This document shows, in pieces, positions 1 to 64,000 of a stretch of 64,000 bases of DNA (within the stretch, counting starts at the first letter, position 1; each line of letters opens with the position of its first letter). The notes under the pieces were generated by a model. That model made no database searches and had not been told where the DNA came from. It saw only the letters and a program-made list of their open reading frames with translations. Origin of the DNA: Nitrospirae bacterium JdFR-85 (GTDB lineage: Bacteria; Nitrospirota; Thermodesulfovibrionia; Thermodesulfovibrionales; JdFR-85); the NCBI GenBank assembly GCA_002011745.1, contig MTOU01000017.1:1-64000 (forward strand), given 5' to 3'. The translations under genes and the position numbers were made by a program.

Positions 1-1
1 T

Positions 2-94
2 GAAAGTATAGAGAGGATAGTGTATGCAGTAATAAGTTATTTGAATGAGCATTGGAGTTTACACCCTCTTAAAGAATTTACACAGAAAGATTGA
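2..94 (+). CDS. C-terminal fragment of an unidentified protein, cut by the window start
   Basis: An open frame enters from the left edge and stops at TGA 92-94. It gives about 30 residues ending in LNEHWSLHPLKEFTQKD. The mix of charged, aromatic and aliphatic residues looks like real protein, and the next gene lies about 295 bases further on. The ending is reminiscent of some DDE transposase C-termini, but too little is present to name it. The family is not recognised. Confidence 0.5.
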   Translation, partial: ESIERIVYAVISYLNEHWSLHPLKEFTQKD

Positions 95-117
95 CATTAC
101 CAAAAACAACGTAAATC

Positions 118-146
118 TTGAAATGTTAATCTTTTTTATGTATAAT
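118..146 (+). promoter_or_regulatory. Sigma-70-type promoter for the ino1 operon
   Basis: TTGAAA (118-123) and TATAAT (141-146) are separated by exactly 17 bases, a near-consensus housekeeping promoter. Transcription would begin near 153, leaving about 235 bases of untranslated leader before ino1. A second TATAAT lies at 267-272, but its only nearby -35-like hexamer (TTGAAA 247-252) is 14 bases away, which is short. Confidence 0.5.
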
Positions 147-152
147 AGATAT

Positions 153-388
153 AGCCATAAATTTATCAAAAGACACTTCATATTGCTTTTCAGAGAGGAA
201 GATATTTCCTGAAGAGTTTTCTTCCCTTTTGGTGTTTTTAAGTAGTTTGAAAGAAGATTTTTTGTGTATAATTCATTAGAATAGAAAATCTTTTGAGAAA
301 ATTAAAAAGTTCTAATTTATATATGATAAAGGTATAGTTCTTTTTGTTAAAAAATTTTTGTTAAAAACCAAATTGAGGAGGTGATAGG
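153..388 (+). other. AT-rich untranslated leader upstream of ino1
   Basis: No gene is seen here. The leader holds small, partly competing inverted repeats: AGGAA 196-200 with TTCCT 206-210, GAAGA 211-215 with TCTTC 220-224, and GGAAGA 197-202 with TCTTCC 220-225. A direct repeat of TTTTTGTTAAAAA occurs at 341-353 and 355-367. A near-perfect Shine-Dalgarno (GAGGAGGTGAT) sits just before the ATG at 389. The repeats are weak in GC and may be chance; no known riboswitch was recognised. Confidence 0.4.
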
Positions 389-1483
389 ATGGGGAAGATA
401 AAGATTGCTATTATTGGAGTTGGTAATTGTGCCAGTTCTTTAATCCAGGGAATCTATTATTATCAGAACAAATCTGAAAAAGAGGCTATAGGTCTTATGC
501 ACTGGAATATTGGAGGCTATACTCCTAGTGATATTGAGGTTGTGGCTGCTATTGATATTGACAAGAGGAAAGTGGGTAAGGATGTGAGTGAGGCTATATT
601 TGCACCACCCAATAATACCACTGTATTTATGAAAGATATCCCTCACATGGGAGTCAAGGTAGTAAAGGGACAGGTTATGGATGGTGTGGCACCCCATATG
701 AAGGAGTATCCAGAGGATGAGACATTTGTTATATCTGACGCTCCTGAGGCTGATATTGTAAAGGTTTTAAAAGAAAGTGGTGCTGAGATTGCACTTAATT
801 ATCTGCCTGTTGGTTCAGAGGATGCAACAAGATATTATGCCGAGTGTTGTCTTGAAGCAGGGGTTGCTTTTATAAACTGTATGCCTGTTTTTATTGCCTC
901 TGATCCACTCTGGGCCAAAAAGTTTAAAGAAAAAGGGCTACCCATAATCGGAGATGATATCAAGGCCCAGATCGGAGCCACTATTACACATCGCACCCTT
1001 GCAAAGCTCTTCGCTGATAGAGGAGTAAAGCTGGACAGAACCTATCAGATGAACACAGGAGGTAATACCGATTTTCTCAATATGCTCGCACGAGAAAGAC
1101 TCAAATCAAAGAAGATCTCCAAAACAGAAGCTGTTCAGTCAGTGCTTCCAGAGCCTATGGAGCCCAAAAATATCCATATAGGACCATCAGATTATATCCC
1201 TTGGCTTAAGGATAATAAACTCTGTTTTCTCAGGATGGAAGGACGAATATTTGGTGATGTACCTATGCATTTGGAGTTAAGACTCTCTGTAGAGGACTCT
1301 CCGAACTCTGCTGGTTGTGCTATTGATGCTATAAGATGCTGTAAACTTGCACTTGACAGAGGCATCTCAGGTCCTCTACTTTCAATCTCGGCATATACAA
1401 TGAAACATCCACCTGAACAGTATCCTGACAATATTGCAAGACAGATGGTGGAAGAGTTTATTGAGGGTAAGAGAGAGAGATAA
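389..1483 (+). CDS. ino1: Myo-inositol-1-phosphate synthase
   Basis: Converts glucose-6-phosphate to L-myo-inositol-1-phosphate with NAD in the cytoplasm. The 364 residues match the short prokaryotic/archaeal form. The N-terminus has a Rossmann-type start (IAIIGVGNCASSLIQGI), and the middle carries the family segments NYLPVGSE, CMPVFIAS, GDDIKAQIGAT and NTGGNTDFLNM. A strong Shine-Dalgarno supports the ATG at 389. Its stop overlaps the start of the next gene (TAATG), a fused inositol-phosphate cytidylyltransferase/transferase, so the product most likely feeds di-myo-inositol phosphate synthesis rather than phosphatidylinositol. That pathway role is inferred from the neighbour. Confidence 0.93.
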   Translation: MGKIKIAIIGVGNCASSLIQGIYYYQNKSEKEAIGLMHWNIGGYTPSDIEVVAAIDIDKRKVGKDVSEAIFAPPNNTTVFMKDIPHMGVKVVKGQVMDGVAPHMKEYPEDETFVISDAPEADIVKVLKESGAEIALNYLPVGSEDATRYYAECCLEAGVAFINCMPVFIASDPLWAKKFKEKGLPIIGDDIKAQIGATITHRTLAKLFADRGVKLDRTYQMNTGGNTDFLNMLARERLKSKKISKTEAVQSVLPEPMEPKNIHIGPSDYIPWLKDNKLCFLRMEGRIFGDVPMHLELRLSVEDSPNSAGCAIDAIRCCKLALDRGISGPLLSISAYTMKHPPEQYPDNIARQMVEEFIEGKRER

Positions 1484-2796
1484 TGAAGGCCCTTATTATC
1501 GCGGCAGGAAGAGGTAAACGGATTAGACCTCTCTCTGGAGACAGACCCAAACCCTTGGTGAAGCTTCTGGGACTGTCTCTTATTGAAAGGATAATTCTCT
1601 CTGCACGTGAGGCTGGTATAAAAGAATTTGTGGTGGTTATAGGATATCAAGGACATAAGATAAGAGAAGCTCTTGGAACAGGTTCAAACTACAATGTAAA
1701 AATAGAGTATATTGAAAACCCCGACTGGAAAAGGGGTAATGCTATATCAGTACTAAAAGCGAGAGAACATCTAAAAGAAAATTTTATCCTCTTGATGGGT
1801 GATCATATATTTGAACACACTATTGTCAAAGAACTGAAAGGATTAAAGCTCGAGGGAGCTGATGTGGCCCTTGTTGTTGACAAAACCCCTGCAGAATATC
1901 TGGATATGGAAGATGCCACAAAGGTTACTGTGGAAGGAGACAGGGTTGTCAATCTTGGAAAGACTCTCTCAGAGTTTGATGCTATTGATTGTGGAATCTT
2001 TTTATGCACTCCTAAGGTGTTTGATAAATTAGAAGAGGCTATAAAAGAAGGCAGAGAAACCCTTACTGAAGGGATGCAGACAATTGCATCCAAAGGCAGA
2101 CTCTTGGCAGTGGATTCTAAGGGTAGATTCTGGATGGATATAGATACTGCTGAAGCTTTAAAAAAAGCAGAAGAGATACTCTGCAGCAAACTTATAAAAC
2201 CAACAGATGGATTTATATCAAGAAAACTGAATAGACCACTGTCTTTGAGAATTACAAGATATCTCGTTAATACCAGTCTAAGGCCCAACACTATATCATT
2301 CATCAGCTTTGGATTCTGTCTTATTTCTGCATTTTTTCTTTCCATTGGTAGCTATATAAGCACATTAATAGGAGGGCTATTTGTTCAGCTCTCCTCAGTA
2401 ATTGATGGTTGTGATGGTGAGGTGGCAAGACTGAAATATCAAGCCTCAGATTATGGTGCCTGGCTTGATTCTGTACTTGACAGATATGCTGATGCCATTA
2501 TTATTTTAGGGATTGTACTTGGTTTATGGAAGTACCAGGAAGGACTTGAAACATGGCTTGTAGGCTATACTGCACTTATAGGAAGCTTTGTTAATAGCTA
2601 TACAGCAACAAAGTTTGATGCACTTGTGAAGCGAAGGAAGAAGGCCCATTGGAGGTTTGGAAGAGATACAAGATTATTTTTGATAATGTTGGGAGCTATA
2701 GTAAACCAGCTGTATTACCTACTATTCACTTTGGCAATAATTACCAATCTGGTCTCCTTCAGGAGACTCTATGTGATGAAAAGCATATCCCATTGA
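1483..2796 (+). CDS. Bifunctional CTP:inositol-1-phosphate cytidylyltransferase / di-myo-inositol-phosphate-phosphate synthase (IPCT/DIPPS)
   Basis: A two-domain fusion of 437 residues. Residues 1 to about 230 are a sugar-nucleotide-type nucleotidyltransferase with the loop LIIAAGRGKRIRPLSGDRPK and an acidic metal site GDHIFE. Residues about 240-430 form a membrane CDP-alcohol phosphotransferase; its DG..AR........G...D...D motif starts at Asp308 (DGCDGEVARL) and ends LDSVLDRYAD, flanked by hydrophobic helices. In Archaeoglobus-type fusions the first domain makes CDP-inositol and the second joins it to inositol-1-phosphate. Overlap with ino1 makes this reading strong. A single-domain phospholipid synthase is unlikely given the fused cytidylyltransferase. 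The final phosphatase of the pathway is not nearby. Confidence 0.85.
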   Translation: MKALIIAAGRGKRIRPLSGDRPKPLVKLLGLSLIERIILSAREAGIKEFVVVIGYQGHKIREALGTGSNYNVKIEYIENPDWKRGNAISVLKAREHLKENFILLMGDHIFEHTIVKELKGLKLEGADVALVVDKTPAEYLDMEDATKVTVEGDRVVNLGKTLSEFDAIDCGIFLCTPKVFDKLEEAIKEGRETLTEGMQTIASKGRLLAVDSKGRFWMDIDTAEALKKAEEILCSKLIKPTDGFISRKLNRPLSLRITRYLVNTSLRPNTISFISFGFCLISAFFLSIGSYISTLIGGLFVQLSSVIDGCDGEVARLKYQASDYGAWLDSVLDRYADAIIILGIVLGLWKYQEGLETWLVGYTALIGSFVNSYTATKFDALVKRRKKAHWRFGRDTRLFLIMLGAIVNQLYYLLFTLAIITNLVSFRRLYVMKSISH

Positions 2797-2882
2797 TTTA
2801 ATAGAATTTTTTTATTATTGAAAGATATAATCAGGTTTGGATATACTTAAATAATTATTATTTGAGGAAAGGAGCGTAAGAT

Positions 2883-3329
2883 ATGAAGGTGATACTTAAA
2901 GAGGATGTGAAGAATCTCGGTATGATGGGTGAGATTGTTAATGTAAAGGATGGATATGCAAGAAACTATCTTATCCCTAAGGGGCTTGCTATTGAAGCAA
3001 ATCCAAGGAATATAAAACAGCTGGAGCATCATAAAAGAATAATTGAGTCCAAAGTGAAGAAACTGAAAAATGCTGCCCAGAGTATCGCAGAAAAACTCTC
3101 ACAAAAACCAGTAATAATTAAGGCGAAAGCTGGAGAGGAAGACAAACTCTTTGGCTCAGTGACAAGCCTTGATATAGAAAAGGCCCTTAAAGAGATGGGT
3201 TTTGATATAGACAAAAAGAGGATACAACTGTCTGAGCCTATTAAACGTCTTGGTGAATATAATGTGAAAGTGAAAATTCATCCTGAGATTACAGCCGATG
3301 TAAATCTGCATGTTGTAAAAGAAGAATAA
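2883..3329 (+). CDS. rplI: 50S ribosomal protein L9
   Basis: Binds 23S rRNA in the large subunit. The 148-residue length and the N-terminal signature [34 protein letters not shown] (split here only by reading) are typical: an N-terminal RNA-binding domain, a long central helix around residues 45-75 and a C-terminal domain. AAAGGAG lies upstream of the ATG. It precedes dnaB as in many bacteria, but the usual rpsF-ssb-rpsR genes are absent just upstream; the DIP genes are there instead. Confidence 0.95.
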
Positions 3330-3338
3330 TTTTTTCTC

Positions 3339-4712
3339 ATGCCTACTACTGGAATAGATGAGACCGTAGACAGAGTCCCTCCTCAGAGTATCGAGGCGGA
3401 ACAATCTGTACTTGGTGCAATATTGCTTGATAATGAAGCTATTCTTAAAGCCCTTGAGATAGTATCTGCTGAGGATTTCTATCGAGAGGCCCATCGAAAA
3501 ATATTCCAGGCAATGGTCGAACTCTTTGAAAAAAACGAGGCAATAGATCTCATAACAGTAACCGAACTTCTCCGTTCAAAGGGGCAGCTTGATGAGGTGG
3601 GAGGACTTTCGTATCTATCTTCACTGGTGAATACAGTCCCTACCTCTGCGAATGTTAGGTATCATGCCAAGATTGTAAGGGAAAAGGCGCTACTGCGAGG
3701 GCTCATTAGAGCTGCAACAGAAATCGTTAGAATGGTCTATGAAGACAGCATTGCTGGTGATGAGATGGTAGATATTGCTGAGAAAAAGATATTTGCCCTC
3801 TCTGATCAAAGAATCAAAAGTTCTTTTATTTCTTTAAAGGATGTAATAAAAGATAGCTTTGAGATGATAGAGCACCTGTATGACCGCAAAGAGACTGTGA
3901 CAGGACTCCCCTCAGGATTTAAAGATCTCGATGAGCTGACAACAGGCTTCCAGCCTGGAGACCTCATAATTATAGGTGGTAGGCCCTCTATGGGCAAAAC
4001 AGCCTTTGCACTTAATATTGCCCAGTATGTTGGGGTAGAAAGGAGAGAGCCTGTTGCTGTATTCAGCCTTGAGATGTCCAGAAGACAGCTTGCAATAAGG
4101 CTGCTCTGTGCAGAGGCTATGGTAGATTCTAAAAAGGTCCAGAGAGGGTTCATCAAAAAAGAAGACTGGCATAAACTCACCTCTGCTGCAGGCCGTCTGG
4201 CTGAGGCACCAATATTTATTGACGACTCTACCAATATCTCAGTACTGGAGATGAGAGCAAAGGCGCGGAGACTGAAGGCTGAACATGGTCTAAGCCTTGT
4301 AATTGTTGACTATCTCCAGTTAATGAAGGGGAGAGGGAATTTTGAGAGACGAGAACAGGAAATATCAGAGATATCCCGTTCACTGAAGGCCCTTGCCAAG
4401 GAGCTGGATGTTCCTGTTATTGCATTAAGCCAGCTAAACAGAGCAGTGGAACAGAGACATGATAAGATTCCGACACTTGCAGACCTGAGGGAGTCAGGAG
4501 CAATAGAACAGGATGCTGATGTCATCCTTTTCCTCTACCGTGATGAGGTCTACAACAAAAATAAACCCGACAACAAAGGTAAGGCACTGGTCAGAATAGC
4601 CAAACAACGTAATGGACCTACTGGTGATGTCCATCTCACTTTTCTGTCATACTGCACAAGGTTTGTTGATTTTACTGATGTATATTATGAGGAGGAAGAA
4701 GAGGTGTTTTAA
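3339..4712 (+). CDS. dnaB: Replicative DNA helicase DnaB
   Basis: Ring helicase that unwinds DNA at the fork. The 457 residues contain the N-terminal primase-interacting domain (from PPQSIEAEQSVLGAILLDNEA) and a RecA-like motor with Walker A GGRPSMGKTAFALNIA, Walker B LVIVDYLQLM and the DLRESGAIEQDADVI segment. No intein interrupts it. The start lacks a clear Shine-Dalgarno and lies nine bases after rplI, so translation is probably coupled. An acidic tail (YYEEEEEVF) ends the protein. Confidence 0.96.
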   Translation: MPTTGIDETVDRVPPQSIEAEQSVLGAILLDNEAILKALEIVSAEDFYREAHRKIFQAMVELFEKNEAIDLITVTELLRSKGQLDEVGGLSYLSSLVNTVPTSANVRYHAKIVREKALLRGLIRAATEIVRMVYEDSIAGDEMVDIAEKKIFALSDQRIKSSFISLKDVIKDSFEMIEHLYDRKETVTGLPSGFKDLDELTTGFQPGDLIIIGGRPSMGKTAFALNIAQYVGVERREPVAVFSLEMSRRQLAIRLLCAEAMVDSKKVQRGFIKKEDWHKLTSAAGRLAEAPIFIDDSTNISVLEMRAKARRLKAEHGLSLVIVDYLQLMKGRGNFERREQEISEISRSLKALAKELDVPVIALSQLNRAVEQRHDKIPTLADLRESGAIEQDADVILFLYRDEVYNKNKPDNKGKALVRIAKQRNGPTGDVHLTFLSYCTRFVDFTDVYYEEEEEVF

Positions 4713-5515
4713 TGGTAAGGAGGCCTGCAGTAGCAGGACAGTTTTACAGAGGCACGAAGGAGGGGCTTCTTAAAGAAGTTTCAGAATATATTCTTGATAC
4801 ACCTAAGGAGCCTGTTATAGGTGTGGTGAGTCCCCACGCAGGGCTTATGTATTCAGGCCATGTAGCAGGTGCTGTATTCTCAAGGATAGAATTTCCTGAG
4901 ACATTTATACTCCTTGGACCAAACCATACAGGCATGGGAGAGAAGGTATCATTGATGGCAGAAGGGATATGGGAGATTCCTACAGGTAGATTCACCATAG
5001 ATGAAGTACTTGCCCATAGGATTTATAAAAATGCACCTGGTCTTGTTTCAAAGGATATAAAGGCACATATGTTTGAACACTCTCTTGAGGTCCAGCTACC
5101 TTTCATTGCTTACTTTAGTACAGATGTGAAAATAATTCCTATAGCAATAATGCATGCATCGCTTCAGGAGTGTCTCACCCTAGCAGAAGCTATAGCAGAG
5201 GCTGTAAAGAAGACTGAATACAGAGTCACAATCGTGGCAAGTTCCGATATGAGCCATTATGTTTCAGACTCTGTGGCAAGGTCACTGGACATGCAGGCCA
5301 TTGATAAGATTCTTGCCATTGATCCAGCAGGACTATATACCACTGTCGTGGAAAAAAGGATCAGTATGTGTGGATATCTTCCTGTAACAGTGATGTTACA
5401 GGCTGCAAGGCTTCTCGGAGCCACAAGGGCAGAATTAATAAAGTATGCTACCTCAGCAGAGGTAAGTGGAGACTATGAATATGTAGTGGGATACGCTGGG
5501 GTGGTTGTAAAATGA
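4712..5515 (+). CDS. amrB: AmmeMemoRadiSam system protein B (MEMO1-like)
   Basis: A 267-residue Memo-family protein related in fold to extradiol dioxygenases and LigB. The start MVRRPAVAGQFYRG, the SPHAGLMYSGHVAG segment and the metal-site histidine region (LGPNHTG, EHSLEVQLPF, SSDMSHY) are diagnostic. The family often sits with a radical SAM protein (AmrS) and an AMMECR1 protein (AmrA), but neither is adjacent here. The start overlaps the dnaB stop by one base (TAATG). The biochemical activity of the family is unsettled, so no reaction is assigned. Confidence 0.9.
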   Translation: MVRRPAVAGQFYRGTKEGLLKEVSEYILDTPKEPVIGVVSPHAGLMYSGHVAGAVFSRIEFPETFILLGPNHTGMGEKVSLMAEGIWEIPTGRFTIDEVLAHRIYKNAPGLVSKDIKAHMFEHSLEVQLPFIAYFSTDVKIIPIAIMHASLQECLTLAEAIAEAVKKTEYRVTIVASSDMSHYVSDSVARSLDMQAIDKILAIDPAGLYTTVVEKRISMCGYLPVTVMLQAARLLGATRAELIKYATSAEVSGDYEYVVGYAGVVVK

Positions 5516-6171
5516 ATAAAGACAGAAGAAGGAGTGAAAGATACAAAGTAAAGGATATAAAGGGAGCTTTAACATTCGCCATAGAGGTAAAGATTGTAAA
5601 TATCAGTGTAAAAGGAATTTCTGTTGAAAGCAAAAAGCCATTGAATATAAACAAAACCTACTTAATAAAAATCCCCTTAGAACGAAACAAAAAACTGGAG
5701 CTCGAAGGTGAGGTTGTATGGTCTACCCTTGTTAGACTTGAAAAGACACCTGAAGGAGATGTGGTACCCATTTATAGAGCAGGCCTAAAGTTTAAAAATA
5801 CCCTTTCTGATAAGGCTGAAGAGATTATCAATTTTATTGAAAAACATAAGGTATCTACAATAGAACAAAGAATCTTTGGCCGTTTTGAGATCCTTTCGGA
5901 CAATGTTAAGGTCTATCATCCTCAGGAGCTAAAGGTTGAGACACTCAGTTCTGAGGGTATGTTGATTGAGATCAGTGAAGAGCTAAAGAAAGATGAGATA
6001 TATGAGATGTCAATAATTACCCCTGACAACCAGCAGATAAGATTTAAGGGACGTGTAACAAGCGTCTCAAAGATCGAAAATAGGGATTCCTACAAGATCG
6101 GTATTGAATTCATATCCATGAATAAGAGCGATAAAGAGAGATTAAAAAGACTTTTGGACAAACTTCACTGA
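5512..6171 (+). CDS. Protein with two PilZ-like domains, probable c-di-GMP effector
   Basis: The first domain carries the PilZ binding pattern: RRRSER (RxxxR) near residue 7 and NISVKG (D/NxSxxG) near residue 33. A second, degenerate PilZ-like unit begins near residue 120 (RIFGRFEI...TLSSEGMLIE) and lacks a clear arginine motif, suggesting a structural or dimerising role. No signal peptide or membrane segment is visible, so it is cytoplasmic. The start overlaps the preceding gene by four bases (ATGA). The downstream target is unknown; motility is a guess based on the large flagellar region elsewhere in the window. Confidence 0.8.
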   Translation: MNKDRRRSERYKVKDIKGALTFAIEVKIVNISVKGISVESKKPLNINKTYLIKIPLERNKKLELEGEVVWSTLVRLEKTPEGDVVPIYRAGLKFKNTLSDKAEEIINFIEKHKVSTIEQRIFGRFEILSDNVKVYHPQELKVETLSSEGMLIEISEELKKDEIYEMSIITPDNQQIRFKGRVTSVSKIENRDSYKIGIEFISMNKSDKERLKRLLDKLH

Positions 6172-6187
6172 ATTATGAAAAAAAATC

Positions 6188-6216
6188 TTGATTTTTCTTC
6201 AATTATTTATTATATT
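6188..6216 (+). promoter_or_regulatory. Putative promoter for the RodZ-like gene
   Basis: TTGATT (6188-6193), a 17-base spacer and TATATT (6211-6216) give a plausible sigma-70 promoter. The predicted start near 6223 argues for translation from TTG 6246 rather than TTG 6228, because only the former leaves the AGGGGGAG ribosome site (6236-6243) upstream of the start. Confidence 0.45.
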
Positions 6217-6245
6217 ATCATAGCTTATTGTTAAAAGGGGGAGTT

Positions 6246-7016
6246 TTGGTAGGCGAGTACTTAAGACAGAAAAGAGAGGATGCAGGACTTTCCTTAAAGG
6301 ATATATCTGAAATAACACGTATTCGGACAGAGTACCTCAAGGCACTTGAGAATGAGGATTTCTCAAAGATTCCTGGGGAGGTTTTCATTAAAGGTTATAT
6401 CCGAGCCTATCTTCACGCCCTATCCCTGGACCCAGAAGAGGGGATAAATTTATATCTTGAAGATGTGAGAAAGGACCTTCCTGTAGAACCTCATATAAAA
6501 GAAAGCAAATGGCAACAATTCCGCTCTGCTCATCTTTTAATAGCCGGTATAATTGTCCTCATAACAGCAGGAGCATTCCTCTATGGTTTATTCAGTAGAG
6601 AAAAGGTTGAGACCTTAGTAGAGCCAGAGACCAAGCCCTCTGAGGTTTTAGTACAGGAGTTGGAAAGGCCTAAGGGCCTACCCCTGCCTATATCACCTGT
6701 TGAGGTAGCAGAGGCGGATTATACTAATAAACATGTGCTCGAAATTAACACCATTGAAGAGACATGGATATATCTCAAGATTGACAATGATCTGAGCTAC
6801 TCCATGCTATTGAAGCCAGGAGAAACTAAGCGCTGGACAGCAAAGGAAGGCTTTTTCCTTAAAATCGGGAATGCTGGAGGTATAAATATAGCATTTGATG
6901 GTCAGATGCTTGGGGCTCCTGGCAAAAGAGGCCATGTGGTGAGACTTAGATTACCTGAAGACCTTAAAAAGCTACAGACTCAACCAGAACAGAAGATAGA
7001 AGGTTTAGAAGATTGA
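6246..7016 (+). CDS. RodZ-like membrane protein: Xre-type HTH, one TM helix, DUF4115 domain
   Basis: Layout matches RodZ, the cell-shape protein linking MreB to the envelope. The N-terminus is a helix-turn-helix (GEYLRQKREDAGLSLKDISEITRI), then a single membrane span (about residues 96-116: LLIAGIIVLITAGAFLYGLF), a proline/glutamate-rich linker and a C-terminal DUF4115 beta domain (ETWIYLKIDND...PGETKRWTAKEGFFLKIGNAGG). About 256 residues, shorter than E. coli RodZ. The start is uncertain: TTG 6246 follows AGGGGGAG, while the frame is open back to TTG 6228. No mre genes are nearby. Confidence 0.85.
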   Translation: MVGEYLRQKREDAGLSLKDISEITRIRTEYLKALENEDFSKIPGEVFIKGYIRAYLHALSLDPEEGINLYLEDVRKDLPVEPHIKESKWQQFRSAHLLIAGIIVLITAGAFLYGLFSREKVETLVEPETKPSEVLVQELERPKGLPLPISPVEVAEADYTNKHVLEINTIEETWIYLKIDNDLSYSMLLKPGETKRWTAKEGFFLKIGNAGGINIAFDGQMLGAPGKRGHVVRLRLPEDLKKLQTQPEQKIEGLED

Positions 7017-7092
7017 TCTTATATTAATTCCTTATAGCTTAAATCCATAATATATATAAAACAAATAGTTTGTGTTTGAACGGTTTAAATAG

Positions 7093-8823
7093 ATGTTACA
7101 ACTTACGCAGAATGCCTTAAAGGTTCTTCAAGCAAGATACCTCTTCAAGAATGAAAAAGGCGAAGTAATTGAAACTCCTGAAGAGATGTTCCGTAGAGTT
7201 GCCTCCCATGTAGCTGCTTCAGAAGAACTCTACGGAAACAGTAAAGAGGTATGGCAAGAGAGATTCTTTGAGATAATGACTTCTCTCAGGTTTTTGCCTA
7301 ATTCACCAACCCTTATGAATGCAGGCAAAGATCTTGGGCAACTCGCTGCCTGTTTTGTTTTGCCTGTAGATGATTCAATGAAGAGCATCTTTGATACCCT
7401 TAAACATGCGGCTTTGATACTTCAGAGTGGGGGTGGCACTGGTTTCTCCTTCTCACGCCTCAGGCCAAAGGCGGATATAGTAAAGTCTACAGGTGGAATA
7501 GCCAGTGGTCCTGTCTCCTTCATGAAGATCTACAATACAGCAACCGAGGTCATAAAACAGGGTGGAGCAAGAAGAGGAGCTAATATGGGGATTCTCAGGG
7601 TGGACCATCCTGATATACTGGAGTTTATCAGGGTAAAGATGGACAGAGAAGAGTTGACAAATTTTAATATCTCAGTAGCTATCACAGATGAATTCATGGA
7701 GGCTCTACGTAAGGATGACTACTATAATCTAATAAATCCGAGAACCAAAAAGGTGGTAGGAAAACTAAAAGCAAAAGAGGTCTTTCAGGAGATTGTACAA
7801 TGTGCATGGCTCACAGGAGACCCTGGTCTTGTGTTTATAGATAGGATAAACCGTGCAAATCCCACACCTCATATTGGTGAGATAGAGAGTACAAACCCCT
7901 GTGGAGAACAACCATTGCTTCCGTATGAGGCCTGTGTCCTCGGTTCCTTGAATCTGTCAAAGTATGTAAAAGATCCTATTACTGAAGATCCAAACAACAA
8001 ATCCTCAATAGACTTTGAAGCCCTCTCAAGAGATGTCCATATTGCAGTCAGGTTCTTGGATGATTGTATAGATGCGAGCAAGTATCCCTTAGAAGAGATT
8101 GAAAAGATGCATAAGGGAAACCGGAAGATTGGACTTGGTGTGATGGGATGGGCAGATATGCTTGTTATGCTCGGCATTCAGTATAACTCCCAAAAGGCAT
8201 TTAAAATGGCAAAAGAGGTGATGGGTTTTATACAAAGGATCTCAAAGGAGGCTTCTAAGCACCTTGCCAAAGAAAGAGGAGTGTTTCCCAATTTCAAGGG
8301 TTCTATCTATGATAAACCTGGTATGCCAAGGGTCAGAAATGCCACAACAACAACTATTGCACCCACAGGCACATTATCCCTGATTGCTGATTGCTCCAGC
8401 GGCATTGAGCCCTATTTTGCCCTTGCCTACAAGAGATTTGTCTTGGAGACAGAGTTTATGGAAATAAATAAGTATTTCTTTATGATTGCAAAGAAGATGG
8501 GATTCTATACCAGGAATCTGGAGAAGGAAGTACTAAAAAAAGGCAACTTAAGAGGCATAAAAGGTATTCCTCCTAAAATTAAGAGACTTTTTAAAACAGC
8601 CCTTGAGATACCACCTGAAGATCATATTGAGATGCAAGCAGCATTTCAACTCCATACTGACAATGCTGTCTCTAAAACAGTGAATCTTCCAAAGACTGCT
8701 ACACCTGAAGATGTCCAGAATGCCTTTCTACTTGCTTATGAGAAAGGATGTAAAGGAATAACTGTTTTCAGGTATGGTTCTCAGAAAAGGGGCACCCTTC
8801 TGAGATTTTCAGATGCAGATTAA
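7093..8823 (+). CDS. nrdJ: Adenosylcobalamin-dependent (class II) ribonucleotide reductase, short form
   Basis: Reduces ribonucleotides to deoxyribonucleotides using coenzyme B12, without oxygen or an iron subunit. Catalytic residues are present: redox pair Cys87 (LAACFVLP) and Cys281 (EACVLGSLNL), and the thiyl site N268-x-C270-x-E272 (NPCGEQ). There is no N-terminal ATP cone. The protein ends at residue 576 (GITVFRYGSQKRGTLLRFSDAD) and has no C-terminal Cys pair or zinc domain, which longer class II enzymes use for re-reduction. No frameshifted remnant follows. The start has no obvious Shine-Dalgarno but matches the family N-terminus (LTQNALKVLQARYL). Confidence 0.9.
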   Translation: MLQLTQNALKVLQARYLFKNEKGEVIETPEEMFRRVASHVAASEELYGNSKEVWQERFFEIMTSLRFLPNSPTLMNAGKDLGQLAACFVLPVDDSMKSIFDTLKHAALILQSGGGTGFSFSRLRPKADIVKSTGGIASGPVSFMKIYNTATEVIKQGGARRGANMGILRVDHPDILEFIRVKMDREELTNFNISVAITDEFMEALRKDDYYNLINPRTKKVVGKLKAKEVFQEIVQCAWLTGDPGLVFIDRINRANPTPHIGEIESTNPCGEQPLLPYEACVLGSLNLSKYVKDPITEDPNNKSSIDFEALSRDVHIAVRFLDDCIDASKYPLEEIEKMHKGNRKIGLGVMGWADMLVMLGIQYNSQKAFKMAKEVMGFIQRISKEASKHLAKERGVFPNFKGSIYDKPGMPRVRNATTTTIAPTGTLSLIADCSSGIEPYFALAYKRFVLETEFMEINKYFFMIAKKMGFYTRNLEKEVLKKGNLRGIKGIPPKIKRLFKTALEIPPEDHIEMQAAFQLHTDNAVSKTVNLPKTATPEDVQNAFLLAYEKGCKGITVFRYGSQKRGTLLRFSDAD

Positions 8824-8866
8824 ACACAGAGTATTATAAAATAGAATATCTTTGGAGGTATTAAAG

Positions 8867-9589
8867 ATGATTCTTGGCGTAAATGTTGACCATGTAGCAA
8901 CTGTCAGACAGGCGAGGGCTACTTTTGAGCCTGATCCTGTTATGGCTGCTACACTGGCAATACTTGGAGGTGCAGATGGAATAACCGTCCACCTGAGAGA
9001 AGACCGCCGTCACATCCAGGACAGGGATCTGAGACTTCTGAGAGAAGTGGTACCTGTGGAGTTGAATCTTGAAATGGCAGCTACAGAAGAGATGGTCAAT
9101 ATCGCCACAGAGGTGAAGCCTGATCTGGTGACTATCGTGCCTGAAAAGAGACAGGAGCTGACCACAGAGGGAGGCCTTGATGTTAAAGGTATGAGAAGCT
9201 GGCTCACTGAGGTGGTGAAAAGGCTACATGATGCTGGTCTTCCAGTAAGCTTCTTTATTAATCCTGAACAGGAAGATGTGGATATTTCTAAGGAGATAGG
9301 AGCAGATATGGTCGAAATCCATACAGGAAACTATGCGAATGCTCTGGGTCAGAAAAGGGTTGAAGAACTTGAAAGAGTTAAAGAGGCTGTACAGAGAGGA
9401 CTTACCCTCGGTCTTCAGGTGAATGCAGGCCATGGGCTTACATACTACAATGTAAAGCCTGTAGCAGCTATTAAGGGATTAAGAGGACTTTATATCGGAC
9501 ATAGTATCATATCCAGGGCTGTGCTCGTAGGTATAGAGGAGGCAGTAAGACAGATGAAAGCCCTGATATTAGAGGCATCTAAGCAATGA
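8867..9589 (+). CDS. pdxJ: Pyridoxine 5'-phosphate synthase
   Basis: Condenses 3-amino-2-oxopropyl phosphate with deoxyxylulose 5-phosphate to form vitamin B6 phosphate (DXP-dependent route). The 240 residues fold as a TIM barrel and show the signatures [37 protein letters not shown] and [14 protein letters not shown] 8867 is chosen because GGAGG (8854-8858) lies just upstream; the frame is open to TTG 8852 but that would put the ribosome site inside the gene. It overlaps acpS by four bases. Confidence 0.95.
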
Positions 9590-9963
9590 TATATGGAGTT
9601 GGCGTGGATATTGTAAAAATAGAAAGGGTGGAAAAGGCTGTGAAGAAATGGGGCAAAGCATTTCTGGAAAGGGTATTTACTGAAGAGGAACTGAGATACT
9701 GTATGAAGGAGAAAGTCTCCTATGCTTCCTTAGCAGCAAGGTTTGCTGCAAAAGAGGCATTTATAAAGGCATTAAAGGGCAAAAGGGGGTTGAGGTTCAA
9801 AGAGATAGAGACATTAAACAACCAGAATGGAACCCCTTACCTTATACTTCATGGCAATACAAAGAAGATATTTGATAGCACCCTTAAAAAGGGTAAATGT
9901 CATCTTAGTATCAGTCACGATACTGATTATGCAGTGGGAATGGTGGTTATAGAGGAGGCCTGA
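9586..9963 (+). CDS. acpS: Holo-[acyl-carrier-protein] synthase
   Basis: Transfers the phosphopantetheine arm from CoA to acyl carrier protein. The 125 residues contain the two family motifs: [13 protein letters not shown] near the N-terminus (metal-binding Asp) and [13 protein letters not shown] around residue 53 (metal-binding Glu and Lys). The C-terminus has the usual [16 protein letters not shown] strand. It overlaps pdxJ and is followed two bases later by nnr, a pdxJ-acpS-nnr order common in bacteria. Confidence 0.95.
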
Positions 9964-9964
9964 G

Positions 9965-11509
9965 ATGAAAGTGGTGTCAGCATCTGAGATGAGAGAGATT
10001 GATAGGGTCACAATTGAGGAGATTGGAATTCCTTCCATGGTCCTCATGGAAAGGGCGGGTCTGTCAGTTGTAAAGAGGATCAAGGAGAGGTTTTCTCCGG
10101 ACAGACAAGTCGTGGTCATATCAGGGGGTGGTAATAATGGAGGCGATGGACTTGTTGTGGCGAGAAATCTGTTTAATGAGGGATGGACAGTAGTGGTATA
10201 TCTTCTCTCACCTCTGCAGCGGCTAAGCAATGACTGCATGAATCAACTTAAGATATGTGAAAAAATTGGTCTCAATATCAAGGTAGACAGAATTCCACAG
10301 AAGAGAGAATTACAGAACAGAATAGTTGTTGATGCAATCCTTGGCACGGGTCTCAATAAACCCGTTAGAGAAGGAATTGCTGAGGCGATAGAAAGGATTA
10401 ATTCTGTCCAGAGCACTGTAATAGCCGTGGATATTCCATCAGGTATCTCTTCTGATACAGGAGAGGTTATGGACTCTGCTGTCAGGGCGGATATGACTGT
10501 AACATTTGGGCTTCCAAAACTCGGCCATCTCCTCTACCCTGGCAGAAGCTATACAGGAGAACTCTTTGTGGAAGATATAGGGTTTCCTCCGTATCTTCTC
10601 AACTCGGACAGAATAAAAAACGAATTAATACAGAGAGAGCTTGTGAAAGATATGCTTCCTCTTAGAGAACCTGATGCACATAAGGGCACCTTTGGGCATG
10701 TCCTTGTAGTTGGTGGTTCAGTAGGCAAAACAGGTGCAGTTATGCTTACTGCAAGGGCTGCTCTAAGAACAGGGGCAGGTCTCGTAACAATTGCTACTGC
10801 CCAGAAAGCACTCACCTCAATACAGGTGCTTGAGGAGATGACCCTTCCATTGAAGGATACAGACTCTGGAGCTATATCCAACGAGGCATATGAAGATGTG
10901 GTTGAATTTCTTTACAAAAAGGCAGATGTGATGGCAATAGGTCCTGGACTGGGTAGAGACCCCAAGACCCTGGATTTTGTTATTGAAGTGCTAAAGGCAA
11001 CCCCTGTACCCACAGTGGTGGATGCTGATGCCCTTTATGCCCTTTCAGCAATAGATAGAAAGAGGCTTTATAGGATACTCAATAATAAGATAAGAGCCCC
11101 TCTTATTCTTACACCCCATCCAGGAGAGATGGGAAGAATTTTGGGACTCTCATCAAAGGAGGTAAACACAAGGAGAATAGAGCTTGCAAGGGAGTTCTCA
11201 TCAGAGACAGGAATGTATCTCGTTCTTAAGGGAGCACCGACAATTGTGGCAGAGCCTGAAGGTTATTGTTATATCAATACCACTGGTAGCTCTGCTCTGG
11301 CTACTGCAGGCTCAGGAGATGTTCTCACTGGTATTATTGCAGGTCTCGTTGCTCAGGGACTACCACCTCTTGAGGCATCTGTTGTGGGTGTGTATATTCA
11401 TGGTCTTGCAGGCGATATTGGTAGTGAGAGATTAACAGGATTTTCTCTTACAGCAGGAGAAGTCCTTACTTATCTGTCTGATGCATTTAGGATGCTGACA
11501 ACCAGATGA
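9965..11509 (+). CDS. nnr: Bifunctional NAD(P)H-hydrate epimerase / ADP-dependent NAD(P)HX dehydratase
   Basis: Repairs damaged (hydrated) NADH and NADPH. Residues 1 to about 215 are the YjeF_N epimerase (SGGGNNGGDGLVVARNL, VDAILGTGLN, VDIPSGISSDTG). Residues about 235-510 are the ribokinase-like dehydratase (KGTFGHVLVVGGS, AIGPGLGRD, LTPHPGEMGR, NTTGSSALATAGSGDVLTGIIAGL). The 514-residue fusion is the normal bacterial form. It overlaps nhaA by four bases. Confidence 0.95.
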   Translation: MKVVSASEMREIDRVTIEEIGIPSMVLMERAGLSVVKRIKERFSPDRQVVVISGGGNNGGDGLVVARNLFNEGWTVVVYLLSPLQRLSNDCMNQLKICEKIGLNIKVDRIPQKRELQNRIVVDAILGTGLNKPVREGIAEAIERINSVQSTVIAVDIPSGISSDTGEVMDSAVRADMTVTFGLPKLGHLLYPGRSYTGELFVEDIGFPPYLLNSDRIKNELIQRELVKDMLPLREPDAHKGTFGHVLVVGGSVGKTGAVMLTARAALRTGAGLVTIATAQKALTSIQVLEEMTLPLKDTDSGAISNEAYEDVVEFLYKKADVMAIGPGLGRDPKTLDFVIEVLKATPVPTVVDADALYALSAIDRKRLYRILNNKIRAPLILTPHPGEMGRILGLSSKEVNTRRIELAREFSSETGMYLVLKGAPTIVAEPEGYCYINTTGSSALATAGSGDVLTGIIAGLVAQGLPPLEASVVGVYIHGLAGDIGSERLTGFSLTAGEVLTYLSDAFRMLTTR

Positions 11510-12882
11510 AGATAGACCTCTCTACACTAAAAAATCTATTTAGAAGACCTGAAGATTTTTCATTCCAAGTTATAAGACCCTTCCAGGAGTTCTTCAAGAA
11601 GGAAGCCTCCAGCAGTCTACTTCTAATTGCCACCACCTTGATAGCTCTTATATGGGCTAATGTCTCCTATACAGATTATTCCCATTTCTGGCATAGAGAA
11701 CTTACCATATCTTTTGAAGAGATAAAAATATCAAAAAGCCTTATTGAATGGATAAATGAAGGACTTATGACAGTGTTTTTCTTTATTGTAGGACTGGAAA
11801 TCAAGAGAGAGATCCTTGTAGGCGAACTCGCCTCTTTTAGAAAGGCTGTCTTACCTGTAAGTGCTGCAGTTGGAGGTATAGTTTTCCCCGCTTTAATATA
11901 CCTCATGCTTAACTATGGGAATGAAATAGCTCTAAGAGGCTGGGGAATTCCTATGGCAACTGACATAGCCTTCTCTCTTGGTGTACTTTATTTACTTGGA
12001 GACAGAATACCTCCTGGTCTTAGGGTATTCCTGTCTGCCTTTGCAATAGCTGATGACTTAGGAGCTGTTCTTGTTATCGCCATTTTTTATACTGAAACAA
12101 TAGTAATTAAACATCTTCTGTTGAGTCTTTTTATAATTTTAATTCTGGCTATAGCAAATTTCTTATGGATCAGAAGAATACTCTTGTATGCAGTAATGGC
12201 TATCATACTCTGGTTCTCTGTACTTGCCTCAGGAGTACATACAACTGTGGTTGGAGTAATCGTTGCTATGTTTATTCCGGCCAAAGGCAAATACAGTACT
12301 GATAGGTTTCTCACAGAGGTTGGACAGTACCTGAGTCACTTCCACTGTCCTCCTGAGGGCTGCGGACATTCAATACTTGTAAACAGACGACATCTGAATG
12401 CAGTACAATCTATTGAATTGGCCTGTCATAATGTGGAAAGCCCTCTTCAGAGACTGGAACACGCACTTCATCCATGGGTGGCCTTTCTGATTGTTCCTCT
12501 CTTTGCCCTTGCAAATGCAGGTATATCCCTGGAAGGAGTAAAGTTCTCTGACATATTTTATTCACCAGTATCCTTAGGTATCCTACTCGGACTCTTAATA
12601 GGTAAACCCTTAGGAATAACTCTTTTGTCTTTTATATCAGTGAGAACAGGATTGGCGAAACTTCCTGCAGGAGTCCGATGGATCCATATATTAGGCGCAG
12701 GAATTCTGGGTGGAATAGGATTTACAATGTCGTTATTTATTACTTCCCTGTCCTTTACAGATGAGAGTTACATCGACATGGCAAAACTCGGAATTCTATT
12801 GGCCTCGTTACTGTCAGGGATAATAGGTCTTATAGTACTCTACCTTGCTAAGGTACCCACTCCCAAGGCCAGGTCTCGATAG
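11506..12882 (+). CDS. nhaA: Na+/H+ antiporter NhaA
   Basis: Inner-membrane exchanger that removes Na+ in return for protons. The paired ion-binding aspartates are seen in FAIADDLGAVLVIAIFY, and the conserved FFFIVGLEIKRE and ATDIAFSLGVL segments are present. At 458 residues it is longer than E. coli NhaA because of a hydrophilic loop (about residues 268-315) holding HFHCPPEGCGHSI; such loops occur in many non-enteric NhaA proteins. It starts within the last codon of nnr. Its link with the upstream cofactor genes is positional only. Confidence 0.93.
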   Translation: MKIDLSTLKNLFRRPEDFSFQVIRPFQEFFKKEASSSLLLIATTLIALIWANVSYTDYSHFWHRELTISFEEIKISKSLIEWINEGLMTVFFFIVGLEIKREILVGELASFRKAVLPVSAAVGGIVFPALIYLMLNYGNEIALRGWGIPMATDIAFSLGVLYLLGDRIPPGLRVFLSAFAIADDLGAVLVIAIFYTETIVIKHLLLSLFIILILAIANFLWIRRILLYAVMAIILWFSVLASGVHTTVVGVIVAMFIPAKGKYSTDRFLTEVGQYLSHFHCPPEGCGHSILVNRRHLNAVQSIELACHNVESPLQRLEHALHPWVAFLIVPLFALANAGISLEGVKFSDIFYSPVSLGILLGLLIGKPLGITLLSFISVRTGLAKLPAGVRWIHILGAGILGGIGFTMSLFITSLSFTDESYIDMAKLGILLASLLSGIIGLIVLYLAKVPTPKARSR

Positions 12883-12938
12883 AATTTTTAGATTCTGCTC
12901 TATACAAATTCAGAGACCGGCTCTTAATATTTATCTTT

Positions 12939-12968
12939 TTGTAAAGTAGAAGAATTTTGGGTTATAAT
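12939..12968 (+). promoter_or_regulatory. Sigma-70-type promoter for hslVU
   Basis: TTGTAA (12939-12944), 18-base spacer and perfect TATAAT (12963-12968). Transcription should start near 12975, about 27 bases before the hslV ATG, leaving room for the AGAGGGA ribosome site. No heat-shock sigma-32 or CIRCE element was seen. Confidence 0.55.
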
Positions 12969-13001
12969 AGAGTTTGTAAATCAAAGATTAAAGAGGGATT
13001 A

Positions 13002-13532
13002 ATGCTTAAAGGAACAACTATACTCTGTGTAAGACGGAATGGAAAGGTTGCCCTGGCAGGTGATGGTCAAGTTACAATGGGTAATACTGTGCTGAAGCAT
13101 AATGCAAGAAAGATCAGGAGAATGTATTCAGGAGGTGTGGTTGCAGGCTTCTCTGGTGCAACAGCCGATGCCTTCACCCTTTTTGAGAAATTTGAATCCA
13201 AACTGGAGTCCTACTCAGGCAACATTACAAGGGCTGCAGTGGAACTGGCAAAAGATTGGCGAACTGACAAGATACTCCGGAGACTGGAGGCGCTTTTAAT
13301 GGTGGCAGACCGGGAACACACCTTCATTATCTCTGGCACGGGAGACGTGATTGAACCTGAGATGGGTGTAGCTGCAATTGGATCAGGAGGTCCCTATGCA
13401 CTGGCTGCTGCACAGGCCTTGTATGAGAACACCAATCTTTCAGCCAAGGATATTGCGGTGAAATCTATGAAGATAGCTGCCCAGATATGTATTTATACAA
13501 ACGATAAAATAATTGTGGAGGAGATAGGATGA
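13002..13532 (+). CDS. hslV: ATP-dependent protease subunit HslV
   Basis: Proteasome-like threonine protease that works with the HslU unfoldase. The catalytic threonine lies in [24 protein letters not shown], so a four-residue leader (MLKG) must be removed to free it. ATG 13002 follows AGAGGGA and the promoter at 12939-12968; the frame is open further upstream to 12957, but that would place the start at the -10 region. The product is 176 residues, the family norm. It overlaps hslU by four bases. Confidence 0.95.
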
Positions 13533-14932
13533 TTATGAGAGTAACAAATAGAGATAAAGATCTTTCTTCTACTGTGCCCATGCCAGTAGAAGACGAAATG
13601 GACTATCTTACACCAAGAAAGATCGTAGAAGAACTGGACAAGTATATTATCGGCCAGCATAAGGCGAAGAAGGCTGTTGCGATTGCACTAAGAAACAGGT
13701 GGCGTAGACAGAGGCTGTCTCCAGAACTAAGAGACGAAGTACTGCCAAAAAATATCATTATGATAGGGCCTACAGGAGTTGGTAAGACAGAAATTGCTCG
13801 TAGACTCGCAAGACTTGCAAAGGCACCCTTCCTTAAAGTAGAAGCATCAAAATTTACTGAAGTAGGATATGTGGGAAGAGATGTTGAATCAATGATCCGA
13901 GACCTTACTGAGATAGCAGTAAATATGGTCAAGAGAGAACATCAGAGGATGGTTCAGCAGAAGGCAAAGGCACTTGCAGAAGAGAGATTACTTGATCTTC
14001 TTCTTCCACCTCCAACTGGATTCAGACCTGCTGAACAGGATGATGGCCAGCGGTACTCAGAAACAAGGGAAAAATTGAGACAACAACTGAGAGAGGGGAA
14101 GTTTGATGAGAGATATGTGGATATAGAAATAAAAGAGAAAGTGGTACCCTTTGGGGTTATATCCAATGTTGGTCTCGAGGAATTGGAGATAAATCTGAAA
14201 GAAATGCTTGGTAGCTTTTTCCCTGAAAGACCGAAGAGAAAGAAGGTAAAAGTTAAAGAAGCACTTGAAATTCTTACCAAAGAAGAGGCTGACAAATTGA
14301 TTGATATGGACAAGGTTACCAAGGAGGCTATCAGAAGAACAGAACAGACAGGGATAGTATTTATAGATGAGATTGACAAGATTGCATCAAGAGGTTCTTC
14401 CCATGGGCCTGATGTCTCAAGGGAAGGGGTTCAGAGAGACCTTTTACCTATTGTAGAGGGTACTACGGTAACCACAAAACATGGACCTGTTAAGACAGAA
14501 CATATACTGTTTATAGCAGCAGGTGCTTTCCATGTGGCTAAACCTTCAGACCTTATACCTGAACTACAGGGACGATTCCCTATAAGGGTAGAACTTGACC
14601 CTCTTGGTAAAGAAGAGTTCGTAAGGATACTTACTGAACCTGACAATGCCCTTATAAAACAGTATACAGAACTTCTTGCTACTGAAGGAGTAGAGGTAAT
14701 CTTTAAAGAGGACGCCATAGATGAGATAGCATCAATTGCTGCATTTGTGAATGAGAGGACAGAAAACATAGGAGCAAGGCGTCTCCATACGGTGCTTGAA
14801 AGGTTGCTGGAGGATATATCCTTTGAGGCTCCTGAAAGAAGAGGTGAAAGAGTGGTTATAGACAGAGAGTATGTAAGGCAGAAGTTGAGTGATATTGTAA
14901 AGGACGAGGATCTGAGTAGATACATTCTATAG
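13529..14932 (+). CDS. hslU: ATP-dependent protease ATPase subunit HslU
   Basis: AAA+ unfoldase that feeds substrates into HslV. Walker A is [15 protein letters not shown] (near residue 80), Walker [13 protein letters not shown], and the pore motif is seen as [21 protein letters not shown]. The insertion (I) domain spans roughly residues 140-270. The C-terminus ends in LSRYIL, the tail that docks into HslV. There is an extra 20-25 residues before the family start ([18 protein letters not shown]). Either ATG 13529 or ATG 13535 could be used. Confidence 0.96.
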
Positions 14933-14943
14933 AGGTCGGTTAT

Positions 14944-15642
14944 TTGAGGTTTGTCATACTGAAGCAAGCTGACAGCTCCTGTGTGTACATGGGAATAAAA
15001 AGTGTATGTGCAGGTATAATGCTGCTTTTTCTTCTCGGGGGCTGTGGGGGGGAGGTAACCTATCGGCCTTCAGCCCAGGTGATGGTAGCCTCCTGGTATG
15101 GAAAGGATTTTCATGGCCGTCCCACTGCATCAGGAGAGATATTCAATATGTATGACTATACTGCTGCACACAAGACACTACCTTTTGGTAGTAGACTCAA
15201 GATCATAAACCCTAAGAATGGACGCTCTGTAGTGGTAAGGGTGAATGATAGAGGTCCCTTTGTCCCTGGAAGAGACATTGATCTGAGCTATGCTGCTGCA
15301 AGAAAGATAGGAATAATCTCAGAGGGCACGGCAAGGGTATATGTACAGTATCTTGGTAGAGATCCCGTATATGTAAAAGAGGTTAAATACTCTGTTACAG
15401 AAGGACCTTTCACAATCCAGGTTGCCTCTTTTAAAGAATTAGAAAATGCCTATAGATTGAAGAGAATTCTGGAATACAGCTACAGAAATGTCTATATTCA
15501 AAAGAGATGGATCAGGGGAGAGAGGTTTTATAGAGTAAGAATTGGTAGATTCTACGAGATAGAAAGGGCAAGGGCTGTAGCAAAAAAACTCGCCTCAGAG
15601 GGGTATGAAGTAATTATTATGAGCTATGAGGAGATACTGTGA
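14944..15642 (+). CDS. rlpA: RlpA-like septal lytic transglycosylase lipoprotein with SPOR domain
   Basis: Probably cuts naked glycan strands at division sites. The N-terminus has a hydrophobic signal ending in a lipobox (LLGGC), then the double-psi beta-barrel RlpA domain (VASWYGKDFHGRPTASGE, AAHKTLPFGS, VRVNDRGPFVPGRDIDLS) with its catalytic Asp. A C-terminal SPOR peptidoglycan-binding domain (FTIQVASFKELENAYRLK) covers about residues 155-232. The start is TTG 14944 (GAGGT seven bases upstream) or ATG 14989, which lacks a ribosome site. Placement after hslU is probably operonic. Confidence 0.88.
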   Translation: MRFVILKQADSSCVYMGIKSVCAGIMLLFLLGGCGGEVTYRPSAQVMVASWYGKDFHGRPTASGEIFNMYDYTAAHKTLPFGSRLKIINPKNGRSVVVRVNDRGPFVPGRDIDLSYAAARKIGIISEGTARVYVQYLGRDPVYVKEVKYSVTEGPFTIQVASFKELENAYRLKRILEYSYRNVYIQKRWIRGERFYRVRIGRFYEIERARAVAKKLASEGYEVIIMSYEEIL

Positions 15643-16226
15643 CAACTTTCGATGATGTTGTAGCCTTTCACGGACATACCTGTCCAGGGCTTGCTCTTGG
15701 ATACAGAGTAGGAGAATATGTGATAAGGAACTTTTCACCAAGGGCAAAAGATGAAGAACTGGTTGCTATTGTGGAGAATGACTCCTGTGCAGTGGATGCT
15801 ATTCAGGTACTAACAGGATGTACCTTCGGGAAGGGCAATCTGATATTTATAGACTATGGCAAACAGGTTTATACCTTTCTGAGAAAACCTGATGGAGAAG
15901 GAATAAGAATATCTATAAAATGGGAATCTCCACCAGAGACACCTGAGGAGGCGGATGCCTGGAGAAAATACCAGAATGGAGACAGTTCAGAAGAGGTCTT
16001 AAGGATTGTTCATCACAGAAAGACAAAAAAACTAAAAGCCATTTTTGAGGCATCCACTGATGAACTCTTTGATATAAAAGAAGTTAGAATGGAGGTACCA
16101 AGGGTGGCAAGATTGTTTCCTTCTCTGAGGTGTCAGGTCTGTGGTGAGAAGGTGATGGAGACAAAGGCAAGGGTAAAAGGTGGAAGGATAGTATGTATTC
16201 CTTGCGCAGAGGAAGGTAAATTATGA
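15639..16226 (+). CDS. FmdE-family protein with C-terminal zinc ribbon
   Basis: Contains the FmdE domain ([41 protein letters not shown]) with the conserved His/Cys metal-binding residues, followed by a C-terminal zinc-finger of the form CxxC...CxxC ([30 protein letters not shown]). Despite the name (formylmethanofuran dehydrogenase subunit E), bacterial members often occur near molybdenum or tungsten enzymes and their function is not settled. GTG 15639 overlaps the rlpA stop (GTGA). The nearest molybdo-enzyme here is the formate dehydrogenase about 13 kb away, so a link is speculative. Confidence 0.85.
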
Positions 16227-17110
16227 AGGACTTGATTAAAAAGGCAGAGATACTTATTGAGGCACTTCCCTTTATCAGGAAGTTCTATGGAAAGACATTT
16301 GTTATAAAATATGGTGGAGCAGCACAACAACAGGACCATCTGAAAGAGGCATTTGCACAGGATGTAGTTCTGCTGGATTACATTGGAATAAACATGGTGG
16401 TGGTACATGGTGGAGGACCAAAGATATCAGAAACTATGGAGAAAATGGGTAAGTCGCCGGTATTTATCCAAGGGCAGAGGGTTACAGATGAGGAAACAGT
16501 AGATATAGTGGAGATGGTTCTCGGAGGCCTTGTAAACAAAGAGATAGTGGCACTTATTAACCGCCATGGAGGAAAGGCTGTGGGGCTTACTGGTAAGGAC
16601 GGAGGGCTGATAAAGGCCAAAAGAAAGACAATAAAAAGGAAGTCTGCAAAATCAGAAGAAGAGATTATTGACCTCGGACAGGTGGGTGAGGTGGTAGAAG
16701 TGAATCCTGGGGTTTTGAAAACCCTCGATGATAGTGGATTTATACCTGTGGTGGCTCCGATTGGAGTCGGGGACAGGGGAGAAACCCTTAATATTAATGC
16801 TGACAGTGTTGCCTCTGCACTGGCAGGAGCACTTAAAGCAGAGAAGCTAATTCTCCTTACAGATGTAGAGGGTATACTTGACAAAAAGGGCAATGTGATT
16901 CCTACCCTCTCAAGAAAAGAGATCAATAAGCTTTTAAAAAATGGCACTATAACAGGCGGGATGATACCCAAGGTCGAGGCATGTCTGAAGGCCCTTGAAG
17001 CAGGAGTACAAAAGACCCATATAATTGATGGACGAACTCCACACTGTCTGTTACTTGAGATATTTACCAGGGAGGGGATTGGCACAGAGATAGTTCCAGA
17101 AAAGCCTTAG
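16223..17110 (+). CDS. argB: Acetylglutamate kinase
   Basis: Phosphorylates N-acetylglutamate in arginine synthesis. The amino acid kinase fold is clear: KYGGAAQQ near residue 31, [60 protein letters not shown] and [14 protein letters not shown]. The 295-residue length and an N-terminal helix ([24 protein letters not shown]) resemble arginine-inhibited hexameric enzymes, so feedback inhibition is likely but inferred. It overlaps the FmdE gene by four bases. Confidence 0.96.
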
Positions 17111-17153
17111 AAGAATCTTCCAAATCTGAAAAATAAAAAAAAGGAGGTGTCAT

Positions 17154-17675
17154 ATGAAAAGGGCACTTTTGATTATTGATATGTTAAATGATTTTGTAAA
17201 AGAAGGGGCACCTCTTGAAGTACCTGAGACCAGAAGGGTAATACCTGCTATTAAACGGGAGATTGAGAGGGCAAGGACAGAGGGTGAACCTGTTATTTAT
17301 GTCTGTGATTCTCATGAACCTGATGATATAGAGTTTCAGAGATTTGGCTGGCCCCCGCATGCTATTAAAGGTACAAAGGGAGCAGAAGTTGTAGATGAAC
17401 TCAAGCCTCTTCCTGATGATATTCTGATTGAGAAGGTAACATATTCAGGATTTTATAATACTCAGCTTGATGAAATCTTGACCAAACTCGGTATTGATAC
17501 ATTGAGACTGACAGGCTGTGTTACCCATATCTGTGTGATGTTTACAGCCTCTGATGCCGTGCTCAGAGGTTACAATGTTGAAGTGGTTACAGATGCAGTG
17601 GCAGGCCTTTCAAAAGAAGACCATGAAGCAGGATTGAGAATTATGAAGAATGTACTTGGAGCAAGGCTAATCTAA
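17154..17675 (+). CDS. Isochorismatase-family cysteine hydrolase (nicotinamidase-like)
   Basis: The 173-residue single domain carries a complete Asp-Lys-Cys triad: Asp9 (LLIIDMLNDF), Lys94 (IEKVTYSGF) and Cys127 (TGCVTHICVMFTA). The metal-site positions include the CDSHEPDD stretch, which resembles the D-x-H pattern of nicotinamidases, so nicotinamide salvage is one possibility. The exact substrate cannot be fixed by reading. AAAGGAGGTG precedes the ATG. It is separated by only 14 bases from pcm. Confidence 0.85.
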   Translation: MKRALLIIDMLNDFVKEGAPLEVPETRRVIPAIKREIERARTEGEPVIYVCDSHEPDDIEFQRFGWPPHAIKGTKGAEVVDELKPLPDDILIEKVTYSGFYNTQLDEILTKLGIDTLRLTGCVTHICVMFTASDAVLRGYNVEVVTDAVAGLSKEDHEAGLRIMKNVLGARLI

Positions 17676-17689
17676 ATTTCTATATCCAG

Positions 17690-18331
17690 ATGGAGTACAG
17701 TGCACTCAGAAAAATGATGGTTGAGAATCAGCTTATTGCAAGAGGGATAAAGGATCAGAGGGTGCTTCAGGCAATGCTTAAAGTACCTCGTCATCTCTTT
17801 GTAAGAGAAGAAGACCTATACAGGGCATATGATGACATGGCACTTCCTATTGGGGAAGGACAGACTATTTCACAACCCTATATGGTGGCAAAGATGACAG
17901 AACTCCTTGAACTCAAGGGAGATGAGAAAGTACTGGAGATAGGTACAGGGTCAGGCTATCAGGCAGCCATTCTTGCAGAGCTGGCTCGTGAAGTATTCAC
18001 AATTGAGAGGATAGCCTCTCTTGCAGAAGAGGCAGAGTCCAGACTTAGACAGTTAGGTTATGACAATGTATATGTCTTTGTAAGGGATGGCACCTTGGGG
18101 TTACCTGAGCATGCACCTTTTGACAGGATAATTATTACTGCAGGGGCTCCAGAGGTTCCTGAACCTTTAAAAAAACAACTTGCAGACAATGGAATAATAG
18201 TAGCCCCTGTGGGGAGTCGTTACAGTCAGCAGCTTGTAAAGATTGAAAAACTAAAAGAAGAGTTCCGACAATCCTACCATACCCTATGTTTATTCGTACC
18301 TCTAATTGGTGAATATGGTTGGAATGATTAA
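17690..18331 (+). CDS. pcm: Protein-L-isoaspartate O-methyltransferase
   Basis: Repairs isoaspartyl residues in aged or heat-damaged proteins using S-adenosylmethionine. Family signatures include MVENQLIARGIKDQRVL, AYDDMALPIGEGQTISQPYMVAKM, the SAM motif VLEIGTGSGYQAAILAEL and FDRIIITAGAPEVPEPL. The 213-residue length is typical. The enzyme is common in thermophiles, in agreement with the DIP genes. It lies just before the MNT-HEPN pair with an 11-base gap. Confidence 0.95.
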   Translation: MEYSALRKMMVENQLIARGIKDQRVLQAMLKVPRHLFVREEDLYRAYDDMALPIGEGQTISQPYMVAKMTELLELKGDEKVLEIGTGSGYQAAILAELAREVFTIERIASLAEEAESRLRQLGYDNVYVFVRDGTLGLPEHAPFDRIIITAGAPEVPEPLKKQLADNGIIVAPVGSRYSQQLVKIEKLKEEFRQSYHTLCLFVPLIGEYGWND

Positions 18332-18342
18332 GAGATTTAGAA

Positions 18343-18654
18343 ATGGACGAAGAAAGAGCTATCGATGAGATTGTTAAAGTGCTAACTTCCTATCTTCAAC
18401 CTGAACGGATAATACTATTCGGTTCAAGGGCCAAGGAGAGAGGTCTCAGGTATGCAGATTTTGATATTGCCATAGAGGGCTCTGAGGTAGACATACGAAA
18501 AGAAAGGTTGATAAAAGATGTCCTTGATGAAAAGTTAGGTATTTATACTGTAGAGTTAGTAAATCTTGAAAGAGTAGACAGAGAGTTCAAAAAAATCGTA
18601 CTACAAACAGGCAGGGTTTTATATGATAGAAGAAGTAAGATATGCGATAGATAA
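18343..18654 (+). CDS. mntA: MNT-type nucleotidyltransferase, MntA-like antitoxin
   Basis: A 103-residue minimal nucleotidyltransferase. The active-site pattern GSX10DXD is exact: Gly27-Ser28, Asp39 and Asp41 (FGSRAKERGLRYADFDIA). In type VII toxin-antitoxin pairs this protein silences its HEPN partner by adding AMP to a tyrosine. The partner gene overlaps its 3' end by 32 bases, so the two are co-translated. The role is inferred from family and arrangement; the HI0073/HI0074 pair has the same architecture. Confidence 0.85.
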   Translation: MDEERAIDEIVKVLTSYLQPERIILFGSRAKERGLRYADFDIAIEGSEVDIRKERLIKDVLDEKLGIYTVELVNLERVDREFKKIVLQTGRVLYDRRSKICDR

Positions 18655-19021
18655 GCTTAAGAGGGCTTTTCAGAGATTAGACGATGCTGTCAAGGAAGCA
18701 AAGGATGAGCTTGACAGAGACGGGGCAATACAGCGATTTGAATTTACCTTTGAGGTCTTCTGGAAATCTATTAAAATACTCCTTGAACATGAGGGCTACA
18801 GGTGTGCTGGACCGCGATCCTGTATTAAAGAGGCTGCAAGAAGAGGGTTTCTGGAAGACGCAGAGGTTGTACTTGACATGCTGGAAGACAGAAACAGGAC
18901 TTCCCATATTTATGATGAGACCACGGCAAAAGAGATATTTGATAGAATAAAAAGTAGTTATACTGACGTGTTTAGGAAAAACATAGAGTTGTTTCAAGAA
19001 TATCTCAATAGATGTAGCTGA
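18623..19021 (+). CDS. hepT: HEPN-domain toxin / nucleotidyltransferase substrate-binding protein (HI0074 type)
   Basis: A helical 132-residue protein of the HI0074/HepT family (KLKRAFQRLDDAV, RFEFTFEVFWKSIKILLEHEGY, SCIKEAARRGFLED, MLEDRNRTSHIYDE). The HEPN RNase motif is present as RX4HXY: Arg90, His95 and Tyr97. That tyrosine is the one AMP-modified by MntA in the characterised Shewanella pair. It probably cleaves RNA when unopposed. ATG 18623 lies within the antitoxin gene. No phage or mobile-element genes lie next to it. Confidence 0.82.
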   Translation: MIEEVRYAIDKLKRAFQRLDDAVKEAKDELDRDGAIQRFEFTFEVFWKSIKILLEHEGYRCAGPRSCIKEAARRGFLEDAEVVLDMLEDRNRTSHIYDETTAKEIFDRIKSSYTDVFRKNIELFQEYLNRCS

Positions 19022-19091
19022 AAACTTTTCTCTTTCCCTAATACGCCGTCTGATTCTGTTTAAGATTTTACACTTACCTTACCCAAAGGGT

Positions 19092-19105
19092 TCTTGTCAA
19101 CAAGA
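19092..19105. other. Perfect inverted repeat upstream of the LeuB-like gene
   Basis: TCTTGT-CA-ACAAGA lies about 75 bases before the ATG at 19180, between the hepT end and leuB. It is a plausible operator for a dimeric regulator. A shorter ACCCAAAGGGT palindrome lies just upstream (about 19080-19090). No convincing promoter pair was found in this 158-base gap. Confidence 0.3.
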
Positions 19106-19179
19106 GATTCAGTGATTGGGCCGATTATGATAAAATAGATAGTTTCTAAATTCTTGAGAAGAACAAAGGAGGTTCTGTA

Positions 19180-20247
19180 ATGGGTAAGAGTTATAACATT
19201 GCTGTTATTCCTGGAGATGGTACAGGCCCGGAGGTAGTGAGGGAAAGTGTAAAGGTATTAAAAGTTGCCTCTGAAAGGTTCGGATTCAGCCTGGATTTCA
19301 CAGAATACGACTTTGGGGGGGAGAGATATCTTAAGACAGGGGAGACTCTACCTGACAGTGCCATTGATGAATTAAAAGGGTATGATGCTATACTGCTTGG
19401 TGCTATTGGTCATCCTGATGTAAAGCCAGGTATTCTGGAACGGGGAATACTTCTCAGGCTAAGATTTGAACTGGACCAGTATATAAACCTGAGACCTGTG
19501 AAACTATATCCAGGTGTGGACTGCCCATTGAAAGACAAGACCCCTGAAGATATAGACTTTGTGGTGGTGAGGGAAAACACTGAAGGTCTCTATGTGGGAG
19601 GAGGTGCCTTCCTGAGAAAGGATACACCTTTTGAGGTAGCTATACAGGAATCTATTAATACCAGGTATGGTGTGGAAAGGTGCATCAGGTTTGCCTTTGA
19701 ATACTGCAGAAAGAGAAACAAAGACAAGAAGCTAACCCTTTGCGGTAAGACTAATGTCCTCACCTACGCCTGGGACCTCTGGCAGAGGACCTTTAATGAG
19801 GTGGCAAAGGAGTATCCTGATATCCAGACTGACTATGCCCATGTGGATGCGATAACAATGTGGTTCGTTAAGAATCCTGAATGGTTTGATGTCATAGTCA
19901 CAGACAACATGTTTGGTGATATCATCACTGACCTTGGAGCAATGATCCAGGGAGGAATGGGGATTGCTGCAGGAGGCAATATAAATCCTGAAGGGGTAAG
20001 CATGTTTGAGCCCATAGGAGGCTCTGCTCCCAAGTATACAGGTAAAAATGTGATCAATCCTTTGGCTGCAATCTGTGCAGGTGCTATGATGCTTGAGCAT
20101 CTTGGTGAGCAGACTGCTGCAGATACAATTGAGAAGGCGGTTATGGAGGTGACAGGGAAACACCTGAAGAGTCTTGCTGCAGGCAAAATGGGATATACTA
20201 CTACAGAGGTAGGGGACCTTGTTGCAGAGTATACAAGTAAGCTCTGA
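19180..20247 (+). CDS. leuB: 3-isopropylmalate dehydrogenase (isocitrate/isopropylmalate dehydrogenase family)
   Basis: NAD-dependent beta-decarboxylating dehydrogenase, most likely the leucine-pathway enzyme. Signatures: [14 protein letters not shown] at the N-terminus, [21 protein letters not shown] (substrate arginines), [14 protein letters not shown], and the metal-binding [28 protein letters not shown]. The 355 residues and the [19 protein letters not shown] stretch are typical of the shorter LeuB subgroup. AAAGGAGG precedes the ATG. Alternatives in the same family are D-malate, tartrate or homoisocitrate dehydrogenase. No other leu genes lie beside it. Confidence 0.85.
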
Positions 20248-20254
20248 TAAAGGG

Positions 20255-22990
20255 ATGAAATTCCTTGAGATTGAAGGGGCCCGCCAGAATAATCTGAAGA
20301 ACATCTCATTAAGGCTTCCCCACAATAGCTTTATTGTGATAACAGGTCTTTCGGGTTCTGGAAAATCATCGCTCGCCTTTGATACTATCTTTGCCGAAGG
20401 CCAGTGGAGATTCATTGAGTCTCTCTCCACTTATGCGAGGTTATTTCTTGAAAAGCTCGACCGCCCAGATGTGGATTCAATAAGAAACATCAGGCCTGCA
20501 ATAGCCCTTGAACAGAAAAATCCTATCAAGGGCTCCCGTTCCACTGTAGGAACCCTTACAGAGATATATGACTACCTGAGGGTACTTTACTGTAAATTGG
20601 CAAAACCCTACTGTCTGAATTGCAACAGAGAAATCATAAAGTGGACAGTTGATCAGGCTGTAACACATTTGCTTGAAAATTATCACTCTGAAAGGGCGAT
20701 TATCACCTTTTTCACAGATACTGATGCAGAACAACTCATGAAAAAGGGTTTTTATAGGGTATGGGATGGCAACCGTTTCTATGAACTCCAGAGACAGATG
20801 AAGGGTCCCTTTGAGGTAGTTGTCGATAGGGTGATTATTAAAGACCCTGAGAGGCTGTATGACTCCTTGGAGATAGCCTGGAAGAATGGGAACGAGAGGG
20901 TGGATGTGGTGCTATTCAGAGGCTCTACAACAGAGAGGCTCTCATTCTCTTCTCAGAACATCTGCGATTCCTGTGGGTTCAGACTACCAGAGCCTTCAAT
21001 GCTTCTTTTCTCCTTTAACCATCCTGTAGGGGCCTGTCCAGAATGCAAGGGGTTTGGGAATATCCTTATATATGACGAATCTCTGATCGTTCCTGATGAG
21101 AGCCTATCATTAAGAGAAGGGGCTATTGAACCATGGGAAAAACCAGCTGCCTCTTGGTGGAAAGAACAGCTACTAAGGAAAGCCAAAAAATACGGGATTG
21201 ATATTGACAAACCCTACCACATGCTTACAGAGCAAGAAAGGAATTTGATTTTCAAAGGAACAGAAGATTTCTACGGAATTGAGGACTTCTTTGAGGAACT
21301 GGAATCAAGAAAGTACAAGCTCCATGTGAGGGTCTTTCTCAGTAGATACCGATCACAGGAGAGGTGTCCTGTCTGTAAAGGCAAAAGGCTAAAACCAGAA
21401 GCACTTGCATACAGGATTAATAACAAGGATATTGCTGAATTGGGAGAGCTACCCATAGGAGAGCTTCTGGATTTTATAAGAAATCTGGAACTCACAGACT
21501 ACGAAAAGAAGATAACCGACGAGATTGTGAAGCAGATCCAGATGAAACTGGAGTTTCTGATCAGGGTAGGACTTGATTATCTCACTCTCAACCGTCTTGG
21601 TAAGACACTGTCAGGTGGAGAATACCAGAGGGTGAATCTTGCAAATCAGATTGGTGCACGCCTTACAGGCACCCTCTATGTGCTTGATGAGCCTACTGTA
21701 GGGCTTCATGCAAGGGACACCCAAAGGATCGTTAATATCATCAAAGAGATGGCTGAAGCGGGCAATACCATAATAGTGGTTGAACATGATGCCACAGTTA
21801 TATCTTCTGCTGACTGGGTTGTAGAGCTGGGACCTGAAGGAGGTAGAAATGGAGGCAGAGTGGTCTTCTCTGGAGCCTTCAGTGACTTCCTGAAGGAAGA
21901 GACCTTAACATCCCAATATATAAAAGGTCGGGATAGAGGACTTCTGCTACTGTACAAGAAAAGAAGCCTTCAGCATAAAGGCCCAAAGAGATTTCTGATA
22001 CTCCGTGGTGCAAAGGGTAACAATCTGAAGGATGTTGATCTCAGAATACCCTTAGGAACTTTTACTGTAGTCACCGGAGTGTCAGGTTCAGGCAAGAGCT
22101 CTCTTGTCGTAGAGACCCTTTACAGGGCTGTTGCAAGGCGTTTCAAGGTTATAACAGACAGACCTCTGCCTTTTAGAGATATAGAAGGGATAAAGTATAT
22201 TAAAGGTGTCAGGCTTATAGATCAATCACCAATAGGGAAAACCCCTCGTTCTAACCCTGTAACATATCTCAAAATATTCGACTTTATAAGAAAACTATAT
22301 GCAGAACAGCCCTATGCAGTAGCCCATGGATACGGCCCTGGCTTCTTCTCTTTTAATCTTAAAGGAGGAAGGTGCGAAAGATGTAAAGGAGAGGGTTATG
22401 AAAAACTTGAGATGTATTTCTTTGAGGATATCTATGTTACATGTGAGGAGTGTAAGGGGAAGAGATACAAACCAGAGGCACTAAAGGTGTTGTACAAGGG
22501 CAAGAATATACATGAGGTGCTTCAGATGACAGTAGATGAGGCAATGGAGTTCTTTGCAGAGCAAGAGCAGATCATAAATAGATTGAAGATACTGAAAGAC
22601 TTGGCCCTTGGTTACCTGATACTTGGACAACCCTCAACCACTCTATCAGGTGGAGAGGCCCAGAGACTTAAGATTTGTGCTGAGATGACCTTCAACAGAA
22701 AAAGAGACATCCTCTATATACTGGATGAACCAACTGTTGGGTTACACTACAGGGATGTGCTTGCCCTTGTCGGTGTACTGAGGAGACTCGTTGATGATGG
22801 AAATACAGTTGTTATAATTGAGCATAACTTGGACGTTATAGGCATTGCTGATTGGGTGATTGATCTGGGTCCTGAAGGAGGACCTGCTGGCGGTAAAATC
22901 ATATATGAAGGACCTCCAGAGGGACTGCTCACCTGTAAGGAGTCAATCACTGGTAGATTCCTCTATACTCATACCAAAGAGTGGAACTGA
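20255..22990 (+). CDS. uvrA: UvrA-family excinuclease ATPase, somewhat divergent
   Basis: DNA-damage recognition ATPase of nucleotide excision repair. Two ABC halves are present: Walker [15 protein letters not shown] and [14 protein letters not shown]; signatures [15 protein letters not shown] and [15 protein letters not shown]; and paired Walker [12 protein letters not shown] and [11 protein letters not shown]. Zinc sites are seen as CDSCG...[16 protein letters not shown] and CERCKGEG...CEECKGKR. At about 911 residues it is slightly short, and segments such as [23 protein letters not shown] and [12 protein letters not shown] differ from the usual RRYVESLSAYARQF and RNPRSTVGT. It could be a paralogue rather than the main UvrA. 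ATG 20255 is chosen; upstream frame would overlap leuB. Confidence 0.88.
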
Positions 22991-22991
22991 G

Positions 22992-23010
22992 TTCTCTCTC
23001 ACGGAGAGAA
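22992..23010. terminator. Small hairpin between convergent genes
   Basis: TTCTCTC (22992-22998) pairs with GAGAGAA (23004-23010) around a five-base loop, two bases after the uvrA stop and before the minus-strand lipoprotein gene ends. There is no T-run on either side, so it would be a weak or Rho-assisted terminator at best. Confidence 0.3.
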
Positions 23011-23020
23011 AACCTTATCC

Positions 23021-23362
23021 TCAACAGGGAACATAATTTACAGTATAACCATGTTTTATAAATGCCCGTTTAAGGCTTCTTCTCTCTTCAGGAGTCAGGA
23101 ATTGATAAAGAGATATCACCCTTTCTTCTGAACGGCTGGCAGTACATATATATCTATAAAATTCTTCCTTAAGGTATACAGGAATGTCTGAATCCCTAAG
23201 GACCTTCCTGAGGTCTCCTGTCTCACATAACAACCTGTAAAGCCCTTTACTCTCTCTGCCAAAGTAGTATGCTCTTGTTCCTTTACTAATCACAAAAGTC
23301 GAGGGTCTACAGGCTGCTATTATAAATATAAAAATCACAGAAAAAAGTATAAACTTTTTCAT
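23021..23362 (-). CDS. Small predicted lipoprotein of unknown function
   Basis: A 113-residue protein with a lysine start, hydrophobic signal and lipobox (MKKFILFSVIFIFIIAAC), so it is probably membrane-anchored. The mature part is basic and helical (GLYRLLCETGDLRKVLRDSD, LTPEERRSLKRAFIKHG) and has two further cysteines plus a C-terminal Cys. Not recognised. It overlaps the upstream TlpA-like gene by four bases (ATGA), so it is co-expressed and may work in the same periplasmic redox or cytochrome context; that is inference. Confidence 0.65.
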   Translation of the reverse strand: MKKFILFSVIFIFIIAACRPSTFVISKGTRAYYFGRESKGLYRLLCETGDLRKVLRDSDIPVYLKEEFYRYICTASRSEERVISLYQFLTPEERRSLKRAFIKHGYTVNYVPC

Positions 23363-23871
23363 CCTCTGTTATCCTGATAAAGAAGCCTCTCTATTGTCTG
23401 TATAAACTCCTCTGAGTTTAGGTTCTGCTGCCCTATAAGTCGTGCTACCACCCTACCCTCTTTGTCAACAATAAATGTTGAAGGCAATCCCACAACAGTG
23501 TATTTCTTTATAAATACATCTCCCTTCTCATCGTGTAATACAGGATAACTTATTCCGAGATTCTTTATCATCAAAGCAGCCTTCTGTTTAGACCTGTCAA
23601 TATTTATACCAATTACTACTAATCCTTTATCTTTATATCTCCTGTAAAGCTCCTCTAACTGGGGCATCTCCTTTATACACTCCCTGCACCAGGAAGCCCA
23701 GAAGTTTATCACCACTACTTTCCCTTTAAAATCACTAAGCCTGTAAACCCCTCCCTGAAGGGATGGAAGCAGAAAATCTTCAGCTTTCTGGAAGGCATAA
23801 AGAGGAGTAAGAAAGAATAATACTATGCAGAGTACAGAACAAAGAACTTTAGTTTCAGAGTTTATATTCAT
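23359..23871 (-). CDS. TlpA/ResA-like thiol-disulfide oxidoreductase
   Basis: An exported thioredoxin-fold protein of 170 residues. A signal-like segment (LCSVLCIVLFFLTPLYAF) precedes the redoxin domain, which has the active site FWASWCRECIKEMPQL and the cis-Pro region VGLPSTFIVDKEGRV. Such proteins reduce disulfides in the periplasm, often for cytochrome c maturation. ATG 23871 is used; the frame is open to TTG 23907, but a promoter (-10 at 23878-23883) lies inside that extension, which suggests a leaderless message from the ATG. Confidence 0.85.
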   Translation of the reverse strand: MNINSETKVLCSVLCIVLFFLTPLYAFQKAEDFLLPSLQGGVYRLSDFKGKVVVINFWASWCRECIKEMPQLEELYRRYKDKGLVVIGINIDRSKQKAALMIKNLGISYPVLHDEKGDVFIKKYTVVGLPSTFIVDKEGRVVARLIGQQNLNSEEFIQTIERLLYQDNRG

Positions 23872-23877
23872 ATTAAC

Positions 23878-23907
23878 AGTATAACATTTATAAAAAGAGT
23901 TAGCCAA
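23878..23907 (-). promoter_or_regulatory. Promoter for the TlpA-like gene, apparently leaderless
   Basis: Read on the minus strand: TTGGCT (23902-23907), 18-base spacer, TATACT (23878-23883). The -10 ends only six bases before the ATG at 23871, so the transcript should begin at or next to the start codon. Confidence 0.45.
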
Positions 23908-23961
23908 CTCTACTGAAGGAATAGCATCTTATTTCTGGAGAATAAAGCCTCTTGTTTGTAG

Positions 23962-23967
23962 TATAAT
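23962..23967 (+). promoter_or_regulatory. -10 element (TATAAT) for the NfeD operon
   Basis: A perfect TATAAT lies seven bases before the ATG at 23975, so transcription would begin at about the start codon, another leaderless arrangement. The -35 region (about 23939-23944) does not match consensus, so the promoter may be weak or activator-dependent. Confidence 0.4.
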
Positions 23968-23974
23968 TAAAATA

Positions 23975-25261
23975 ATGAAACCCAGAAGATTTATACTACT
24001 GTTCTGTTTATTAATATTTTTTAGTATTGTAGGTTCTCTGCTTTCTGCTCCATCCTCCCAGGTAATGGTAATAACTGTACAGGGTGTGATTAATCCAGTA
24101 ACATCAGAGTTTATAGAAAAGAGTATCCAAAAGGCTAATAAACAAGCAGTAGAGGTACTCATAATAGAGCTTGATACCCCAGGAGGGCTTGATAGCTCCA
24201 TGAGGCAGATTGTGAAGGCTATAAATAGTAGCGGTGTTCCTGTAGTGGTTTATGTGAGTCCCTCAGGGGCAAGGGCTGCCTCAGCAGGTGTATTTATCAC
24301 AATGGCTGCCCATATTGCTGCAATGGCACCAGGCACAAACATCGGAGCAGCTCATCCTGTAGGCATTGGGGGAAAGATGGATAAAACAATGGTCGAGAAG
24401 GCAACGAATGATGCTGTTGCATATATAAAGGCCATTGCCGAGAGCCGAGGCAGGAATTCTGAATGGGCAGAAAAGGCAGTAAGAAAGAGCGTATCTGCAT
24501 CTGCTACTGAAGCATTAAAACTAAAAGTGGTTGATCTTGTCTGTAAAAATATCGATGAGCTTCTTGAAAAGATAGATGGCAGAGAAGTGATTACATCCTC
24601 TGGTAAAAAGAGACTCCATACTGAAGAGGCCCTTCTGGTAAGGGAGAAGATGGGTACAAGGCTGAAGATCCTGAAGGTGATTAGTGATCCAAATGTAGCC
24701 TATATTCTGATGCTTCTCGGCTTTTATGGACTCTTTTTTGAGCTTACCAACCCTGGTGCCATATTCCCTGGAGTAGTGGGAGCGATCTGTCTGATTCTTG
24801 CATTTTATTCATTCCAAACCCTACCAGTCAACTATGCAGGGCTGCTTCTCATAATCCTGGCAATCATCATGTTTATACTGGAAGTAAAGGTCACCTCTCA
24901 TGGGGCTTTAACCATCGGGGGTATCATCTCTATGATTATTGGCTCTCTCATGTTATTTGAAACCCCTGGCCCCTTTCTCAGACTCTCAATATACCTTATA
25001 CTTCCTGCAGCTCTCATCACAGCAGTCTTCTTTTCTGTAACCTTGGGGCTTGCTGTAAAGGCATGGAAAAGAAGACCTGTAACAGGTGTTGAGGGTTTAA
25101 TCGGACTTGAAGGTATTGCCCATACCGATATCCATAATGAGGGCATAGCCCTTTTGAGAGGTGAATACTGGCAGGCATTCAGTGACGAACCCATTAAAAA
25201 GGGAGAAAAAATAAAAGTAGAATCCGTAAAAGGACTAAAAATTAAAGTAAGAAGGGGGTAG
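23975..25261 (+). CDS. nfeD: NfeD-family membrane serine protease (long form)
   Basis: The 428 residues comprise a signal/anchor (residues about 5-25), a ClpP-like protease domain, a set of membrane helices (about 240-355) and a C-terminal OB-fold ([16 protein letters not shown]...[11 protein letters not shown]). The catalytic serine is Ser103 in [11 protein letters not shown], after the [16 protein letters not shown] oxyanion segment; a lysine near 142 ([10 protein letters not shown]) is the likely partner. Archaeal homologues cut a stomatin partner, and a slipin gene follows two bases later, the classic pairing. Role: membrane protein quality control, by family. Confidence 0.92.
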
Positions 25262-25263
25262 GT

Positions 25264-26058
25264 ATGGTATTTCCACCACAGTTTTTGAGCCTTATATTTG
25301 TGGTTTTCATGATCCTCTATTTTCTTGCCAGTGCTATCAAAATATTGAAGGAATATGAAAGAGGCGTGGTCTTCAGACTTGGAAGGGTTATACCTGTTAA
25401 AGGTCCTGGATTGGTTATAATCTGGCCTATCATTGATAAGCTGGTGAGAGTGAGCCTCAGGACAGTGACAATGGATGTGCCTCCACAGGATGTAATCACA
25501 AGAGACAATGTCTCTGTGAAAGTGAATGCAGTAGTATACTTCAGGGTGATGGAGCCGATAAAGGCGGTCACTGAGGTAGAGGATTTCTATTTCGCCACCT
25601 CTCAGATCGCACAGACAACCCTACGAAGCGTAGTAGGACAGAGTCAGCTTGATGATCTGCTGTCAAAGAGGGATGAGGTTAATGCAGAACTCCAGAGAAT
25701 CATTGATTTTCAGACAGAGCCATGGGGAATCAAGGTTACAGCAGTAGAGGTTAAGAATGTTGACTTGCCTCAGGAGATGCTGAGAGCAATAGCTCGCCAG
25801 GCAGAGGCTGAGAGAGAAAGAAGGGCAAAGATAATACATGCAGAGGGAGAATTTCAGGCAGCCCAGAAACTGGCAGATGCGGCAAGAATCATCTCTACAG
25901 AACCTATCGCACTGCAATTGAGATTCCTTCAGACACTAACAGAGATCGCTACTGAGAAGAACTCAACCACTATATTCCCCGTGCCTATTGATCTTCTGAA
26001 GCCCTTTTTTGAGAACCTTTCAAAGAAACAAGAGAGTTCTAACAAGAGGGAAGATTAA
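25264..26058 (+). CDS. Slipin/stomatin-like SPFH-domain membrane protein
   Basis: 264 residues with one N-terminal membrane segment ([19 protein letters not shown]), an SPFH domain ([59 protein letters not shown]), and a coiled-coil helix ([26 protein letters not shown]). It ends with the hydrophobic [11 protein letters not shown] segment that NfeD proteases recognise in archaeal stomatins. It is immediately downstream of nfeD, so the two form the known protease-substrate pair organising membrane microdomains. Confidence 0.92.
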
Positions 26059-26082
26059 AATGTAAAAAGACAACTGAAAAAT

Positions 26083-27060
26083 CTACCATCTAATAAGGGC
26101 AGCACCCCATGTGAGGCCTCCACCAAAGGCCTCAAGAAGAATATAATCTCCTTCCTTTATCTTTCCCTGCCTTGCTGCCTCATCAAGGGCAATAGGGATG
26201 GATGCAGCAGAGGTGTTTCCATATTTGTCAAGGTTGAGCATTACTCTATCCAGAGAAAGACCAAGCCGTTTTGCAGTGGCACTGATTATCCTCATATTCG
26301 CCTGATGCGGAATAAGAAGGGCAAGTTCTGAAGATTTCACACCATTCTCCTTAAGGGTTTCTATCACAAGCTTCTCCAGGGTCCTCACAGCCACCTTAAA
26401 CGTTTCATTTCCCCGCATCTTTATAAAGTGGAGCCTATTCTTCACAGTCTCCTCTGAAGCAGGCATTTTTGAACCTCCTGCAGGTATATGAAGAAGGTCC
26501 CACATTGAACCATCTGCAAATATCTTTATAGAAAGAACTCCATATTCATTATTGCTTGGAGTCAGAACTACTGCACCTGCCCCATCACCAAGAAGCACAC
26601 AGGTTGTCCTATCCTGCCAGTCAGTAAAACGGGAAAGCACCTCTGTACCTACTACAAGAATATTTCTATATATGCCACTTTTAATAAATGCATCTGCTAC
26701 TGCCAGAGCATATATGAACCCAGAACAGGCAGCATTAATATCAAAGGCAGCAGCTTTGGTTGCATCCAGTTTGTGCTGCAGTATACAGGCTGTAGATGGC
26801 AAAGGCATATCTCCACTTACTGTAGCCACAATTATTAAGTCTATGTCCTTAGGTGAGAGGCCTGCCATCTGAAGGGCCTTCACAGAGGCCTCATGTGCAA
26901 GATCAGAGGCTACTTCCTCTTCTGAAGCCACTCTTCTCTCCCTTATACCTGTCCTTTCTCTTATCCATTCATCTGATGTATCCACCATCTTTTCTAAATC
27001 AAAATTCGTAATAACCCGTTCAGGCAAATAAGAACCTGTCCCTATGATTCTTGACCTCAA
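26083..27060 (-). CDS. fabH: Beta-ketoacyl-ACP synthase III
   Basis: Starts fatty-acid synthesis by condensing acetyl-CoA with malonyl-ACP. The triad is visible: Cys112 (INAACSGF), His in LLIPHQANMRI and Asn in KYGNTSAASIPIAL. The C-terminal GGGLTWGAALIRW is typical. 325 residues. It starts with TTG at 27060, supported by AAGGAGGG just upstream on the minus strand. It is the last gene of the yceD-rpmF-plsX-fabH operon, 18 bases after plsX. Confidence 0.96.
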   Translation of the reverse strand: MRSRIIGTGSYLPERVITNFDLEKMVDTSDEWIRERTGIRERRVASEEEVASDLAHEASVKALQMAGLSPKDIDLIIVATVSGDMPLPSTACILQHKLDATKAAAFDINAACSGFIYALAVADAFIKSGIYRNILVVGTEVLSRFTDWQDRTTCVLLGDGAGAVVLTPSNNEYGVLSIKIFADGSMWDLLHIPAGGSKMPASEETVKNRLHFIKMRGNETFKVAVRTLEKLVIETLKENGVKSSELALLIPHQANMRIISATAKRLGLSLDRVMLNLDKYGNTSAASIPIALDEAARQGKIKEGDYILLEAFGGGLTWGAALIRW

Positions 27061-27078
27061 CTATAGCCCTCCTTACTC

Positions 27079-28110
27079 TTAGATCATTATCTCGGAAAGT
27101 ACTGAATCGCTTTCACTATTATATTTGGCAAGAGATTCAGAGATAATGGAATTAAAATTTCTTCCCGCAAACTTGTATGCAAGTTTGAGGGCATTTCTGA
27201 TCGCCTTTGATGAAGACCTACCATGACTGATAAGACATGTGCCCTTTATTCCAAGCAGTGGAGCCCCTCCATACTCAGCATAATCCGTCTTTCTCTTGAA
27301 GTTTTTAATAGCAGGTTTCATCAATAAATAGGCGATTCTACCAGTAACAATCTCTGCTATCTCCCTTTTCAGCATTTTAAGAATCACATCTGCAAGACCC
27401 TCGCTTACTTTTAAAACAATATTTCCTATAAATCCATCACATACTACCACATCGACATCACCTTTAAAAATATCTTTTCCTTCTATGTTTCCGATAAAAT
27501 TTAGAGATGTATTCTTCAGAAGTCCAAAAGTCTCTTTTGTGAGCTCATTTCCTTTTGTATCTTCCTCTCCTATACTAAGAAGAGCAACCTTCGGACTTGA
27601 TACACCAAGAATGCTTTCACTAAAAGCACTCCCCATTATAGCAAACTGAAGAAGATGTTCAGCAGAAGTATCTACATTGGCACCTGCATCAATTAGAACT
27701 ACCCGTCCTTTAAGAGTGGGCATGGTCGCTGCTATAGCAGGTCTTTTTACTCCCTTAATTGTACCAAGCATTATAAGGGCTGTGGCCATAACAACTCCAG
27801 AATGTCCTGCACTCACAAATGCATGAGCCTCACCCTTTTTTACCAACTCTATCCCACGCCTGATTGAGGAATCTTTCTTTCTTCTTAGAGCCACAGAAAT
27901 ATCCTCATCCATTGCAATCTGCTGAGAGGCATGTTTTATCACAATCCTGTTCTTAGGGTAGGAATTTTTACTTAAAAGATCCTGAAGAACCTCCTCATTC
28001 CCTACCAATATAACCTCAATATCCTTAATATCCTTAACAGTCTCTATTGCACCCTCTACTGTAACATAGGGAGCATTATCTCCACCCATTGCATCAAGGG
28101 CTATTCTCAT
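27079..28110 (-). CDS. plsX: Phosphate acyltransferase PlsX
   Basis: Makes acyl-phosphate from acyl-ACP for phospholipid synthesis. Diagnostic segments are RIALDAMGGDNAP at the N-terminus, SAGHSGVVMATALI, LIDAGANVDTSAEHLLQFA and VVCDGFIGNIVLKVSEG. 343 residues, the usual size. It overlaps the rpmF stop by four bases. The following fabH supplies the acyl-chain precursor. Confidence 0.96.
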   Translation of the reverse strand: MRIALDAMGGDNAPYVTVEGAIETVKDIKDIEVILVGNEEVLQDLLSKNSYPKNRIVIKHASQQIAMDEDISVALRRKKDSSIRRGIELVKKGEAHAFVSAGHSGVVMATALIMLGTIKGVKRPAIAATMPTLKGRVVLIDAGANVDTSAEHLLQFAIMGSAFSESILGVSSPKVALLSIGEEDTKGNELTKETFGLLKNTSLNFIGNIEGKDIFKGDVDVVVCDGFIGNIVLKVSEGLADVILKMLKREIAEIVTGRIAYLLMKPAIKNFKRKTDYAEYGGAPLLGIKGTCLISHGRSSSKAIRNALKLAYKFAGRNFNSIISESLAKYNSESDSVLSEIMI

Positions 28111-28298
28111 GTCTCCTCTTTCTCCACAACCTCGATTACTTTTCTCTCATTGTATGTACCACAATTCAGACAGACCCTGTGAGGCAGTTTATACTCCCCA
28201 CACTCTGGGCACCTTATAAGAGAAGGGATTCTTCCCTTCCAATGTGCCCTCCGTCTGTCTCTTCGACATCTCGAGTGTCTTGAATGCGGGTTTGCCAT
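28107..28298 (-). CDS. rpmF: 50S ribosomal protein L32
   Basis: A 63-residue basic protein with the L32 start (MANPHSRHSRCRRDRRRAHW) and a four-cysteine zinc ribbon (CPECGEYKLPHRVCLNCG). ATG 28298 is chosen because AGGAG lies upstream on the minus strand and it matches the family start; the frame extends seven codons further. Position between yceD and plsX is the standard bacterial arrangement. Confidence 0.95.
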   Translation of the reverse strand: MANPHSRHSRCRRDRRRAHWKGRIPSLIRCPECGEYKLPHRVCLNCGTYNERKVIEVVEKEET

Positions 28299-28302
28299 CT
28301 CA

Positions 28303-28815
28303 TCACTCCTTTCTCTCAAGTAGTCTCTTTAATATAGAAAGTCGTGGATCCACTTCCTCTTTTTTACATGTACATTTTTGAATGTTTAAATTAGCACCAC
28401 AAACAGGACAGAGTCCCTTACATTCCTCATCACAAAGTGGTTTCATAGGTATACTGAGGATCAACTGTTCTTGAACAATCTCTGTAATATCCAGCTGTTC
28501 ACCCCTGTAATAGCTAATATTGCTTTCATCATCTTTGATCTCATATGTCTCCATCTTATTTATCTCTTCAATCGGAAGATAGGTAAGGTTTATATCAAGC
28601 TCGATATATCTCTGGAAGGGTGTTAAACATCTGCTGCAATGGAGTCTAATCTCTCCCTTTATATCTCCACTTACGAAGACCTCATTCAATTGTCTGTCCA
28701 GATGAAGATGTGCTACCACATCACCTACAGAATCGATCACTCCTGGCTCATGTAGGGTCTCTGAAAAATCAATATCAATACCCTCTTCCTCTATCTCAAT
28801 AATATTTATCTTCAT
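28303..28815 (-). CDS. yceD: YceD-family (DUF177) protein
   Basis: A 170-residue protein with the DUF177 cysteine motifs: HCSRCLTPF in the middle and a C-terminal C-x3-C-x3-C-x2-C cluster (LCDEECKGLCPVCGANLN) that probably binds zinc. YceD homologues in bacteria and plants are linked to 23S rRNA metabolism, and the gene almost always precedes rpmF. GGGAGG lies before the ATG at 28815. It is the first gene of the operon. Confidence 0.9.
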   Translation of the reverse strand: MKINIIEIEEEGIDIDFSETLHEPGVIDSVGDVVAHLHLDRQLNEVFVSGDIKGEIRLHCSRCLTPFQRYIELDINLTYLPIEEINKMETYEIKDDESNISYYRGEQLDITEIVQEQLILSIPMKPLCDEECKGLCPVCGANLNIQKCTCKKEEVDPRLSILKRLLERKE

Positions 28816-28969
28816 AATCTGCCTCCCTCAACGCTAAAAATTCAATAACATATTATGAATCTTAATGTTTATTTATCTCAGAACATCTAAAATTTTTCTG
28901 AAACTTTATTATAATTTTAATACTTCTTTATCGTCAAGCCACCAGAGAATATACAAGTGAATTTACTTC

Positions 28970-29003
28970 TTGACTTTAGTCGAAAATTTTTGTATGGTAT
29001 AAT
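28970..29003 (+). promoter_or_regulatory. Promoter region for formate dehydrogenase
   Basis: TTGACT (28970-28975) is 17 bases from TATGGT (28993-28998), and a perfect TATAAT follows at 28998-29003 (22 bases from the same -35). The 281-base gap also holds the yceD upstream region. A possible GTG-started basic 18-residue leader (29032-29088), directly preceded by AAGGGG, lies before the fdnG ribosome site, but it is unsupported. No FNR, Fhl or sigma-54 site was recognised. Confidence 0.45.
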
Positions 29004-29096
29004 AATCTTAAAAACTTATAAAGACAAGGGGGTGATAATACAAAAAAGGCGGAAGGGGCCAAAAAATTTATATTTAAGAAAGGGGTGAGTTAAAGT

Positions 29097-32000
29097 ATGG
29101 AGGTTTCAAGAAGGACATTTTTAAAGGCAACGGGTGGTAGCCTACTTGCAGGTATCCTGGGATTTAATCTGAAACCTGCAAGGTCCTATGCAGAAACTCT
29201 CCCCATCCGTTATGCAAAGGAAACCACTACAATCTGTCCCTTCTGTGCTGTAGGATGTGGAATTATTGTCCATAGCCAAAATGGAAAGGTAATTAATACG
29301 GAAGGAGACCCTGATCATCCTATCAATGAAGGTTCCCTTTGTTCTAAGGGTGCTGCCCTTTATCAGATTGTAAACAATCCTGTAAGACTTACAAAGCCAA
29401 GGTATCGTGCACCAGGAGCCAAGGAGTGGAAAGAGGTTGATTGGGACTGGGCACTCGATGAGATTGCTAAGAGAATCAAAAAGACCCGTGATGAGACCTT
29501 TGTGAGACGTAATGCAAAAGGACAGGTGGTTAATCGGTGTGATGGGATTGCCCATGTGGGAAGTGCAGCCCTTGATAATGAGGAATGCTATATACTACAG
29601 AAATGGCTCCGTTCCCTTGGCATTGTCTATATTGAACACCAGGCCCGGATATGACACTCTGCTACTGTAGCGGCTCTGGCAGAGTCGTTCGGCAGAGGAG
29701 CAATGACAAATCACTGGATTGACATCCGTAATGCGGATGTTATTCTTATTATGGGGTCAAATGCTGCTGAGAATCATCCAATCAGTTTCAAGTGGGTGAT
29801 GGAGGCAAAGAAGCGGGGTGCAAAACTGATAAGTGTTGATCCTCGTTTTACAAGGACATCAGCAAAGGCAGACATCTATGCACCTCTGCGTTCTGGTACA
29901 GACATAGCCTTTCTGAATGGAATGATCAAATACATAATAGACAACAACCTCTATGATGAGTTTTATGTAAAACACTACACCAATGCCCCATTCCTTGTAA
30001 ATCCTGACTTTAAGATGCCAGGTGAGCTGGATGGGGTGTTCTCAGGATATGACCCTGTGAAGAGAAAGTATGACAAATCCACATGGTCATTCCAGAAAGA
30101 TGAGAATGGAGTTATAAAGAAAGACTTCAGTCTCCAGAATCCTCACTGTGTGTTCCAACTACTTAAGAAGCATGTCTCTCGTTATACACTTGAGATGGTA
30201 GAGAAGATAACAGGTACTCCAAAGGACAAACTTGTTGAGATATACAAAACATACGCATCCACAGGCAGACCTGATCGTTCAGCAACAATAATGTATGCCA
30301 TGGGATGGACACAACACACAGTAGGAACGCAGATCATAAGGGCAATGGCGATTATACAGTTGCTTCTGGGTAATATCGGAGTTGCTGGTGGAGGTGTGAA
30401 TGCCTTAAGGGGCGAGAGTAATGTGCAGGGCTCTACAGACCACTGTTTACTCTTTCACATCCTGCCAGGTTATCTGAAGACACCAAGAGCATCACAGCAG
30501 ACCCTCAAGCAGTACAATGACAAATATACTCCAAAGACAAAGGAACCGATGAGCGCAAACTGGTGGGGTAATTATCCAAAGTACTCTGTGAGTCTCCTGA
30601 AGGCATTTTTCGGGAAGAACGCCACCAAGGAGAACGACTTTGGTTATGAATGGCTCCCAAAACTTGATGACGGCCAGAATGCCTCATGGATCATGCTATT
30701 CCATGAGATGTATCTGGGGAAATTCAAAGGATTCTTTGCATGGGGCCAGAACCCTGCATGTTCAGGCACAAATGCAGGCAAGGTTCGTAAAGCCCTTGCA
30801 AAGCTTGAATGGATGGTGAATGTGAATATCTTTGACAACGAAACAGGTTCTTTCTGGCGTGGGCCTGACATGAAACCCGAGGAGATTAAGACAGAGGTCT
30901 TCCAACTACCTGCTGCCGCATCCTGTGAGAAAGAGGGAAGCATTACAAACTCTGGCAGGTGGGCACAGTGGCGATACAAGGCTGTTGACCCACCTGGTGA
31001 GGCAAAACCAGACTCCTGGATTATCAATGAACTTTACTGGAGGGTTAGAAAGCTCTATGAGAAAGAAGGTGGAACATACCCTGAACCAATACTCAATCTG
31101 GACTGGAGTTATGGTCCCAAGAATCCTGAGGGTAAGGTTATAAAGATTGACCCTCATGAGATTGCAAAGGAGATAAATGGCTATTTCCTTGAAGACAAGG
31201 TAGTAAAAGGAAGACTCTTCAAGAAAGGTACCCTTGTGCCAAGCTTCGCCTATCTACAGGACGACGGCTCTACATCCAGTGGAAACTGGCTTTACTGTGG
31301 CTCATACACAGAGGCAGGCAACATGATGGCACGCCGTTCCAAGAAGGACCCCACAGGTATTGGGCTTTATCCTGAATGGGCATGGTGTTGGCCTGTAAAC
31401 AGGAGAATACTTTACAACCGTGCCTCTGTAGATGAATATGGAAGACCGAGAAATCCCAAGAAACCTGTCATCTACTGGAATGGTAGCAAATGGGTTGGGG
31501 ATGTGCCTGACGGAGGATGGCCTCCTCTTGTAAACAAAGACAAAACCCGTCTCGCATTTATAATGAAACCTCATGGTGTGGCCCATATATTCGGTCCAGG
31601 GCGGAAAGACGGTCCATTCCCAGAACACTATGAGCCTCTTGAGTGCCCCATTGAGGCGAATCCACTGCACGGGACAAGGATAAATCCAGCAGTAAAACTC
31701 TTTTATGAGAATGGTAAGGGACTGCCAGAGGATATATATCTCAATGCAGACAAAAGGTATCCCTATGTGGCTACCACCTACAGGGTTACTGAACACTGGC
31801 AGACAGGGGTACTGACCAGACACCTGCCATGGCAACTGGAGATGATGCCACAGAACTTTGTTGAAATCAGTGAAGAGCTCGCAAAGGAGAAAGGTATAAA
31901 GAGTGGTGACAAAGTGATAGTATCCTCAGCCCGTGGAAAAGTATGGGCAATAGCCATCGTGACTAAGAGGTTCAAACCCTTTAAGATTATGAATACTACA

Positions 32001-32156
32001 GTTCATCAAGTAGGGCTTCCCTGGTGTTTTGGCTGGCAATATCCTGAGGATGGCAGTGGTGGAGACTCCTCTAACCTGCTGACACCTACTATTGGAGACG
32101 CCAACACAATGATACCTGAAACAAAGGCCTTTATGGTCAACATTGAAAAGGCATAG
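29097..32156 (+). CDS. fdnG: Selenocysteine-containing formate dehydrogenase-N, catalytic subunit
   Basis: Oxidises formate to CO2 at a molybdenum or tungsten bis-MGD site on the outer face of the inner membrane. The gene is read through an in-frame TGA at 29652-29654 as selenocysteine 186; the sequence before and after it (EHQARI-Sec-HSATVAALAESFGRGAMTNHW) matches the family exactly. Total 1019 residues. A twin-arginine signal (SRRTFLKATGG) and a 4Fe-4S site (CPFCAVGCG...CSKG) open the protein. AAAGGGGTG precedes the ATG. fdnH and fdnI follow in one operon. The selenium machinery genes are not in the window. Confidence 0.96.
29655..29690 (+). promoter_or_regulatory. Probable bacterial SECIS element in fdnG
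   Basis: Just after the Sec TGA, CTCTGC (29657-29662) is complementary to GCAGAG (29679-29684), enclosing a 16-base GC-rich stretch. A hairpin in this position is what SelB needs to insert selenocysteine. The fold was judged by eye only. Confidence 0.6.
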
Positions 32157-32167
32157 GGGGTGAGGAA

Positions 32168-32977
32168 ATGGCTGTGCAAGAGATAGAGAGACAGAAATAT
32201 ATAAGCGGTGTGGATGTGCCATACAGGCAGAAAGGCCTCCTCATCACCCCTGAACTCTGTATTGGATGTAGAGGTTGCCAGACTGCCTGTAAGGAGTGGA
32301 ATAAGCTGCCTGGTGAGAGGACACACAACCGTGGAACATATGAGAATCCTCCTGACCTCACACCCAATCTCTACAATAAGATCCGTTTTGTTGAGGTAGA
32401 AACCCAGCAGGGTCTAAAGTGGCTCTTTATAAGTCAGAGATGTATGCATTGTGGAGAGGCAGGCTGTATGAAGGTATGTCCTGCACCAGGTGCGCTGTAT
32501 AGAACCCCACAGGGGGCTGTAGCCTTTAACAAGGACAAATGTATCGGCTGTAGGTTCTGTCTTGCAGGCTGTCCCTTTAATATACCCAGATTTGATTCAA
32601 ACAGTAAGGTCTCTAAATGTCACCTCTGTTCAGACAGGATCTCAAATGGACTACCACCAGCCTGTGCAAAGACCTGTCCTACAGGAGCAATCAGTTATGG
32701 TGACAGAGATAAACTCCTCAGTCTTGCAAAGGCCTCAGGCTTTAAAGCCGTATATGGAGATAAGGATCTCGGAGGTCTCGGAGTAATGTTCGCCTTCAGA
32801 GAATATCCATCCTTTTATGGATTACCAGATACTCCGGGGCTGCCATCTTCTATTGTCTTCTGGAAGAGCATCCTAAAACCACTGGCACTCATAGGACTTG
32901 GAGGTGCGGTGGCTGCTGCAGCGGCTCATTACATAACCATTGGCCCGAAGGAGCCAGAGGAAGGAGGTGAGCAGTAA
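32168..32977 (+). CDS. fdnH: Formate dehydrogenase-N iron-sulfur subunit
   Basis: Electron-transfer subunit of 269 residues. Four 4Fe-4S cluster motifs are visible: CIGCRGCQTAC, CMHCGEAGCMKVC, CIGCRFCLAGC and CHLCS...CAKTC. A C-terminal membrane helix (about residues 237-257, LALIGLGGAVAAAAAHYI) anchors it. It sits 11 bases after fdnG with GGGGGTGAGG upstream, and its stop overlaps the fdnI start by one base. It passes electrons from the Sec subunit to the cytochrome b subunit. Confidence 0.94.
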   Translation: MAVQEIERQKYISGVDVPYRQKGLLITPELCIGCRGCQTACKEWNKLPGERTHNRGTYENPPDLTPNLYNKIRFVEVETQQGLKWLFISQRCMHCGEAGCMKVCPAPGALYRTPQGAVAFNKDKCIGCRFCLAGCPFNIPRFDSNSKVSKCHLCSDRISNGLPPACAKTCPTGAISYGDRDKLLSLAKASGFKAVYGDKDLGGLGVMFAFREYPSFYGLPDTPGLPSSIVFWKSILKPLALIGLGGAVAAAAAHYITIGPKEPEEGGEQ

Positions 32978-33591
32978 TGTCTGAGTATCTTGTACAGAGA
33001 ACAACAACTTGGGAGAGGTTTAACCACTGGGTACTCGCTGTCAGTTTCATAATCCTCTGTCTCACAGGGCTTGGTTTTCTCTTTCACTCTCTAAACTGGC
33101 TCAATACCATATTTGGAGGAAATCACCTCGCAAAAGAGATCCATAGATGGACAGGGGTTGTCTTTACATTCTCTGTCCTCTTCACTTTGGGTAGCTATCT
33201 TGGAGAATCTCTCCGTTTCAGTAAGGAAGACACTCAATGGCTCTTGAATCTTGGAGGTTATCTCTCAAAAACCGCTGTAGAACCTCCTCAAGGAAGACTG
33301 AATGCAGGCCAGAAGGTGTATTATTTGGTGGTTGTGGTGTTGTGTGGAGCAGTGATTATAATTAGTGGCTTTATAATCTGGCTCGCTCCTTCTACTGCTG
33401 GATGGCTCAGACTTGGACATCTTTTACATAATCTCGCATTTGTGGTCTTTGTAACCACTGTGCCTCTGCATATCTATCTCAGCACTGCTGCAAATCCTGG
33501 TACCTTCAGGGGTATGACAAGAGGTACTGTCACTAAGACATGGACCAAGAGACATCACTCCAAATGGGCAAAGGAACTGGGAATTGATTAA
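32977..33591 (+). CDS. fdnI: Formate dehydrogenase-N cytochrome b subunit
   Basis: A 204-residue membrane protein with four predicted helices and the haem-ligand histidines of the FdnI family (RFNHWVLAVS, HRWTGVVFTF, LLHNLAFVVFVTTVPLHIYLS). It ends with the family tail (TAANPGTFRGMTRGTVTKTWTKRHH). It should pass formate electrons to the quinone pool. It overlaps fdnH by one base and is followed by a strong terminator. Confidence 0.93.
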   Translation: MSEYLVQRTTTWERFNHWVLAVSFIILCLTGLGFLFHSLNWLNTIFGGNHLAKEIHRWTGVVFTFSVLFTLGSYLGESLRFSKEDTQWLLNLGGYLSKTAVEPPQGRLNAGQKVYYLVVVVLCGAVIIISGFIIWLAPSTAGWLRLGHLLHNLAFVVFVTTVPLHIYLSTAANPGTFRGMTRGTVTKTWTKRHHSKWAKELGID

Positions 33592-33597
33592 GACAAG

Positions 33598-33636
33598 AGG
33601 CAGAAGGAGCACAGTATGCTCCTTCTGCCTTATTCT
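33598..33636 (+). terminator. Strong intrinsic terminator after fdnI
   Basis: A perfect 13-base stem, AGGCAGAAGGAGC (33598-33610) and GCTCCTTCTGCCT (33618-33630), closes a seven-base loop and is followed by TTATTCT. It lies seven bases past the fdnI stop. Read-through or a separate promoter is needed for fdhE. Confidence 0.85.
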
Positions 33637-33666
33637 AAGAATCCTTCCAGAATCCTGAGAGGTGCT

Positions 33667-34416
33667 ATGAAGACCTTAGAGGAGATTCAGAAAGAGCGAC
33701 CTTACCTTAAGGAACAATTAGATCTTTACAGGAAACTACAGGGTCTTAGGTCTCTCAGCTTTTCTACAGAGGGCTATATCCCTATGGAGAAAGGATTTTA
33801 TCCTCCAGACACCTTAGTGTATGTAATTACAGAGGTGTCAAAAATTCTCGGTATTGAGATAGAAAGGCTAAATTGGGTTAAAGATATGATTACTTCAGGT
33901 AATATAGACTTCAGAAGACTCCCAATAGGTGATATACAGCTTAAACATAATGAATACTCTCAGGAAGAACTGGATGTTATATTGTACTTTATTTCAAAGC
34001 CTTTCTTCTTACACGAGAAACAAAAGCTCTCTCTGGATGGTATCTACTGGGATGAAGGAAAATGTCCTGTATGTAATTCTGTTCCTTCTGTTTCTATTAT
34101 TGGCAGAGAAGAAAAGAGGAGATTTTATTGTTCCTACTGCGAGACCGTAGGATACTGGAAAAGGATAGGCTGTCCTTCCTGCCTTACTGAAGTGCCAGAG
34201 GATATAACCATAGTTATGTTGGATGCAGAGGAAGGAATAAGGGCAGACCTCTGTGAAAGATGTAAAAACTATTACAAGAGCTTTAACTCTTCTATGTTGA
34301 ATGAATACACTGAAGAGATGCTTGATCTAATAAGCCTTCCACTGGATATTATTGTCCAACAAAAGGGTTATCATAGAAGCTCTCCGAATCCCTTAGGTAT
34401 GAAGAGACTTCTTTAA
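33667..34416 (+). CDS. fdhE: Formate dehydrogenase accessory protein FdhE
   Basis: Cytoplasmic rubredoxin-like chaperone needed to mature respiratory formate dehydrogenases. The 249 residues include several CxxC pairs: CPVCNSVPSV, YCSYCETVGYWKRIGCPSC and CERCKNYY. ATG 33667 is preferred because GAGAGGTG lies just upstream; the frame is open to ATG 33616, but that start falls inside the loop of the terminator hairpin. It follows fdnGHI and must act on their product. Confidence 0.9.
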   Translation: MKTLEEIQKERPYLKEQLDLYRKLQGLRSLSFSTEGYIPMEKGFYPPDTLVYVITEVSKILGIEIERLNWVKDMITSGNIDFRRLPIGDIQLKHNEYSQEELDVILYFISKPFFLHEKQKLSLDGIYWDEGKCPVCNSVPSVSIIGREEKRRFYCSYCETVGYWKRIGCPSCLTEVPEDITIVMLDAEEGIRADLCERCKNYYKSFNSSMLNEYTEEMLDLISLPLDIIVQQKGYHRSSPNPLGMKRLL

Positions 34417-34674
34417 AATCACCTTCCTTGACAAAGGACTCTCTCCATCTTGCCTTCTGAAAAATTGCTATGCCTTTGTAAGAGTTATTGTTGTTCTGTA
34501 CAATTAAGGTTCTAAACATATCTGCCCAGGCGGTATGCCTCACACCGCCTAAGTATACTGAACGAGATTATTTTGGACAGCGGTGGGTTCTAAATTTTAA
34601 TCTCAGGGTATAATGTAATTGTTTAAAGATTTTTTAAGATATACTGGAGAAGGAATTTTAATAAGGAAGATTTT
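34417..34674. other. Intergenic region with an isolated hairpin and a putative -10
   Basis: No supported gene. A 7-base perfect stem, AGGCGGT (34528-34534) with ACCGCCT (34544-34550), surrounds a nine-base loop without a T-run. TATAAT at 34609-34614 probably serves the P-type ATPase, though no good -35 is spaced correctly. The yybP-ykoY manganese riboswitch, sometimes found before cation ATPases, was looked for and not seen. The segment 34417-34545 may be a decayed repeat; this is not certain. Confidence 0.4.
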
Positions 34675-37323
34675 ATGCACTGGTACCAGAAAGATATTAC
34701 CAAAGTATTTAAAGAACTGGACACATCCCTTGAAGGGCTTTCCAAGGAAGAGGCAGAAAGACGTCTCAGAAAATTTGGACCAAATGAGCTTGTTGAGAAA
34801 AAGAAGAAAAGTCCCCTCATAATGTTTCTTGGCCAGTTCAGAGACTTCATGATAATTGTCCTGATCGCGGCTGCAGTCATATCAGCCTTAGCAGGAGACT
34901 TAAAAGATACCATCACAATTGCTATTATTCTGATCCTTAATGCAGTTGTGGGGTTTGTTCAGGAATTCAGGGCAGAAAAAGCAATGGAGGCCCTTAAGAG
35001 ACTGGCTGCCCCTTCTGCTACTGTCATAAGGGATGGGCTTCCTCTCCAAATTAAGGCATCTGAACTCGTTCCAGGAGATCTGGTTGTACTTGAGGCTGGA
35101 GGGATCGTGCCTGCGGATTTGAGAGTTGTTGAGGCATTCCAATTGAGAATTGATGAGGCACCCTTAACAGGTGAGTCTTTCCCTGTGGATAAACAGACAG
35201 AAGCAATAAAAGAAGACAACCTTCCTCTCGGTGACAGAAAGAATATGGCATACAAAGGTACCTCTGTTACCCATGGCCGTGGAAAGGGTGTGGTGGTCGC
35301 AACAGGGATGAAGACAGAACTCGGCAGAATTGCCACAATGCTTCAAGAGGAGAAAGAGGTAAAAACACCCCTCCAGAAAAGGCTTACCAGTTTCGGGAAA
35401 AGGCTCGCCATAGCCGTCATCTTTATAAGTATTGTTGTATTTAGTTTTGGTCTTCTCAGAGGAGAACCTATTCTTTTAATGCTTCTGACTGCTATCTCTC
35501 TTACTGTTGCAGCAATACCTGAGGCACTACCTGCTGTGGTGACCATATCTCTCGCCTTGGGAGCAAAGAAGATGGTGAAACAGAATGCCCTCATAAGAAA
35601 ACTTCCTGCAGTGGAAACACTCGGTTCTGTCACCTATATCTGTTCAGACAAAACTGGTACCCTTACACTTAGTAAAATGGAGGTGTTAGAGATATATGGA
35701 GACGAGGGGCTACTGAAGGTCGAGGATATAAAGATATCAAAACATCAGGATGTTTCTCTTTCCGAGCCTCTGCCACTACTGTTGATAGCACTTGCACTCA
35801 ATAATGATGCTCAGAGGGGAGCTGATGGGGACATCATTGGTGATCCCACAGAGGTAGCACTCTATACAATAGCAAAGGAGAAAGGGTTTGAAAAGGAAAC
35901 CCTTCAGTTAAAGTTGCATAGAGTAGACGAACTACCCTTTGATTCAGACAGAAAGTGTATGACCACTATTCACAGATGGCAGAATAGGTATATCTCCTTC
36001 ACAAAAGGAGGGGTGGATGTACTGCTTGATAAATCAAGCAATGTGCTTACCTCTGAGGGAGTAAAAGACCTCAACAGAGCTGAGATAGAAGAGATGAATA
36101 ACCGTATGGCCTCAGAAGGCCTCAGGGTTTTATGTGTGGGAATGAGAATATGGGAGAAGATGCCAGAAGAACTCTCTCCTGAGAATATTGAAAGAGGGCT
36201 TACCCTGCTCGGACTTGTGGGGATGATGGACCCTCCAAGGGAAGAGGTCTTTGAGGCTGTCAGGGTCTGTAAACAGGCAGGTATAGTGCCTGTAATGATA
36301 ACAGGCGATCATCCACTCACAGCAAAGACAATAGCAAAAAAACTTGGAATAATTGAGAAAGGCTCTGAAGAGATAATTACAGGGCCAGAATTGGAAACAC
36401 TTTCTTTAGATGAGTTCAAAAGTAGAGTTGAAAACATCAGAGTTTATGCAAGAGTTGCTCCAGAGCAGAAACTCAAGATTGTGAAGGCCCTTCAGGAGAG
36501 GGGTCAGTTTGTTGCTATGACAGGCGACGGTGTGAATGATGCACCTGCACTGAAAAGGGCTGATATAGGAATAGCTATGGGTATTACTGGAACAGACGTC
36601 TCCAAAGAGGCAGCCCATATGATCCTTCTTGATGACAATTTTGCCACGATCGTGAAGGCAGTAAAAGAAGGAAGAAAAATCTATGACAATATTAGAAAGT
36701 TCATAAAATATCTCCTCACCACAAACTCGGCCGAGATCTGGACTCTATTTCTGGCACCCTTTCTGGGACTTCCGCTTCCGCTGTTGCCAATCCATATACT
36801 CTGGATCAACCTCATGACAGATGGTCTGCCGGCTCTTGCACTGTCAGTAGAGCCAGAAGAGGGAGATGTGATGATGCGACCCCCTAGGCCACCCCGTGAG
36901 AGCATCTTTGCACATCGTCTCGGTATCGATGCCATATGGGTGGGTCTCTTCATGGGAGGAATTGTTCTGGCACTCCAGTGGTGGACAGTAAACAGAGGGA
37001 TTGAACACTGGCAGACTATGGTATTCAGCACCCTCTGTTTCACACAGCTTTTTAATGTGCTTGCTATAAGATCAGAGAAGATGTCTATATTCAGAATAGG
37101 ATTTTTATCAAATAAACCTCTGTTAGGATCAGTATTTCTAAGTTTTATGCTTCAGATAATGGTTATCTATCTGCCTTTTTTAAATCAGTTTTTCAGAACA
37201 GCACCTTTATCTATAAAGGAACTCTCAATAACTATTCTTCTCTCATCCTTGGTCTTTTTTGTAGTAGAACTCGAGAAGATGATCATAAGAAGATTAAGAG
37301 GAAACTCCTATAACAGATTTTAG
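34675..37323 (+). CDS. Ca2+-type (P2) cation-transporting P-type ATPase
   Basis: ATP-driven cation pump of 882 residues in the inner membrane. It has the N-terminal cation-ATPase domain, TGES (PLTGESFPVDK), membrane motif IPEALPAVVTISLALGAKKM, phosphorylation site Asp325 in CSDKTGTLT, the MTGDGVNDAPALKRADIGIAMG hinge and a six-helix C-terminal part ending in the LMTDGLPALALSVEP segment. These are hallmarks of SERCA/PMCA-like pumps rather than heavy-metal types; Ca2+ (or Mn2+) export is the likely role. Its stop overlaps the stop of the opposite antiporter gene. Confidence 0.92.
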   Translation: MHWYQKDITKVFKELDTSLEGLSKEEAERRLRKFGPNELVEKKKKSPLIMFLGQFRDFMIIVLIAAAVISALAGDLKDTITIAIILILNAVVGFVQEFRAEKAMEALKRLAAPSATVIRDGLPLQIKASELVPGDLVVLEAGGIVPADLRVVEAFQLRIDEAPLTGESFPVDKQTEAIKEDNLPLGDRKNMAYKGTSVTHGRGKGVVVATGMKTELGRIATMLQEEKEVKTPLQKRLTSFGKRLAIAVIFISIVVFSFGLLRGEPILLMLLTAISLTVAAIPEALPAVVTISLALGAKKMVKQNALIRKLPAVETLGSVTYICSDKTGTLTLSKMEVLEIYGDEGLLKVEDIKISKHQDVSLSEPLPLLLIALALNNDAQRGADGDIIGDPTEVALYTIAKEKGFEKETLQLKLHRVDELPFDSDRKCMTTIHRWQNRYISFTKGGVDVLLDKSSNVLTSEGVKDLNRAEIEEMNNRMASEGLRVLCVGMRIWEKMPEELSPENIERGLTLLGLVGMMDPPREEVFEAVRVCKQAGIVPVMITGDHPLTAKTIAKKLGIIEKGSEEIITGPELETLSLDEFKSRVENIRVYARVAPEQKLKIVKALQERGQFVAMTGDGVNDAPALKRADIGIAMGITGTDVSKEAAHMILLDDNFATIVKAVKEGRKIYDNIRKFIKYLLTTNSAEIWTLFLAPFLGLPLPLLPIHILWINLMTDGLPALALSVEPEEGDVMMRPPRPPRESIFAHRLGIDAIWVGLFMGGIVLALQWWTVNRGIEHWQTMVFSTLCFTQLFNVLAIRSEKMSIFRIGFLSNKPLLGSVFLSFMLQIMVIYLPFLNQFFRTAPLSIKELSITILLSSLVFFVVELEKMIIRRLRGNSYNRF

Positions 37324-38273
37324 CCTCTATAAACCAGATAGGCGATATAAAGAAAATACAAAATAATAAACCCTATCCCTTTTTGTCTATCAATTAGATG
37401 TTTCTTACCTACAAAGAGAACTGCAAATAGAAAGGCTGTTGCAATCACCACCATCATAATATCTACATTCAGTTCTGGTCGGAATTGAATTGGCTTTATT
37501 AATGAAGTTACTCCTAAGACCCAAAAGACATTAAACACATTAGAACCCACCACATTTCCTACAGCAATATCAGTCTTCCTCCTGTAAGCTGCTACAGCAG
37601 AGGTGACTATCTCAGGCAGTGATGTACCAAAGGCGATAAAAGTCAATCCTACAAAGGCCTCACTTATACCAAGATCTCTCATCAGCACCTTTGCTCCATC
37701 CACAACCCATTTACCCCCAATCCCCAGTCCAGCAATACCAAGGATCACAAGAAGAATACTGACAGGAAGTTTATACTCTTTTAATTCCTTCTCTTCCTCT
37801 ACTCTACCAGTATTTATAGTATATATGTAATATAGGAAGATAGAAAAAAAACATAAAAGTACTAAACCGTCTGATCTTGTTATTGACGAAACAGGTGCAC
37901 CTGCTAATAAGGTATCATTTGCCATTATAGCTATAACAATCACAGCAAGAAGACTGAAGGGAATCTCTTTGTATGTGGTACTCCTTTTAACTTTAAGGGA
38001 ATGGATAGTGGATGCTATACCAAGCCCAAGCAGAATATTGGCTATATTACTACCAAGAATATTTCCAAGAGCAATTTCAGAAGAGCTTTTAATAGATGCT
38101 ACTATGTTTACCACCATCTCTGGAGCAGAGCTCCCTACAGAAACGATTGTCAATCCTATGACAAGGTCAGAGACATTGAACCTCCTTGCTACAGATGCAG
38201 CACCCTTAACAAGCAGGTCTGCCCCTTTGACAAGCACTACAAAGCCTATTATAAAAATAAGGTAACTAATCAT
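37320..38273 (-). CDS. CaCA-family calcium/cation antiporter (YrbG-like)
   Basis: A 317-residue membrane protein with ten or so predicted helices and two alpha repeats that bind the ion: GSSAPEMVVNIVAS near the N-terminus and GTSLPEIVTSAVAA in the second half, each followed by GNxxGSN (GNILGSNIAN, GNVVGSNVFN). It probably exchanges Ca2+ for Na+ or H+. It converges on the Ca-type ATPase with a four-base overlap of stops, so both adjacent genes point to calcium control. Confidence 0.9.
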   Translation of the reverse strand: MISYLIFIIGFVVLVKGADLLVKGAASVARRFNVSDLVIGLTIVSVGSSAPEMVVNIVASIKSSSEIALGNILGSNIANILLGLGIASTIHSLKVKRSTTYKEIPFSLLAVIVIAIMANDTLLAGAPVSSITRSDGLVLLCFFSIFLYYIYTINTGRVEEEKELKEYKLPVSILLVILGIAGLGIGGKWVVDGAKVLMRDLGISEAFVGLTFIAFGTSLPEIVTSAVAAYRRKTDIAVGNVVGSNVFNVFWVLGVTSLIKPIQFRPELNVDIMMVVIATAFLFAVLFVGKKHLIDRQKGIGFIILYFLYIAYLVYRG

Positions 38274-38387
38274 AAATTCTTAGTGAATAATGGTTAAGTA
38301 ACTTTTGTGTCATACACTTTAGTCTAATAGAGCATGGAATGTCAAATCAGACTGAATTCGGAAGCAGGTAAATTATATTTAGGCTTT

Positions 38388-39182
38388 TTACTTTGGTTGT
38401 GTATCTCTGTCTTTGGATTCTGGAGATTTCTCCTCCTTTAATAGAGGTCTCTCTTTCTCAGGAAATAACAAGAGTATGCTGATCCTCCTGTTTCGTGGAT
38501 CAATAGGATTCTCTTTAATAAGAGGAATTGTATCAGCATAGCCTGCTACTTTTGATATTCTTTCAGGTGGCAATCCATACTTTTCCATCTCCTTTCGTGC
38601 TGTAAGCGCCCTTTCTGTGGAGAGCTCCCAATTAGTATAAGCCGAGGATTTATATGCAAGGGCGTCAGTATGTCCTTCAATAGCCACTTTGTTAGGAATC
38701 GTCTTTATATTCTCAGTAATTACTTTGAGAATCCTTTTTGCTAAGGGTGTTGGCTGAGAGGAACCAAGCTCAAACATGGGTCTGCCTTCTTTGTCTACAA
38801 GCTGGATCCTTACTCCTCCTTCGAATATATCTACAAGAACCTGATCTTTGATATCCGCTAATTTATTCTCTATAGCCTTTTTTATCATTTCTTTAAACTC
38901 CTCTGCATTCATTCCAATTGTATCACCAACCTTATTAAAGACTGCGCTCTGTTTCTCCATAAATGAAGTCCCACTTTTTTCAAATATACTGAAGTATTTA
39001 AAATAATGAGCAATTCTTGCCCTCTTCTCAGGTGAAACCATTGTTATAAGCCACAGCAGAAGAAAGAAGGCCATCATTGCTGTAACAAAATCTGCATAGG
39101 CTACCTTCCAACTCCCTCCATGAGAGCCTTCGTGTAATTCTTTCTTTATTTTTTTAATAATTACAGTCTTCTTTTCATTCAT
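38388..39182 (-). CDS. motB: Flagellar motor stator protein MotB (first pair, proton-type)
   Basis: 264 residues: a short cytoplasmic tail, one membrane helix with the channel aspartate (HGGSWKVAYADFVTAMMAFFLLLWLI) and a C-terminal OmpA-like peptidoglycan-binding domain (VAIEGHTDALAYKSS...NWELSTERALTARKEM...DPRNRRISILL). The HGGxWKVAYADFVTAMMAFF segment is typical of E. coli-type MotB, suggesting a proton motor. It overlaps motA by four bases and is the last gene of the minus-strand motility operon. Confidence 0.92.
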   Translation of the reverse strand: MNEKKTVIIKKIKKELHEGSHGGSWKVAYADFVTAMMAFFLLLWLITMVSPEKRARIAHYFKYFSIFEKSGTSFMEKQSAVFNKVGDTIGMNAEEFKEMIKKAIENKLADIKDQVLVDIFEGGVRIQLVDKEGRPMFELGSSQPTPLAKRILKVITENIKTIPNKVAIEGHTDALAYKSSAYTNWELSTERALTARKEMEKYGLPPERISKVAGYADTIPLIKENPIDPRNRRISILLLFPEKERPLLKEEKSPESKDRDTQPK

Positions 39183-40036
39183 TTCAACTTATTCAGTGTG
39201 TCTTCCAGTTCTTTAAATGAGGGTTTCTCCTTTTCTGGTATAGCCCTTCTACCAAATTCCACAGCTATCTGAGGAGCTGATCCACCCACAAAGGCAACAA
39301 TTGCAACCTTCACTACTTGGAAAGGGACAGAACTATCTCTTGCTATATGCTCGAGATTTATTGAGACTGGTCCTACAAAGCCATAGCAAAGTAGAACACC
39401 CATAAAGGTTCCTACAAGAGCGGCACCAATACTATGGCCAAGTACCGAAGGTGGCTGATCAATCTTTCCCATTGTTAACACAACACCAAGTACAGCCGCA
39501 ACAATACCAAGCCCAGGCAGGGCATCAGCCACCTTTGCTATACTTAAAGATGGAATCATCGCCTCTTTATGCTCTGTCTCTATCTCCACATCCATTAAAC
39601 TATCCAATTCATGAGAGGGAATATTCGCTGTTACTATAACCTTTAAATTATCTGAAATAAAGTTAACAAGCTCATGATTTGAGATCACCTTCTTATATTT
39701 ATTAAACAGAGGGCTCTTAGAAGGGTTCTCTACATCAGCCTCTAAGGCAACTACACCTTCTTTTCTCGCTTTTGAGAATAACTGATAGAGTAACGAAAGA
39801 AGTTCAAGATAAAAAGTCTTATCAGGAGGCTTCCATTTAAATATTTGTAATATCCCCTTTTTTATCACCAGAGAAAGAATTTTTGGTGGAGAGGCTATTA
39901 TAAATCCTCCTATAGCAGCTCCACCTATGATTACTATTTCTGCAGGTTGTATAAGCACATGTAGATTACCCTTTTCAAGAAGAAAACCACCAATAACAGA
40001 GACAAAGACAATTATAGCACCTATAATAACAAACAT
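39179..40036 (-). CDS. motA: Flagellar motor stator protein MotA (first pair)
   Basis: 285 residues, the length of E. coli-type MotA, with four membrane helices. Key parts: MFVIIGAIIVFVSVIGGFLLEKGNLHVLIQPAE, the conserved PALGIVAAVLGVVLTMG-type stretch (ADALPGLGIVAAVLGVVLTM) and ALVGTFMGVLLCYGFVGP. The cytoplasmic loop between helices 2 and 3 holds the charged residues that touch FliG. Paired with the downstream motB by a four-base overlap. Confidence 0.93.
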   Translation of the reverse strand: MFVIIGAIIVFVSVIGGFLLEKGNLHVLIQPAEIVIIGGAAIGGFIIASPPKILSLVIKKGILQIFKWKPPDKTFYLELLSLLYQLFSKARKEGVVALEADVENPSKSPLFNKYKKVISNHELVNFISDNLKVIVTANIPSHELDSLMDVEIETEHKEAMIPSLSIAKVADALPGLGIVAAVLGVVLTMGKIDQPPSVLGHSIGAALVGTFMGVLLCYGFVGPVSINLEHIARDSSVPFQVVKVAIVAFVGGSAPQIAVEFGRRAIPEKEKPSFKELEDTLNKLK

Positions 40037-40039
40037 AAT

Positions 40040-41518
40040 TTACTCACTCTTTTTTAAAATCTCCTGTGTAGTAGGAATTTCTATCGTAAGAATTGCACCA
40101 CCAGAGGGAGCATTTTCAGCCCAGATCTCTCCACCATGCTCTGTCACAATACTATGGGATATGGACAATCCAAGTCCTGTACCTACCCCTACAGGTTTTG
40201 TTGTAAAAAAGGGCTCAAATATTTTCTGTAGTAAATCTTCAGGAATACCCGGACCATTGTCAATCACCTTTATAATCACCTTTTTTCTGCCTGCATCATA
40301 CTCTGTTATAAACACTATCTTTCCATTTTCTATGTTGTTGTATACAATTGCCTGTTCTGCATTTATAAGAATATTTAATATCACTTCCTGCATCTGCTGA
40401 GGATCCACAAATACGCTCGGAATATTCCCAAACTTCTTCACCACCTCAATATTGTGTTTTCTTATCCAATAACCTCTCAGCTCTATCGCCCTTTCAATAA
40501 TACTATTCATCGATTCAAGGCTTTTCATTGGTTTTCTCTGTCTTGAAAAGGTGAGGAGATTATCCACTATCCTTTTACATCTGTCCGCACTATGCAGAAT
40601 CTTCTTAAGGGCATCTTTTATCCAGTCTTCTGTTGTTTTGGTCAGTAGTATCTCGGCATAGGCTATTACACCTGTCAATGGATTATTTATCTCATGTGCA
40701 ACTCCTGACACGAGTTGCCCTAATGCTGTAAGTTTGTCAGTATAATAGAGGTGTTCCTTCAATCGTTTTATCTCTGTAACATCCTTCATATAATGCACAG
40801 TAAATATCTCCTCTTCTTCATATAATGGATATACAGTTATCTGATATGTCCTGTTATCCTTCAGTTTTTCGTATGTATATGGTTTCTGGGTCGAAGTCAC
40901 TACTTCCTTCGGACAACTGTTTTTCATCTTACAGTTAAATACCTCATAACATTTCTTTCCGATTACCTCTTTTGGTGTCTTTTTCAGATAATTGACAAGG
41001 GCAAGATTTGTTTTAATAATATTAAAATCATTATCAATCACATAAACATAATCAGTAATTGCGTCTACAATCGCCATCCATTGTCTTCTGCTCTCAATAA
41101 TCAGCTCCTCTTTCCTCCTTCTCTTTCTATCTTTTTCAAACTTTGAGATAACATAGGCAATAAAAAATGATAAGGCTTCTAAATCTGTTAATCTTTTTAA
41201 CCAGATATACACTTCTTCTTTTATTAATTCTTCTATTGGTGCTTTTTCCTCTGTTATCATAATTACAGGAACCTGTACTTCTCTTTGCTTCAACTCTTCC
41301 ATAAACTCTTGCCAAGACATATCACCAAGGGCCTGTTCTATAAGTACTATCTTTACAGGGTCCTTTTCTATCGTTTTAAGTCCCTCCCTGCCTGTAGCAG
41401 TATAATTTATTTTTAATTCTAACCCGTATTTACTCAACAGGCTCTGAATAGTTTCAAGGTCAATTCTGTCTTTAAGAATGGCTAAAAGGCACTCCCTTTT
41501 TCCGTAGCCATCAATCAT
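40040..41518 (-). CDS. Cytoplasmic histidine kinase with pseudo-receiver and PAS domain
   Basis: 492 residues: an N-terminal receiver-like fold in which the phosphorylated Asp position is Glu (IVLIEQALGDM), a PAS domain (about residues 145-250) with a Cys-rich loop (KKCYEVFNCKMKNSCP), then a HisKA/HATPase core (GVAHEINNPLTGVIAYAEILL; NILINAEQAI; DNGPGIPEDLL; GTGLGLSISHSIV). No membrane helices. The cysteine cluster could bind metal or sense redox. It sits between two stator pairs, so a motility role is likely; partner regulator could be one of the NtrC-type proteins or the receiver at 45190-45768. Confidence 0.88.
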   Translation of the reverse strand: MIDGYGKRECLLAILKDRIDLETIQSLLSKYGLELKINYTATGREGLKTIEKDPVKIVLIEQALGDMSWQEFMEELKQREVQVPVIMITEEKAPIEELIKEEVYIWLKRLTDLEALSFFIAYVISKFEKDRKRRRKEELIIESRRQWMAIVDAITDYVYVIDNDFNIIKTNLALVNYLKKTPKEVIGKKCYEVFNCKMKNSCPKEVVTSTQKPYTYEKLKDNRTYQITVYPLYEEEEIFTVHYMKDVTEIKRLKEHLYYTDKLTALGQLVSGVAHEINNPLTGVIAYAEILLTKTTEDWIKDALKKILHSADRCKRIVDNLLTFSRQRKPMKSLESMNSIIERAIELRGYWIRKHNIEVVKKFGNIPSVFVDPQQMQEVILNILINAEQAIVYNNIENGKIVFITEYDAGRKKVIIKVIDNGPGIPEDLLQKIFEPFFTTKPVGVGTGLGLSISHSIVTEHGGEIWAENAPSGGAILTIEIPTTQEILKKSE

Positions 41519-41521
41519 TCT

Positions 41522-42211
41522 TTACCCCCTCTTTAAAAATATAATCTCTACTCTCCTGTTTTTTGCTCTTCCCTCCGCAGTTGTGTTCGGAGCCACAGGT
41601 CTGTACTGTCCATATCCAGCTACTGAGAATCGAGAAGGATCAATAGATTTGTCTTTAAGTAGATACATCAGAACACTGGTTGCCCTTGCAACAGATAGCT
41701 CCCAGTTAGAAGAGTATTTAGCATTTCTAATAGGAACATTGTCTGTATGTCCTTCTATTACTATATCATTTTTTGTTCTCTTTATAATTGATGCCACAGC
41801 TGAAAGAATAGGTTTACATTCATCCTTGATCTCTGCAGAACCACTCTCAAAAATCACAGAATCAGGAAATACCACTCTTACCCCTTTCTCCTCTACTATT
41901 ACATTAATACCCCTCATGCCTGCAGATTCTTCAATCACCTCTTTTAGGTCTTCTCCAATCTGAAGAAGCTCACTCTCTACAGGCTTAATACTCTCAATCA
42001 CTGCTATTCCAGTCTGGGGAGCTGTTTTAAAGGCTGCCCTTACTGAGCCTGTAAACATCTCAAGTTTACCCCTGTCTACGTGACTGATGGCATACATGGT
42101 GGTAAAGAAAGCAAACAGTAGGGTGATAAAATCCGCATAGGATATCACCCATCTGTCAGGATTATCAGCTGCTCCTGGCTCTAAATCCTGTTTATGCTCT
42201 TTCTTATCCAT
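41522..42211 (-). CDS. motB: Second MotB-type stator protein
   Basis: 229 residues with one membrane helix carrying the channel aspartate (DRWVISYADFITLLFAFFTTMYAIS) and an OmpA-like domain (DIVIEGHTDNVPIRNAKYSSNWELSVARA...AEGRAKNRRVEIIFL). The sequence class resembles MotD/PomB- or MotS-like proteins rather than E. coli MotB, so the ion used may differ from the first pair. It lies four bases after its MotA-type partner. Confidence 0.9.
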   Translation of the reverse strand: MDKKEHKQDLEPGAADNPDRWVISYADFITLLFAFFTTMYAISHVDRGKLEMFTGSVRAAFKTAPQTGIAVIESIKPVESELLQIGEDLKEVIEESAGMRGINVIVEEKGVRVVFPDSVIFESGSAEIKDECKPILSAVASIIKRTKNDIVIEGHTDNVPIRNAKYSSNWELSVARATSVLMYLLKDKSIDPSRFSVAGYGQYRPVAPNTTAEGRAKNRRVEIIFLKRG

Positions 42212-42215
42212 TTCT

Positions 42216-42959
42216 TTAGCTCCTCACATGTGTTCTCAACAATTGTTCTATATAATAGGGATTCTTTCCCGCCTGTATTGCAAGAATTCCCTTTATTATC
42301 ATCTCTCTTAAAGATATCTCTTCTTCCAGTCTATTGAGTATCTTCTTTGATACTGGCAGAAGAAGAATATTGGCTGAACCAACACCATAGATAGTGGATA
42401 CAAAGGCAACTGCTATACCGGCTCCGAGTTTAGAGGGTTCTGCTAGGTTTTCCATCACATGGATAAGCCCCAGAACAGCCCCTATGATTCCTATTGTAGG
42501 AGCAAAGCCTCCTGCTGTTTCAAAGACCTTTGCAATTCTTCTCTTCTGCTCAGCGTAAACCGCATTTTCTTGATACATTATATCCTTCAACATATCAGAG
42601 GGTATACCATCTACTGCAAGATTTAAGGCTTTTTTGAAAAAGGGGTCTTCTATAGATTGTATCTCTGCCTCAAGAGCCATAACCCCATGTTTTCGCGTTA
42701 TGGTAGAACACTTAAGAATCTCATTTATATAATACTCAGGGTCAATTCTGTCTTCACCAAAAACCTCTTTCAATGCTGCCACAGCACCAAATATATCCTT
42801 CAAAGGGTAACTTAACATTGTTGCCCCTAAGGTCCCTCCAAAAACGATTACAGCTGCTGTTGGCTGAAGAATAGAAGATGACTTACCTCCCTCCAGTATA
42901 TTTCCACCGAAAATTGCAACAATTCCTAAAAAGATACCTATGACCGTAGAGAAGTTCAT
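42216..42959 (-). CDS. motA: Second MotA-type stator protein
   Basis: 247 residues with four predicted helices, shorter than the first MotA and of the MotC/PomA/MotP subclass: IGIFLGIVAIFGGNILEGG, PTAAVIVFGGTLGATMLSYPL, GFAPTIGIIGAVLGLIHVMENL and GAGIAVAFVSTIYGVGSANILLLPV. This subclass includes both H+ and Na+ users. It overlaps the preceding PilZ gene by four bases, so it is translated with a c-di-GMP effector. Confidence 0.9.
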   Translation of the reverse strand: MNFSTVIGIFLGIVAIFGGNILEGGKSSSILQPTAAVIVFGGTLGATMLSYPLKDIFGAVAALKEVFGEDRIDPEYYINEILKCSTITRKHGVMALEAEIQSIEDPFFKKALNLAVDGIPSDMLKDIMYQENAVYAEQKRRIAKVFETAGGFAPTIGIIGAVLGLIHVMENLAEPSKLGAGIAVAFVSTIYGVGSANILLLPVSKKILNRLEEEISLREMIIKGILAIQAGKNPYYIEQLLRTHVRS

Positions 42960-43729
42960 ATCTTCTCTTCCACCTCTTTCCTTTTCCGTAAGATTTCTCT
43001 CTGTTTATCAAAGGCATATCTCAGTATTATCTCACGTACAGTCTCCTCAGTTTCTGAAAAATCAATTGCTACTTCATACTTGCCTTCTTCAAGCTCATTT
43101 ATTCTTACTACTTCTCCGTACAACAGAAGACCAGTGGTTGGACACGTAGGAAGAAGCATTTTTACCTCTACTGTATCACCTACAGAAACTTGCTCAGAGG
43201 TCTGAAACCTTGCCCCTACAGCACTTAAATTCACCTTTACAGGTGGAGCATTTATCAGTTCCTCATCTTCTATCTGTAATTTCTCTAAAATCATGGATAA
43301 TTTTGTATTAATCTCAAGTAGAATCTGCCATAGTCTTGGATTAATAGAGCTATCTGGTGGCTCCTCTGGTAGGATCACTGCAGAACTCATAAAAACTCTT
43401 GATCTACAAGGGGTCTCTTTATCAACCCTTTTGATAATTATAGGTATTACATCATCTATTCTAAAATATCGCCTTCTCTCTGTGGATATTAACTCCAGTT
43501 TCATATTATTCTCCTTTACCTCCTTAATCCTTGTATAGTATTTATTCCATCCATTGGTATCTTGAACTACAATTACCACTGTCTCGTCTACATTAAGCTC
43601 TGAGGGTCTTTCTAAAAGCTCAAGCATAATATGTTCATTATCCCAAGAACGGACAATCGCATCATATCTCCTTTTTTCATCCGGTAATACAGAGTAATAG
43701 ACCCTCTCCTCACTTTTCTTGAATTTCAT
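42956..43729 (-). CDS. YcgR-like PilZ protein, probable flagellar brake
   Basis: 257 residues with an N-terminal YcgR/PilZN-like beta domain (residues about 1-90) and a C-terminal PilZ domain whose c-di-GMP sites are RRRYFRID (near residue 90) and NLSAVGARF (near residue 170). An unusual helical stretch (about 120-160) separates them. ATG 43729 follows AGAGGTGG; GTG 43738 is the alternative. It overlaps the HD-GYP gene upstream by 20 bases and motA downstream by four, so c-di-GMP breakdown, sensing and stator are tied in one operon. Confidence 0.87.
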   Translation of the reverse strand: MKFKKSEERVYYSVLPDEKRRYDAIVRSWDNEHIMLELLERPSELNVDETVVIVVQDTNGWNKYYTRIKEVKENNMKLELISTERRRYFRIDDVIPIIIKRVDKETPCRSRVFMSSAVILPEEPPDSSINPRLWQILLEINTKLSMILEKLQIEDEELINAPPVKVNLSAVGARFQTSEQVSVGDTVEVKMLLPTCPTTGLLLYGEVVRINELEEGKYEVAIDFSETEETVREIILRYAFDKQREILRKRKEVEEKI

Positions 43730-45197
43730 AGTATCCACCTCTGCCTACAGGTGTCTGTAAGAAGGCCTTAACCACCTCTGGATCAAACTGTGTACCTGAA
43801 CATCTCTGGAGCTCTTTTATGGCTGCTGCATGAGATAAGGCTGCCCTGTAAGGTCTCGTAGAGGTCATCGCATCATAGGTATCTGCCACAGTAAGAATCT
43901 TTACAAGTAAGGGGATCTTATCACCTGTTAGTCCTAATGGATATCCATTACCATCGATCCTTTCATGATGCATAAGAATAAGGTCTTTTTCTGAAGTAAA
44001 CATTCTAAGAGGTCTAATAATACTCTCCCCTATAATAGGATGCCGTTTTATCTCATCCATCTCTTCCTCTGTTAACCTTGAAGGTTTCAAAAGTACTGTA
44101 TCCTTTACACCTATCTTTCCTATGTCATGTAGATATCCTCCAAATTGAATAATCTCTTTTTCTTCTTTACTTAATTTCATCACATCACATATCTGGAGCG
44201 CATAGTTTGTAACCCTTTCAGAATGATGCATAGTATAGGAATCTCTTGCCTCTATACTCACAACAAGAGACTTGAGGGTATTTATCAAAGTAGTATAGAA
44301 TATTTCATAAAGGGTATTATTTTCTATCCTGAGAGAAACCTTCTTTCCAAAAGTAATTGCAAGATATATCTCATCCTCTGTGAAGTTTACTGCTTCTATT
44401 TTGTTCGTAATACTCAGTAGTCCAAAGACCTCATTATTGGTGACAAGGGGTATAAGAAGGAGTTCTGTCTTCAACTTAGTCTCTGTAAAAGGATTTGTCT
44501 CTCCTGAAGGTATAACATGATATTCTTTGTCCTTTATCACCTTCTCTAATACACTCCCGGCAATAGGTATCTCCTTCTTTGTCTTACCTGTAGCACTTTT
44601 TATTCTTAAATAACCATTGCTGAGTATTCCGAAACAGACCTCATTGGCAGTAAGAAGTCTTGATGCCATAAATACAATCCTCTCGTATATTTCGTTGTTA
44701 TCATAGAGTTCATCTAACTCTGTACTGACCGACTGAAGAATAGCTATCTCTTCTAACCTTTTTACTACTTCCTTATACAGTTCATTTACAGACACTGCAT
44801 TACCTCCTGAAGAAATTCCTCTTAAGAGCATTCTCTCTCTTAACAATCTCTCTATGGTTGTTTTAATCTGTTCGGATTTAAAGGGTTTTGTGATAAAATC
44901 TTTTGCTCCTTCTCTTATTGCATCAACCGCATCCTCTAAGGTTGGATAACCAGTTATAATTGCTACAGGTGTTAGAGGAGAAATAGATTTTACTTCTCTC
45001 AAGAACTCCAATCCATCCATTTTTGGCATATTGAGATCTGTGAAGATTAGATCATATTTGGTGTTATTGAGCTTTCTTAATCCCTCTACACCATCCACTG
45101 CAATGTCTGAACAGAAACCAAGGCTGTCTACTATCTGAGAAAGAACATCTCTCACTACAGGATCATCATCAATTATCAGTATCTTGGGTTTATCCAT
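43710..45197 (-). CDS. Response regulator with GAF and HD-GYP domains, c-di-GMP phosphodiesterase
   Basis: 495 residues. An intact receiver (LIIDDDPVV; phospho-Asp in LIFTDLNMPKMDG) is followed by a GAF domain (about 150-290) and an HD-GYP domain with the catalytic motifs GYLHDIGKIGV, HHERIDGNGYPLGL and VADTYDAMTSTRPYR. It should hydrolyse c-di-GMP when phosphorylated or when the GAF domain binds a ligand. AAAGGAG precedes the ATG. It overlaps the preceding receiver gene by eight bases and the PilZ gene by 20. Confidence 0.92.
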   Translation of the reverse strand: MDKPKILIIDDDPVVRDVLSQIVDSLGFCSDIAVDGVEGLRKLNNTKYDLIFTDLNMPKMDGLEFLREVKSISPLTPVAIITGYPTLEDAVDAIREGAKDFITKPFKSEQIKTTIERLLRERMLLRGISSGGNAVSVNELYKEVVKRLEEIAILQSVSTELDELYDNNEIYERIVFMASRLLTANEVCFGILSNGYLRIKSATGKTKKEIPIAGSVLEKVIKDKEYHVIPSGETNPFTETKLKTELLLIPLVTNNEVFGLLSITNKIEAVNFTEDEIYLAITFGKKVSLRIENNTLYEIFYTTLINTLKSLVVSIEARDSYTMHHSERVTNYALQICDVMKLSKEEKEIIQFGGYLHDIGKIGVKDTVLLKPSRLTEEEMDEIKRHPIIGESIIRPLRMFTSEKDLILMHHERIDGNGYPLGLTGDKIPLLVKILTVADTYDAMTSTRPYRAALSHAAAIKELQRCSGTQFDPEVVKAFLQTPVGRGGYYEIQEK

Positions 45198-45768
45198 CTC
45201 CTTTAATAAGTCTCTCCTTTAGAATTTTTGCTTCTTCATCTGTCAGGATCTTCTTATCCTTTAACTTTTCTATTCTTTCAAGCCAATTGGTTATTATTTC
45301 AGCGTTATTACTTTTAGCAATACTATTTATTATCTCAATCTCTCGATAGGTCTTTCTCAAAAGTTCTCTTAGTTCCTTCAGTTCCTGAATTAACAGTGCT
45401 CTTTCAAATGCCTTGGTTGAGAGAAACACTATCTCTTCAACTTTAAAAGGCTTTGCAAGATAATCATATGCACCCTCTTTTATAACTTCTAATGCCACAT
45501 CAAGCGTCCCATATGCAGTAACAATAACCACCATTGTCTCAGGAGTGTTTTTTACTGTATATTTAAGCACTTCAATTCCGTCAGCACCTGGCATCCTCAA
45601 ATCAGTAATAACCAACTTTATGTCCTCAACCCTGAGTAAACCTATGGCTTCTATTCCATCTTTTGCAGTTACTACAGGATAACCTTCTCCCTTGAGGATA
45701 GAACTTATAGCATCCCGTGCTATATCATCATCATCCACCACAAGTATCTTAAAGTCTTCCTTCCTCAA
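45190..45768 (-). CDS. Receiver-domain protein with C-terminal helix
   Basis: 192 residues. The receiver has the acidic pocket (LVVDDDDIAR), phospho-Asp in LVITDLRMPGADG, Thr in VTAYG and Lys in LAKPF. No known output domain follows; the last 70 residues are charged helices (LLRKTYREIEIINSIAKSNN, LERIEKLKDKKILTDEEAKIL), perhaps for dimerisation or partner docking. The start is TTG 45768. Its position ahead of the HD-GYP gene suggests a phospho-relay partner. Confidence 0.87.
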   Translation of the reverse strand: MRKEDFKILVVDDDDIARDAISSILKGEGYPVVTAKDGIEAIGLLRVEDIKLVITDLRMPGADGIEVLKYTVKNTPETMVVIVTAYGTLDVALEVIKEGAYDYLAKPFKVEEIVFLSTKAFERALLIQELKELRELLRKTYREIEIINSIAKSNNAEIITNWLERIEKLKDKKILTDEEAKILKERLIKGDG

Positions 45769-45792
45769 TTTATTGACTCCCCAAGGGAAGTG

Positions 45793-45999
45793 CTACTGTT
45801 GTGCTGCCCCTACCCTCTTGATCTTCTCTAACACCTCTTTCTTGGTTTGTTCAAGCAGTTGTCTCTTTTTTGCCTCTGAAGAGATACTGACAATATCCTT
45901 CCGCTCTGTCTCCTTCTCAGAGCTACCAGAGGCTTTCAGCTTTGATATTCTGTTGTAAAGCTGTGTTATACTGTAAAATTGAAACGCTGAAATGGTCAT
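45793..45999 (-). CDS. Small charged protein of unknown function in the flagellar operon
   Basis: A 68-residue hydrophilic, helical protein (MTISAFQFYSITQLYNRISKL, IVSISSEAKKRQLLEQTKKE). ATG 45999 overlaps the fliS stop (ATGA) and is preceded by GGAAAGAG. The stretch DIVSISSEAKKRQL resembles part of FlgM, the anti-sigma-28 factor, but the flanking pattern is not convincing. Not recognised further. Confidence 0.6.
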   Translation of the reverse strand: MTISAFQFYSITQLYNRISKLKASGSSEKETERKDIVSISSEAKKRQLLEQTKKEVLEKIKRVGAAQQ

Positions 46000-46364
46000 T
46001 TTATCTCTTTCCAAGCACTTTTGAGAATTTGAAGAAGCTCTATCACATGCTCAATCTTCATAATATTGTTAGACACATTAGCAAAGGTCAGTTCCTGAAG
46101 CATGTAGAGGTAAAGACTTTCGAGATTTCTTGAAATCTCACCACCTATATCATGATTAAGAGAGTTTATAAGCTCTTCTATAATAGCAATCGCTCTTGAG
46201 AGATTCTCACATTTGCTCTCCTGATCATTAAACTTTATGGCATTCATCGATTTATCAAGATACTCCAGTGCTCCATCATACAGATGCAAGATCAGTTCGA
46301 GTGCAGACAGAGAAGTATTTACCATGGTAGCCTTATACGCATGCTCTATATACTGTACATTCAT
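45996..46364 (-). CDS. fliS: Flagellin export chaperone FliS
   Basis: 122 residues, all-helical. Family features: YIEHAYKATMVNTSLSALELILHLYDGALEYLDKS, and the C-terminal part ISRNLESLYLYMLQELTFANVSNN. It binds the flagellin C-terminus and prevents early polymerisation. It overlaps fliD by four bases and lies in the usual flaG-fliD-fliS order. Confidence 0.93.
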   Translation of the reverse strand: MNVQYIEHAYKATMVNTSLSALELILHLYDGALEYLDKSMNAIKFNDQESKCENLSRAIAIIEELINSLNHDIGGEISRNLESLYLYMLQELTFANVSNNIMKIEHVIELLQILKSAWKEIK

Positions 46365-47782
46365 TTCTGATCTCCTGTTATTCTGGATATATTACTCAAC
46401 TGTTGAGTAACATAGTTACTCTCACTTTGCAATTGTGAAAGTGTCTGTTCCAGAAGATAGAATCTCTTTCTTAAACTATCCTCAATCAGTTCAAGTCTCC
46501 TTTCTAAGGAGTCTCTTCTGTTAAGCAGATATCTCTTTGAACTTTCAAAACCTTCTCTCTTGTTAGGTATGATTGTAGATATATACTCATCAAGAACAGA
46601 ATAGACCGAATTTGCCATCTCATTAATTGTATTTATCACACTATCCGAATCCTCTGACAGTGCAGTATCGAGCGTTGAACTGTCCATCTGTAAGACCCCG
46701 CTTCTGTCATGGGTTATGCCCAAGGATGCAAGGGTTTTTCCATTATACGAATTTATGGTTATCTCCCTTAATGTATTCATTATCCTGTTGGTCAGACTTA
46801 CTCCATATAGAGGTCCCTTTCTTGTGAAATCTCCCTTTAAGTTTTTGATAGTATTGAAGACCTGATTGTATGCTGAAATAAAGGAGTTAAGTTTATTTTT
46901 CAGAACCTCGGTGTTTTCAGAAATAGTAAGACTTAATGTACTACCACTGCTGTCTTTTTTAAGGGTAATAGTAACTCCTGTTATAAGATCAGAAATGGTG
47001 TTAGATGCCCTTGTAACTGTGAGACCATCAACAACAAGCTCTGCATCCGCTGCCTGCATAGACTGGGACATCTGTTGGACACCTCCCACAGGGGTGCCAT
47101 TGCTGTCATAAGAGTCAGGATTAAAGGCAAGCCTGGAGAGTCCTAAGGAGTCGGTCTCTGCGGTTTCTTCAAAGACTCCATTGTTGTCTTCATCAATGAG
47201 TATCTGTATAGTATTAGATGCACCTGTATTATTGGATGTAATAATAAGTCTGTAGCCTGTTCCATCATTTACAATAGAGGCCCTCACTGGAGCACCTGAA
47301 CTATTAATAGCATCCCTTATCCCTGAAAGGGTATTATTTGAGGAATCAACTGTTATAGTTACAGGTGTACTGCTGCCTACCTGAATCTGTATCTTCTGGA
47401 TAGAGCTCTGTGACAGGTCTGCTACCGGGTCTGTATCTGAAGAAAATACTGTAGAGTAAAGGCTCTGTGCCTGGGCAATTCTATTTATTTTAATAGCATA
47501 TGTGGCCACTGTTGCGTCCTCGGTGGCAGTGGCTGTGAAGACTGACTCATCAGAAGAGGTGGCATTTCTGCCAATAAGCTCAGTGTTTTTCAATTCTGAA
47601 ACAGCATCCTTTAAAGAAGAGAGTGCACTTGCCAATGTGCCTAAGGAGCTTATTTTCTGCTCATAGTCATTAATTCTACCCTGTAGTCTTAAAAGAGGAA
47701 CCCTCTCCAGTTCCATCAACTTTGATACAAGCTCATCAAAATTTATTCCAGAAGTGATTCCTACTGAACTAATAAGAGACAT
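46361..47782 (-). CDS. fliD: Flagellar filament cap protein FliD
   Basis: 473 residues. The N-terminus (SLISSVGITSGINFDELVSKLMELERVPLLRLQGRI) and C-terminus (RDSLERRLELIEDSLRKRFYLLEQTLSQLQSESNYVTQQL) are the conserved coiled-coil ends of the cap protein; the middle is variable, with the FliD signature near SDLITGVTITLKK. It is exported without a cleaved signal and caps the growing filament. Two bases separate it from flaG. Confidence 0.94.
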   Translation of the reverse strand: MSLISSVGITSGINFDELVSKLMELERVPLLRLQGRINDYEQKISSLGTLASALSSLKDAVSELKNTELIGRNATSSDESVFTATATEDATVATYAIKINRIAQAQSLYSTVFSSDTDPVADLSQSSIQKIQIQVGSSTPVTITVDSSNNTLSGIRDAINSSGAPVRASIVNDGTGYRLIITSNNTGASNTIQILIDEDNNGVFEETAETDSLGLSRLAFNPDSYDSNGTPVGGVQQMSQSMQAADAELVVDGLTVTRASNTISDLITGVTITLKKDSSGSTLSLTISENTEVLKNKLNSFISAYNQVFNTIKNLKGDFTRKGPLYGVSLTNRIMNTLREITINSYNGKTLASLGITHDRSGVLQMDSSTLDTALSEDSDSVINTINEMANSVYSVLDEYISTIIPNKREGFESSKRYLLNRRDSLERRLELIEDSLRKRFYLLEQTLSQLQSESNYVTQQLSNISRITGDQK

Positions 47783-47784
47783 GC

Positions 47785-48111
47785 TTACACCTCTATATCA
47801 ATCAGATTCTTGATTGCCTTTTTTAGTTCTCTCACCATTGCTATATATTCTTCAGGTGGTATTTGGCGTATCACTTTTCCCTCACTGTCCACTATCTTGA
47901 TAACTACATTCCCATCCTTATCAACAGAAAAAAATGCTGTTGTCTTAAAGGGCATCTCTATGGTTTGAGAAGGATTTAAGTTTATATCTCTCTCTAAAGA
48001 CTTCTCTAAAGACTTCTCTGGTGCGGGGAGCTTATTTTGTGTTTCTAAAGATACTCCATCTCTCTTTCTATTAATTAAATGTCCTATTTTTATAAGCTTT
48101 ATTTCCATCAT
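47785..48111 (-). CDS. flaG: FlaG-family flagellar protein
   Basis: 108 residues ending in the FlaG domain (KTTAFFSVDKDGNVVIKIVDSEGKVIRQIPPEEYIAMVRELKKA). FlaG affects filament length in other bacteria. The N-terminal half is variable. The start is ATG 48111 or 48108 with no visible ribosome site, directly downstream of the flagellin terminator, so expression may depend on terminator read-through. Confidence 0.85.
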   Translation of the reverse strand: MMEIKLIKIGHLINRKRDGVSLETQNKLPAPEKSLEKSLERDINLNPSQTIEMPFKTTAFFSVDKDGNVVIKIVDSEGKVIRQIPPEEYIAMVRELKKAIKNLIDIEV

Positions 48112-48129
48112 AGTAATTTAAATTATTCT

Positions 48130-48153
48130 GGGAAGGGACTGAAGTCCCTTCCC
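48130..48153 (-). terminator. Hairpin terminator after flagellin
   Basis: GGGAAGGGAC (48130-48139) pairs perfectly with GTCCCTTCCC (48144-48153), with a four-base loop. On the minus strand it lies ten bases past the fliC stop and is followed by AGAATAATTT, not a pure T-run. It would separate abundant flagellin mRNA from the downstream operon by partial termination. Confidence 0.7.
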
Positions 48154-48162
48154 GTTGGCCTT

Positions 48163-49647
48163 TTATCTTCCACCCAGCAGCGCAAGGACATTCTGGGGGA
48201 TTGTGTTTGCCTGTGCCAGCACAGAGATACCAGCCTGCTGCAGTATCAATGCCCTTGTCAGTTTTGCTGTCTCAACAGCATAATCAGCATCCTTTATTCT
48301 TGACTGTGCAGCACTCAGATTTTCACGGGTGTTCTCTAAGTTTCTGATAACTGACTCAAATCTGTTCAGTTTGGCACCAATTATCGCCCTTTCTGAGTTA
48401 ATCGTCTCCATAGCCTCTTTAACTGCAAGCATGGTGAGATTGGCTGCAGCTGCTGTTGTCACCACCATAGAGTTCACAGGAGCATTGGAGAGGCCTTCCG
48501 AAGTATCTGAGGTATCACCTGTTAATGCACCAGCTGTTGAGGTGGCATCAAAAGATACTGTTGTCTGATTCAGATCCTGATTCAGCACTATAGCACCATT
48601 TGAACCTGCATCAATAGAGGTTGTGCCATCTGCAAAGAAATTGGTGATATCAGAGTCAACACTGGAGTTTGCTGTAACAGTAATTGCTGCACCATTACGG
48701 TTGATGAGAACGATCCTATCATCACCAGCACCAACATTCACCCTGACAGCAGTTACCCCATGTTGTGCAGTCTTTGCGTTGATAGCAGTAACAAGATTAT
48801 CTGCAAGACCGCCAAGAGTAGTGCTTGCTGCAACAGCATCTATACTAATACCGTTTATAACCAGAGCACCTGCTGCAATGTCAGCAGTAGAAGCAGCAGC
48901 AGCATCAAATCCAGTACCGATTAGACCATTACCATATACAAAGGCAGTTACTCCTGTACTTGAAGTATATTGGTTCAATCTGTTAACTTTTTCCACAGCA
49001 AGAGTATTGGCACTGAACTGGGAACCGATAGAAGCACCATTAACAGTAGGAGTTGCTGAACTTGCTGTTACATACTGAATTGCGATTCTTAAAGCAAGGG
49101 CACTGTCTGAGAGATTCGTAATAGTAGAATAATTAGAGGCTACTCCCATTGTACTTGGTGAGAGGTTGCTAATAGTGATGTTAATCGTCTCATTCACCTC
49201 AACTCCCACCTGGATATCAGCAGAAAAGCCACCTGCCAGGAGTTTCTGACCATTGTAACGTGTCTGATTTACGGTTCTGCTGAGCTCATCAATTAGCTGG
49301 CTCACCTCCTGATTCATTGAAGACCTGTCAAGATCTGTGTTATAACTTGCAGCCTGCTCTGCCAGCTCATATATCCTCTGCAATGCATTGGTCATCTCAT
49401 CTATGGCACCCTCAGCTGTCTGCAATATTGACAGCCCATCATTGGAATTACGGATAGCAACAGTCAGACCCCTGATATTCCTTTCCATCCTTGTACTGAT
49501 AGCCAGTCCAGCTGCATCATCCTTTGCTGAATTGATCCTCAATCCTGAGGACAGCCTCTGTAAGGCAACCTGAAGTACTCCCTGTGATCTTGAGAGGTTT
49601 CTTTGGGCATTTAATGAAAGGATATTGGTGTTGATTACAAGTGCCAT
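48163..49647 (-). CDS. fliC: Flagellin
   Basis: Filament subunit of 494 residues. The conserved N-terminus (ALVINTNILSLNAQRNLSRSQG...LSSGLRINSAKDDAAGLAIS) and C-terminus (INSERAIIGAKLNRFESVIRNLENTRENLSAAQSRIKDADYA...AQANTIPQNVLALLG) frame a variable alanine- and threonine-rich centre (about 180-390). AAGGAGGAAT precedes the ATG. It has its own sigma-28 promoter, a leader with CsrA-like features and a terminator, so it is expressed as a strong single-gene unit. Confidence 0.97.
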   Translation of the reverse strand: MALVINTNILSLNAQRNLSRSQGVLQVALQRLSSGLRINSAKDDAAGLAISTRMERNIRGLTVAIRNSNDGLSILQTAEGAIDEMTNALQRIYELAEQAASYNTDLDRSSMNQEVSQLIDELSRTVNQTRYNGQKLLAGGFSADIQVGVEVNETINITISNLSPSTMGVASNYSTITNLSDSALALRIAIQYVTASSATPTVNGASIGSQFSANTLAVEKVNRLNQYTSSTGVTAFVYGNGLIGTGFDAAAASTADIAAGALVINGISIDAVAASTTLGGLADNLVTAINAKTAQHGVTAVRVNVGAGDDRIVLINRNGAAITVTANSSVDSDITNFFADGTTSIDAGSNGAIVLNQDLNQTTVSFDATSTAGALTGDTSDTSEGLSNAPVNSMVVTTAAAANLTMLAVKEAMETINSERAIIGAKLNRFESVIRNLENTRENLSAAQSRIKDADYAVETAKLTRALILQQAGISVLAQANTIPQNVLALLGGR

Positions 49648-49654
49648 CTCTTAT

Positions 49655-49706
49655 TCCTCCTTGAACCCTCTTTGGGCCTCCATGCCCTTATGCAGGCAAA
49701 GCCTGC
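49655..49706 (-). promoter_or_regulatory. Flagellin mRNA leader with GGA hairpin and palindrome
   Basis: On the minus strand, GGGC and GCCC (49674-49677, 49684-49687) form a hairpin whose six-base loop ATGGAG presents GGA, and the Shine-Dalgarno itself is AAGGAGGAA (about 49654-49662). A second hairpin, GCAGGC-AAA-GCCTGC (49692-49706), lies upstream. This resembles CsrA control of flagellin mRNA in Bacillus; no csrA or fliW is in the window. Confidence 0.45.
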
Positions 49707-49773
49707 TTCTGTTGGGACCCGGCAGTTTTACCTTTCACCACCTCCCTTCCTGCCCTATTGATCCCATTTCTTA

Positions 49774-49800
49774 TTTTCGGTAAAAATCCAGAAAACTTTA
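49774..49800 (-). promoter_or_regulatory. Sigma-28 (FliA) promoter of flagellin
   Basis: On the minus strand TAAAGTTT (49793-49800), an 11-base spacer and ACCGAAAA (49774-49781). The consensus is TAAAGTTT-N11-GCCGATAA, so the -35 is perfect and the -10 matches six of eight. Transcription would begin near 49767, about 120 bases before fliC. Confidence 0.8.
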
Positions 49801-49861
49801 GTTCTGAAAAATCTGTCAAAAGATTGACTTTCTCTTGTTTGATAGAAAAAAATATTTACTA

Positions 49862-51289
49862 ATGACGAAGATTCTTGTAATTGATGATGATGAGACAATA
49901 AGAGATGTTCTGCAGCTCTTTCTTTCTAAGGAAGGATTCGAAGTTACTGTAGCCGCCTCTGCAGAAGAAGGACTGGATATTCTCTTCTCCGAAGCCCCTG
50001 ATCTCTTACTTGTGGATATGGTGATGCCAGGTATGGGAGGGATGGATATATTAAAAGTGCTTAACCAGAAAAACATTAATATTCCTGTAATTATGATAAC
50101 TGCCTTTGGTACTATCGAGAGTGCTGTTGAAGCAATGAAACTCGGTGCATATGACTATATTACCAAGCCCCTGAACCTGGAGGCACTGGTAATCACAATA
50201 AAGAGGGCTGTGGATGTCTCAAGACTGAAGAAGGAAAACCTCTGGCTAAAAAGACAACTGAGACAGAGATATCACTTCTCTGGACTTATTGGAGACTCTC
50301 CAAAAATGCAGAAGGTCTATGAGATGATAGAGAAGATTGCAGACACAGACAGTACTGTTCTAATTACAGGTGAAAGCGGCACTGGCAAGGAGCTTGTGGC
50401 AAGGACAATCCACTACAGTAGTTCCCGTGCAGAAGGACCCTTTGTACCAATCAACTGTGCTGCAATTCCTAAGGATCTGCTTGAAACAGAACTCTTTGGA
50501 CACGAAAAAGGGGCCTTCACTGGAGCCTTTAATACAAGAATCGGGCGTTTCGAGCTGGCCAACAATGGAACAATATTCTTGGACGAGATCAGTGAACTTG
50601 CTCCATCCCTGCAGGTGAAACTCCTGAGAGTAATCCAGGAAAGGGAGTTTGAAAGAGTAGGAGGTGTTAAAACAATAAAGGTAAATGTAAGAATAATCGC
50701 TGCAACTAATCAGAATCTTGAGAAGGCTGTTGAAGAAGGAAGATTCAGAGAAGACCTCTATTACAGACTAAATGTAATACCCCTTCCTCTGCCTTCTCTG
50801 AGGGAAAGAAAAGAAGATATTCCATTGCTTATTAATCACTTCGTTAAAAAATTCACTAAAAAGCTTAAAAGGACACCCCTGAATTTCCCTCCTGAGGTTA
50901 TGCACTGTCTTATGCAGTATGATTGGCCCGGAAATGTTAGAGAACTTGAAAACTTAATTGAGAGGTTGATGATCCTTGTAAGTGGCGATAAAGTGAGTAT
51001 TTCAGACCTTCCTGAAAAGTTTCATGCATTTGTTAATCCAGAAACCCATTATGGAACAACTTCTACCTCTCTATATAATAGTGTTGAGGAGCTTCCAGAG
51101 GAAGGTATAACTCTAAACTCGATTATAGAGAATATCGAAAAAAAATTGATCCTTAAGGCATTAGATAAAACAGGAGGAAACAGAAGCAAAGCAGCAACCC
51201 TCCTCGGCCTCAATAGAACCACCCTTATAGAGAAGATGAAAAAAATGGGTATAGACTTTCCTCGGCCTAAGAAACCCTCTTCTATTTAA
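49862..51289 (+). CDS. NtrC-type sigma-54 response regulator
   Basis: 475 residues: receiver (ILVIDDDETI; phospho-Asp in LLVDMVMPGMGG), AAA+ sigma-54 activation domain with Walker A GESGTGKE, GAFTGA loop (EKGAFTGAFNTR) and arginine finger region, and a C-terminal Fis-type helix-turn-helix (ALDKTGGNRSKAATLLGLNRTTLIEKMKKMG). ATG 49862 fits the family start; the frame is open to TTG 49835. It is divergent from fliC and has no adjacent kinase. The intact receiver distinguishes it from FleQ/FlrA-type master regulators. Likely a flagellar regulator by position. Confidence 0.9.
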   Translation: MTKILVIDDDETIRDVLQLFLSKEGFEVTVAASAEEGLDILFSEAPDLLLVDMVMPGMGGMDILKVLNQKNINIPVIMITAFGTIESAVEAMKLGAYDYITKPLNLEALVITIKRAVDVSRLKKENLWLKRQLRQRYHFSGLIGDSPKMQKVYEMIEKIADTDSTVLITGESGTGKELVARTIHYSSSRAEGPFVPINCAAIPKDLLETELFGHEKGAFTGAFNTRIGRFELANNGTIFLDEISELAPSLQVKLLRVIQEREFERVGGVKTIKVNVRIIAATNQNLEKAVEEGRFREDLYYRLNVIPLPLPSLRERKEDIPLLINHFVKKFTKKLKRTPLNFPPEVMHCLMQYDWPGNVRELENLIERLMILVSGDKVSISDLPEKFHAFVNPETHYGTTSTSLYNSVEELPEEGITLNSIIENIEKKLILKALDKTGGNRSKAATLLGLNRTTLIEKMKKMGIDFPRPKKPSSI

Positions 51290-51320
51290 AAACCTCCTGT
51301 CAACCTCAGGGGATTTCATA

Positions 51321-51338
51321 CTGTCAATAACCTGACAG
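51321..51338. terminator. Inverted repeat after the NtrC-type gene
   Basis: CTGTCA (51321-51326) and TGACAG (51333-51338) form a six-base stem with a six-base loop, about 32 bases past the stop. It is followed by GGTTAAAATCTTTCTC rather than a T-run. It may be a weak terminator or an operator for the promoter just downstream. Confidence 0.35.
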
Positions 51339-51378
51339 GGTTAAAATCTTTCTCTTAAAAATCAATACATTAAAATAC

Positions 51379-51394
51379 AGGCATATTTATTGCT
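51379..51394 (+). promoter_or_regulatory. Sigma-54 promoter of the TPR-kinase-regulator operon
   Basis: AGGCAT-N5-TTGCT (51379-51384, 51390-51394) keeps the invariant GG and GC with exactly ten bases between. The start would be at about 51405, immediately before the ATG at 51406. Both NtrC-type regulators here are candidates to activate it. Confidence 0.65.
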
Positions 51395-51405
51395 AATTTA
51401 TATGT

Positions 51406-53187
51406 ATGATAATTATTCTGGCGTTTTTACTTATATCTTCTGTCCATGCCACTAAAGTTAATGATACTATGGCGAAGGTAGAGGAGTTACTTCATAAGCA
51501 CAGAGGTTTTGAGGCTCTACAGGTGCTTGCCTTTTATAGGCCAGAGGAGAAAGAGGTATACCGTTACCACCGCCTATATGCAGATGCAGCAGAGATGACA
51601 GGAAAACTCTATGAGGCAATAAAACACCTCAGACTTGCCTATATCTATGCACCAGAGGAAGAAAAGGAGAAACTTCTTCTGGACAGAGGTAGAATGTATT
51701 TGAGAATGAAACATTATCCTGAAGCAATGACCACATTCCGCCTCTTTTTGAAGCTCTATCCTAATTCTGCATTTCGGCAGGAGGTATATTACTATCTTGC
51801 AGAAGCACTTATTAAATCAGGACTTTTTACAGAAGCACTTAAATACTATGAGAAAGCAGGTGATTCAATTAAGGCATTATATGGTAAGGCAAATGCCCTG
51901 CAGGCTATTGGGATGACAAAGAAGGCATATAAACTCTATTTGAGCCTTCTTGAAAAAGATTCAGATTTTTTAAAAAACTCACCTGAAACAAGGTTTTACT
52001 TAGGGGAGAATTTAAGACTTATGGGAAGACTTGAGGATGCAAGGCTATATCTCACCTCTATAAGAGAAAGTCCTCTTAGATACAGAGCCTATATATCTCT
52101 CGGGCTGATAGCTCTGAAGAAAAAGAGATATAGAGAGGCAATAAAGGATCTCCAGTTAAGCCTCCAATCTCCTGAAAGAGATGTGAGAAGAAAGGCATTG
52201 CTCCTTCTTGCAGAGACATATATAAAAATAGGAAAAAAGAAAGAAGCAAAGAAGCAATTGATAACAATAAAAAATTCTTACCCCTTTGGAGAGGATTATG
52301 ATAGGGCATCACTTCTTCTTGCACGTATTTATAGAGAGGAGGGAGACTTTCTCAGGGCCAAAAGACTACTGAAAGACTTGGTTTTCCGGTTAAAACCCTA
52401 TGAAGGGGCAATGGAGGAACTGAAAGAACTTATTCTTCATGCAAAGAAAACTAAGCAAGAAGAATTTATAAAACTGTGGAGAGAGATGGGTCGTCTATTT
52501 ATGAGCACCTCGTACGAGAGATTCCTTCTTCAAGTGGTTGTAGACCTGAAGAACACAGGAAAACCCTATTATGACCTCTGCAGATGGCTCTTTGAGAATG
52601 GAAGCAAAAAGACAAGGAGACAGGCTGCCTTGCTTCTGGCAGAATTCTACTCTGAGATTGGTAAAGCAGAGTTGGCACTGAGGTTTCTGAGAATGGCCGA
52701 CAGAAGAAATGATAAATACAGACGTCTCTTAATCCGTTCTTATATCCTTGAAGGAAATTACAGAAAGGCCCTCAGGGTTTTTAAAAGTCTGAAGAATATA
52801 AAGAGTGAAGACATCTCTGAGCTTTTACTGATAGCCATGAAAGAAGAGGAGGCAGTAGAAATCCTGAGAAGGACCATAAAGAGAGTTAGACCTCCGGTAG
52901 AAACATATGTAAAAATAGCAGACTTACTCTACAAGAAAAACTATAAAACTGAGGCCCTTAAGTATTATAGACTGGCACTTTCTGACAAAGCCAAAACCAA
53001 TGTATCAAACAGAGATCTGGAATGGGCATTCTACAGGGTGTCATATCTTAGCAACAGGATTGTTTCTGAGAATACAGATTTGGTAGAGGATCCTATAATA
53101 AAGAAGATGCTCCTTGTATACACACAGGAAAAGAGAGTATCAGAGACAATGGAGAGGATTTTTAATGGATTTGGCTCTACTAAATAA
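51406..53187 (+). CDS. Exported TPR-repeat protein, function unknown
   Basis: 593 residues. A short hydrophobic start (MIIILAFLLISSVHA) looks like a signal or anchor, followed by many TPR-like repeats (GKLYEAIKHLRLAYIYAPEE, KHYPEAMTTFRLFLKLYPNS, GLFTEALKYYEKAG, KKRYREAIKDLQLSLQSPE, NYKTEALKYYRLALSD). It is a scaffold for protein contacts, probably periplasmic. It overlaps the FlrB-like kinase gene by 23 bases and shares a sigma-54 promoter with it, so a role in flagellar assembly or sensing is likely. No specific family was recognised. Confidence 0.8.
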   Translation: MIIILAFLLISSVHATKVNDTMAKVEELLHKHRGFEALQVLAFYRPEEKEVYRYHRLYADAAEMTGKLYEAIKHLRLAYIYAPEEEKEKLLLDRGRMYLRMKHYPEAMTTFRLFLKLYPNSAFRQEVYYYLAEALIKSGLFTEALKYYEKAGDSIKALYGKANALQAIGMTKKAYKLYLSLLEKDSDFLKNSPETRFYLGENLRLMGRLEDARLYLTSIRESPLRYRAYISLGLIALKKKRYREAIKDLQLSLQSPERDVRRKALLLLAETYIKIGKKKEAKKQLITIKNSYPFGEDYDRASLLLARIYREEGDFLRAKRLLKDLVFRLKPYEGAMEELKELILHAKKTKQEEFIKLWREMGRLFMSTSYERFLLQVVVDLKNTGKPYYDLCRWLFENGSKKTRRQAALLLAEFYSEIGKAELALRFLRMADRRNDKYRRLLIRSYILEGNYRKALRVFKSLKNIKSEDISELLLIAMKEEEAVEILRRTIKRVRPPVETYVKIADLLYKKNYKTEALKYYRLALSDKAKTNVSNRDLEWAFYRVSYLSNRIVSENTDLVEDPIIKKMLLVYTQEKRVSETMERIFNGFGSTK

Positions 53188-54304
53188 GGCCTTTGAAGAC
53201 TTTACAAAGGCGTCAAAGAGTCTGGAGGATTACTATAGGCATCTCAGTCAACGGATAGTATACCTTACAAAAGAACTGGAGTCAAAGAACAGACAACTAA
53301 ATAAGGCCCTTTCAGAGGTTGAAAGAAATAGAGACCTGCTAAGAGAGGTACTTTACAATCTTGAGGAGGCAGTGGTGGTAGTGGATAAAAACGAAAAGAT
53401 TGTCATGATGAATCCATCTGCAGAAAGACTTTTCGGAGTGAAGGCTAAAGATACAGAAGGTATAAGATTATCAGATTTAGAATTCTCAATAGAATATCGA
53501 GCCACTGATGCAATACTCTCTGTTAATGGTAAAAGATACCATATAATTATCTCAAAATCTTCTCTCACCTCTGGTGGACTCTTCCAGGGAGAAGTAATCT
53601 TGATAAAAGATATCACCAAACAGAAGGAATTGGAAATGCAGTATGAAAGGAATCAGAGATTGATATCAATGGGAGAGATGGCGATAAAGATAGTACACGA
53701 GATAAGAAACCCTCTCTGCAGTATAGAACTCTTTGCATCAATGCTTGAAAGAGAGGTCCAGGAAGGGAGATTAAAAGAACTTGCCAGAGGTATCTCGAAT
53801 GGTATAAAGAACCTCGATAATATATTGACCAATATGCTTCTTTTTGCAAGAAATCATAAACTCATTAAGTATCCATTCTCTCTAAAAAAGATAGTCAAGA
53901 GTGTAATAAATATGCTCTATCCCATTATGGAATCCAAAGCCTTGAGTTTAACTGAGTCAGTAGAGGATTATGAAATTATAGGAGATATAGAATTACTGAA
54001 ACAGTCTTTTATGAATATACTCATAAATGCTATTCAGGCAGAACCAGAAGGTGGTAATGTCTCTATTTATTCTGGCTATGAAGATGAACATATTGTTCTC
54101 TATATAAAAGATAATGGACCAGGAATAGAGAAAGAGAATATAGAAAGAATATTTGATCCATTCTTTAGTACAAAAGACAGAGGCACAGGCCTGGGGCTTA
54201 CTATTGCGGCAAAAATAATGCAAGCCCATGGAGGTTTTATCAAGGTGAAGAGTGAACCCGGAAAGGGGAGTGAGTTTAGTCTATGGTTTCCCAGAAAGGG
54301 GTAA
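53165..54304 (+). CDS. FlrB/FleS-like cytoplasmic histidine kinase
   Basis: 379 residues: an N-terminal coiled coil (about 15-65), a PAS domain (VLYNLEEAVVVVDKNEKIVMMNPSAERLFGV), and a kinase core with the H-box MAIKIVHEIRNPLCSIELFASML, N-box NILINAIQAEPEGG and G-boxes DNGPGI and GTGLGLTIAAKI. No membrane span. ATG 53165 follows GAGAGGA; the frame is open to 53114. It is coupled to the FlrC-like regulator next door, as in Vibrio and Pseudomonas flagellar cascades. Confidence 0.9.
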   Translation: MDLALLNKAFEDFTKASKSLEDYYRHLSQRIVYLTKELESKNRQLNKALSEVERNRDLLREVLYNLEEAVVVVDKNEKIVMMNPSAERLFGVKAKDTEGIRLSDLEFSIEYRATDAILSVNGKRYHIIISKSSLTSGGLFQGEVILIKDITKQKELEMQYERNQRLISMGEMAIKIVHEIRNPLCSIELFASMLEREVQEGRLKELARGISNGIKNLDNILTNMLLFARNHKLIKYPFSLKKIVKSVINMLYPIMESKALSLTESVEDYEIIGDIELLKQSFMNILINAIQAEPEGGNVSIYSGYEDEHIVLYIKDNGPGIEKENIERIFDPFFSTKDRGTGLGLTIAAKIMQAHGGFIKVKSEPGKGSEFSLWFPRKG

Positions 54305-54306
54305 GT

Positions 54307-55599
54307 ATGACTAAACCTGTAATGATTGTTGATGATGATTTAGAGATGAGAAAGGCCTTGACAGAGGCAATAAAAAGACTGGGTTATAAAACAGAGGCTT
54401 TTGAGAGTGCAGAGACTGCCCTTGAAAAACTAAAAAGTAAAGAATATCTTCTTGTCATAACAGATATGAAGATGCCAGGAATGAATGGCCTTACCTTTAT
54501 AAAAGAGATGAGAAAAAAGGTAGGCAATATACCAGTCATTGTTATTACAGGTTTTGGTACAGTAGAGAATGCTGTAGAGGCAATGAAAGAGGGGGCTACA
54601 GATTATATTATGAAACCTTTCTCTTTTGATACTCTGCAGAAGGCAATAGAGTCAACTGTAAAAAGGAACGGAAATAAAAGAGAAATTATAACCGACAATC
54701 CAGAGATGAAGAGAATTATTAAACTTGCAGAAAATCTTGCACAGAGTGATATCACAGTACTCATTTATGGTGAAAGTGGCACAGGCAAGGAACTCCTTGC
54801 AAGATACATCCATAACCAGAGTAGACGTTCTGATAAAGCCTTTGTAGCGGTAAACTGTGCTGCTATTCCTGAAAACCTACTGGAGTCTGAACTTTTTGGC
54901 TATGAAAAAGGGGCCTTTACAGGAGCAATTGATAGGAGAAAGGGCAAATTTGAACTTGCTGATGGCGGTACCATACTTCTTGATGAGATAGGAGAGATGC
55001 CTATGCCACTTCAGGCAAAACTGTTAAGGGTACTACAAGAACGAGAAATCGAGAGACTGGGAGGAGTGAAGAGTATTCCTGTTGATGTGAGGGTGATAGC
55101 CACCACAAATAAAGACCTACATATAGAGTGTCTTGAAGGAAGATTCAGAGAAGACCTTTACTACAGGTTGAATGTCTTCCCTATAAAACTACCTCCTTTG
55201 AGGGAAAGACCAGAAGATATACCACTTCTGGCTATGTATTTTATGCAGAGGTTTTCTGAACTCAGTGGTAAAAGGATTGAAGGTTTTACAAAGGAAGCTA
55301 TGGAAGCCCTTAAAAGAAGACCCTGGCGAGGAAATGTAAGAGAACTGGAGAATGTAATTCAAAGGGCTGTATTCCTCTGTGAGGACAAACTTATAGGTCT
55401 TGATCACCTTTGGCTTGAAGAATATCAACAGAGGTTAAATACTGCTGGAAGAATAAAAGATATGGAAAAAGAATTAATCCTTCAGGCACTAAAAGAGACA
55501 AATGGTAACAGAACAAAGGCAGCCAAGATACTGGGCATAAGTGTCAGAACACTAAGGAATAAACTCGCTCAGTATGGACAAAAAGTTCCTATAGGGTAA
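54307..55599 (+). CDS. flrC: FlrC/FleR-like sigma-54 response regulator
   Basis: 430 residues: receiver (MIVDDDLEMRK; phospho-Asp in LVITDMKMPGMNG), AAA+ domain with GESGTGKELLARYI, GAFTGA (EKGAFTGAIDRR) and ELADGGTILLDEIGEMP, and a Fis-type helix-turn-helix (ETNGNRTKAAKILGISVRTLRNKL). ATG 54307 follows AAAGGGG, two bases after the kinase gene; the frame is open to 54283. It should activate mid-class flagellar promoters such as the one proposed before flgB. Confidence 0.9.
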   Translation: MTKPVMIVDDDLEMRKALTEAIKRLGYKTEAFESAETALEKLKSKEYLLVITDMKMPGMNGLTFIKEMRKKVGNIPVIVITGFGTVENAVEAMKEGATDYIMKPFSFDTLQKAIESTVKRNGNKREIITDNPEMKRIIKLAENLAQSDITVLIYGESGTGKELLARYIHNQSRRSDKAFVAVNCAAIPENLLESELFGYEKGAFTGAIDRRKGKFELADGGTILLDEIGEMPMPLQAKLLRVLQEREIERLGGVKSIPVDVRVIATTNKDLHIECLEGRFREDLYYRLNVFPIKLPPLRERPEDIPLLAMYFMQRFSELSGKRIEGFTKEAMEALKRRPWRGNVRELENVIQRAVFLCEDKLIGLDHLWLEEYQQRLNTAGRIKDMEKELILQALKETNGNRTKAAKILGISVRTLRNKLAQYGQKVPIG

Positions 55600-55651
55600 T
55601 TTTTGCCCTTAAAAGTAGAATAGCTATTAGAAAATATCAGATGAATAGAAA

Positions 55652-55667
55652 TGGCATAAAATTTGAT
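55652..55667 (+). promoter_or_regulatory. Possible sigma-54 promoter of the basal-body operon
   Basis: TGGCAT-N5-TTGAT (55652-55657, 55663-55667) has the GG but GA in place of the usual GC. The predicted start near 55678 would lie after the AAGGA ribosome site of flgB, which weakens the call. No sigma-28 or convincing sigma-70 alternative was seen. Confidence 0.3.
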
Positions 55668-55682
55668 AGATAAGGATTAGCA

Positions 55683-56048
55683 ATGGGAGATGGTTTTAAA
55701 ACATTAGAGGGTTTTTTAAGGCTGACTGTTTTAAGACACGGAATCATATCCTCCAATATCGCAAATGTTGACACCCCTGGGTATAGGGCAAAAGATGTAC
55801 ATTTTGGACAGCTATTGGAGAAAGAGACAATGGAACTTAAAGTCACAAATCCTTACCATATAAGAAGAGTCAGAATAGAGGAAGACGGCACTATTGTAGT
55901 AGAGGATACCAGCACATGGAAAGATGGTAACAATGTTGAACTTGATGTTGAGATGGCAAAAATGGCAGAGAATGCACTTTTATTCCAGGCAGGTATAACA
56001 CTGCTTTCTTCAAAAATAAGGATGTTTAAGAATGCTTTGAGGAGGTGA
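55683..56048 (+). CDS. flgB: Flagellar proximal rod protein FlgB
   Basis: 121 residues with the rod-family N-terminus (HGIISSNIANVDTPGYRAKDVHFGQLL) and a C-terminal helix (NNVELDVEMAKMAENALLFQAGITLLSSKIRMFKNAL). Forms part of the proximal rod with FlgC and FliE. AAGGA lies before the ATG. It is the first gene of the long basal-body operon. Confidence 0.93.
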   Translation: MGDGFKTLEGFLRLTVLRHGIISSNIANVDTPGYRAKDVHFGQLLEKETMELKVTNPYHIRRVRIEEDGTIVVEDTSTWKDGNNVELDVEMAKMAENALLFQAGITLLSSKIRMFKNALRR

Positions 56049-56052
56049 TAGA

Positions 56053-56466
56053 GTGAAAGTTTCTGGTGTGTTTGGGATTATTGCCACTGCCCTTGAGGCA
56101 CAGAGAGAAAGGATGAATATTATTGTCTCAAACATGGTTAATGTACATACCACAAGAACAGAAGAAGGAGGACCCTATCGCAGAAGAGATGTGGTTTTTA
56201 TGCCGGTCGAGATAGAGGGTGTTTCAGAATATATGAAAGGGGTAAGGGTGGAAGAGATTATAGAAGATCCAACCCCATTTAAAGTAGTCTATAACCCTGG
56301 GCATCCTGATGCAGATGAGAAGGGATATGTGAGACTCCCTAATGTAGATATTCTTGAAGAAATGGTGAATATGATGATGACATTCAGGGCTTATGAGGCT
56401 TCATTGTCTGCTTTTAATACCTTCAAAAGTATGGTGACAAAAACTCTGGAGCTTGGGAGGTCATAA
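56053..56466 (+). CDS. flgC: Flagellar proximal rod protein FlgC
   Basis: 137 residues with the N-terminal rod signature (ATALEAQRERMNIIVSNMVNVHTTRTEEGGPYRRRDVVF) and the C-terminal LPNVDILEEMVNMMMTFRAYEASLSAFNTFKSM helix. It starts with GTG 56053 after GGAGGTGAT, four bases past flgB, and overlaps fliE by one base. Confidence 0.94.
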   Translation: MKVSGVFGIIATALEAQRERMNIIVSNMVNVHTTRTEEGGPYRRRDVVFMPVEIEGVSEYMKGVRVEEIIEDPTPFKVVYNPGHPDADEKGYVRLPNVDILEEMVNMMMTFRAYEASLSAFNTFKSMVTKTLELGRS

Positions 56467-56756
56467 TGGCAGAAATAAGAGATATATCTTCCTTAAAACC
56501 ACAGGAAAGGCTAAATAGATTATCTCATACAAAGAACAAATCAGAAGGTTTTGACCTGTTGCTTAAAGAGACAATAGGAAAACTCCAAGAAATCCAGAAC
56601 GATGCTGAAAGGGCAGTAAAAGAGTTGGTCTCAGGTGGTGACATTATCCAAGCGATGTTAGCTATGCAAAAGGCTGAGTTGTCTTTTCAGCTCATGATAG
56701 AGGTGAGAAATAGGCTATTAAATGCCTATGAAGAGATTCAGAGGATGCAGATCTGA
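56466..56756 (+). CDS. fliE: Flagellar hook-basal body protein FliE
   Basis: 96 residues, helical, with the family's C-terminal half (SGGDIIQAMLAMQKAELSFQLMIEVRNRLLNAYEEIQRMQI). It joins the MS ring to the rod. Start and stop each overlap a neighbour by one base (TAATG, TGATG). Confidence 0.92.
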   Translation: MAEIRDISSLKPQERLNRLSHTKNKSEGFDLLLKETIGKLQEIQNDAERAVKELVSGGDIIQAMLAMQKAELSFQLMIEVRNRLLNAYEEIQRMQI

Positions 56757-58285
56757 TGGCCCCTCTAACCAATATAGCTGAAAGGCTCAAGTTAATGTCT
56801 CCAAAACAGAAATTTGCTCTGATTGTTTCTGTTACATTAAGCCTGACAGCAATTATACTCTTTATAACATGGATAAACAGGGCAGACTATCAAGTACTGT
56901 ATTCAAACCTGAGTGAGGAAGACAGTAGTCAGATTATTCAACGGTTGAAGGAGCTAAAAGTACCCTATAGAGTTACACCTGGAGGAATAATGGTACCTTC
57001 AAATAAGGTCTACTCTCTAAGGCTTCAGCTTGCAGGTGAAGGACTACCTCAAGGAGGGGCAGTAGGATTTGAGATATTTGATAAAACAAACTTTGCTATG
57101 ACAGATTTTCTCCAGAAAGTGAACTATCAGAGGGCACTTCAGGGAGAACTGGCCAGAACTATCCGTTCCCTGTCCGAGGTACAGCAGTGTAGAGTGCATC
57201 TTTCCATACCTGAAAAGAATCTCTTCTCAGAAGAAGAAAGACCAAAGGCCTCTGTAGTAGTACAGTTAAAGCCTGGAAGAAGGCTCTCTCAAAACCAGAT
57301 TCAAGGGATTGTTCATCTTGTCTCAAGCAGTGTGGAGGGACTTGATCCAGCAGATGTTACTGTGATTGACAGCAAGGGCAATCTCCTCACTTCTTCCAGT
57401 GGTGATTCTTTAATTGCGGCAACAGCCACCCAACTACAATTCCAGCATCTTGTAGAGAAACACTTAGAAGAGAGAATAGTAAATCTTCTTGAGCCTGTTG
57501 TGGGGAAGAACAAGGTGAAGGCAAGAGTGTCAGTGAGGATAGACTTTACAAAAGTAGAGACAACAGAGGAGAAATTTGATCCTGACAGCCAAGTTGTAAG
57601 AAGCGAACAGAAACGCATAGAGAAATCAATGAAGAATACCCCAGGAGGGGTACCAGGTGTAAAATCAAACCTTCCGACTCGGGGAATTGGTAAGACCTCT
57701 GTGGTGCCAGGATACTCTGAGAAAAAGAATGAGGTGATAAATTATGAGATCAGCAAGATCATCAGCCACCAGATTAACCCACCTGGTAAGATAGAAAGAA
57801 TCTCAGCAGTGGTACTCGTTGACGGAAATTATACCACAGAAGGTGAGAAAGGGGGGAAATATATCCCCCGCACAGAGGAGGAACTTAAAAAACTTGAAGA
57901 TATTGTTAAAAAAGCAGTTGGGTTTGATCCAAAAAGGGGTGATGAAGTGAAGGTTATTAATATGCCTTTTGAGACAGGAACACCTTTTGAGGTAGAGACA
58001 GTACCCGAGGAGAAGGAGATTCTTCCATTGGTAATAACAGTGGCCAAGTATGCACTTCCTCTTCTGGCCTTAATCCTTCTATTCCTGTTTGTAATAAGAC
58101 CACTTATGAAGGTGTTAACCATGCCTCAGCCTCCTAAGCTTAAGATGGAGTTACCACAAAGGGTAGAGGATGTTGAAAGAATGATGTTACCTGAGAAGCC
58201 TTCAAGAGAACATATTCTTGAGTGGGCGAGAAAGAATCCTCAGAAAGCAGCCCAGTTGGTCAAGAATTGGCTTGAGGAGGGGTAA
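56756..58285 (+). CDS. fliF: Flagellar MS-ring protein FliF
   Basis: 509 residues with two membrane helices (about 20-40 and 425-447) around a large periplasmic ring-forming part. Family segments: YQVLYSNLSEEDSSQIIQRLKELKVPYRV, LPQGGAVGFEIFDKTNFAMTDFLQKVNYQRALQGELARTI, and GYSEKKNEVINYEISK. The short cytoplasmic tail (EHILEWARKNPQKAAQLVKNWLEE) binds FliG, encoded next. Its stop is directly followed by the fliG start. Confidence 0.95.
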   Translation: MAPLTNIAERLKLMSPKQKFALIVSVTLSLTAIILFITWINRADYQVLYSNLSEEDSSQIIQRLKELKVPYRVTPGGIMVPSNKVYSLRLQLAGEGLPQGGAVGFEIFDKTNFAMTDFLQKVNYQRALQGELARTIRSLSEVQQCRVHLSIPEKNLFSEEERPKASVVVQLKPGRRLSQNQIQGIVHLVSSSVEGLDPADVTVIDSKGNLLTSSSGDSLIAATATQLQFQHLVEKHLEERIVNLLEPVVGKNKVKARVSVRIDFTKVETTEEKFDPDSQVVRSEQKRIEKSMKNTPGGVPGVKSNLPTRGIGKTSVVPGYSEKKNEVINYEISKIISHQINPPGKIERISAVVLVDGNYTTEGEKGGKYIPRTEEELKKLEDIVKKAVGFDPKRGDEVKVINMPFETGTPFEVETVPEEKEILPLVITVAKYALPLLALILLFLFVIRPLMKVLTMPQPPKLKMELPQRVEDVERMMLPEKPSREHILEWARKNPQKAAQLVKNWLEEG

Positions 58286-59263
58286 GTGCCTTTAAGTGGA
58301 CATGAGAAGGCTGCCGTTTTTCTTATCTCTCTTGGAGAAGAGATAGCAACTGAAGTCTTAAAGGCTCTTGATCCATCAGATGTGAGGACCATAATGAATT
58401 ATATGAAAAGACTAAGAAAAGTCAATCAGAACCAGATTGAAGAGGTATTGAAAGAGGCAGGCGATATAATAGCAAAAGGAGATATTCCTATAAGTGGAAT
58501 TGAATTTACAAGGACCATCATGTCCAGAGGAATTGCAGATGAGAGTCTACTGCCTCTTTCAGAAATGGATTCTATTCAAAACCCACTTGAGATTCTGGAA
58601 GATGTAGATGTTAAAACATTAGTGCCTTTTCTGAAAGAAGAGCATCCCCAGGTTATCGCCCTTTTTCTTTCTTTAATGGAACCTCGTAAGGCCGCTGAAG
58701 TAATCGGTCTATTACCCGACAAAATGAAGGCAGACGTTGCTATAAGGATTGCAACGATGGAGAGAATACCAGAGGAGGCTGTAGAAGAGCTAAGAGAGGT
58801 CTTAAAGAGTAAGGTAGAAATCTCTAAAAGTGGTGGAAAGAGTTTCTCTGGAAAAAGAACCATTGCTGAGATACTGAACCATTGTGACAAGAGTATCGAA
58901 GAAGTCATATTTGAGAAGATAGAGGAACAGGATTCTGAGTTGGCTGAGTCTATAAGAGAAAATATGTTCCTATTCGAAGACCTCCTGAATGTAGATGACA
59001 GAGGTATACAGCTCATTCTAAAGGAGGTATCTACAGAGGAACTCTCCATTGCCCTTAAGACAGCATCAGATGCTTTAAAGGAGAAGATTTTCAAAAATAT
59101 GTCCCAGCGAGCAGCACAGATACTTAAGGAAGAAATGGAAACAAGGGGACCTGTGAGGGTGTCTGACGTGGAGAAGGCCCAACAGAATATAATCAAAGTG
59201 GCAAGGAAGCTGGAACAAGAAGGCAGAATAGTAATCGGCAAAGGAGAGAAACTTGTTGTATAA
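58286..59263 (+). CDS. fliG: Flagellar motor switch protein FliG
   Basis: 325 residues. Middle-domain EHPQ motif (FLKEEHPQVIALFLSLMEPRKAAEVIGLLP) and the C-terminal torque domain (IEEVIFEKIEEQDSELAESIRENMFLFEDLLNVDDRGIQLILKEV) are clear. It links the MS ring to the C ring and contacts both types of MotA encoded elsewhere in this window. It starts with GTG 58286 and overlaps fliH by 11 bases. Confidence 0.95.
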   Translation: MPLSGHEKAAVFLISLGEEIATEVLKALDPSDVRTIMNYMKRLRKVNQNQIEEVLKEAGDIIAKGDIPISGIEFTRTIMSRGIADESLLPLSEMDSIQNPLEILEDVDVKTLVPFLKEEHPQVIALFLSLMEPRKAAEVIGLLPDKMKADVAIRIATMERIPEEAVEELREVLKSKVEISKSGGKSFSGKRTIAEILNHCDKSIEEVIFEKIEEQDSELAESIRENMFLFEDLLNVDDRGIQLILKEVSTEELSIALKTASDALKEKIFKNMSQRAAQILKEEMETRGPVRVSDVEKAQQNIIKVARKLEQEGRIVIGKGEKLVV

Positions 59264-59867
59264 GAGAAAAATAACTTTCGAGGGTGAGATAACACCTTTT
59301 GATATGCCCGTCTTTAAGAAGACCGAAGAAAGAAAAACAGAACAGTCTTCCTTATCGATGAAATTTGAAGAACTGGAACAGCAGGCATATCAAAAGGGAT
59401 TTGAAGCGGGACAGAAGGCAGGCTTTGCCATGGGTGAAGCAAAGGCCAAAGTATTGATTGAGAGAATAGAAAATCTCTTAAATGAACTTATTGAGTTCAA
59501 GAGACGGCTGCTCACAGAGCTTCAACCTCAGGTTATTGAACTCGCTATAGCCATTGCAGAAAAGGTGATCTTGAAAGAATTGGAAGAGCATCCAGAACAG
59601 GTGGTAGAGATCGCAAAAGAGGGTCTTATGAGGCTGGAAAGACAGGGAAAATTAACAATAAAAATAAACCCAAAGCTCAAAGAGATATTTGAAAAACATA
59701 GACCTGAACTTTTAAAACTCCATCCTGATATAACCTTTGATATAGACCCTTCCCTTTCTGTTTATGAGGCTGTGGTTATGAGTTCATCAGAGGAGATAAC
59801 CACTGATATAAATGAGCAGTTAAGAAACCTTATAAAAGAGATGTTTGAGAGGACAGATAGTGATTGA
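59253..59867 (+). CDS. fliH: Flagellar export apparatus protein FliH
   Basis: 204 residues. The middle carries a glycine-repeat helix typical of FliH (AYQKGFEAGQKAGFAMGEAKAK), followed by the conserved export-ATPase-binding domain (VIELAIAIAEKVILKELEEHPEQVVEIAKEGL). It regulates the FliI ATPase. TTG 59253 follows AAAGGAG; an adjacent TTG at 59256 is equally possible. It overlaps fliG by 11 bases and fliI by eight. Confidence 0.9.
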   Translation: MLYKRKITFEGEITPFDMPVFKKTEERKTEQSSLSMKFEELEQQAYQKGFEAGQKAGFAMGEAKAKVLIERIENLLNELIEFKRRLLTELQPQVIELAIAIAEKVILKELEEHPEQVVEIAKEGLMRLERQGKLTIKINPKLKEIFEKHRPELLKLHPDITFDIDPSLSVYEAVVMSSSEEITTDINEQLRNLIKEMFERTDSD

Positions 59868-61173
59868 TCTTTCTTATTATATAAGGACTGTAAAAAGGAT
59901 AGAGCCTCTTAAGGTATATGGACGGGTACAGGAGATTACAGGCCTTATTATTAAAGCTTCTGGTCTCAGAACAAGCATAGGAGAGTGTTGTCAGATAATA
60001 TCGGAAAACACCTCTGTAGAAGCAGAGGTTGTAGGATTTAGAGACAACTCTGTACTGTTAATGCCCTCTGGTGATATAGCAGGAATCAAACCGGGCTCCA
60101 AGGTGCTTGCTACAGGGAAAAAGGTATCAGTAAAGGTCTCTCCTCTACTGAAGGGGAGGGTTATTAATGAGAAAGGTGAACCCATAGATGGCAAAGGTCC
60201 TGTAAGAGGAGTAGATTTTCCTCTATTCTCTACATCTATAAATCCCTTAAAAAAGAGAAGAATCTCAGAACCTCTTGACCTTGGTATAAGAGTAATAAAT
60301 GGACTTTTCACATGCGGTAAAGGACAGAGAATCGGAATAATGTCAGGCTCAGGAGTAGGAAAGAGTGTCCTCCTTGGAATGATAGCCAGATTTACCGAAG
60401 CATCAGTAAATGTAATAGCACTGATTGGAGAAAGAAGTAGAGAAGTAAAAGAATTTATTGAAAAAGACCTTGGCCAGAAGGGTGTTGAGAGATCAGTAGT
60501 AGTGGTATCCACCTCTGAACAACCTCCCATTGCAAAGGTAAGGGCTGCTTTTACTGCAACTGCTATTGCAGAGTACTTCAGAGACAGAGGAGATGATGTA
60601 CTCCTTCTTATGGACTCTTTAACAAGGGTAGCTCAGGCACAGCGTGAAATAGGACTGGCCATAGGAGAACCTCCAACTGTAAAGGGATACACTCCTTCTG
60701 TATTTGCACTCATTCCAAAGTTACTCGAAAGGGTTGGGACATCCGAGGACAAAGGCACAATCACAGGTATATATACAGTGCTTGTAGAGGGTGATGACAA
60801 TATAGCAGACCCTGTAGCTGATTCTGCAAGGGCTATCCTCGATGGACATATTGTTTTATCAAGAGAACTGGCTATGGAAGGGATCTACCCTTCAGTTGAC
60901 ATTATGCAGAGTATCAGCAGGGTCATGCCCGACATAGTGGATGAAAGACATAGAGAGTATGCATCCAGATTTGTGGATACCTTTGCTACTTATAAAAAAT
61001 TTGAGGATATGATCACCATAGGAGCCTACAAAGAGGGATCTAACCCTAAGGTCGATTATGCTATAAAAATGTATGAAAGACTTAAGAATTACATCAGACA
61101 GGACATGAATGAAAAAAGGGACTTTGCTGACAGTCTACAGGCCCTGTATCTTCTGTTTGAGGCAAGATCATGA
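59860..61173 (+). CDS. fliI: Flagellar export ATPase FliI
   Basis: F1-beta-like ATPase powering type III export. Walker A is IMSGSGVGKSVLLGMIA, with the family markers ALIGERSREVKEFIEKDLG, LLLMDSLTRVAQAQREIGLAIGEPP and SGVSPSVF-like GYTPSVFALIPKLLERVG. About 437 residues. GTG 59860 is chosen because GAGAGGA lies six bases upstream; the frame is open to TTG 59845. It overlaps fliJ by four bases. Confidence 0.95.
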   Translation: MIDLSYYIRTVKRIEPLKVYGRVQEITGLIIKASGLRTSIGECCQIISENTSVEAEVVGFRDNSVLLMPSGDIAGIKPGSKVLATGKKVSVKVSPLLKGRVINEKGEPIDGKGPVRGVDFPLFSTSINPLKKRRISEPLDLGIRVINGLFTCGKGQRIGIMSGSGVGKSVLLGMIARFTEASVNVIALIGERSREVKEFIEKDLGQKGVERSVVVVSTSEQPPIAKVRAAFTATAIAEYFRDRGDDVLLLMDSLTRVAQAQREIGLAIGEPPTVKGYTPSVFALIPKLLERVGTSEDKGTITGIYTVLVEGDDNIADPVADSARAILDGHIVLSRELAMEGIYPSVDIMQSISRVMPDIVDERHREYASRFVDTFATYKKFEDMITIGAYKEGSNPKVDYAIKMYERLKNYIRQDMNEKRDFADSLQALYLLFEARS

Positions 61174-61610
61174 TTGAGAGAAGGCTTGCAAGAATTCTTA
61201 AAATAAAAAGAGTCTCAGAAGAACAGGCAGAAATAGAGACACGTAGAATAAAGGATGAACTCGATGCAGAAAGGAAAAAATTGCATATACTGAGGGTACA
61301 TCTTGAAGATATTATAGCAGGTATTAATAATACAGGTAATGGACAAGAAGTCGATATTAGGGCAATGAATTTCCAATACAACCGTCTTTTTGATCTTGCA
61401 AAAGAAATACAGGAACAACTGAGAACATTAGATGTAAAAACTCGGGAATATGAAAAGAAAAAAGACGAACTGATAGAGATACACAAAGAGAAAAGAATAT
61501 TAGAGATTCTACTGGAAAGGGTCTTCCGTGAGAGATTGCGGGAGGGCTTCAGAAAAGAACAAAAAGAGATCGACTTTAATTCCATTACAAGAGGCTTCAG
61601 AGAATTATGA
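61170..61610 (+). CDS. fliJ: Flagellar export protein FliJ
   Basis: 146 residues, almost wholly coiled coil with many Glu, Lys and Arg, as expected of FliJ (RRLARILKIKRVSEEQAEIETRRIKDELDAERKKL; EKRILEILLERVFRERLREGFRKEQKEID). Identified mainly by position after fliI and by composition. It acts as the central stalk/escort of the FliI ring. Overlaps both neighbours by four bases. Confidence 0.85.
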   Translation: MIERRLARILKIKRVSEEQAEIETRRIKDELDAERKKLHILRVHLEDIIAGINNTGNGQEVDIRAMNFQYNRLFDLAKEIQEQLRTLDVKTREYEKKKDELIEIHKEKRILEILLERVFRERLREGFRKEQKEIDFNSITRGFREL

Positions 61611-62083
61611 AACTTCTGGTATTCACAACTCTAATTACATTTTCTCTTTTCTGTTTTTCTCCATATATATATGGAGAAGATGACATTCTGCAAGTGATAA
61701 AAATGAAACAGAAAGATTTGGACAAAAAAGAGAGAGAGATCCAGTTAGAAGAAGAAAGGCTGTCTCTTTTAAGAGAAGAGATAGAGGAAAAGATAAAAAA
61801 ATATACCCGCCTACTGGAAGAAATCAAAGAAATTCTTGACAGGATAGAGGCTGAAAAAAGTGAAGCCCTCACACATATAGTAAAGACATACGAATCAATG
61901 CCTCCAGAGGATGCAGCAACAAGACTGTCAGCCTTGGATGAAGAAATGGTTGTAGTGATTATAAGAATGATGAAACCCAAAAAGGCTGCCTCTGTACTTG
62001 CCTCTATGGAACCACAGAAGGTTGTAAGAATTACCAGAGGTCTAACACAGATTGAAAGAGAGAAAATTTTTCCTACCAGGTAA
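61607..62083 (+). CDS. MotE-like periplasmic coiled-coil protein
   Basis: 158 residues with a signal or anchor (MKLLVFTTLITFSLFCFSPYIYG), a long coiled coil (about 28-90) and a C-terminal MgtE-N-like repeat (YESMPPEDAATRLSALDEEMVVVIIRMMKPKKAASVLASMEPQKV). MotE proteins of this shape chaperone MotC in alpha-proteobacteria, and similar genes sit between fliJ and fliK in many phyla. Since the window also encodes a MotC/MotD-type stator pair, that role is attractive but unproven. Confidence 0.8.
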   Translation: MKLLVFTTLITFSLFCFSPYIYGEDDILQVIKMKQKDLDKKEREIQLEEERLSLLREEIEEKIKKYTRLLEEIKEILDRIEAEKSEALTHIVKTYESMPPEDAATRLSALDEEMVVVIIRMMKPKKAASVLASMEPQKVVRITRGLTQIEREKIFPTR

Positions 62084-62188
62084 AATCCTCTCATCATTGA
62101 TAGAATCAACGCCTTTAAAATAGGCAAAAAAACTGTACCTTCTGTGTATCTTCCCACTGGCATGTATATTGAATACTCTGCATATAAG

Positions 62189-63475
62189 ATGAATATGTTA
62201 ATTCCATTGACTCCACAGATACTGCCTGAAAGGATAATAAAGGTAGAAGGAGATATCTTAACTTCTCTGAAAGGGGAAGAATTTGAAGAAGTCCTGAATA
62301 TGTTATTTAAGAATATAAATGAAAAAGAGGAGAATAAGTTACCTGAGAATGCCAGCAACACTTCTTCAAGAGAAACAGAACCTGAGAAAGACTATGCTGA
62401 TACAGAGGTCTTAAACATTTCATCTATGCCTTCAGTATCCGAGTATAAAGATAAAAGTATTGCTGAAGAAATCCCTCCTGAGGAGTTTCTGAAAACCGTC
62501 AAAGAGGATTTAATACAAGATACTGCTCCAGCAAGGCATAAAGCCAGAATAGAGATTTTTTTGAGAGACTTTGCACTCTCATCAGAGAAAGAAAAACTTT
62601 TATCAAAGGAAAGGCCTTCAAAGGAATTTCTCTATTATAATGTAAAAAAGGGAGAATTAGAAGGTGAAAACAGTAGACAGAAGATATTCTTTATAACTCC
62701 AGAGCAGAATTCTGTATCTTTATCCCTGGCTCCTGAAAAAAGTACTACCCTATCCAGAACAATCCTTCTTATACATGAGTATGTCGAAGATCACAAAACT
62801 CTTAAACAGAACACACCCAAAGATCCAGAATCCTTTAAGGTTAAAAATACTTTTAACAAAGGGGTTGATCACTTACTGAATCACAGGGATATTCTTCCAG
62901 AGAAGACCGTATTACCGTCTCAGGAATATGAGGAAATCTCAGACCCTCTAAAACAGGAGAAAGAGCTTCCGATTAAAGAATCTTCTCTTTTAAGTAAAAA
63001 AGGAGGATTTAAGAAGGACTTCGAGGCTGGCTTCTTCGATATAAAAAGTCCTAATAATAATCCTGATACACATTTTATTGAGGTAGAGATTGCTTCAGAG
63101 ACTCATCAAATACACAATGTGAAACAGCCTGTTCTTAAAATGGATAATGATTCTTCCTCAATAGAGGTACTTTTAGAACATGATGAGCTGGGCAGACTAA
63201 ATATAAGACTAACACACCACAATGGAGTCATTGAAGGACGAATAAACGTCTTTGATACTGCAGCCAAGGATTTTATGGAGAGAAATCTGTATCAGATTAT
63301 ATCAATGCTTGTCAAGGAAGGGATAAACATAGGTAATTTCTCTCTTGTCTTGAAGGAAAGAAATGGTAATGACATGGAGGAGCTTAAAGAGTACCAGAAA
63401 GGAGGAAAAAACTTAAAAAAACTTCAAGAACCTATTAGGAATTCCAGAAATGGAGTGATAAGCATTATAGTGTGA
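62189..63475 (+). CDS. fliK: Flagellar hook-length control protein FliK
   Basis: About 428 residues. The long N-terminal part is low-conservation, rich in Glu, Lys and Ser, as in ruler proteins. The C-terminal export-switch domain is recognisable (IEVLLEHDELGRLNIRLTHHNGVIEGRINVFDTAAKDFMERNLYQIISMLVKEGI). The start is uncertain: ATG 62189 is used; ATG 62162 and GTG 62144 are also in frame and none has a ribosome site. Position between motE-like and flgD supports the call. Confidence 0.82.
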   Translation: MNMLIPLTPQILPERIIKVEGDILTSLKGEEFEEVLNMLFKNINEKEENKLPENASNTSSRETEPEKDYADTEVLNISSMPSVSEYKDKSIAEEIPPEEFLKTVKEDLIQDTAPARHKARIEIFLRDFALSSEKEKLLSKERPSKEFLYYNVKKGELEGENSRQKIFFITPEQNSVSLSLAPEKSTTLSRTILLIHEYVEDHKTLKQNTPKDPESFKVKNTFNKGVDHLLNHRDILPEKTVLPSQEYEEISDPLKQEKELPIKESSLLSKKGGFKKDFEAGFFDIKSPNNNPDTHFIEVEIASETHQIHNVKQPVLKMDNDSSSIEVLLEHDELGRLNIRLTHHNGVIEGRINVFDTAAKDFMERNLYQIISMLVKEGINIGNFSLVLKERNGNDMEELKEYQKGGKNLKKLQEPIRNSRNGVISIIV

Positions 63476-63490
63476 GAAAGGAGGATCACT

Positions 63491-64000
63491 ATGGTTGTTA
63501 TTCCACCAAATGATACGAGTCCAAAACAGGATGTTGAAGACAAGAGCACGTTGAAGGACGATTTTCTGAAACTCTTCATCACCCAGCTCAAGTATCAAGA
63601 CCCTCTGAATCCCTTGGATGGTAAAGACATGACTGCCCAGCTTGCCCAATTCAGCTCTCTAGAGCAGCTAAACAATATAAAAATGCAATTACAGGATCTA
63701 CTGTTGTTTCAGAACTCGCTCCAGAACACTCTTACAGTAAATCTAATAGGTAAAAAGGTTGAGGTGGTTGGTAATAAAATCTCCCTTGATGGGACATCCG
63801 AGATTCATTTCACTCTGCCCATGAGTGCCAAAAGCGTAAAAATCTCTATATACGATTCCACAGGCGCCTTAGTGAGAAATATAGACCTTGGTCCTCGGCC
63901 TGCAGGAGATAACACCTATACATGGGATGGTCTGGACAACTCAGGTATCCCCCTTCCTTCAGGTCAATATGAAGTAAGTATAGAGGCCTATGATGAGTCA
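63491..64000 (+). CDS. flgD: Flagellar hook assembly scaffold protein FlgD, cut by the window end
   Basis: ATG 63491 follows AAAGGAGGATCAC; 170 codons are open to the last base. The N-terminus has the FlgD core (LKDDFLKLFITQLKYQDPLNPLDGKDMTAQLAQFSSLEQLNNIK), and the later part is the Ig-like FlgD domain (SVKISIYDSTGALVRNIDLGPRPAGDNTYTWDGLDNSGIPLPSGQY). It caps the hook during assembly. The stop codon is beyond the window. Confidence 0.93.
   Translation, partial: MVVIPPNDTSPKQDVEDKSTLKDDFLKLFITQLKYQDPLNPLDGKDMTAQLAQFSSLEQLNNIKMQLQDLLLFQNSLQNTLTVNLIGKKVEVVGNKISLDGTSEIHFTLPMSAKSVKISIYDSTGALVRNIDLGPRPAGDNTYTWDGLDNSGIPLPSGQYEVSIEAYDES

Follow-up and report, generated by a model that had tools for sequence, protein, structure and literature searches.

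A predicted two-site CsrA operator in the flagellin leader of a Nitrospirota bacterium, and a possible AGAA counterpart in FlbT-bearing relatives

The flagellin leader and its elements

The stretch of DNA analyzed here (the window) comprises 64,000 nucleotides of Nitrospirae bacterium JdFR-85, whose genome totals 2.33 Mb, and is part of contig C12. It encodes a 494-residue flagellin that is the genome's only strong flagellin match, the other match being a FlgL-like gene adjoining csrA. The gene and the elements upstream of it, listed in the direction of transcription, are as follows.

49774..49800, minus strand: sigma-28-like promoter, with the -35 box TAAAGTTT at 49800-49793, an 11-base spacer and the -10 box ACCGAAAA at 49781-49774 (from sequence).
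49713..49766, minus strand: 5' stem region P1, with an outer helix (49766-49760 paired with 49719-49713), an inner helix (49754-49750 paired with 49725-49721) and a big loop that exposes the 5' Shine-Dalgarno-like site (lowest-energy fold from the predicted start).
49738..49750, minus strand: 5' "orphan" Shine-Dalgarno-like site GGAAGGGAGGTGG, which has no conserved start codon (duplex energy with the 16S tail).
49692..49706, minus strand: palindrome hairpin GCAGGC-TTT-GCCTGC, accessory and outside the CsrA sites (sequence and folds).
49674..49687, minus strand: predicted CsrA site 1, the hairpin GGGC-AUGGAG-GCCC, with its stem at 49687-49684 and 49677-49674, a six-base loop at 49683-49678 and GGA at 49681-49679 in an CANGGANG context (sequence, fold and relatives).
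49656..49663, minus strand: predicted CsrA site 2, CAAGGAGG, over the ribosome-binding site, with GGA at 49660-49658 (sequence and CANGGA conservation).
48163..49647, minus strand: flagellin gene, the regulated gene, 494 residues (open reading frame and flagellin match).

An 11-base spacer is standard in the sigma-28 consensus, and the spacing of the window promoter agrees exactly with that consensus. The original prediction for this locus had placed a sigma-28 promoter some 120 bases before fliC, and that is where it was found: transcription is predicted to start at about 49767, which gives a leader of ca. 120 nt that begins upstream of 49690. The Shine-Dalgarno stretch CAAGGAGGAA runs from 49663, and the flagellin ATG is at 49647. 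The hairpin presenting GGA in a six-base loop and the separate perfect palindrome were likewise present as described. In the whole genome, the combination of a sigma-28-like promoter with the 5' Shine-Dalgarno-like pattern had a single match, namely the flagellin leader.

When folded from the predicted start, the leader formed P1, the palindrome and the GGA-loop hairpin, and GGAAGGGAGGTGG was left mostly unpaired (0.80). The fold of a stretch that included part of the gene was of middling quality (z of -1.84, with 8 of 200 shuffles equally good), and starting from another 5' end, again with part of the gene, led to pairings that differ from those of the predicted-start fold. A P1-like enclosing stem recurs in relatives, although just 13 of the 79 leaders tested singly gave p<0.05; conservation of a stem around the 5' Shine-Dalgarno-like site is likely. 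By inspection, and uncounted, comparable palindromes were also seen in the relatives' leaders, at varying positions. A search of 11 family leader loci with 4,227 Rfam covariance models (E<=1) yielded no match to the leader itself, and just two matches, far under gathering scores, in one locus (L005) outside the leader.

Conservation of the two GGA sites and of csrA and fliW

We gathered 91 flagellin leaders (31 from loci and 60 from stretches) from the class Thermodesulfovibrionia of the Nitrospirota, and removed one (L226), in which the gene start was not reached, before all leader counts (n=90). Genomes with many flagellins are represented at one or two places each, and one leader (G112) was omitted, so counts for the Magnetobacteriaceae (f8) are partial. 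Under a strict rule (GGA in a loop of 3 to 8 bases, at least 4 Watson-Crick pairs, and no more than 110 nt before the Shine-Dalgarno sequence), a GGA-loop hairpin was present in 80/90 class leaders; dinucleotide shuffling predicted 13.2. A looser rule, under which the loop had to have 5 or 6 bases and the stem 3 or more Watson-Crick pairs, raised this to 83/90; the seven leaders that lack the hairpin even so are found mostly among the many flagellin copies of the Magnetobacteriaceae. The window leader by itself is not unusual, in that its stem has 4 pairs and the chance of such a hairpin is 0.18; it is the conservation among relatives that lifts the hairpin above chance. Of the other gene starts in the window, 7/62 have one.

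The stem also covaries. Across 60 distinct hairpins the covariation score was 0.620, compared with 0.181 for shuffled and no more than 0.148 for slid partners, and double changes were seen at all six stem pairs. Because a hairpin had to have its three inner pairs formed, as a minimum, to enter this comparison, pairs four to six, which are paired in 58, 36 and 25 of the 60, respectively, are the more independent. The loop form ANGGAN closed by C-G, that is, the CANGGANG form, is common in class leaders and is that of high-affinity CsrA sites (PMC4894983). Moreover, when all 64 3-mers were scanned for occurrence in a loop and again at the Shine-Dalgarno sequence, GGA came first, with 73/90 class leaders against 2.5 expected. 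A covariance model (R1) was set aside, its automatic consensus structure having missed the hairpin owing to misalignment of 5- and 6-base loops in the underlying alignment (A3).

The GGA that the original prediction had noted within the Shine-Dalgarno sequence is indeed there, at 49660-49658, but taken alone it is uninformative, being an ordinary feature of the window (32/62 other genes). What is informative is its context: CANGGA occurs at the Shine-Dalgarno sequence of 85/90 class flagellin leaders and of 0/62 other window genes. Since the C of this motif is unpaired with the 16S tail, CsrA is favored over the ribosome as the reason for its conservation. Outside the class, CANGGA was found in 6/6 leaders of FliW-bearing genomes labeled Desulfobacterota in their records, in 4/7 of other FliW-bearing genomes and in 1/37 of FliW-less ones; in the sets examined, it is thus a signature that divides FliW-bearing from FliW-less lineages.

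The outside-class control came from a contig scan that returned mostly Proteobacteria (n=77, with FliW state missing for 27), after removal of two loci that proved to be class members (L068 and L125) and one with too little upstream sequence (L136). In these leaders the hairpin was no more frequent than expected (8/77 versus 7.9). Five of the eight are canonical, and all five are from FliW-bearing genomes labeled Desulfobacterota; FliW-bearing genomes outside both the class and the Desulfobacterota had the hairpin layout in 0/7 cases. We also assembled a Desulfobacterota sample of 30 loci, one per genome, from 61 genomes with a match, a sample biased toward flagellins like the query. Here, the hairpin was present in 19/30 leaders versus 4.9 expected, and CANGGA in 15/19 leaders with the hairpin and 6/11 without. 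Several of the hairpin-less Desulfobacterota leaders appear, by eye, to have a sigma-54-like promoter.

In the window, the two GGA sites are 21 nt apart. Elsewhere in the class, the spacing is 17 to 36 nt in 51/83 leaders (mean, 25.8) and 42 to 117 nt in 32/83. The short spacers have no fold of their own (mean z, 0.1; n=51), whereas those longer than 36 nt, most of them from one family (f21), fold into a hairpin of their own (mean z, -4.0; 27/32 below -2). The idea that this hairpin restores the effective distance was dropped because shuffled spacers shorten too (28 versus 24.9 nt); what counts is the stability of the spacer only. A CsrA dimer is reported to bridge two sites 10 to 63 nt apart, with an optimum above 18 nt, a range that includes the 21 nt of the window (PMC7652899), and the spacing pattern as a whole fits such bridging.

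The original prediction had looked to csrA and fliW elsewhere in the genome, and both are present, side by side, on contig C21, where they follow flgL. There is one copy of csrA, encoding 74 residues with an extended C terminus (PF02599, 89.5 bits), and one of fliW, encoding 127 residues and overlapping the end of csrA by a few bases (PF02623, 119.6 bits). A broken fliW, as an in-frame TAA in the profile match might imply, was rejected, as the profile merely runs past the normal stop codon. Residues 1 to 73 of CsrA align to the FliW-bound CsrA 5dmb_D, that is, along the full length of the protein, whereas the gapless match to E. coli-type (gammaproteobacterial) chains stops at residue 52-55. 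The partner of 5dmb_D in the solved complex, 5dmb_A, is matched by FliW. L4 and R44, RNA-binding residues of CsrA, are kept (ungapped alignment to chains such as 1y00_A, numbered by hand); an R44A variant of CsrA appears in PMC7652899.

All 17 genomes of the window's family have csrA, and all 17 have fliW. In the class at large, FliW was matched in 98/206 genomes and flagellin in 89/206, two of the latter (G011 and G012) being FlgL-like; a hand tally across both lists puts FliW in 85 of the 89. The four with a flagellin match and no FliW match are G067, G071, G158 and G167, three of which are 82 to 84% complete. G158 carries a CsrA-type leader together with a leader of the FlbT type described below.

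In our reading, the leader makes flagellin translation dependent on export by serving as a CsrA operator with two sites, and we put the probability of this reading at about 0.9. By analogy with Bacillus and Campylobacter, the GGA of the loop would tether one pocket of a CsrA dimer, and the other pocket would take the GGA of CAAGGAGG, such that the 30S subunit could not start at the flagellin ATG. Unexported flagellin would occupy FliW, leaving CsrA free and flagellin translation off; FliW would otherwise relieve the repression. It is very likely that the leader in this way stops flagellin synthesis until export is possible. The resemblance to hag-type leaders on which the original prediction rested is upheld by the conservation of both sites in relatives, the covarying stem and a spacing near that of hag. 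Also in its favor, seven leaders of another flagellin type, from class genomes with no FliW detected, have an AGAA pair in place of the GGA pair (see below).

Two other explanations fare poorly. One is that the hairpin is there to terminate transcription or to bind some RNA-binding protein other than CsrA, with CsrA incidental. It is true that a hairpin persists at the same position, with AGAA in its loop, where FliW is absent, and the architecture is to that extent not exclusive to CsrA; on the other hand, no T-run lies behind the hairpin, and GGA ranks first among the 3-mers scanned for the two-site layout in class leaders, which together make this explanation very improbable. The least credible of all, that the GGAs arose by chance, the leader being rich in purines and its Shine-Dalgarno sequence ordinary, would suit the 0.18 probability of the window hairpin and the commonness of GGA at the window's ribosome-binding sites, but it runs against the hairpin, CANGGA and two-site counts among relatives and the covariation of the stem.

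A Shine-Dalgarno-like element at the 5' end

The original prediction did not include the site GGAAGGGAGGTGG at 49750-49738. The host's own 16S tail was not found by pattern in the window genome, and pairing was computed with the general bacterial tail. With a duplex energy of -15 kcal/mol or lower as the threshold (weaker leaders, and L200, whose site lies at the cut end, being excluded), a GGAAAGGAGGTGAT-like site was found in 78/90 class leaders. Its mean pairing energy is -19.3 kcal/mol, compared with -11.0 kcal/mol for the true site, and it is the stronger of the two in 78/78. In predicted folds, it is somewhat more open than the leader as a whole (mean unpaired, 0.58 versus 0.51). A simple pattern recovered a similar site in 18/30 Desulfobacterota leaders.

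The distance from the 5' site to the -10 box is steady, with a median of 30 nt and a middle half of 26 to 32 nt in the 72 leaders with a recognized promoter. The distance to the start codon, in contrast, ranges from 84 to 230 nt (median, 124; middle half, 98 to 150; n=78). Leader length correlates at 0.98 with the latter distance and at 0.34 with the former. This combination ties the site to the 5' end of the message. An upstream reading frame behind the site was rejected as a rule, as a start codon follows 4 to 14 nt behind it in just 14/78 leaders; by eye, the window site has a GTG 2 nt past its core, which opens a 17-codon frame.

These properties suggest that the element may hold a parked, non-initiating 30S subunit, which would guard or prime the CsrA-silenced message, and in our reading it is not a CsrA site. 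A different role for the same subunit, which we consider doubtful, is that of a standby site handing the 30S subunit to the true start, as opposed to a stability element. Strong 16S pairing and a mostly open predicted fold speak for such a site, and the standby site of tisB lies 100 nt upstream (PMC7708055). Against this, the 5' site holds its distance to the promoter and not to the start codon, and hairpins intervene between it and the true start.

A little less likely again is that CsrA has its third site here, making the leader a multisite CsrA sponge or operator. Four CsrA sites are found in E. coli glgC. GGA is present within 70/78 of the 5' sites, the window site has two GGAs in a loop-like setting, and titration of CsrA is a further function of the flaA leader in C. 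jejuni (PMC4894983). Nevertheless, the pairing with 16S is conserved beyond any need of CsrA, as the energies above illustrate, and 8/78 leaders keep the site and its pairing with no GGA in it. The 5' site is present in FlbT-type leaders as well, although these were retrieved by a pattern that contains it. A parked 30S subunit remains the role that we would assign, provisionally, to the element.

Paired AGAA sites and comparison with known systems

Seven leaders (from G026, G027, G149, G156, G157, G158 and G161, in families f3, f12 and f13) belong to another flagellin type. They were retrieved by the promoter and 5'-site pattern and not by the flagellin search, and so have the 5' site by selection. 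All seven genomes fall outside the 98 with FliW (G026 and G027 appear with no match, and the others are absent from the matches). Pfam searches of the flagellin's neighbors in five of the loci (L318 and L321, with FlbT and FlaF; L320 and L323, with FlbT; L317, with FlaF) identified FlbT in G156, G026, G161 and G158 and FlaF in G156, G026 and G149. In G157 and G027 (L319 and L322), FlbT and FlaF were assigned to neighbors in the open reading frame list on resemblance only.

The promoter, the 5' site and a hairpin are present in each of the seven, and in all seven AGAA occurs twice, at -38 to -41 and at -17 to -18. The first AGAA is at the tip of a hairpin whose stem is varied; the second mostly lies in a small hairpin over the Shine-Dalgarno sequence. 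When each of the 256 4-mers was scored for a loop and a Shine-Dalgarno copy, AGAA came first, with 5/7 leaders under the strict rule versus 0.04 expected. Since the motif was noticed in these seven before it was tried on alphaproteobacteria, the latter are an independent test. Among 20 plasmid-borne alphaproteobacterial flagellin leaders, chosen from the records listed and mostly one per genus or species, the AGAA pair was present in 8, versus 0.07 expected, and again ranked first (4 in the first 13 leaders and 4 in a further 7). It is absent from the other 12, including those of Rhizobiaceae, Azospirillum, Paracoccus and Cereibacter. FlbT was found on many, not all, of these plasmids.

The pair is rare elsewhere: 0/90 of the class leaders collected above, 1/37 FliW-less outgroup leaders and 1/62 window genes have it, and none of the 27 valid outside-class leaders lacking a FliW state scored in the layout scan. 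The window leader has the GGA layout and not the AGAA layout. The GGA two-site layout also scores in 3/7 FlbT-type and 2/20 alphaproteobacterial leaders. A search for a solved structural relative of FlbT found none.

The co-occurrence of these sites with FlbT suggests that AGAA could be FlbT's target code, and the sister group seems to have swapped CsrA sites for those of a different protein. A broader proposal is that there is one interchangeable two-site leader design, in which the same motif is placed in a loop and, ca. 20 nt away, over the Shine-Dalgarno sequence, with GGA serving CsrA-FliW and AGAA serving FlbT-FlaF. On this view FlbT, like CsrA, would bind two sites, lineages would exchange regulators through changes to both motifs of one leader, and in some leaders the 5'-anchored copy of the Shine-Dalgarno sequence would park a non-initiating 30S subunit and keep the repressed message intact. 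We regard this proposal, taken whole, as an even bet. The GGA/AGAA exchange is nonetheless the most valuable by-product of the comparison, which supplies a concrete candidate target sequence for FlbT. The literature that we consulted, including passages of PMC4347634 (a 2015 review that gives no motif for FlbT there), PMC3930126, PMC8306008, PMC8523840, PMC7652899, PMC4894983, PMC13407953, PMC4113751 and PMC8781033, yielded no FlbT recognition motif, no description of a CsrA-FliW leader in Nitrospirota and no earlier description of a 5' Shine-Dalgarno-like element in flagellin leaders.

The leader shares its basic plan with that of Bacillus subtilis hag, which has two CsrA sites (A51-A55 and C75-G82), one of them over the Shine-Dalgarno sequence, and in both systems fliW accompanies a CsrA with an extended C terminus (PMC8523840, PMC7652899). 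As far as the cited descriptions of hag show, what sets the window's class apart is a hairpin with a covarying stem, the 5' element and, in f21 and a few other leaders, an extra spacer hairpin. The leader also resembles that of Campylobacter jejuni flaA: a GGA in a hexaloop, another GGA where the ribosome binds, 21 nt from GGA to GGA, a sigma-28 promoter and FliW (predicted here) as the antagonist (PMC4894983). The two differ in that the flaA leader is 45 nt long with both GGAs in hexaloops (PMC4894983), whereas that of the window is ca. 120 nt, has its second GGA outside any predicted hexaloop and carries the 5' element. The evidence supports a place for the window leader, with its conserved 5' element in addition, among predicted CsrA-FliW-controlled flagellin leaders. 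The checkpoint known from Bacillus, Campylobacter and Clostridioides would thereby extend to Nitrospirota, and the same motifs would carry predicted CsrA-FliW control to many Desulfobacterota.

The closest parallel to the 5' element is the STAB-SD of Bacillus thuringiensis cry3A, which resembles a Shine-Dalgarno sequence, lies close to the 5' end, pairs with the 16S tail and does not initiate translation (PMC4113751). Its effect is directed against RNase J1 (PMC4113751), whereas the window genome has no match to the RNase J model TIGR00649; furthermore, the element described here recurs in the flagellin leaders of two phyla. As for FlbT, the Caulobacter protein is small and targets the 5' leader of the flagellin message up to the completion of the hook (PMC3930126), and FlbT/FlaF control has been proposed to be analogous to CsrA-FliW (PMC4894983). 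In contrast to the Caulobacter setting, FlbT and FlaF occur here in sister families whose leaders carry the AGAA pair, while the window leader, with no such pair, keeps the GGA sites of the predicted CsrA operator.

Spacer hairpin and short frame in GGA leaders

In family f21 of the Thermodesulfovibrionia, the leaders (L162 to L181, among others) whose loop GGA lies far from the Shine-Dalgarno contain an additional stable hairpin that separates the two. The window leader contains a short reading frame.

From about 49741, minus strand: 17-codon frame, GTG...TAA

Its GTG lies 2 nt 3′ of the core of the 5′ Shine-Dalgarno-like site; start codons placed in this way are not the rule among relatives.

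Additional promoter and flagellin copies

A second, near-perfect sigma-28 promoter was seen at the end of fliW in locus L001, within the beginning of the following reading frame.

L001, about 1043-1016, minus strand: TAAAGTTT-N11-ACCGATAA

Magnetobacteriaceae genomes (family f8, G076 to G089) each carry many flagellin copies (maximum, 15 matches, in G080), several of which lack a sigma-28 promoter, hairpin, or 5′ site; several of these genomes also have two FliW genes each. At the end of contig C56 of genome G012, leader L311 has the promoter, the 5′ site, and the GGA hairpin in full. No true flagellin was found in that genome; the gene behind this leader was probably lost from the contig through an assembly cut.

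AGAA pairs in FlbT/FlaF-type leaders

L302-L306, L312, L313, L317-L323 (families f3, f12, and f13): FlbT/FlaF-type flagellin leaders
L324, L327, L329, L336, L341-L344 (alphaproteobacterial plasmids): AGAA-pair leaders upstream of plasmid-borne flagellin genes

The FlbT/FlaF-type leaders present AGAA at both the Shine-Dalgarno and the hairpin loop, and FliW had no match in the genomes that carry them. The pair is a candidate recognition code for FlbT. The same pair precedes plasmid flagellin genes in Pelagibacterium, Methylobacterium, Erythrobacter, Sphingobium, Sulfitobacter, Alloyangia, and Loktanella.
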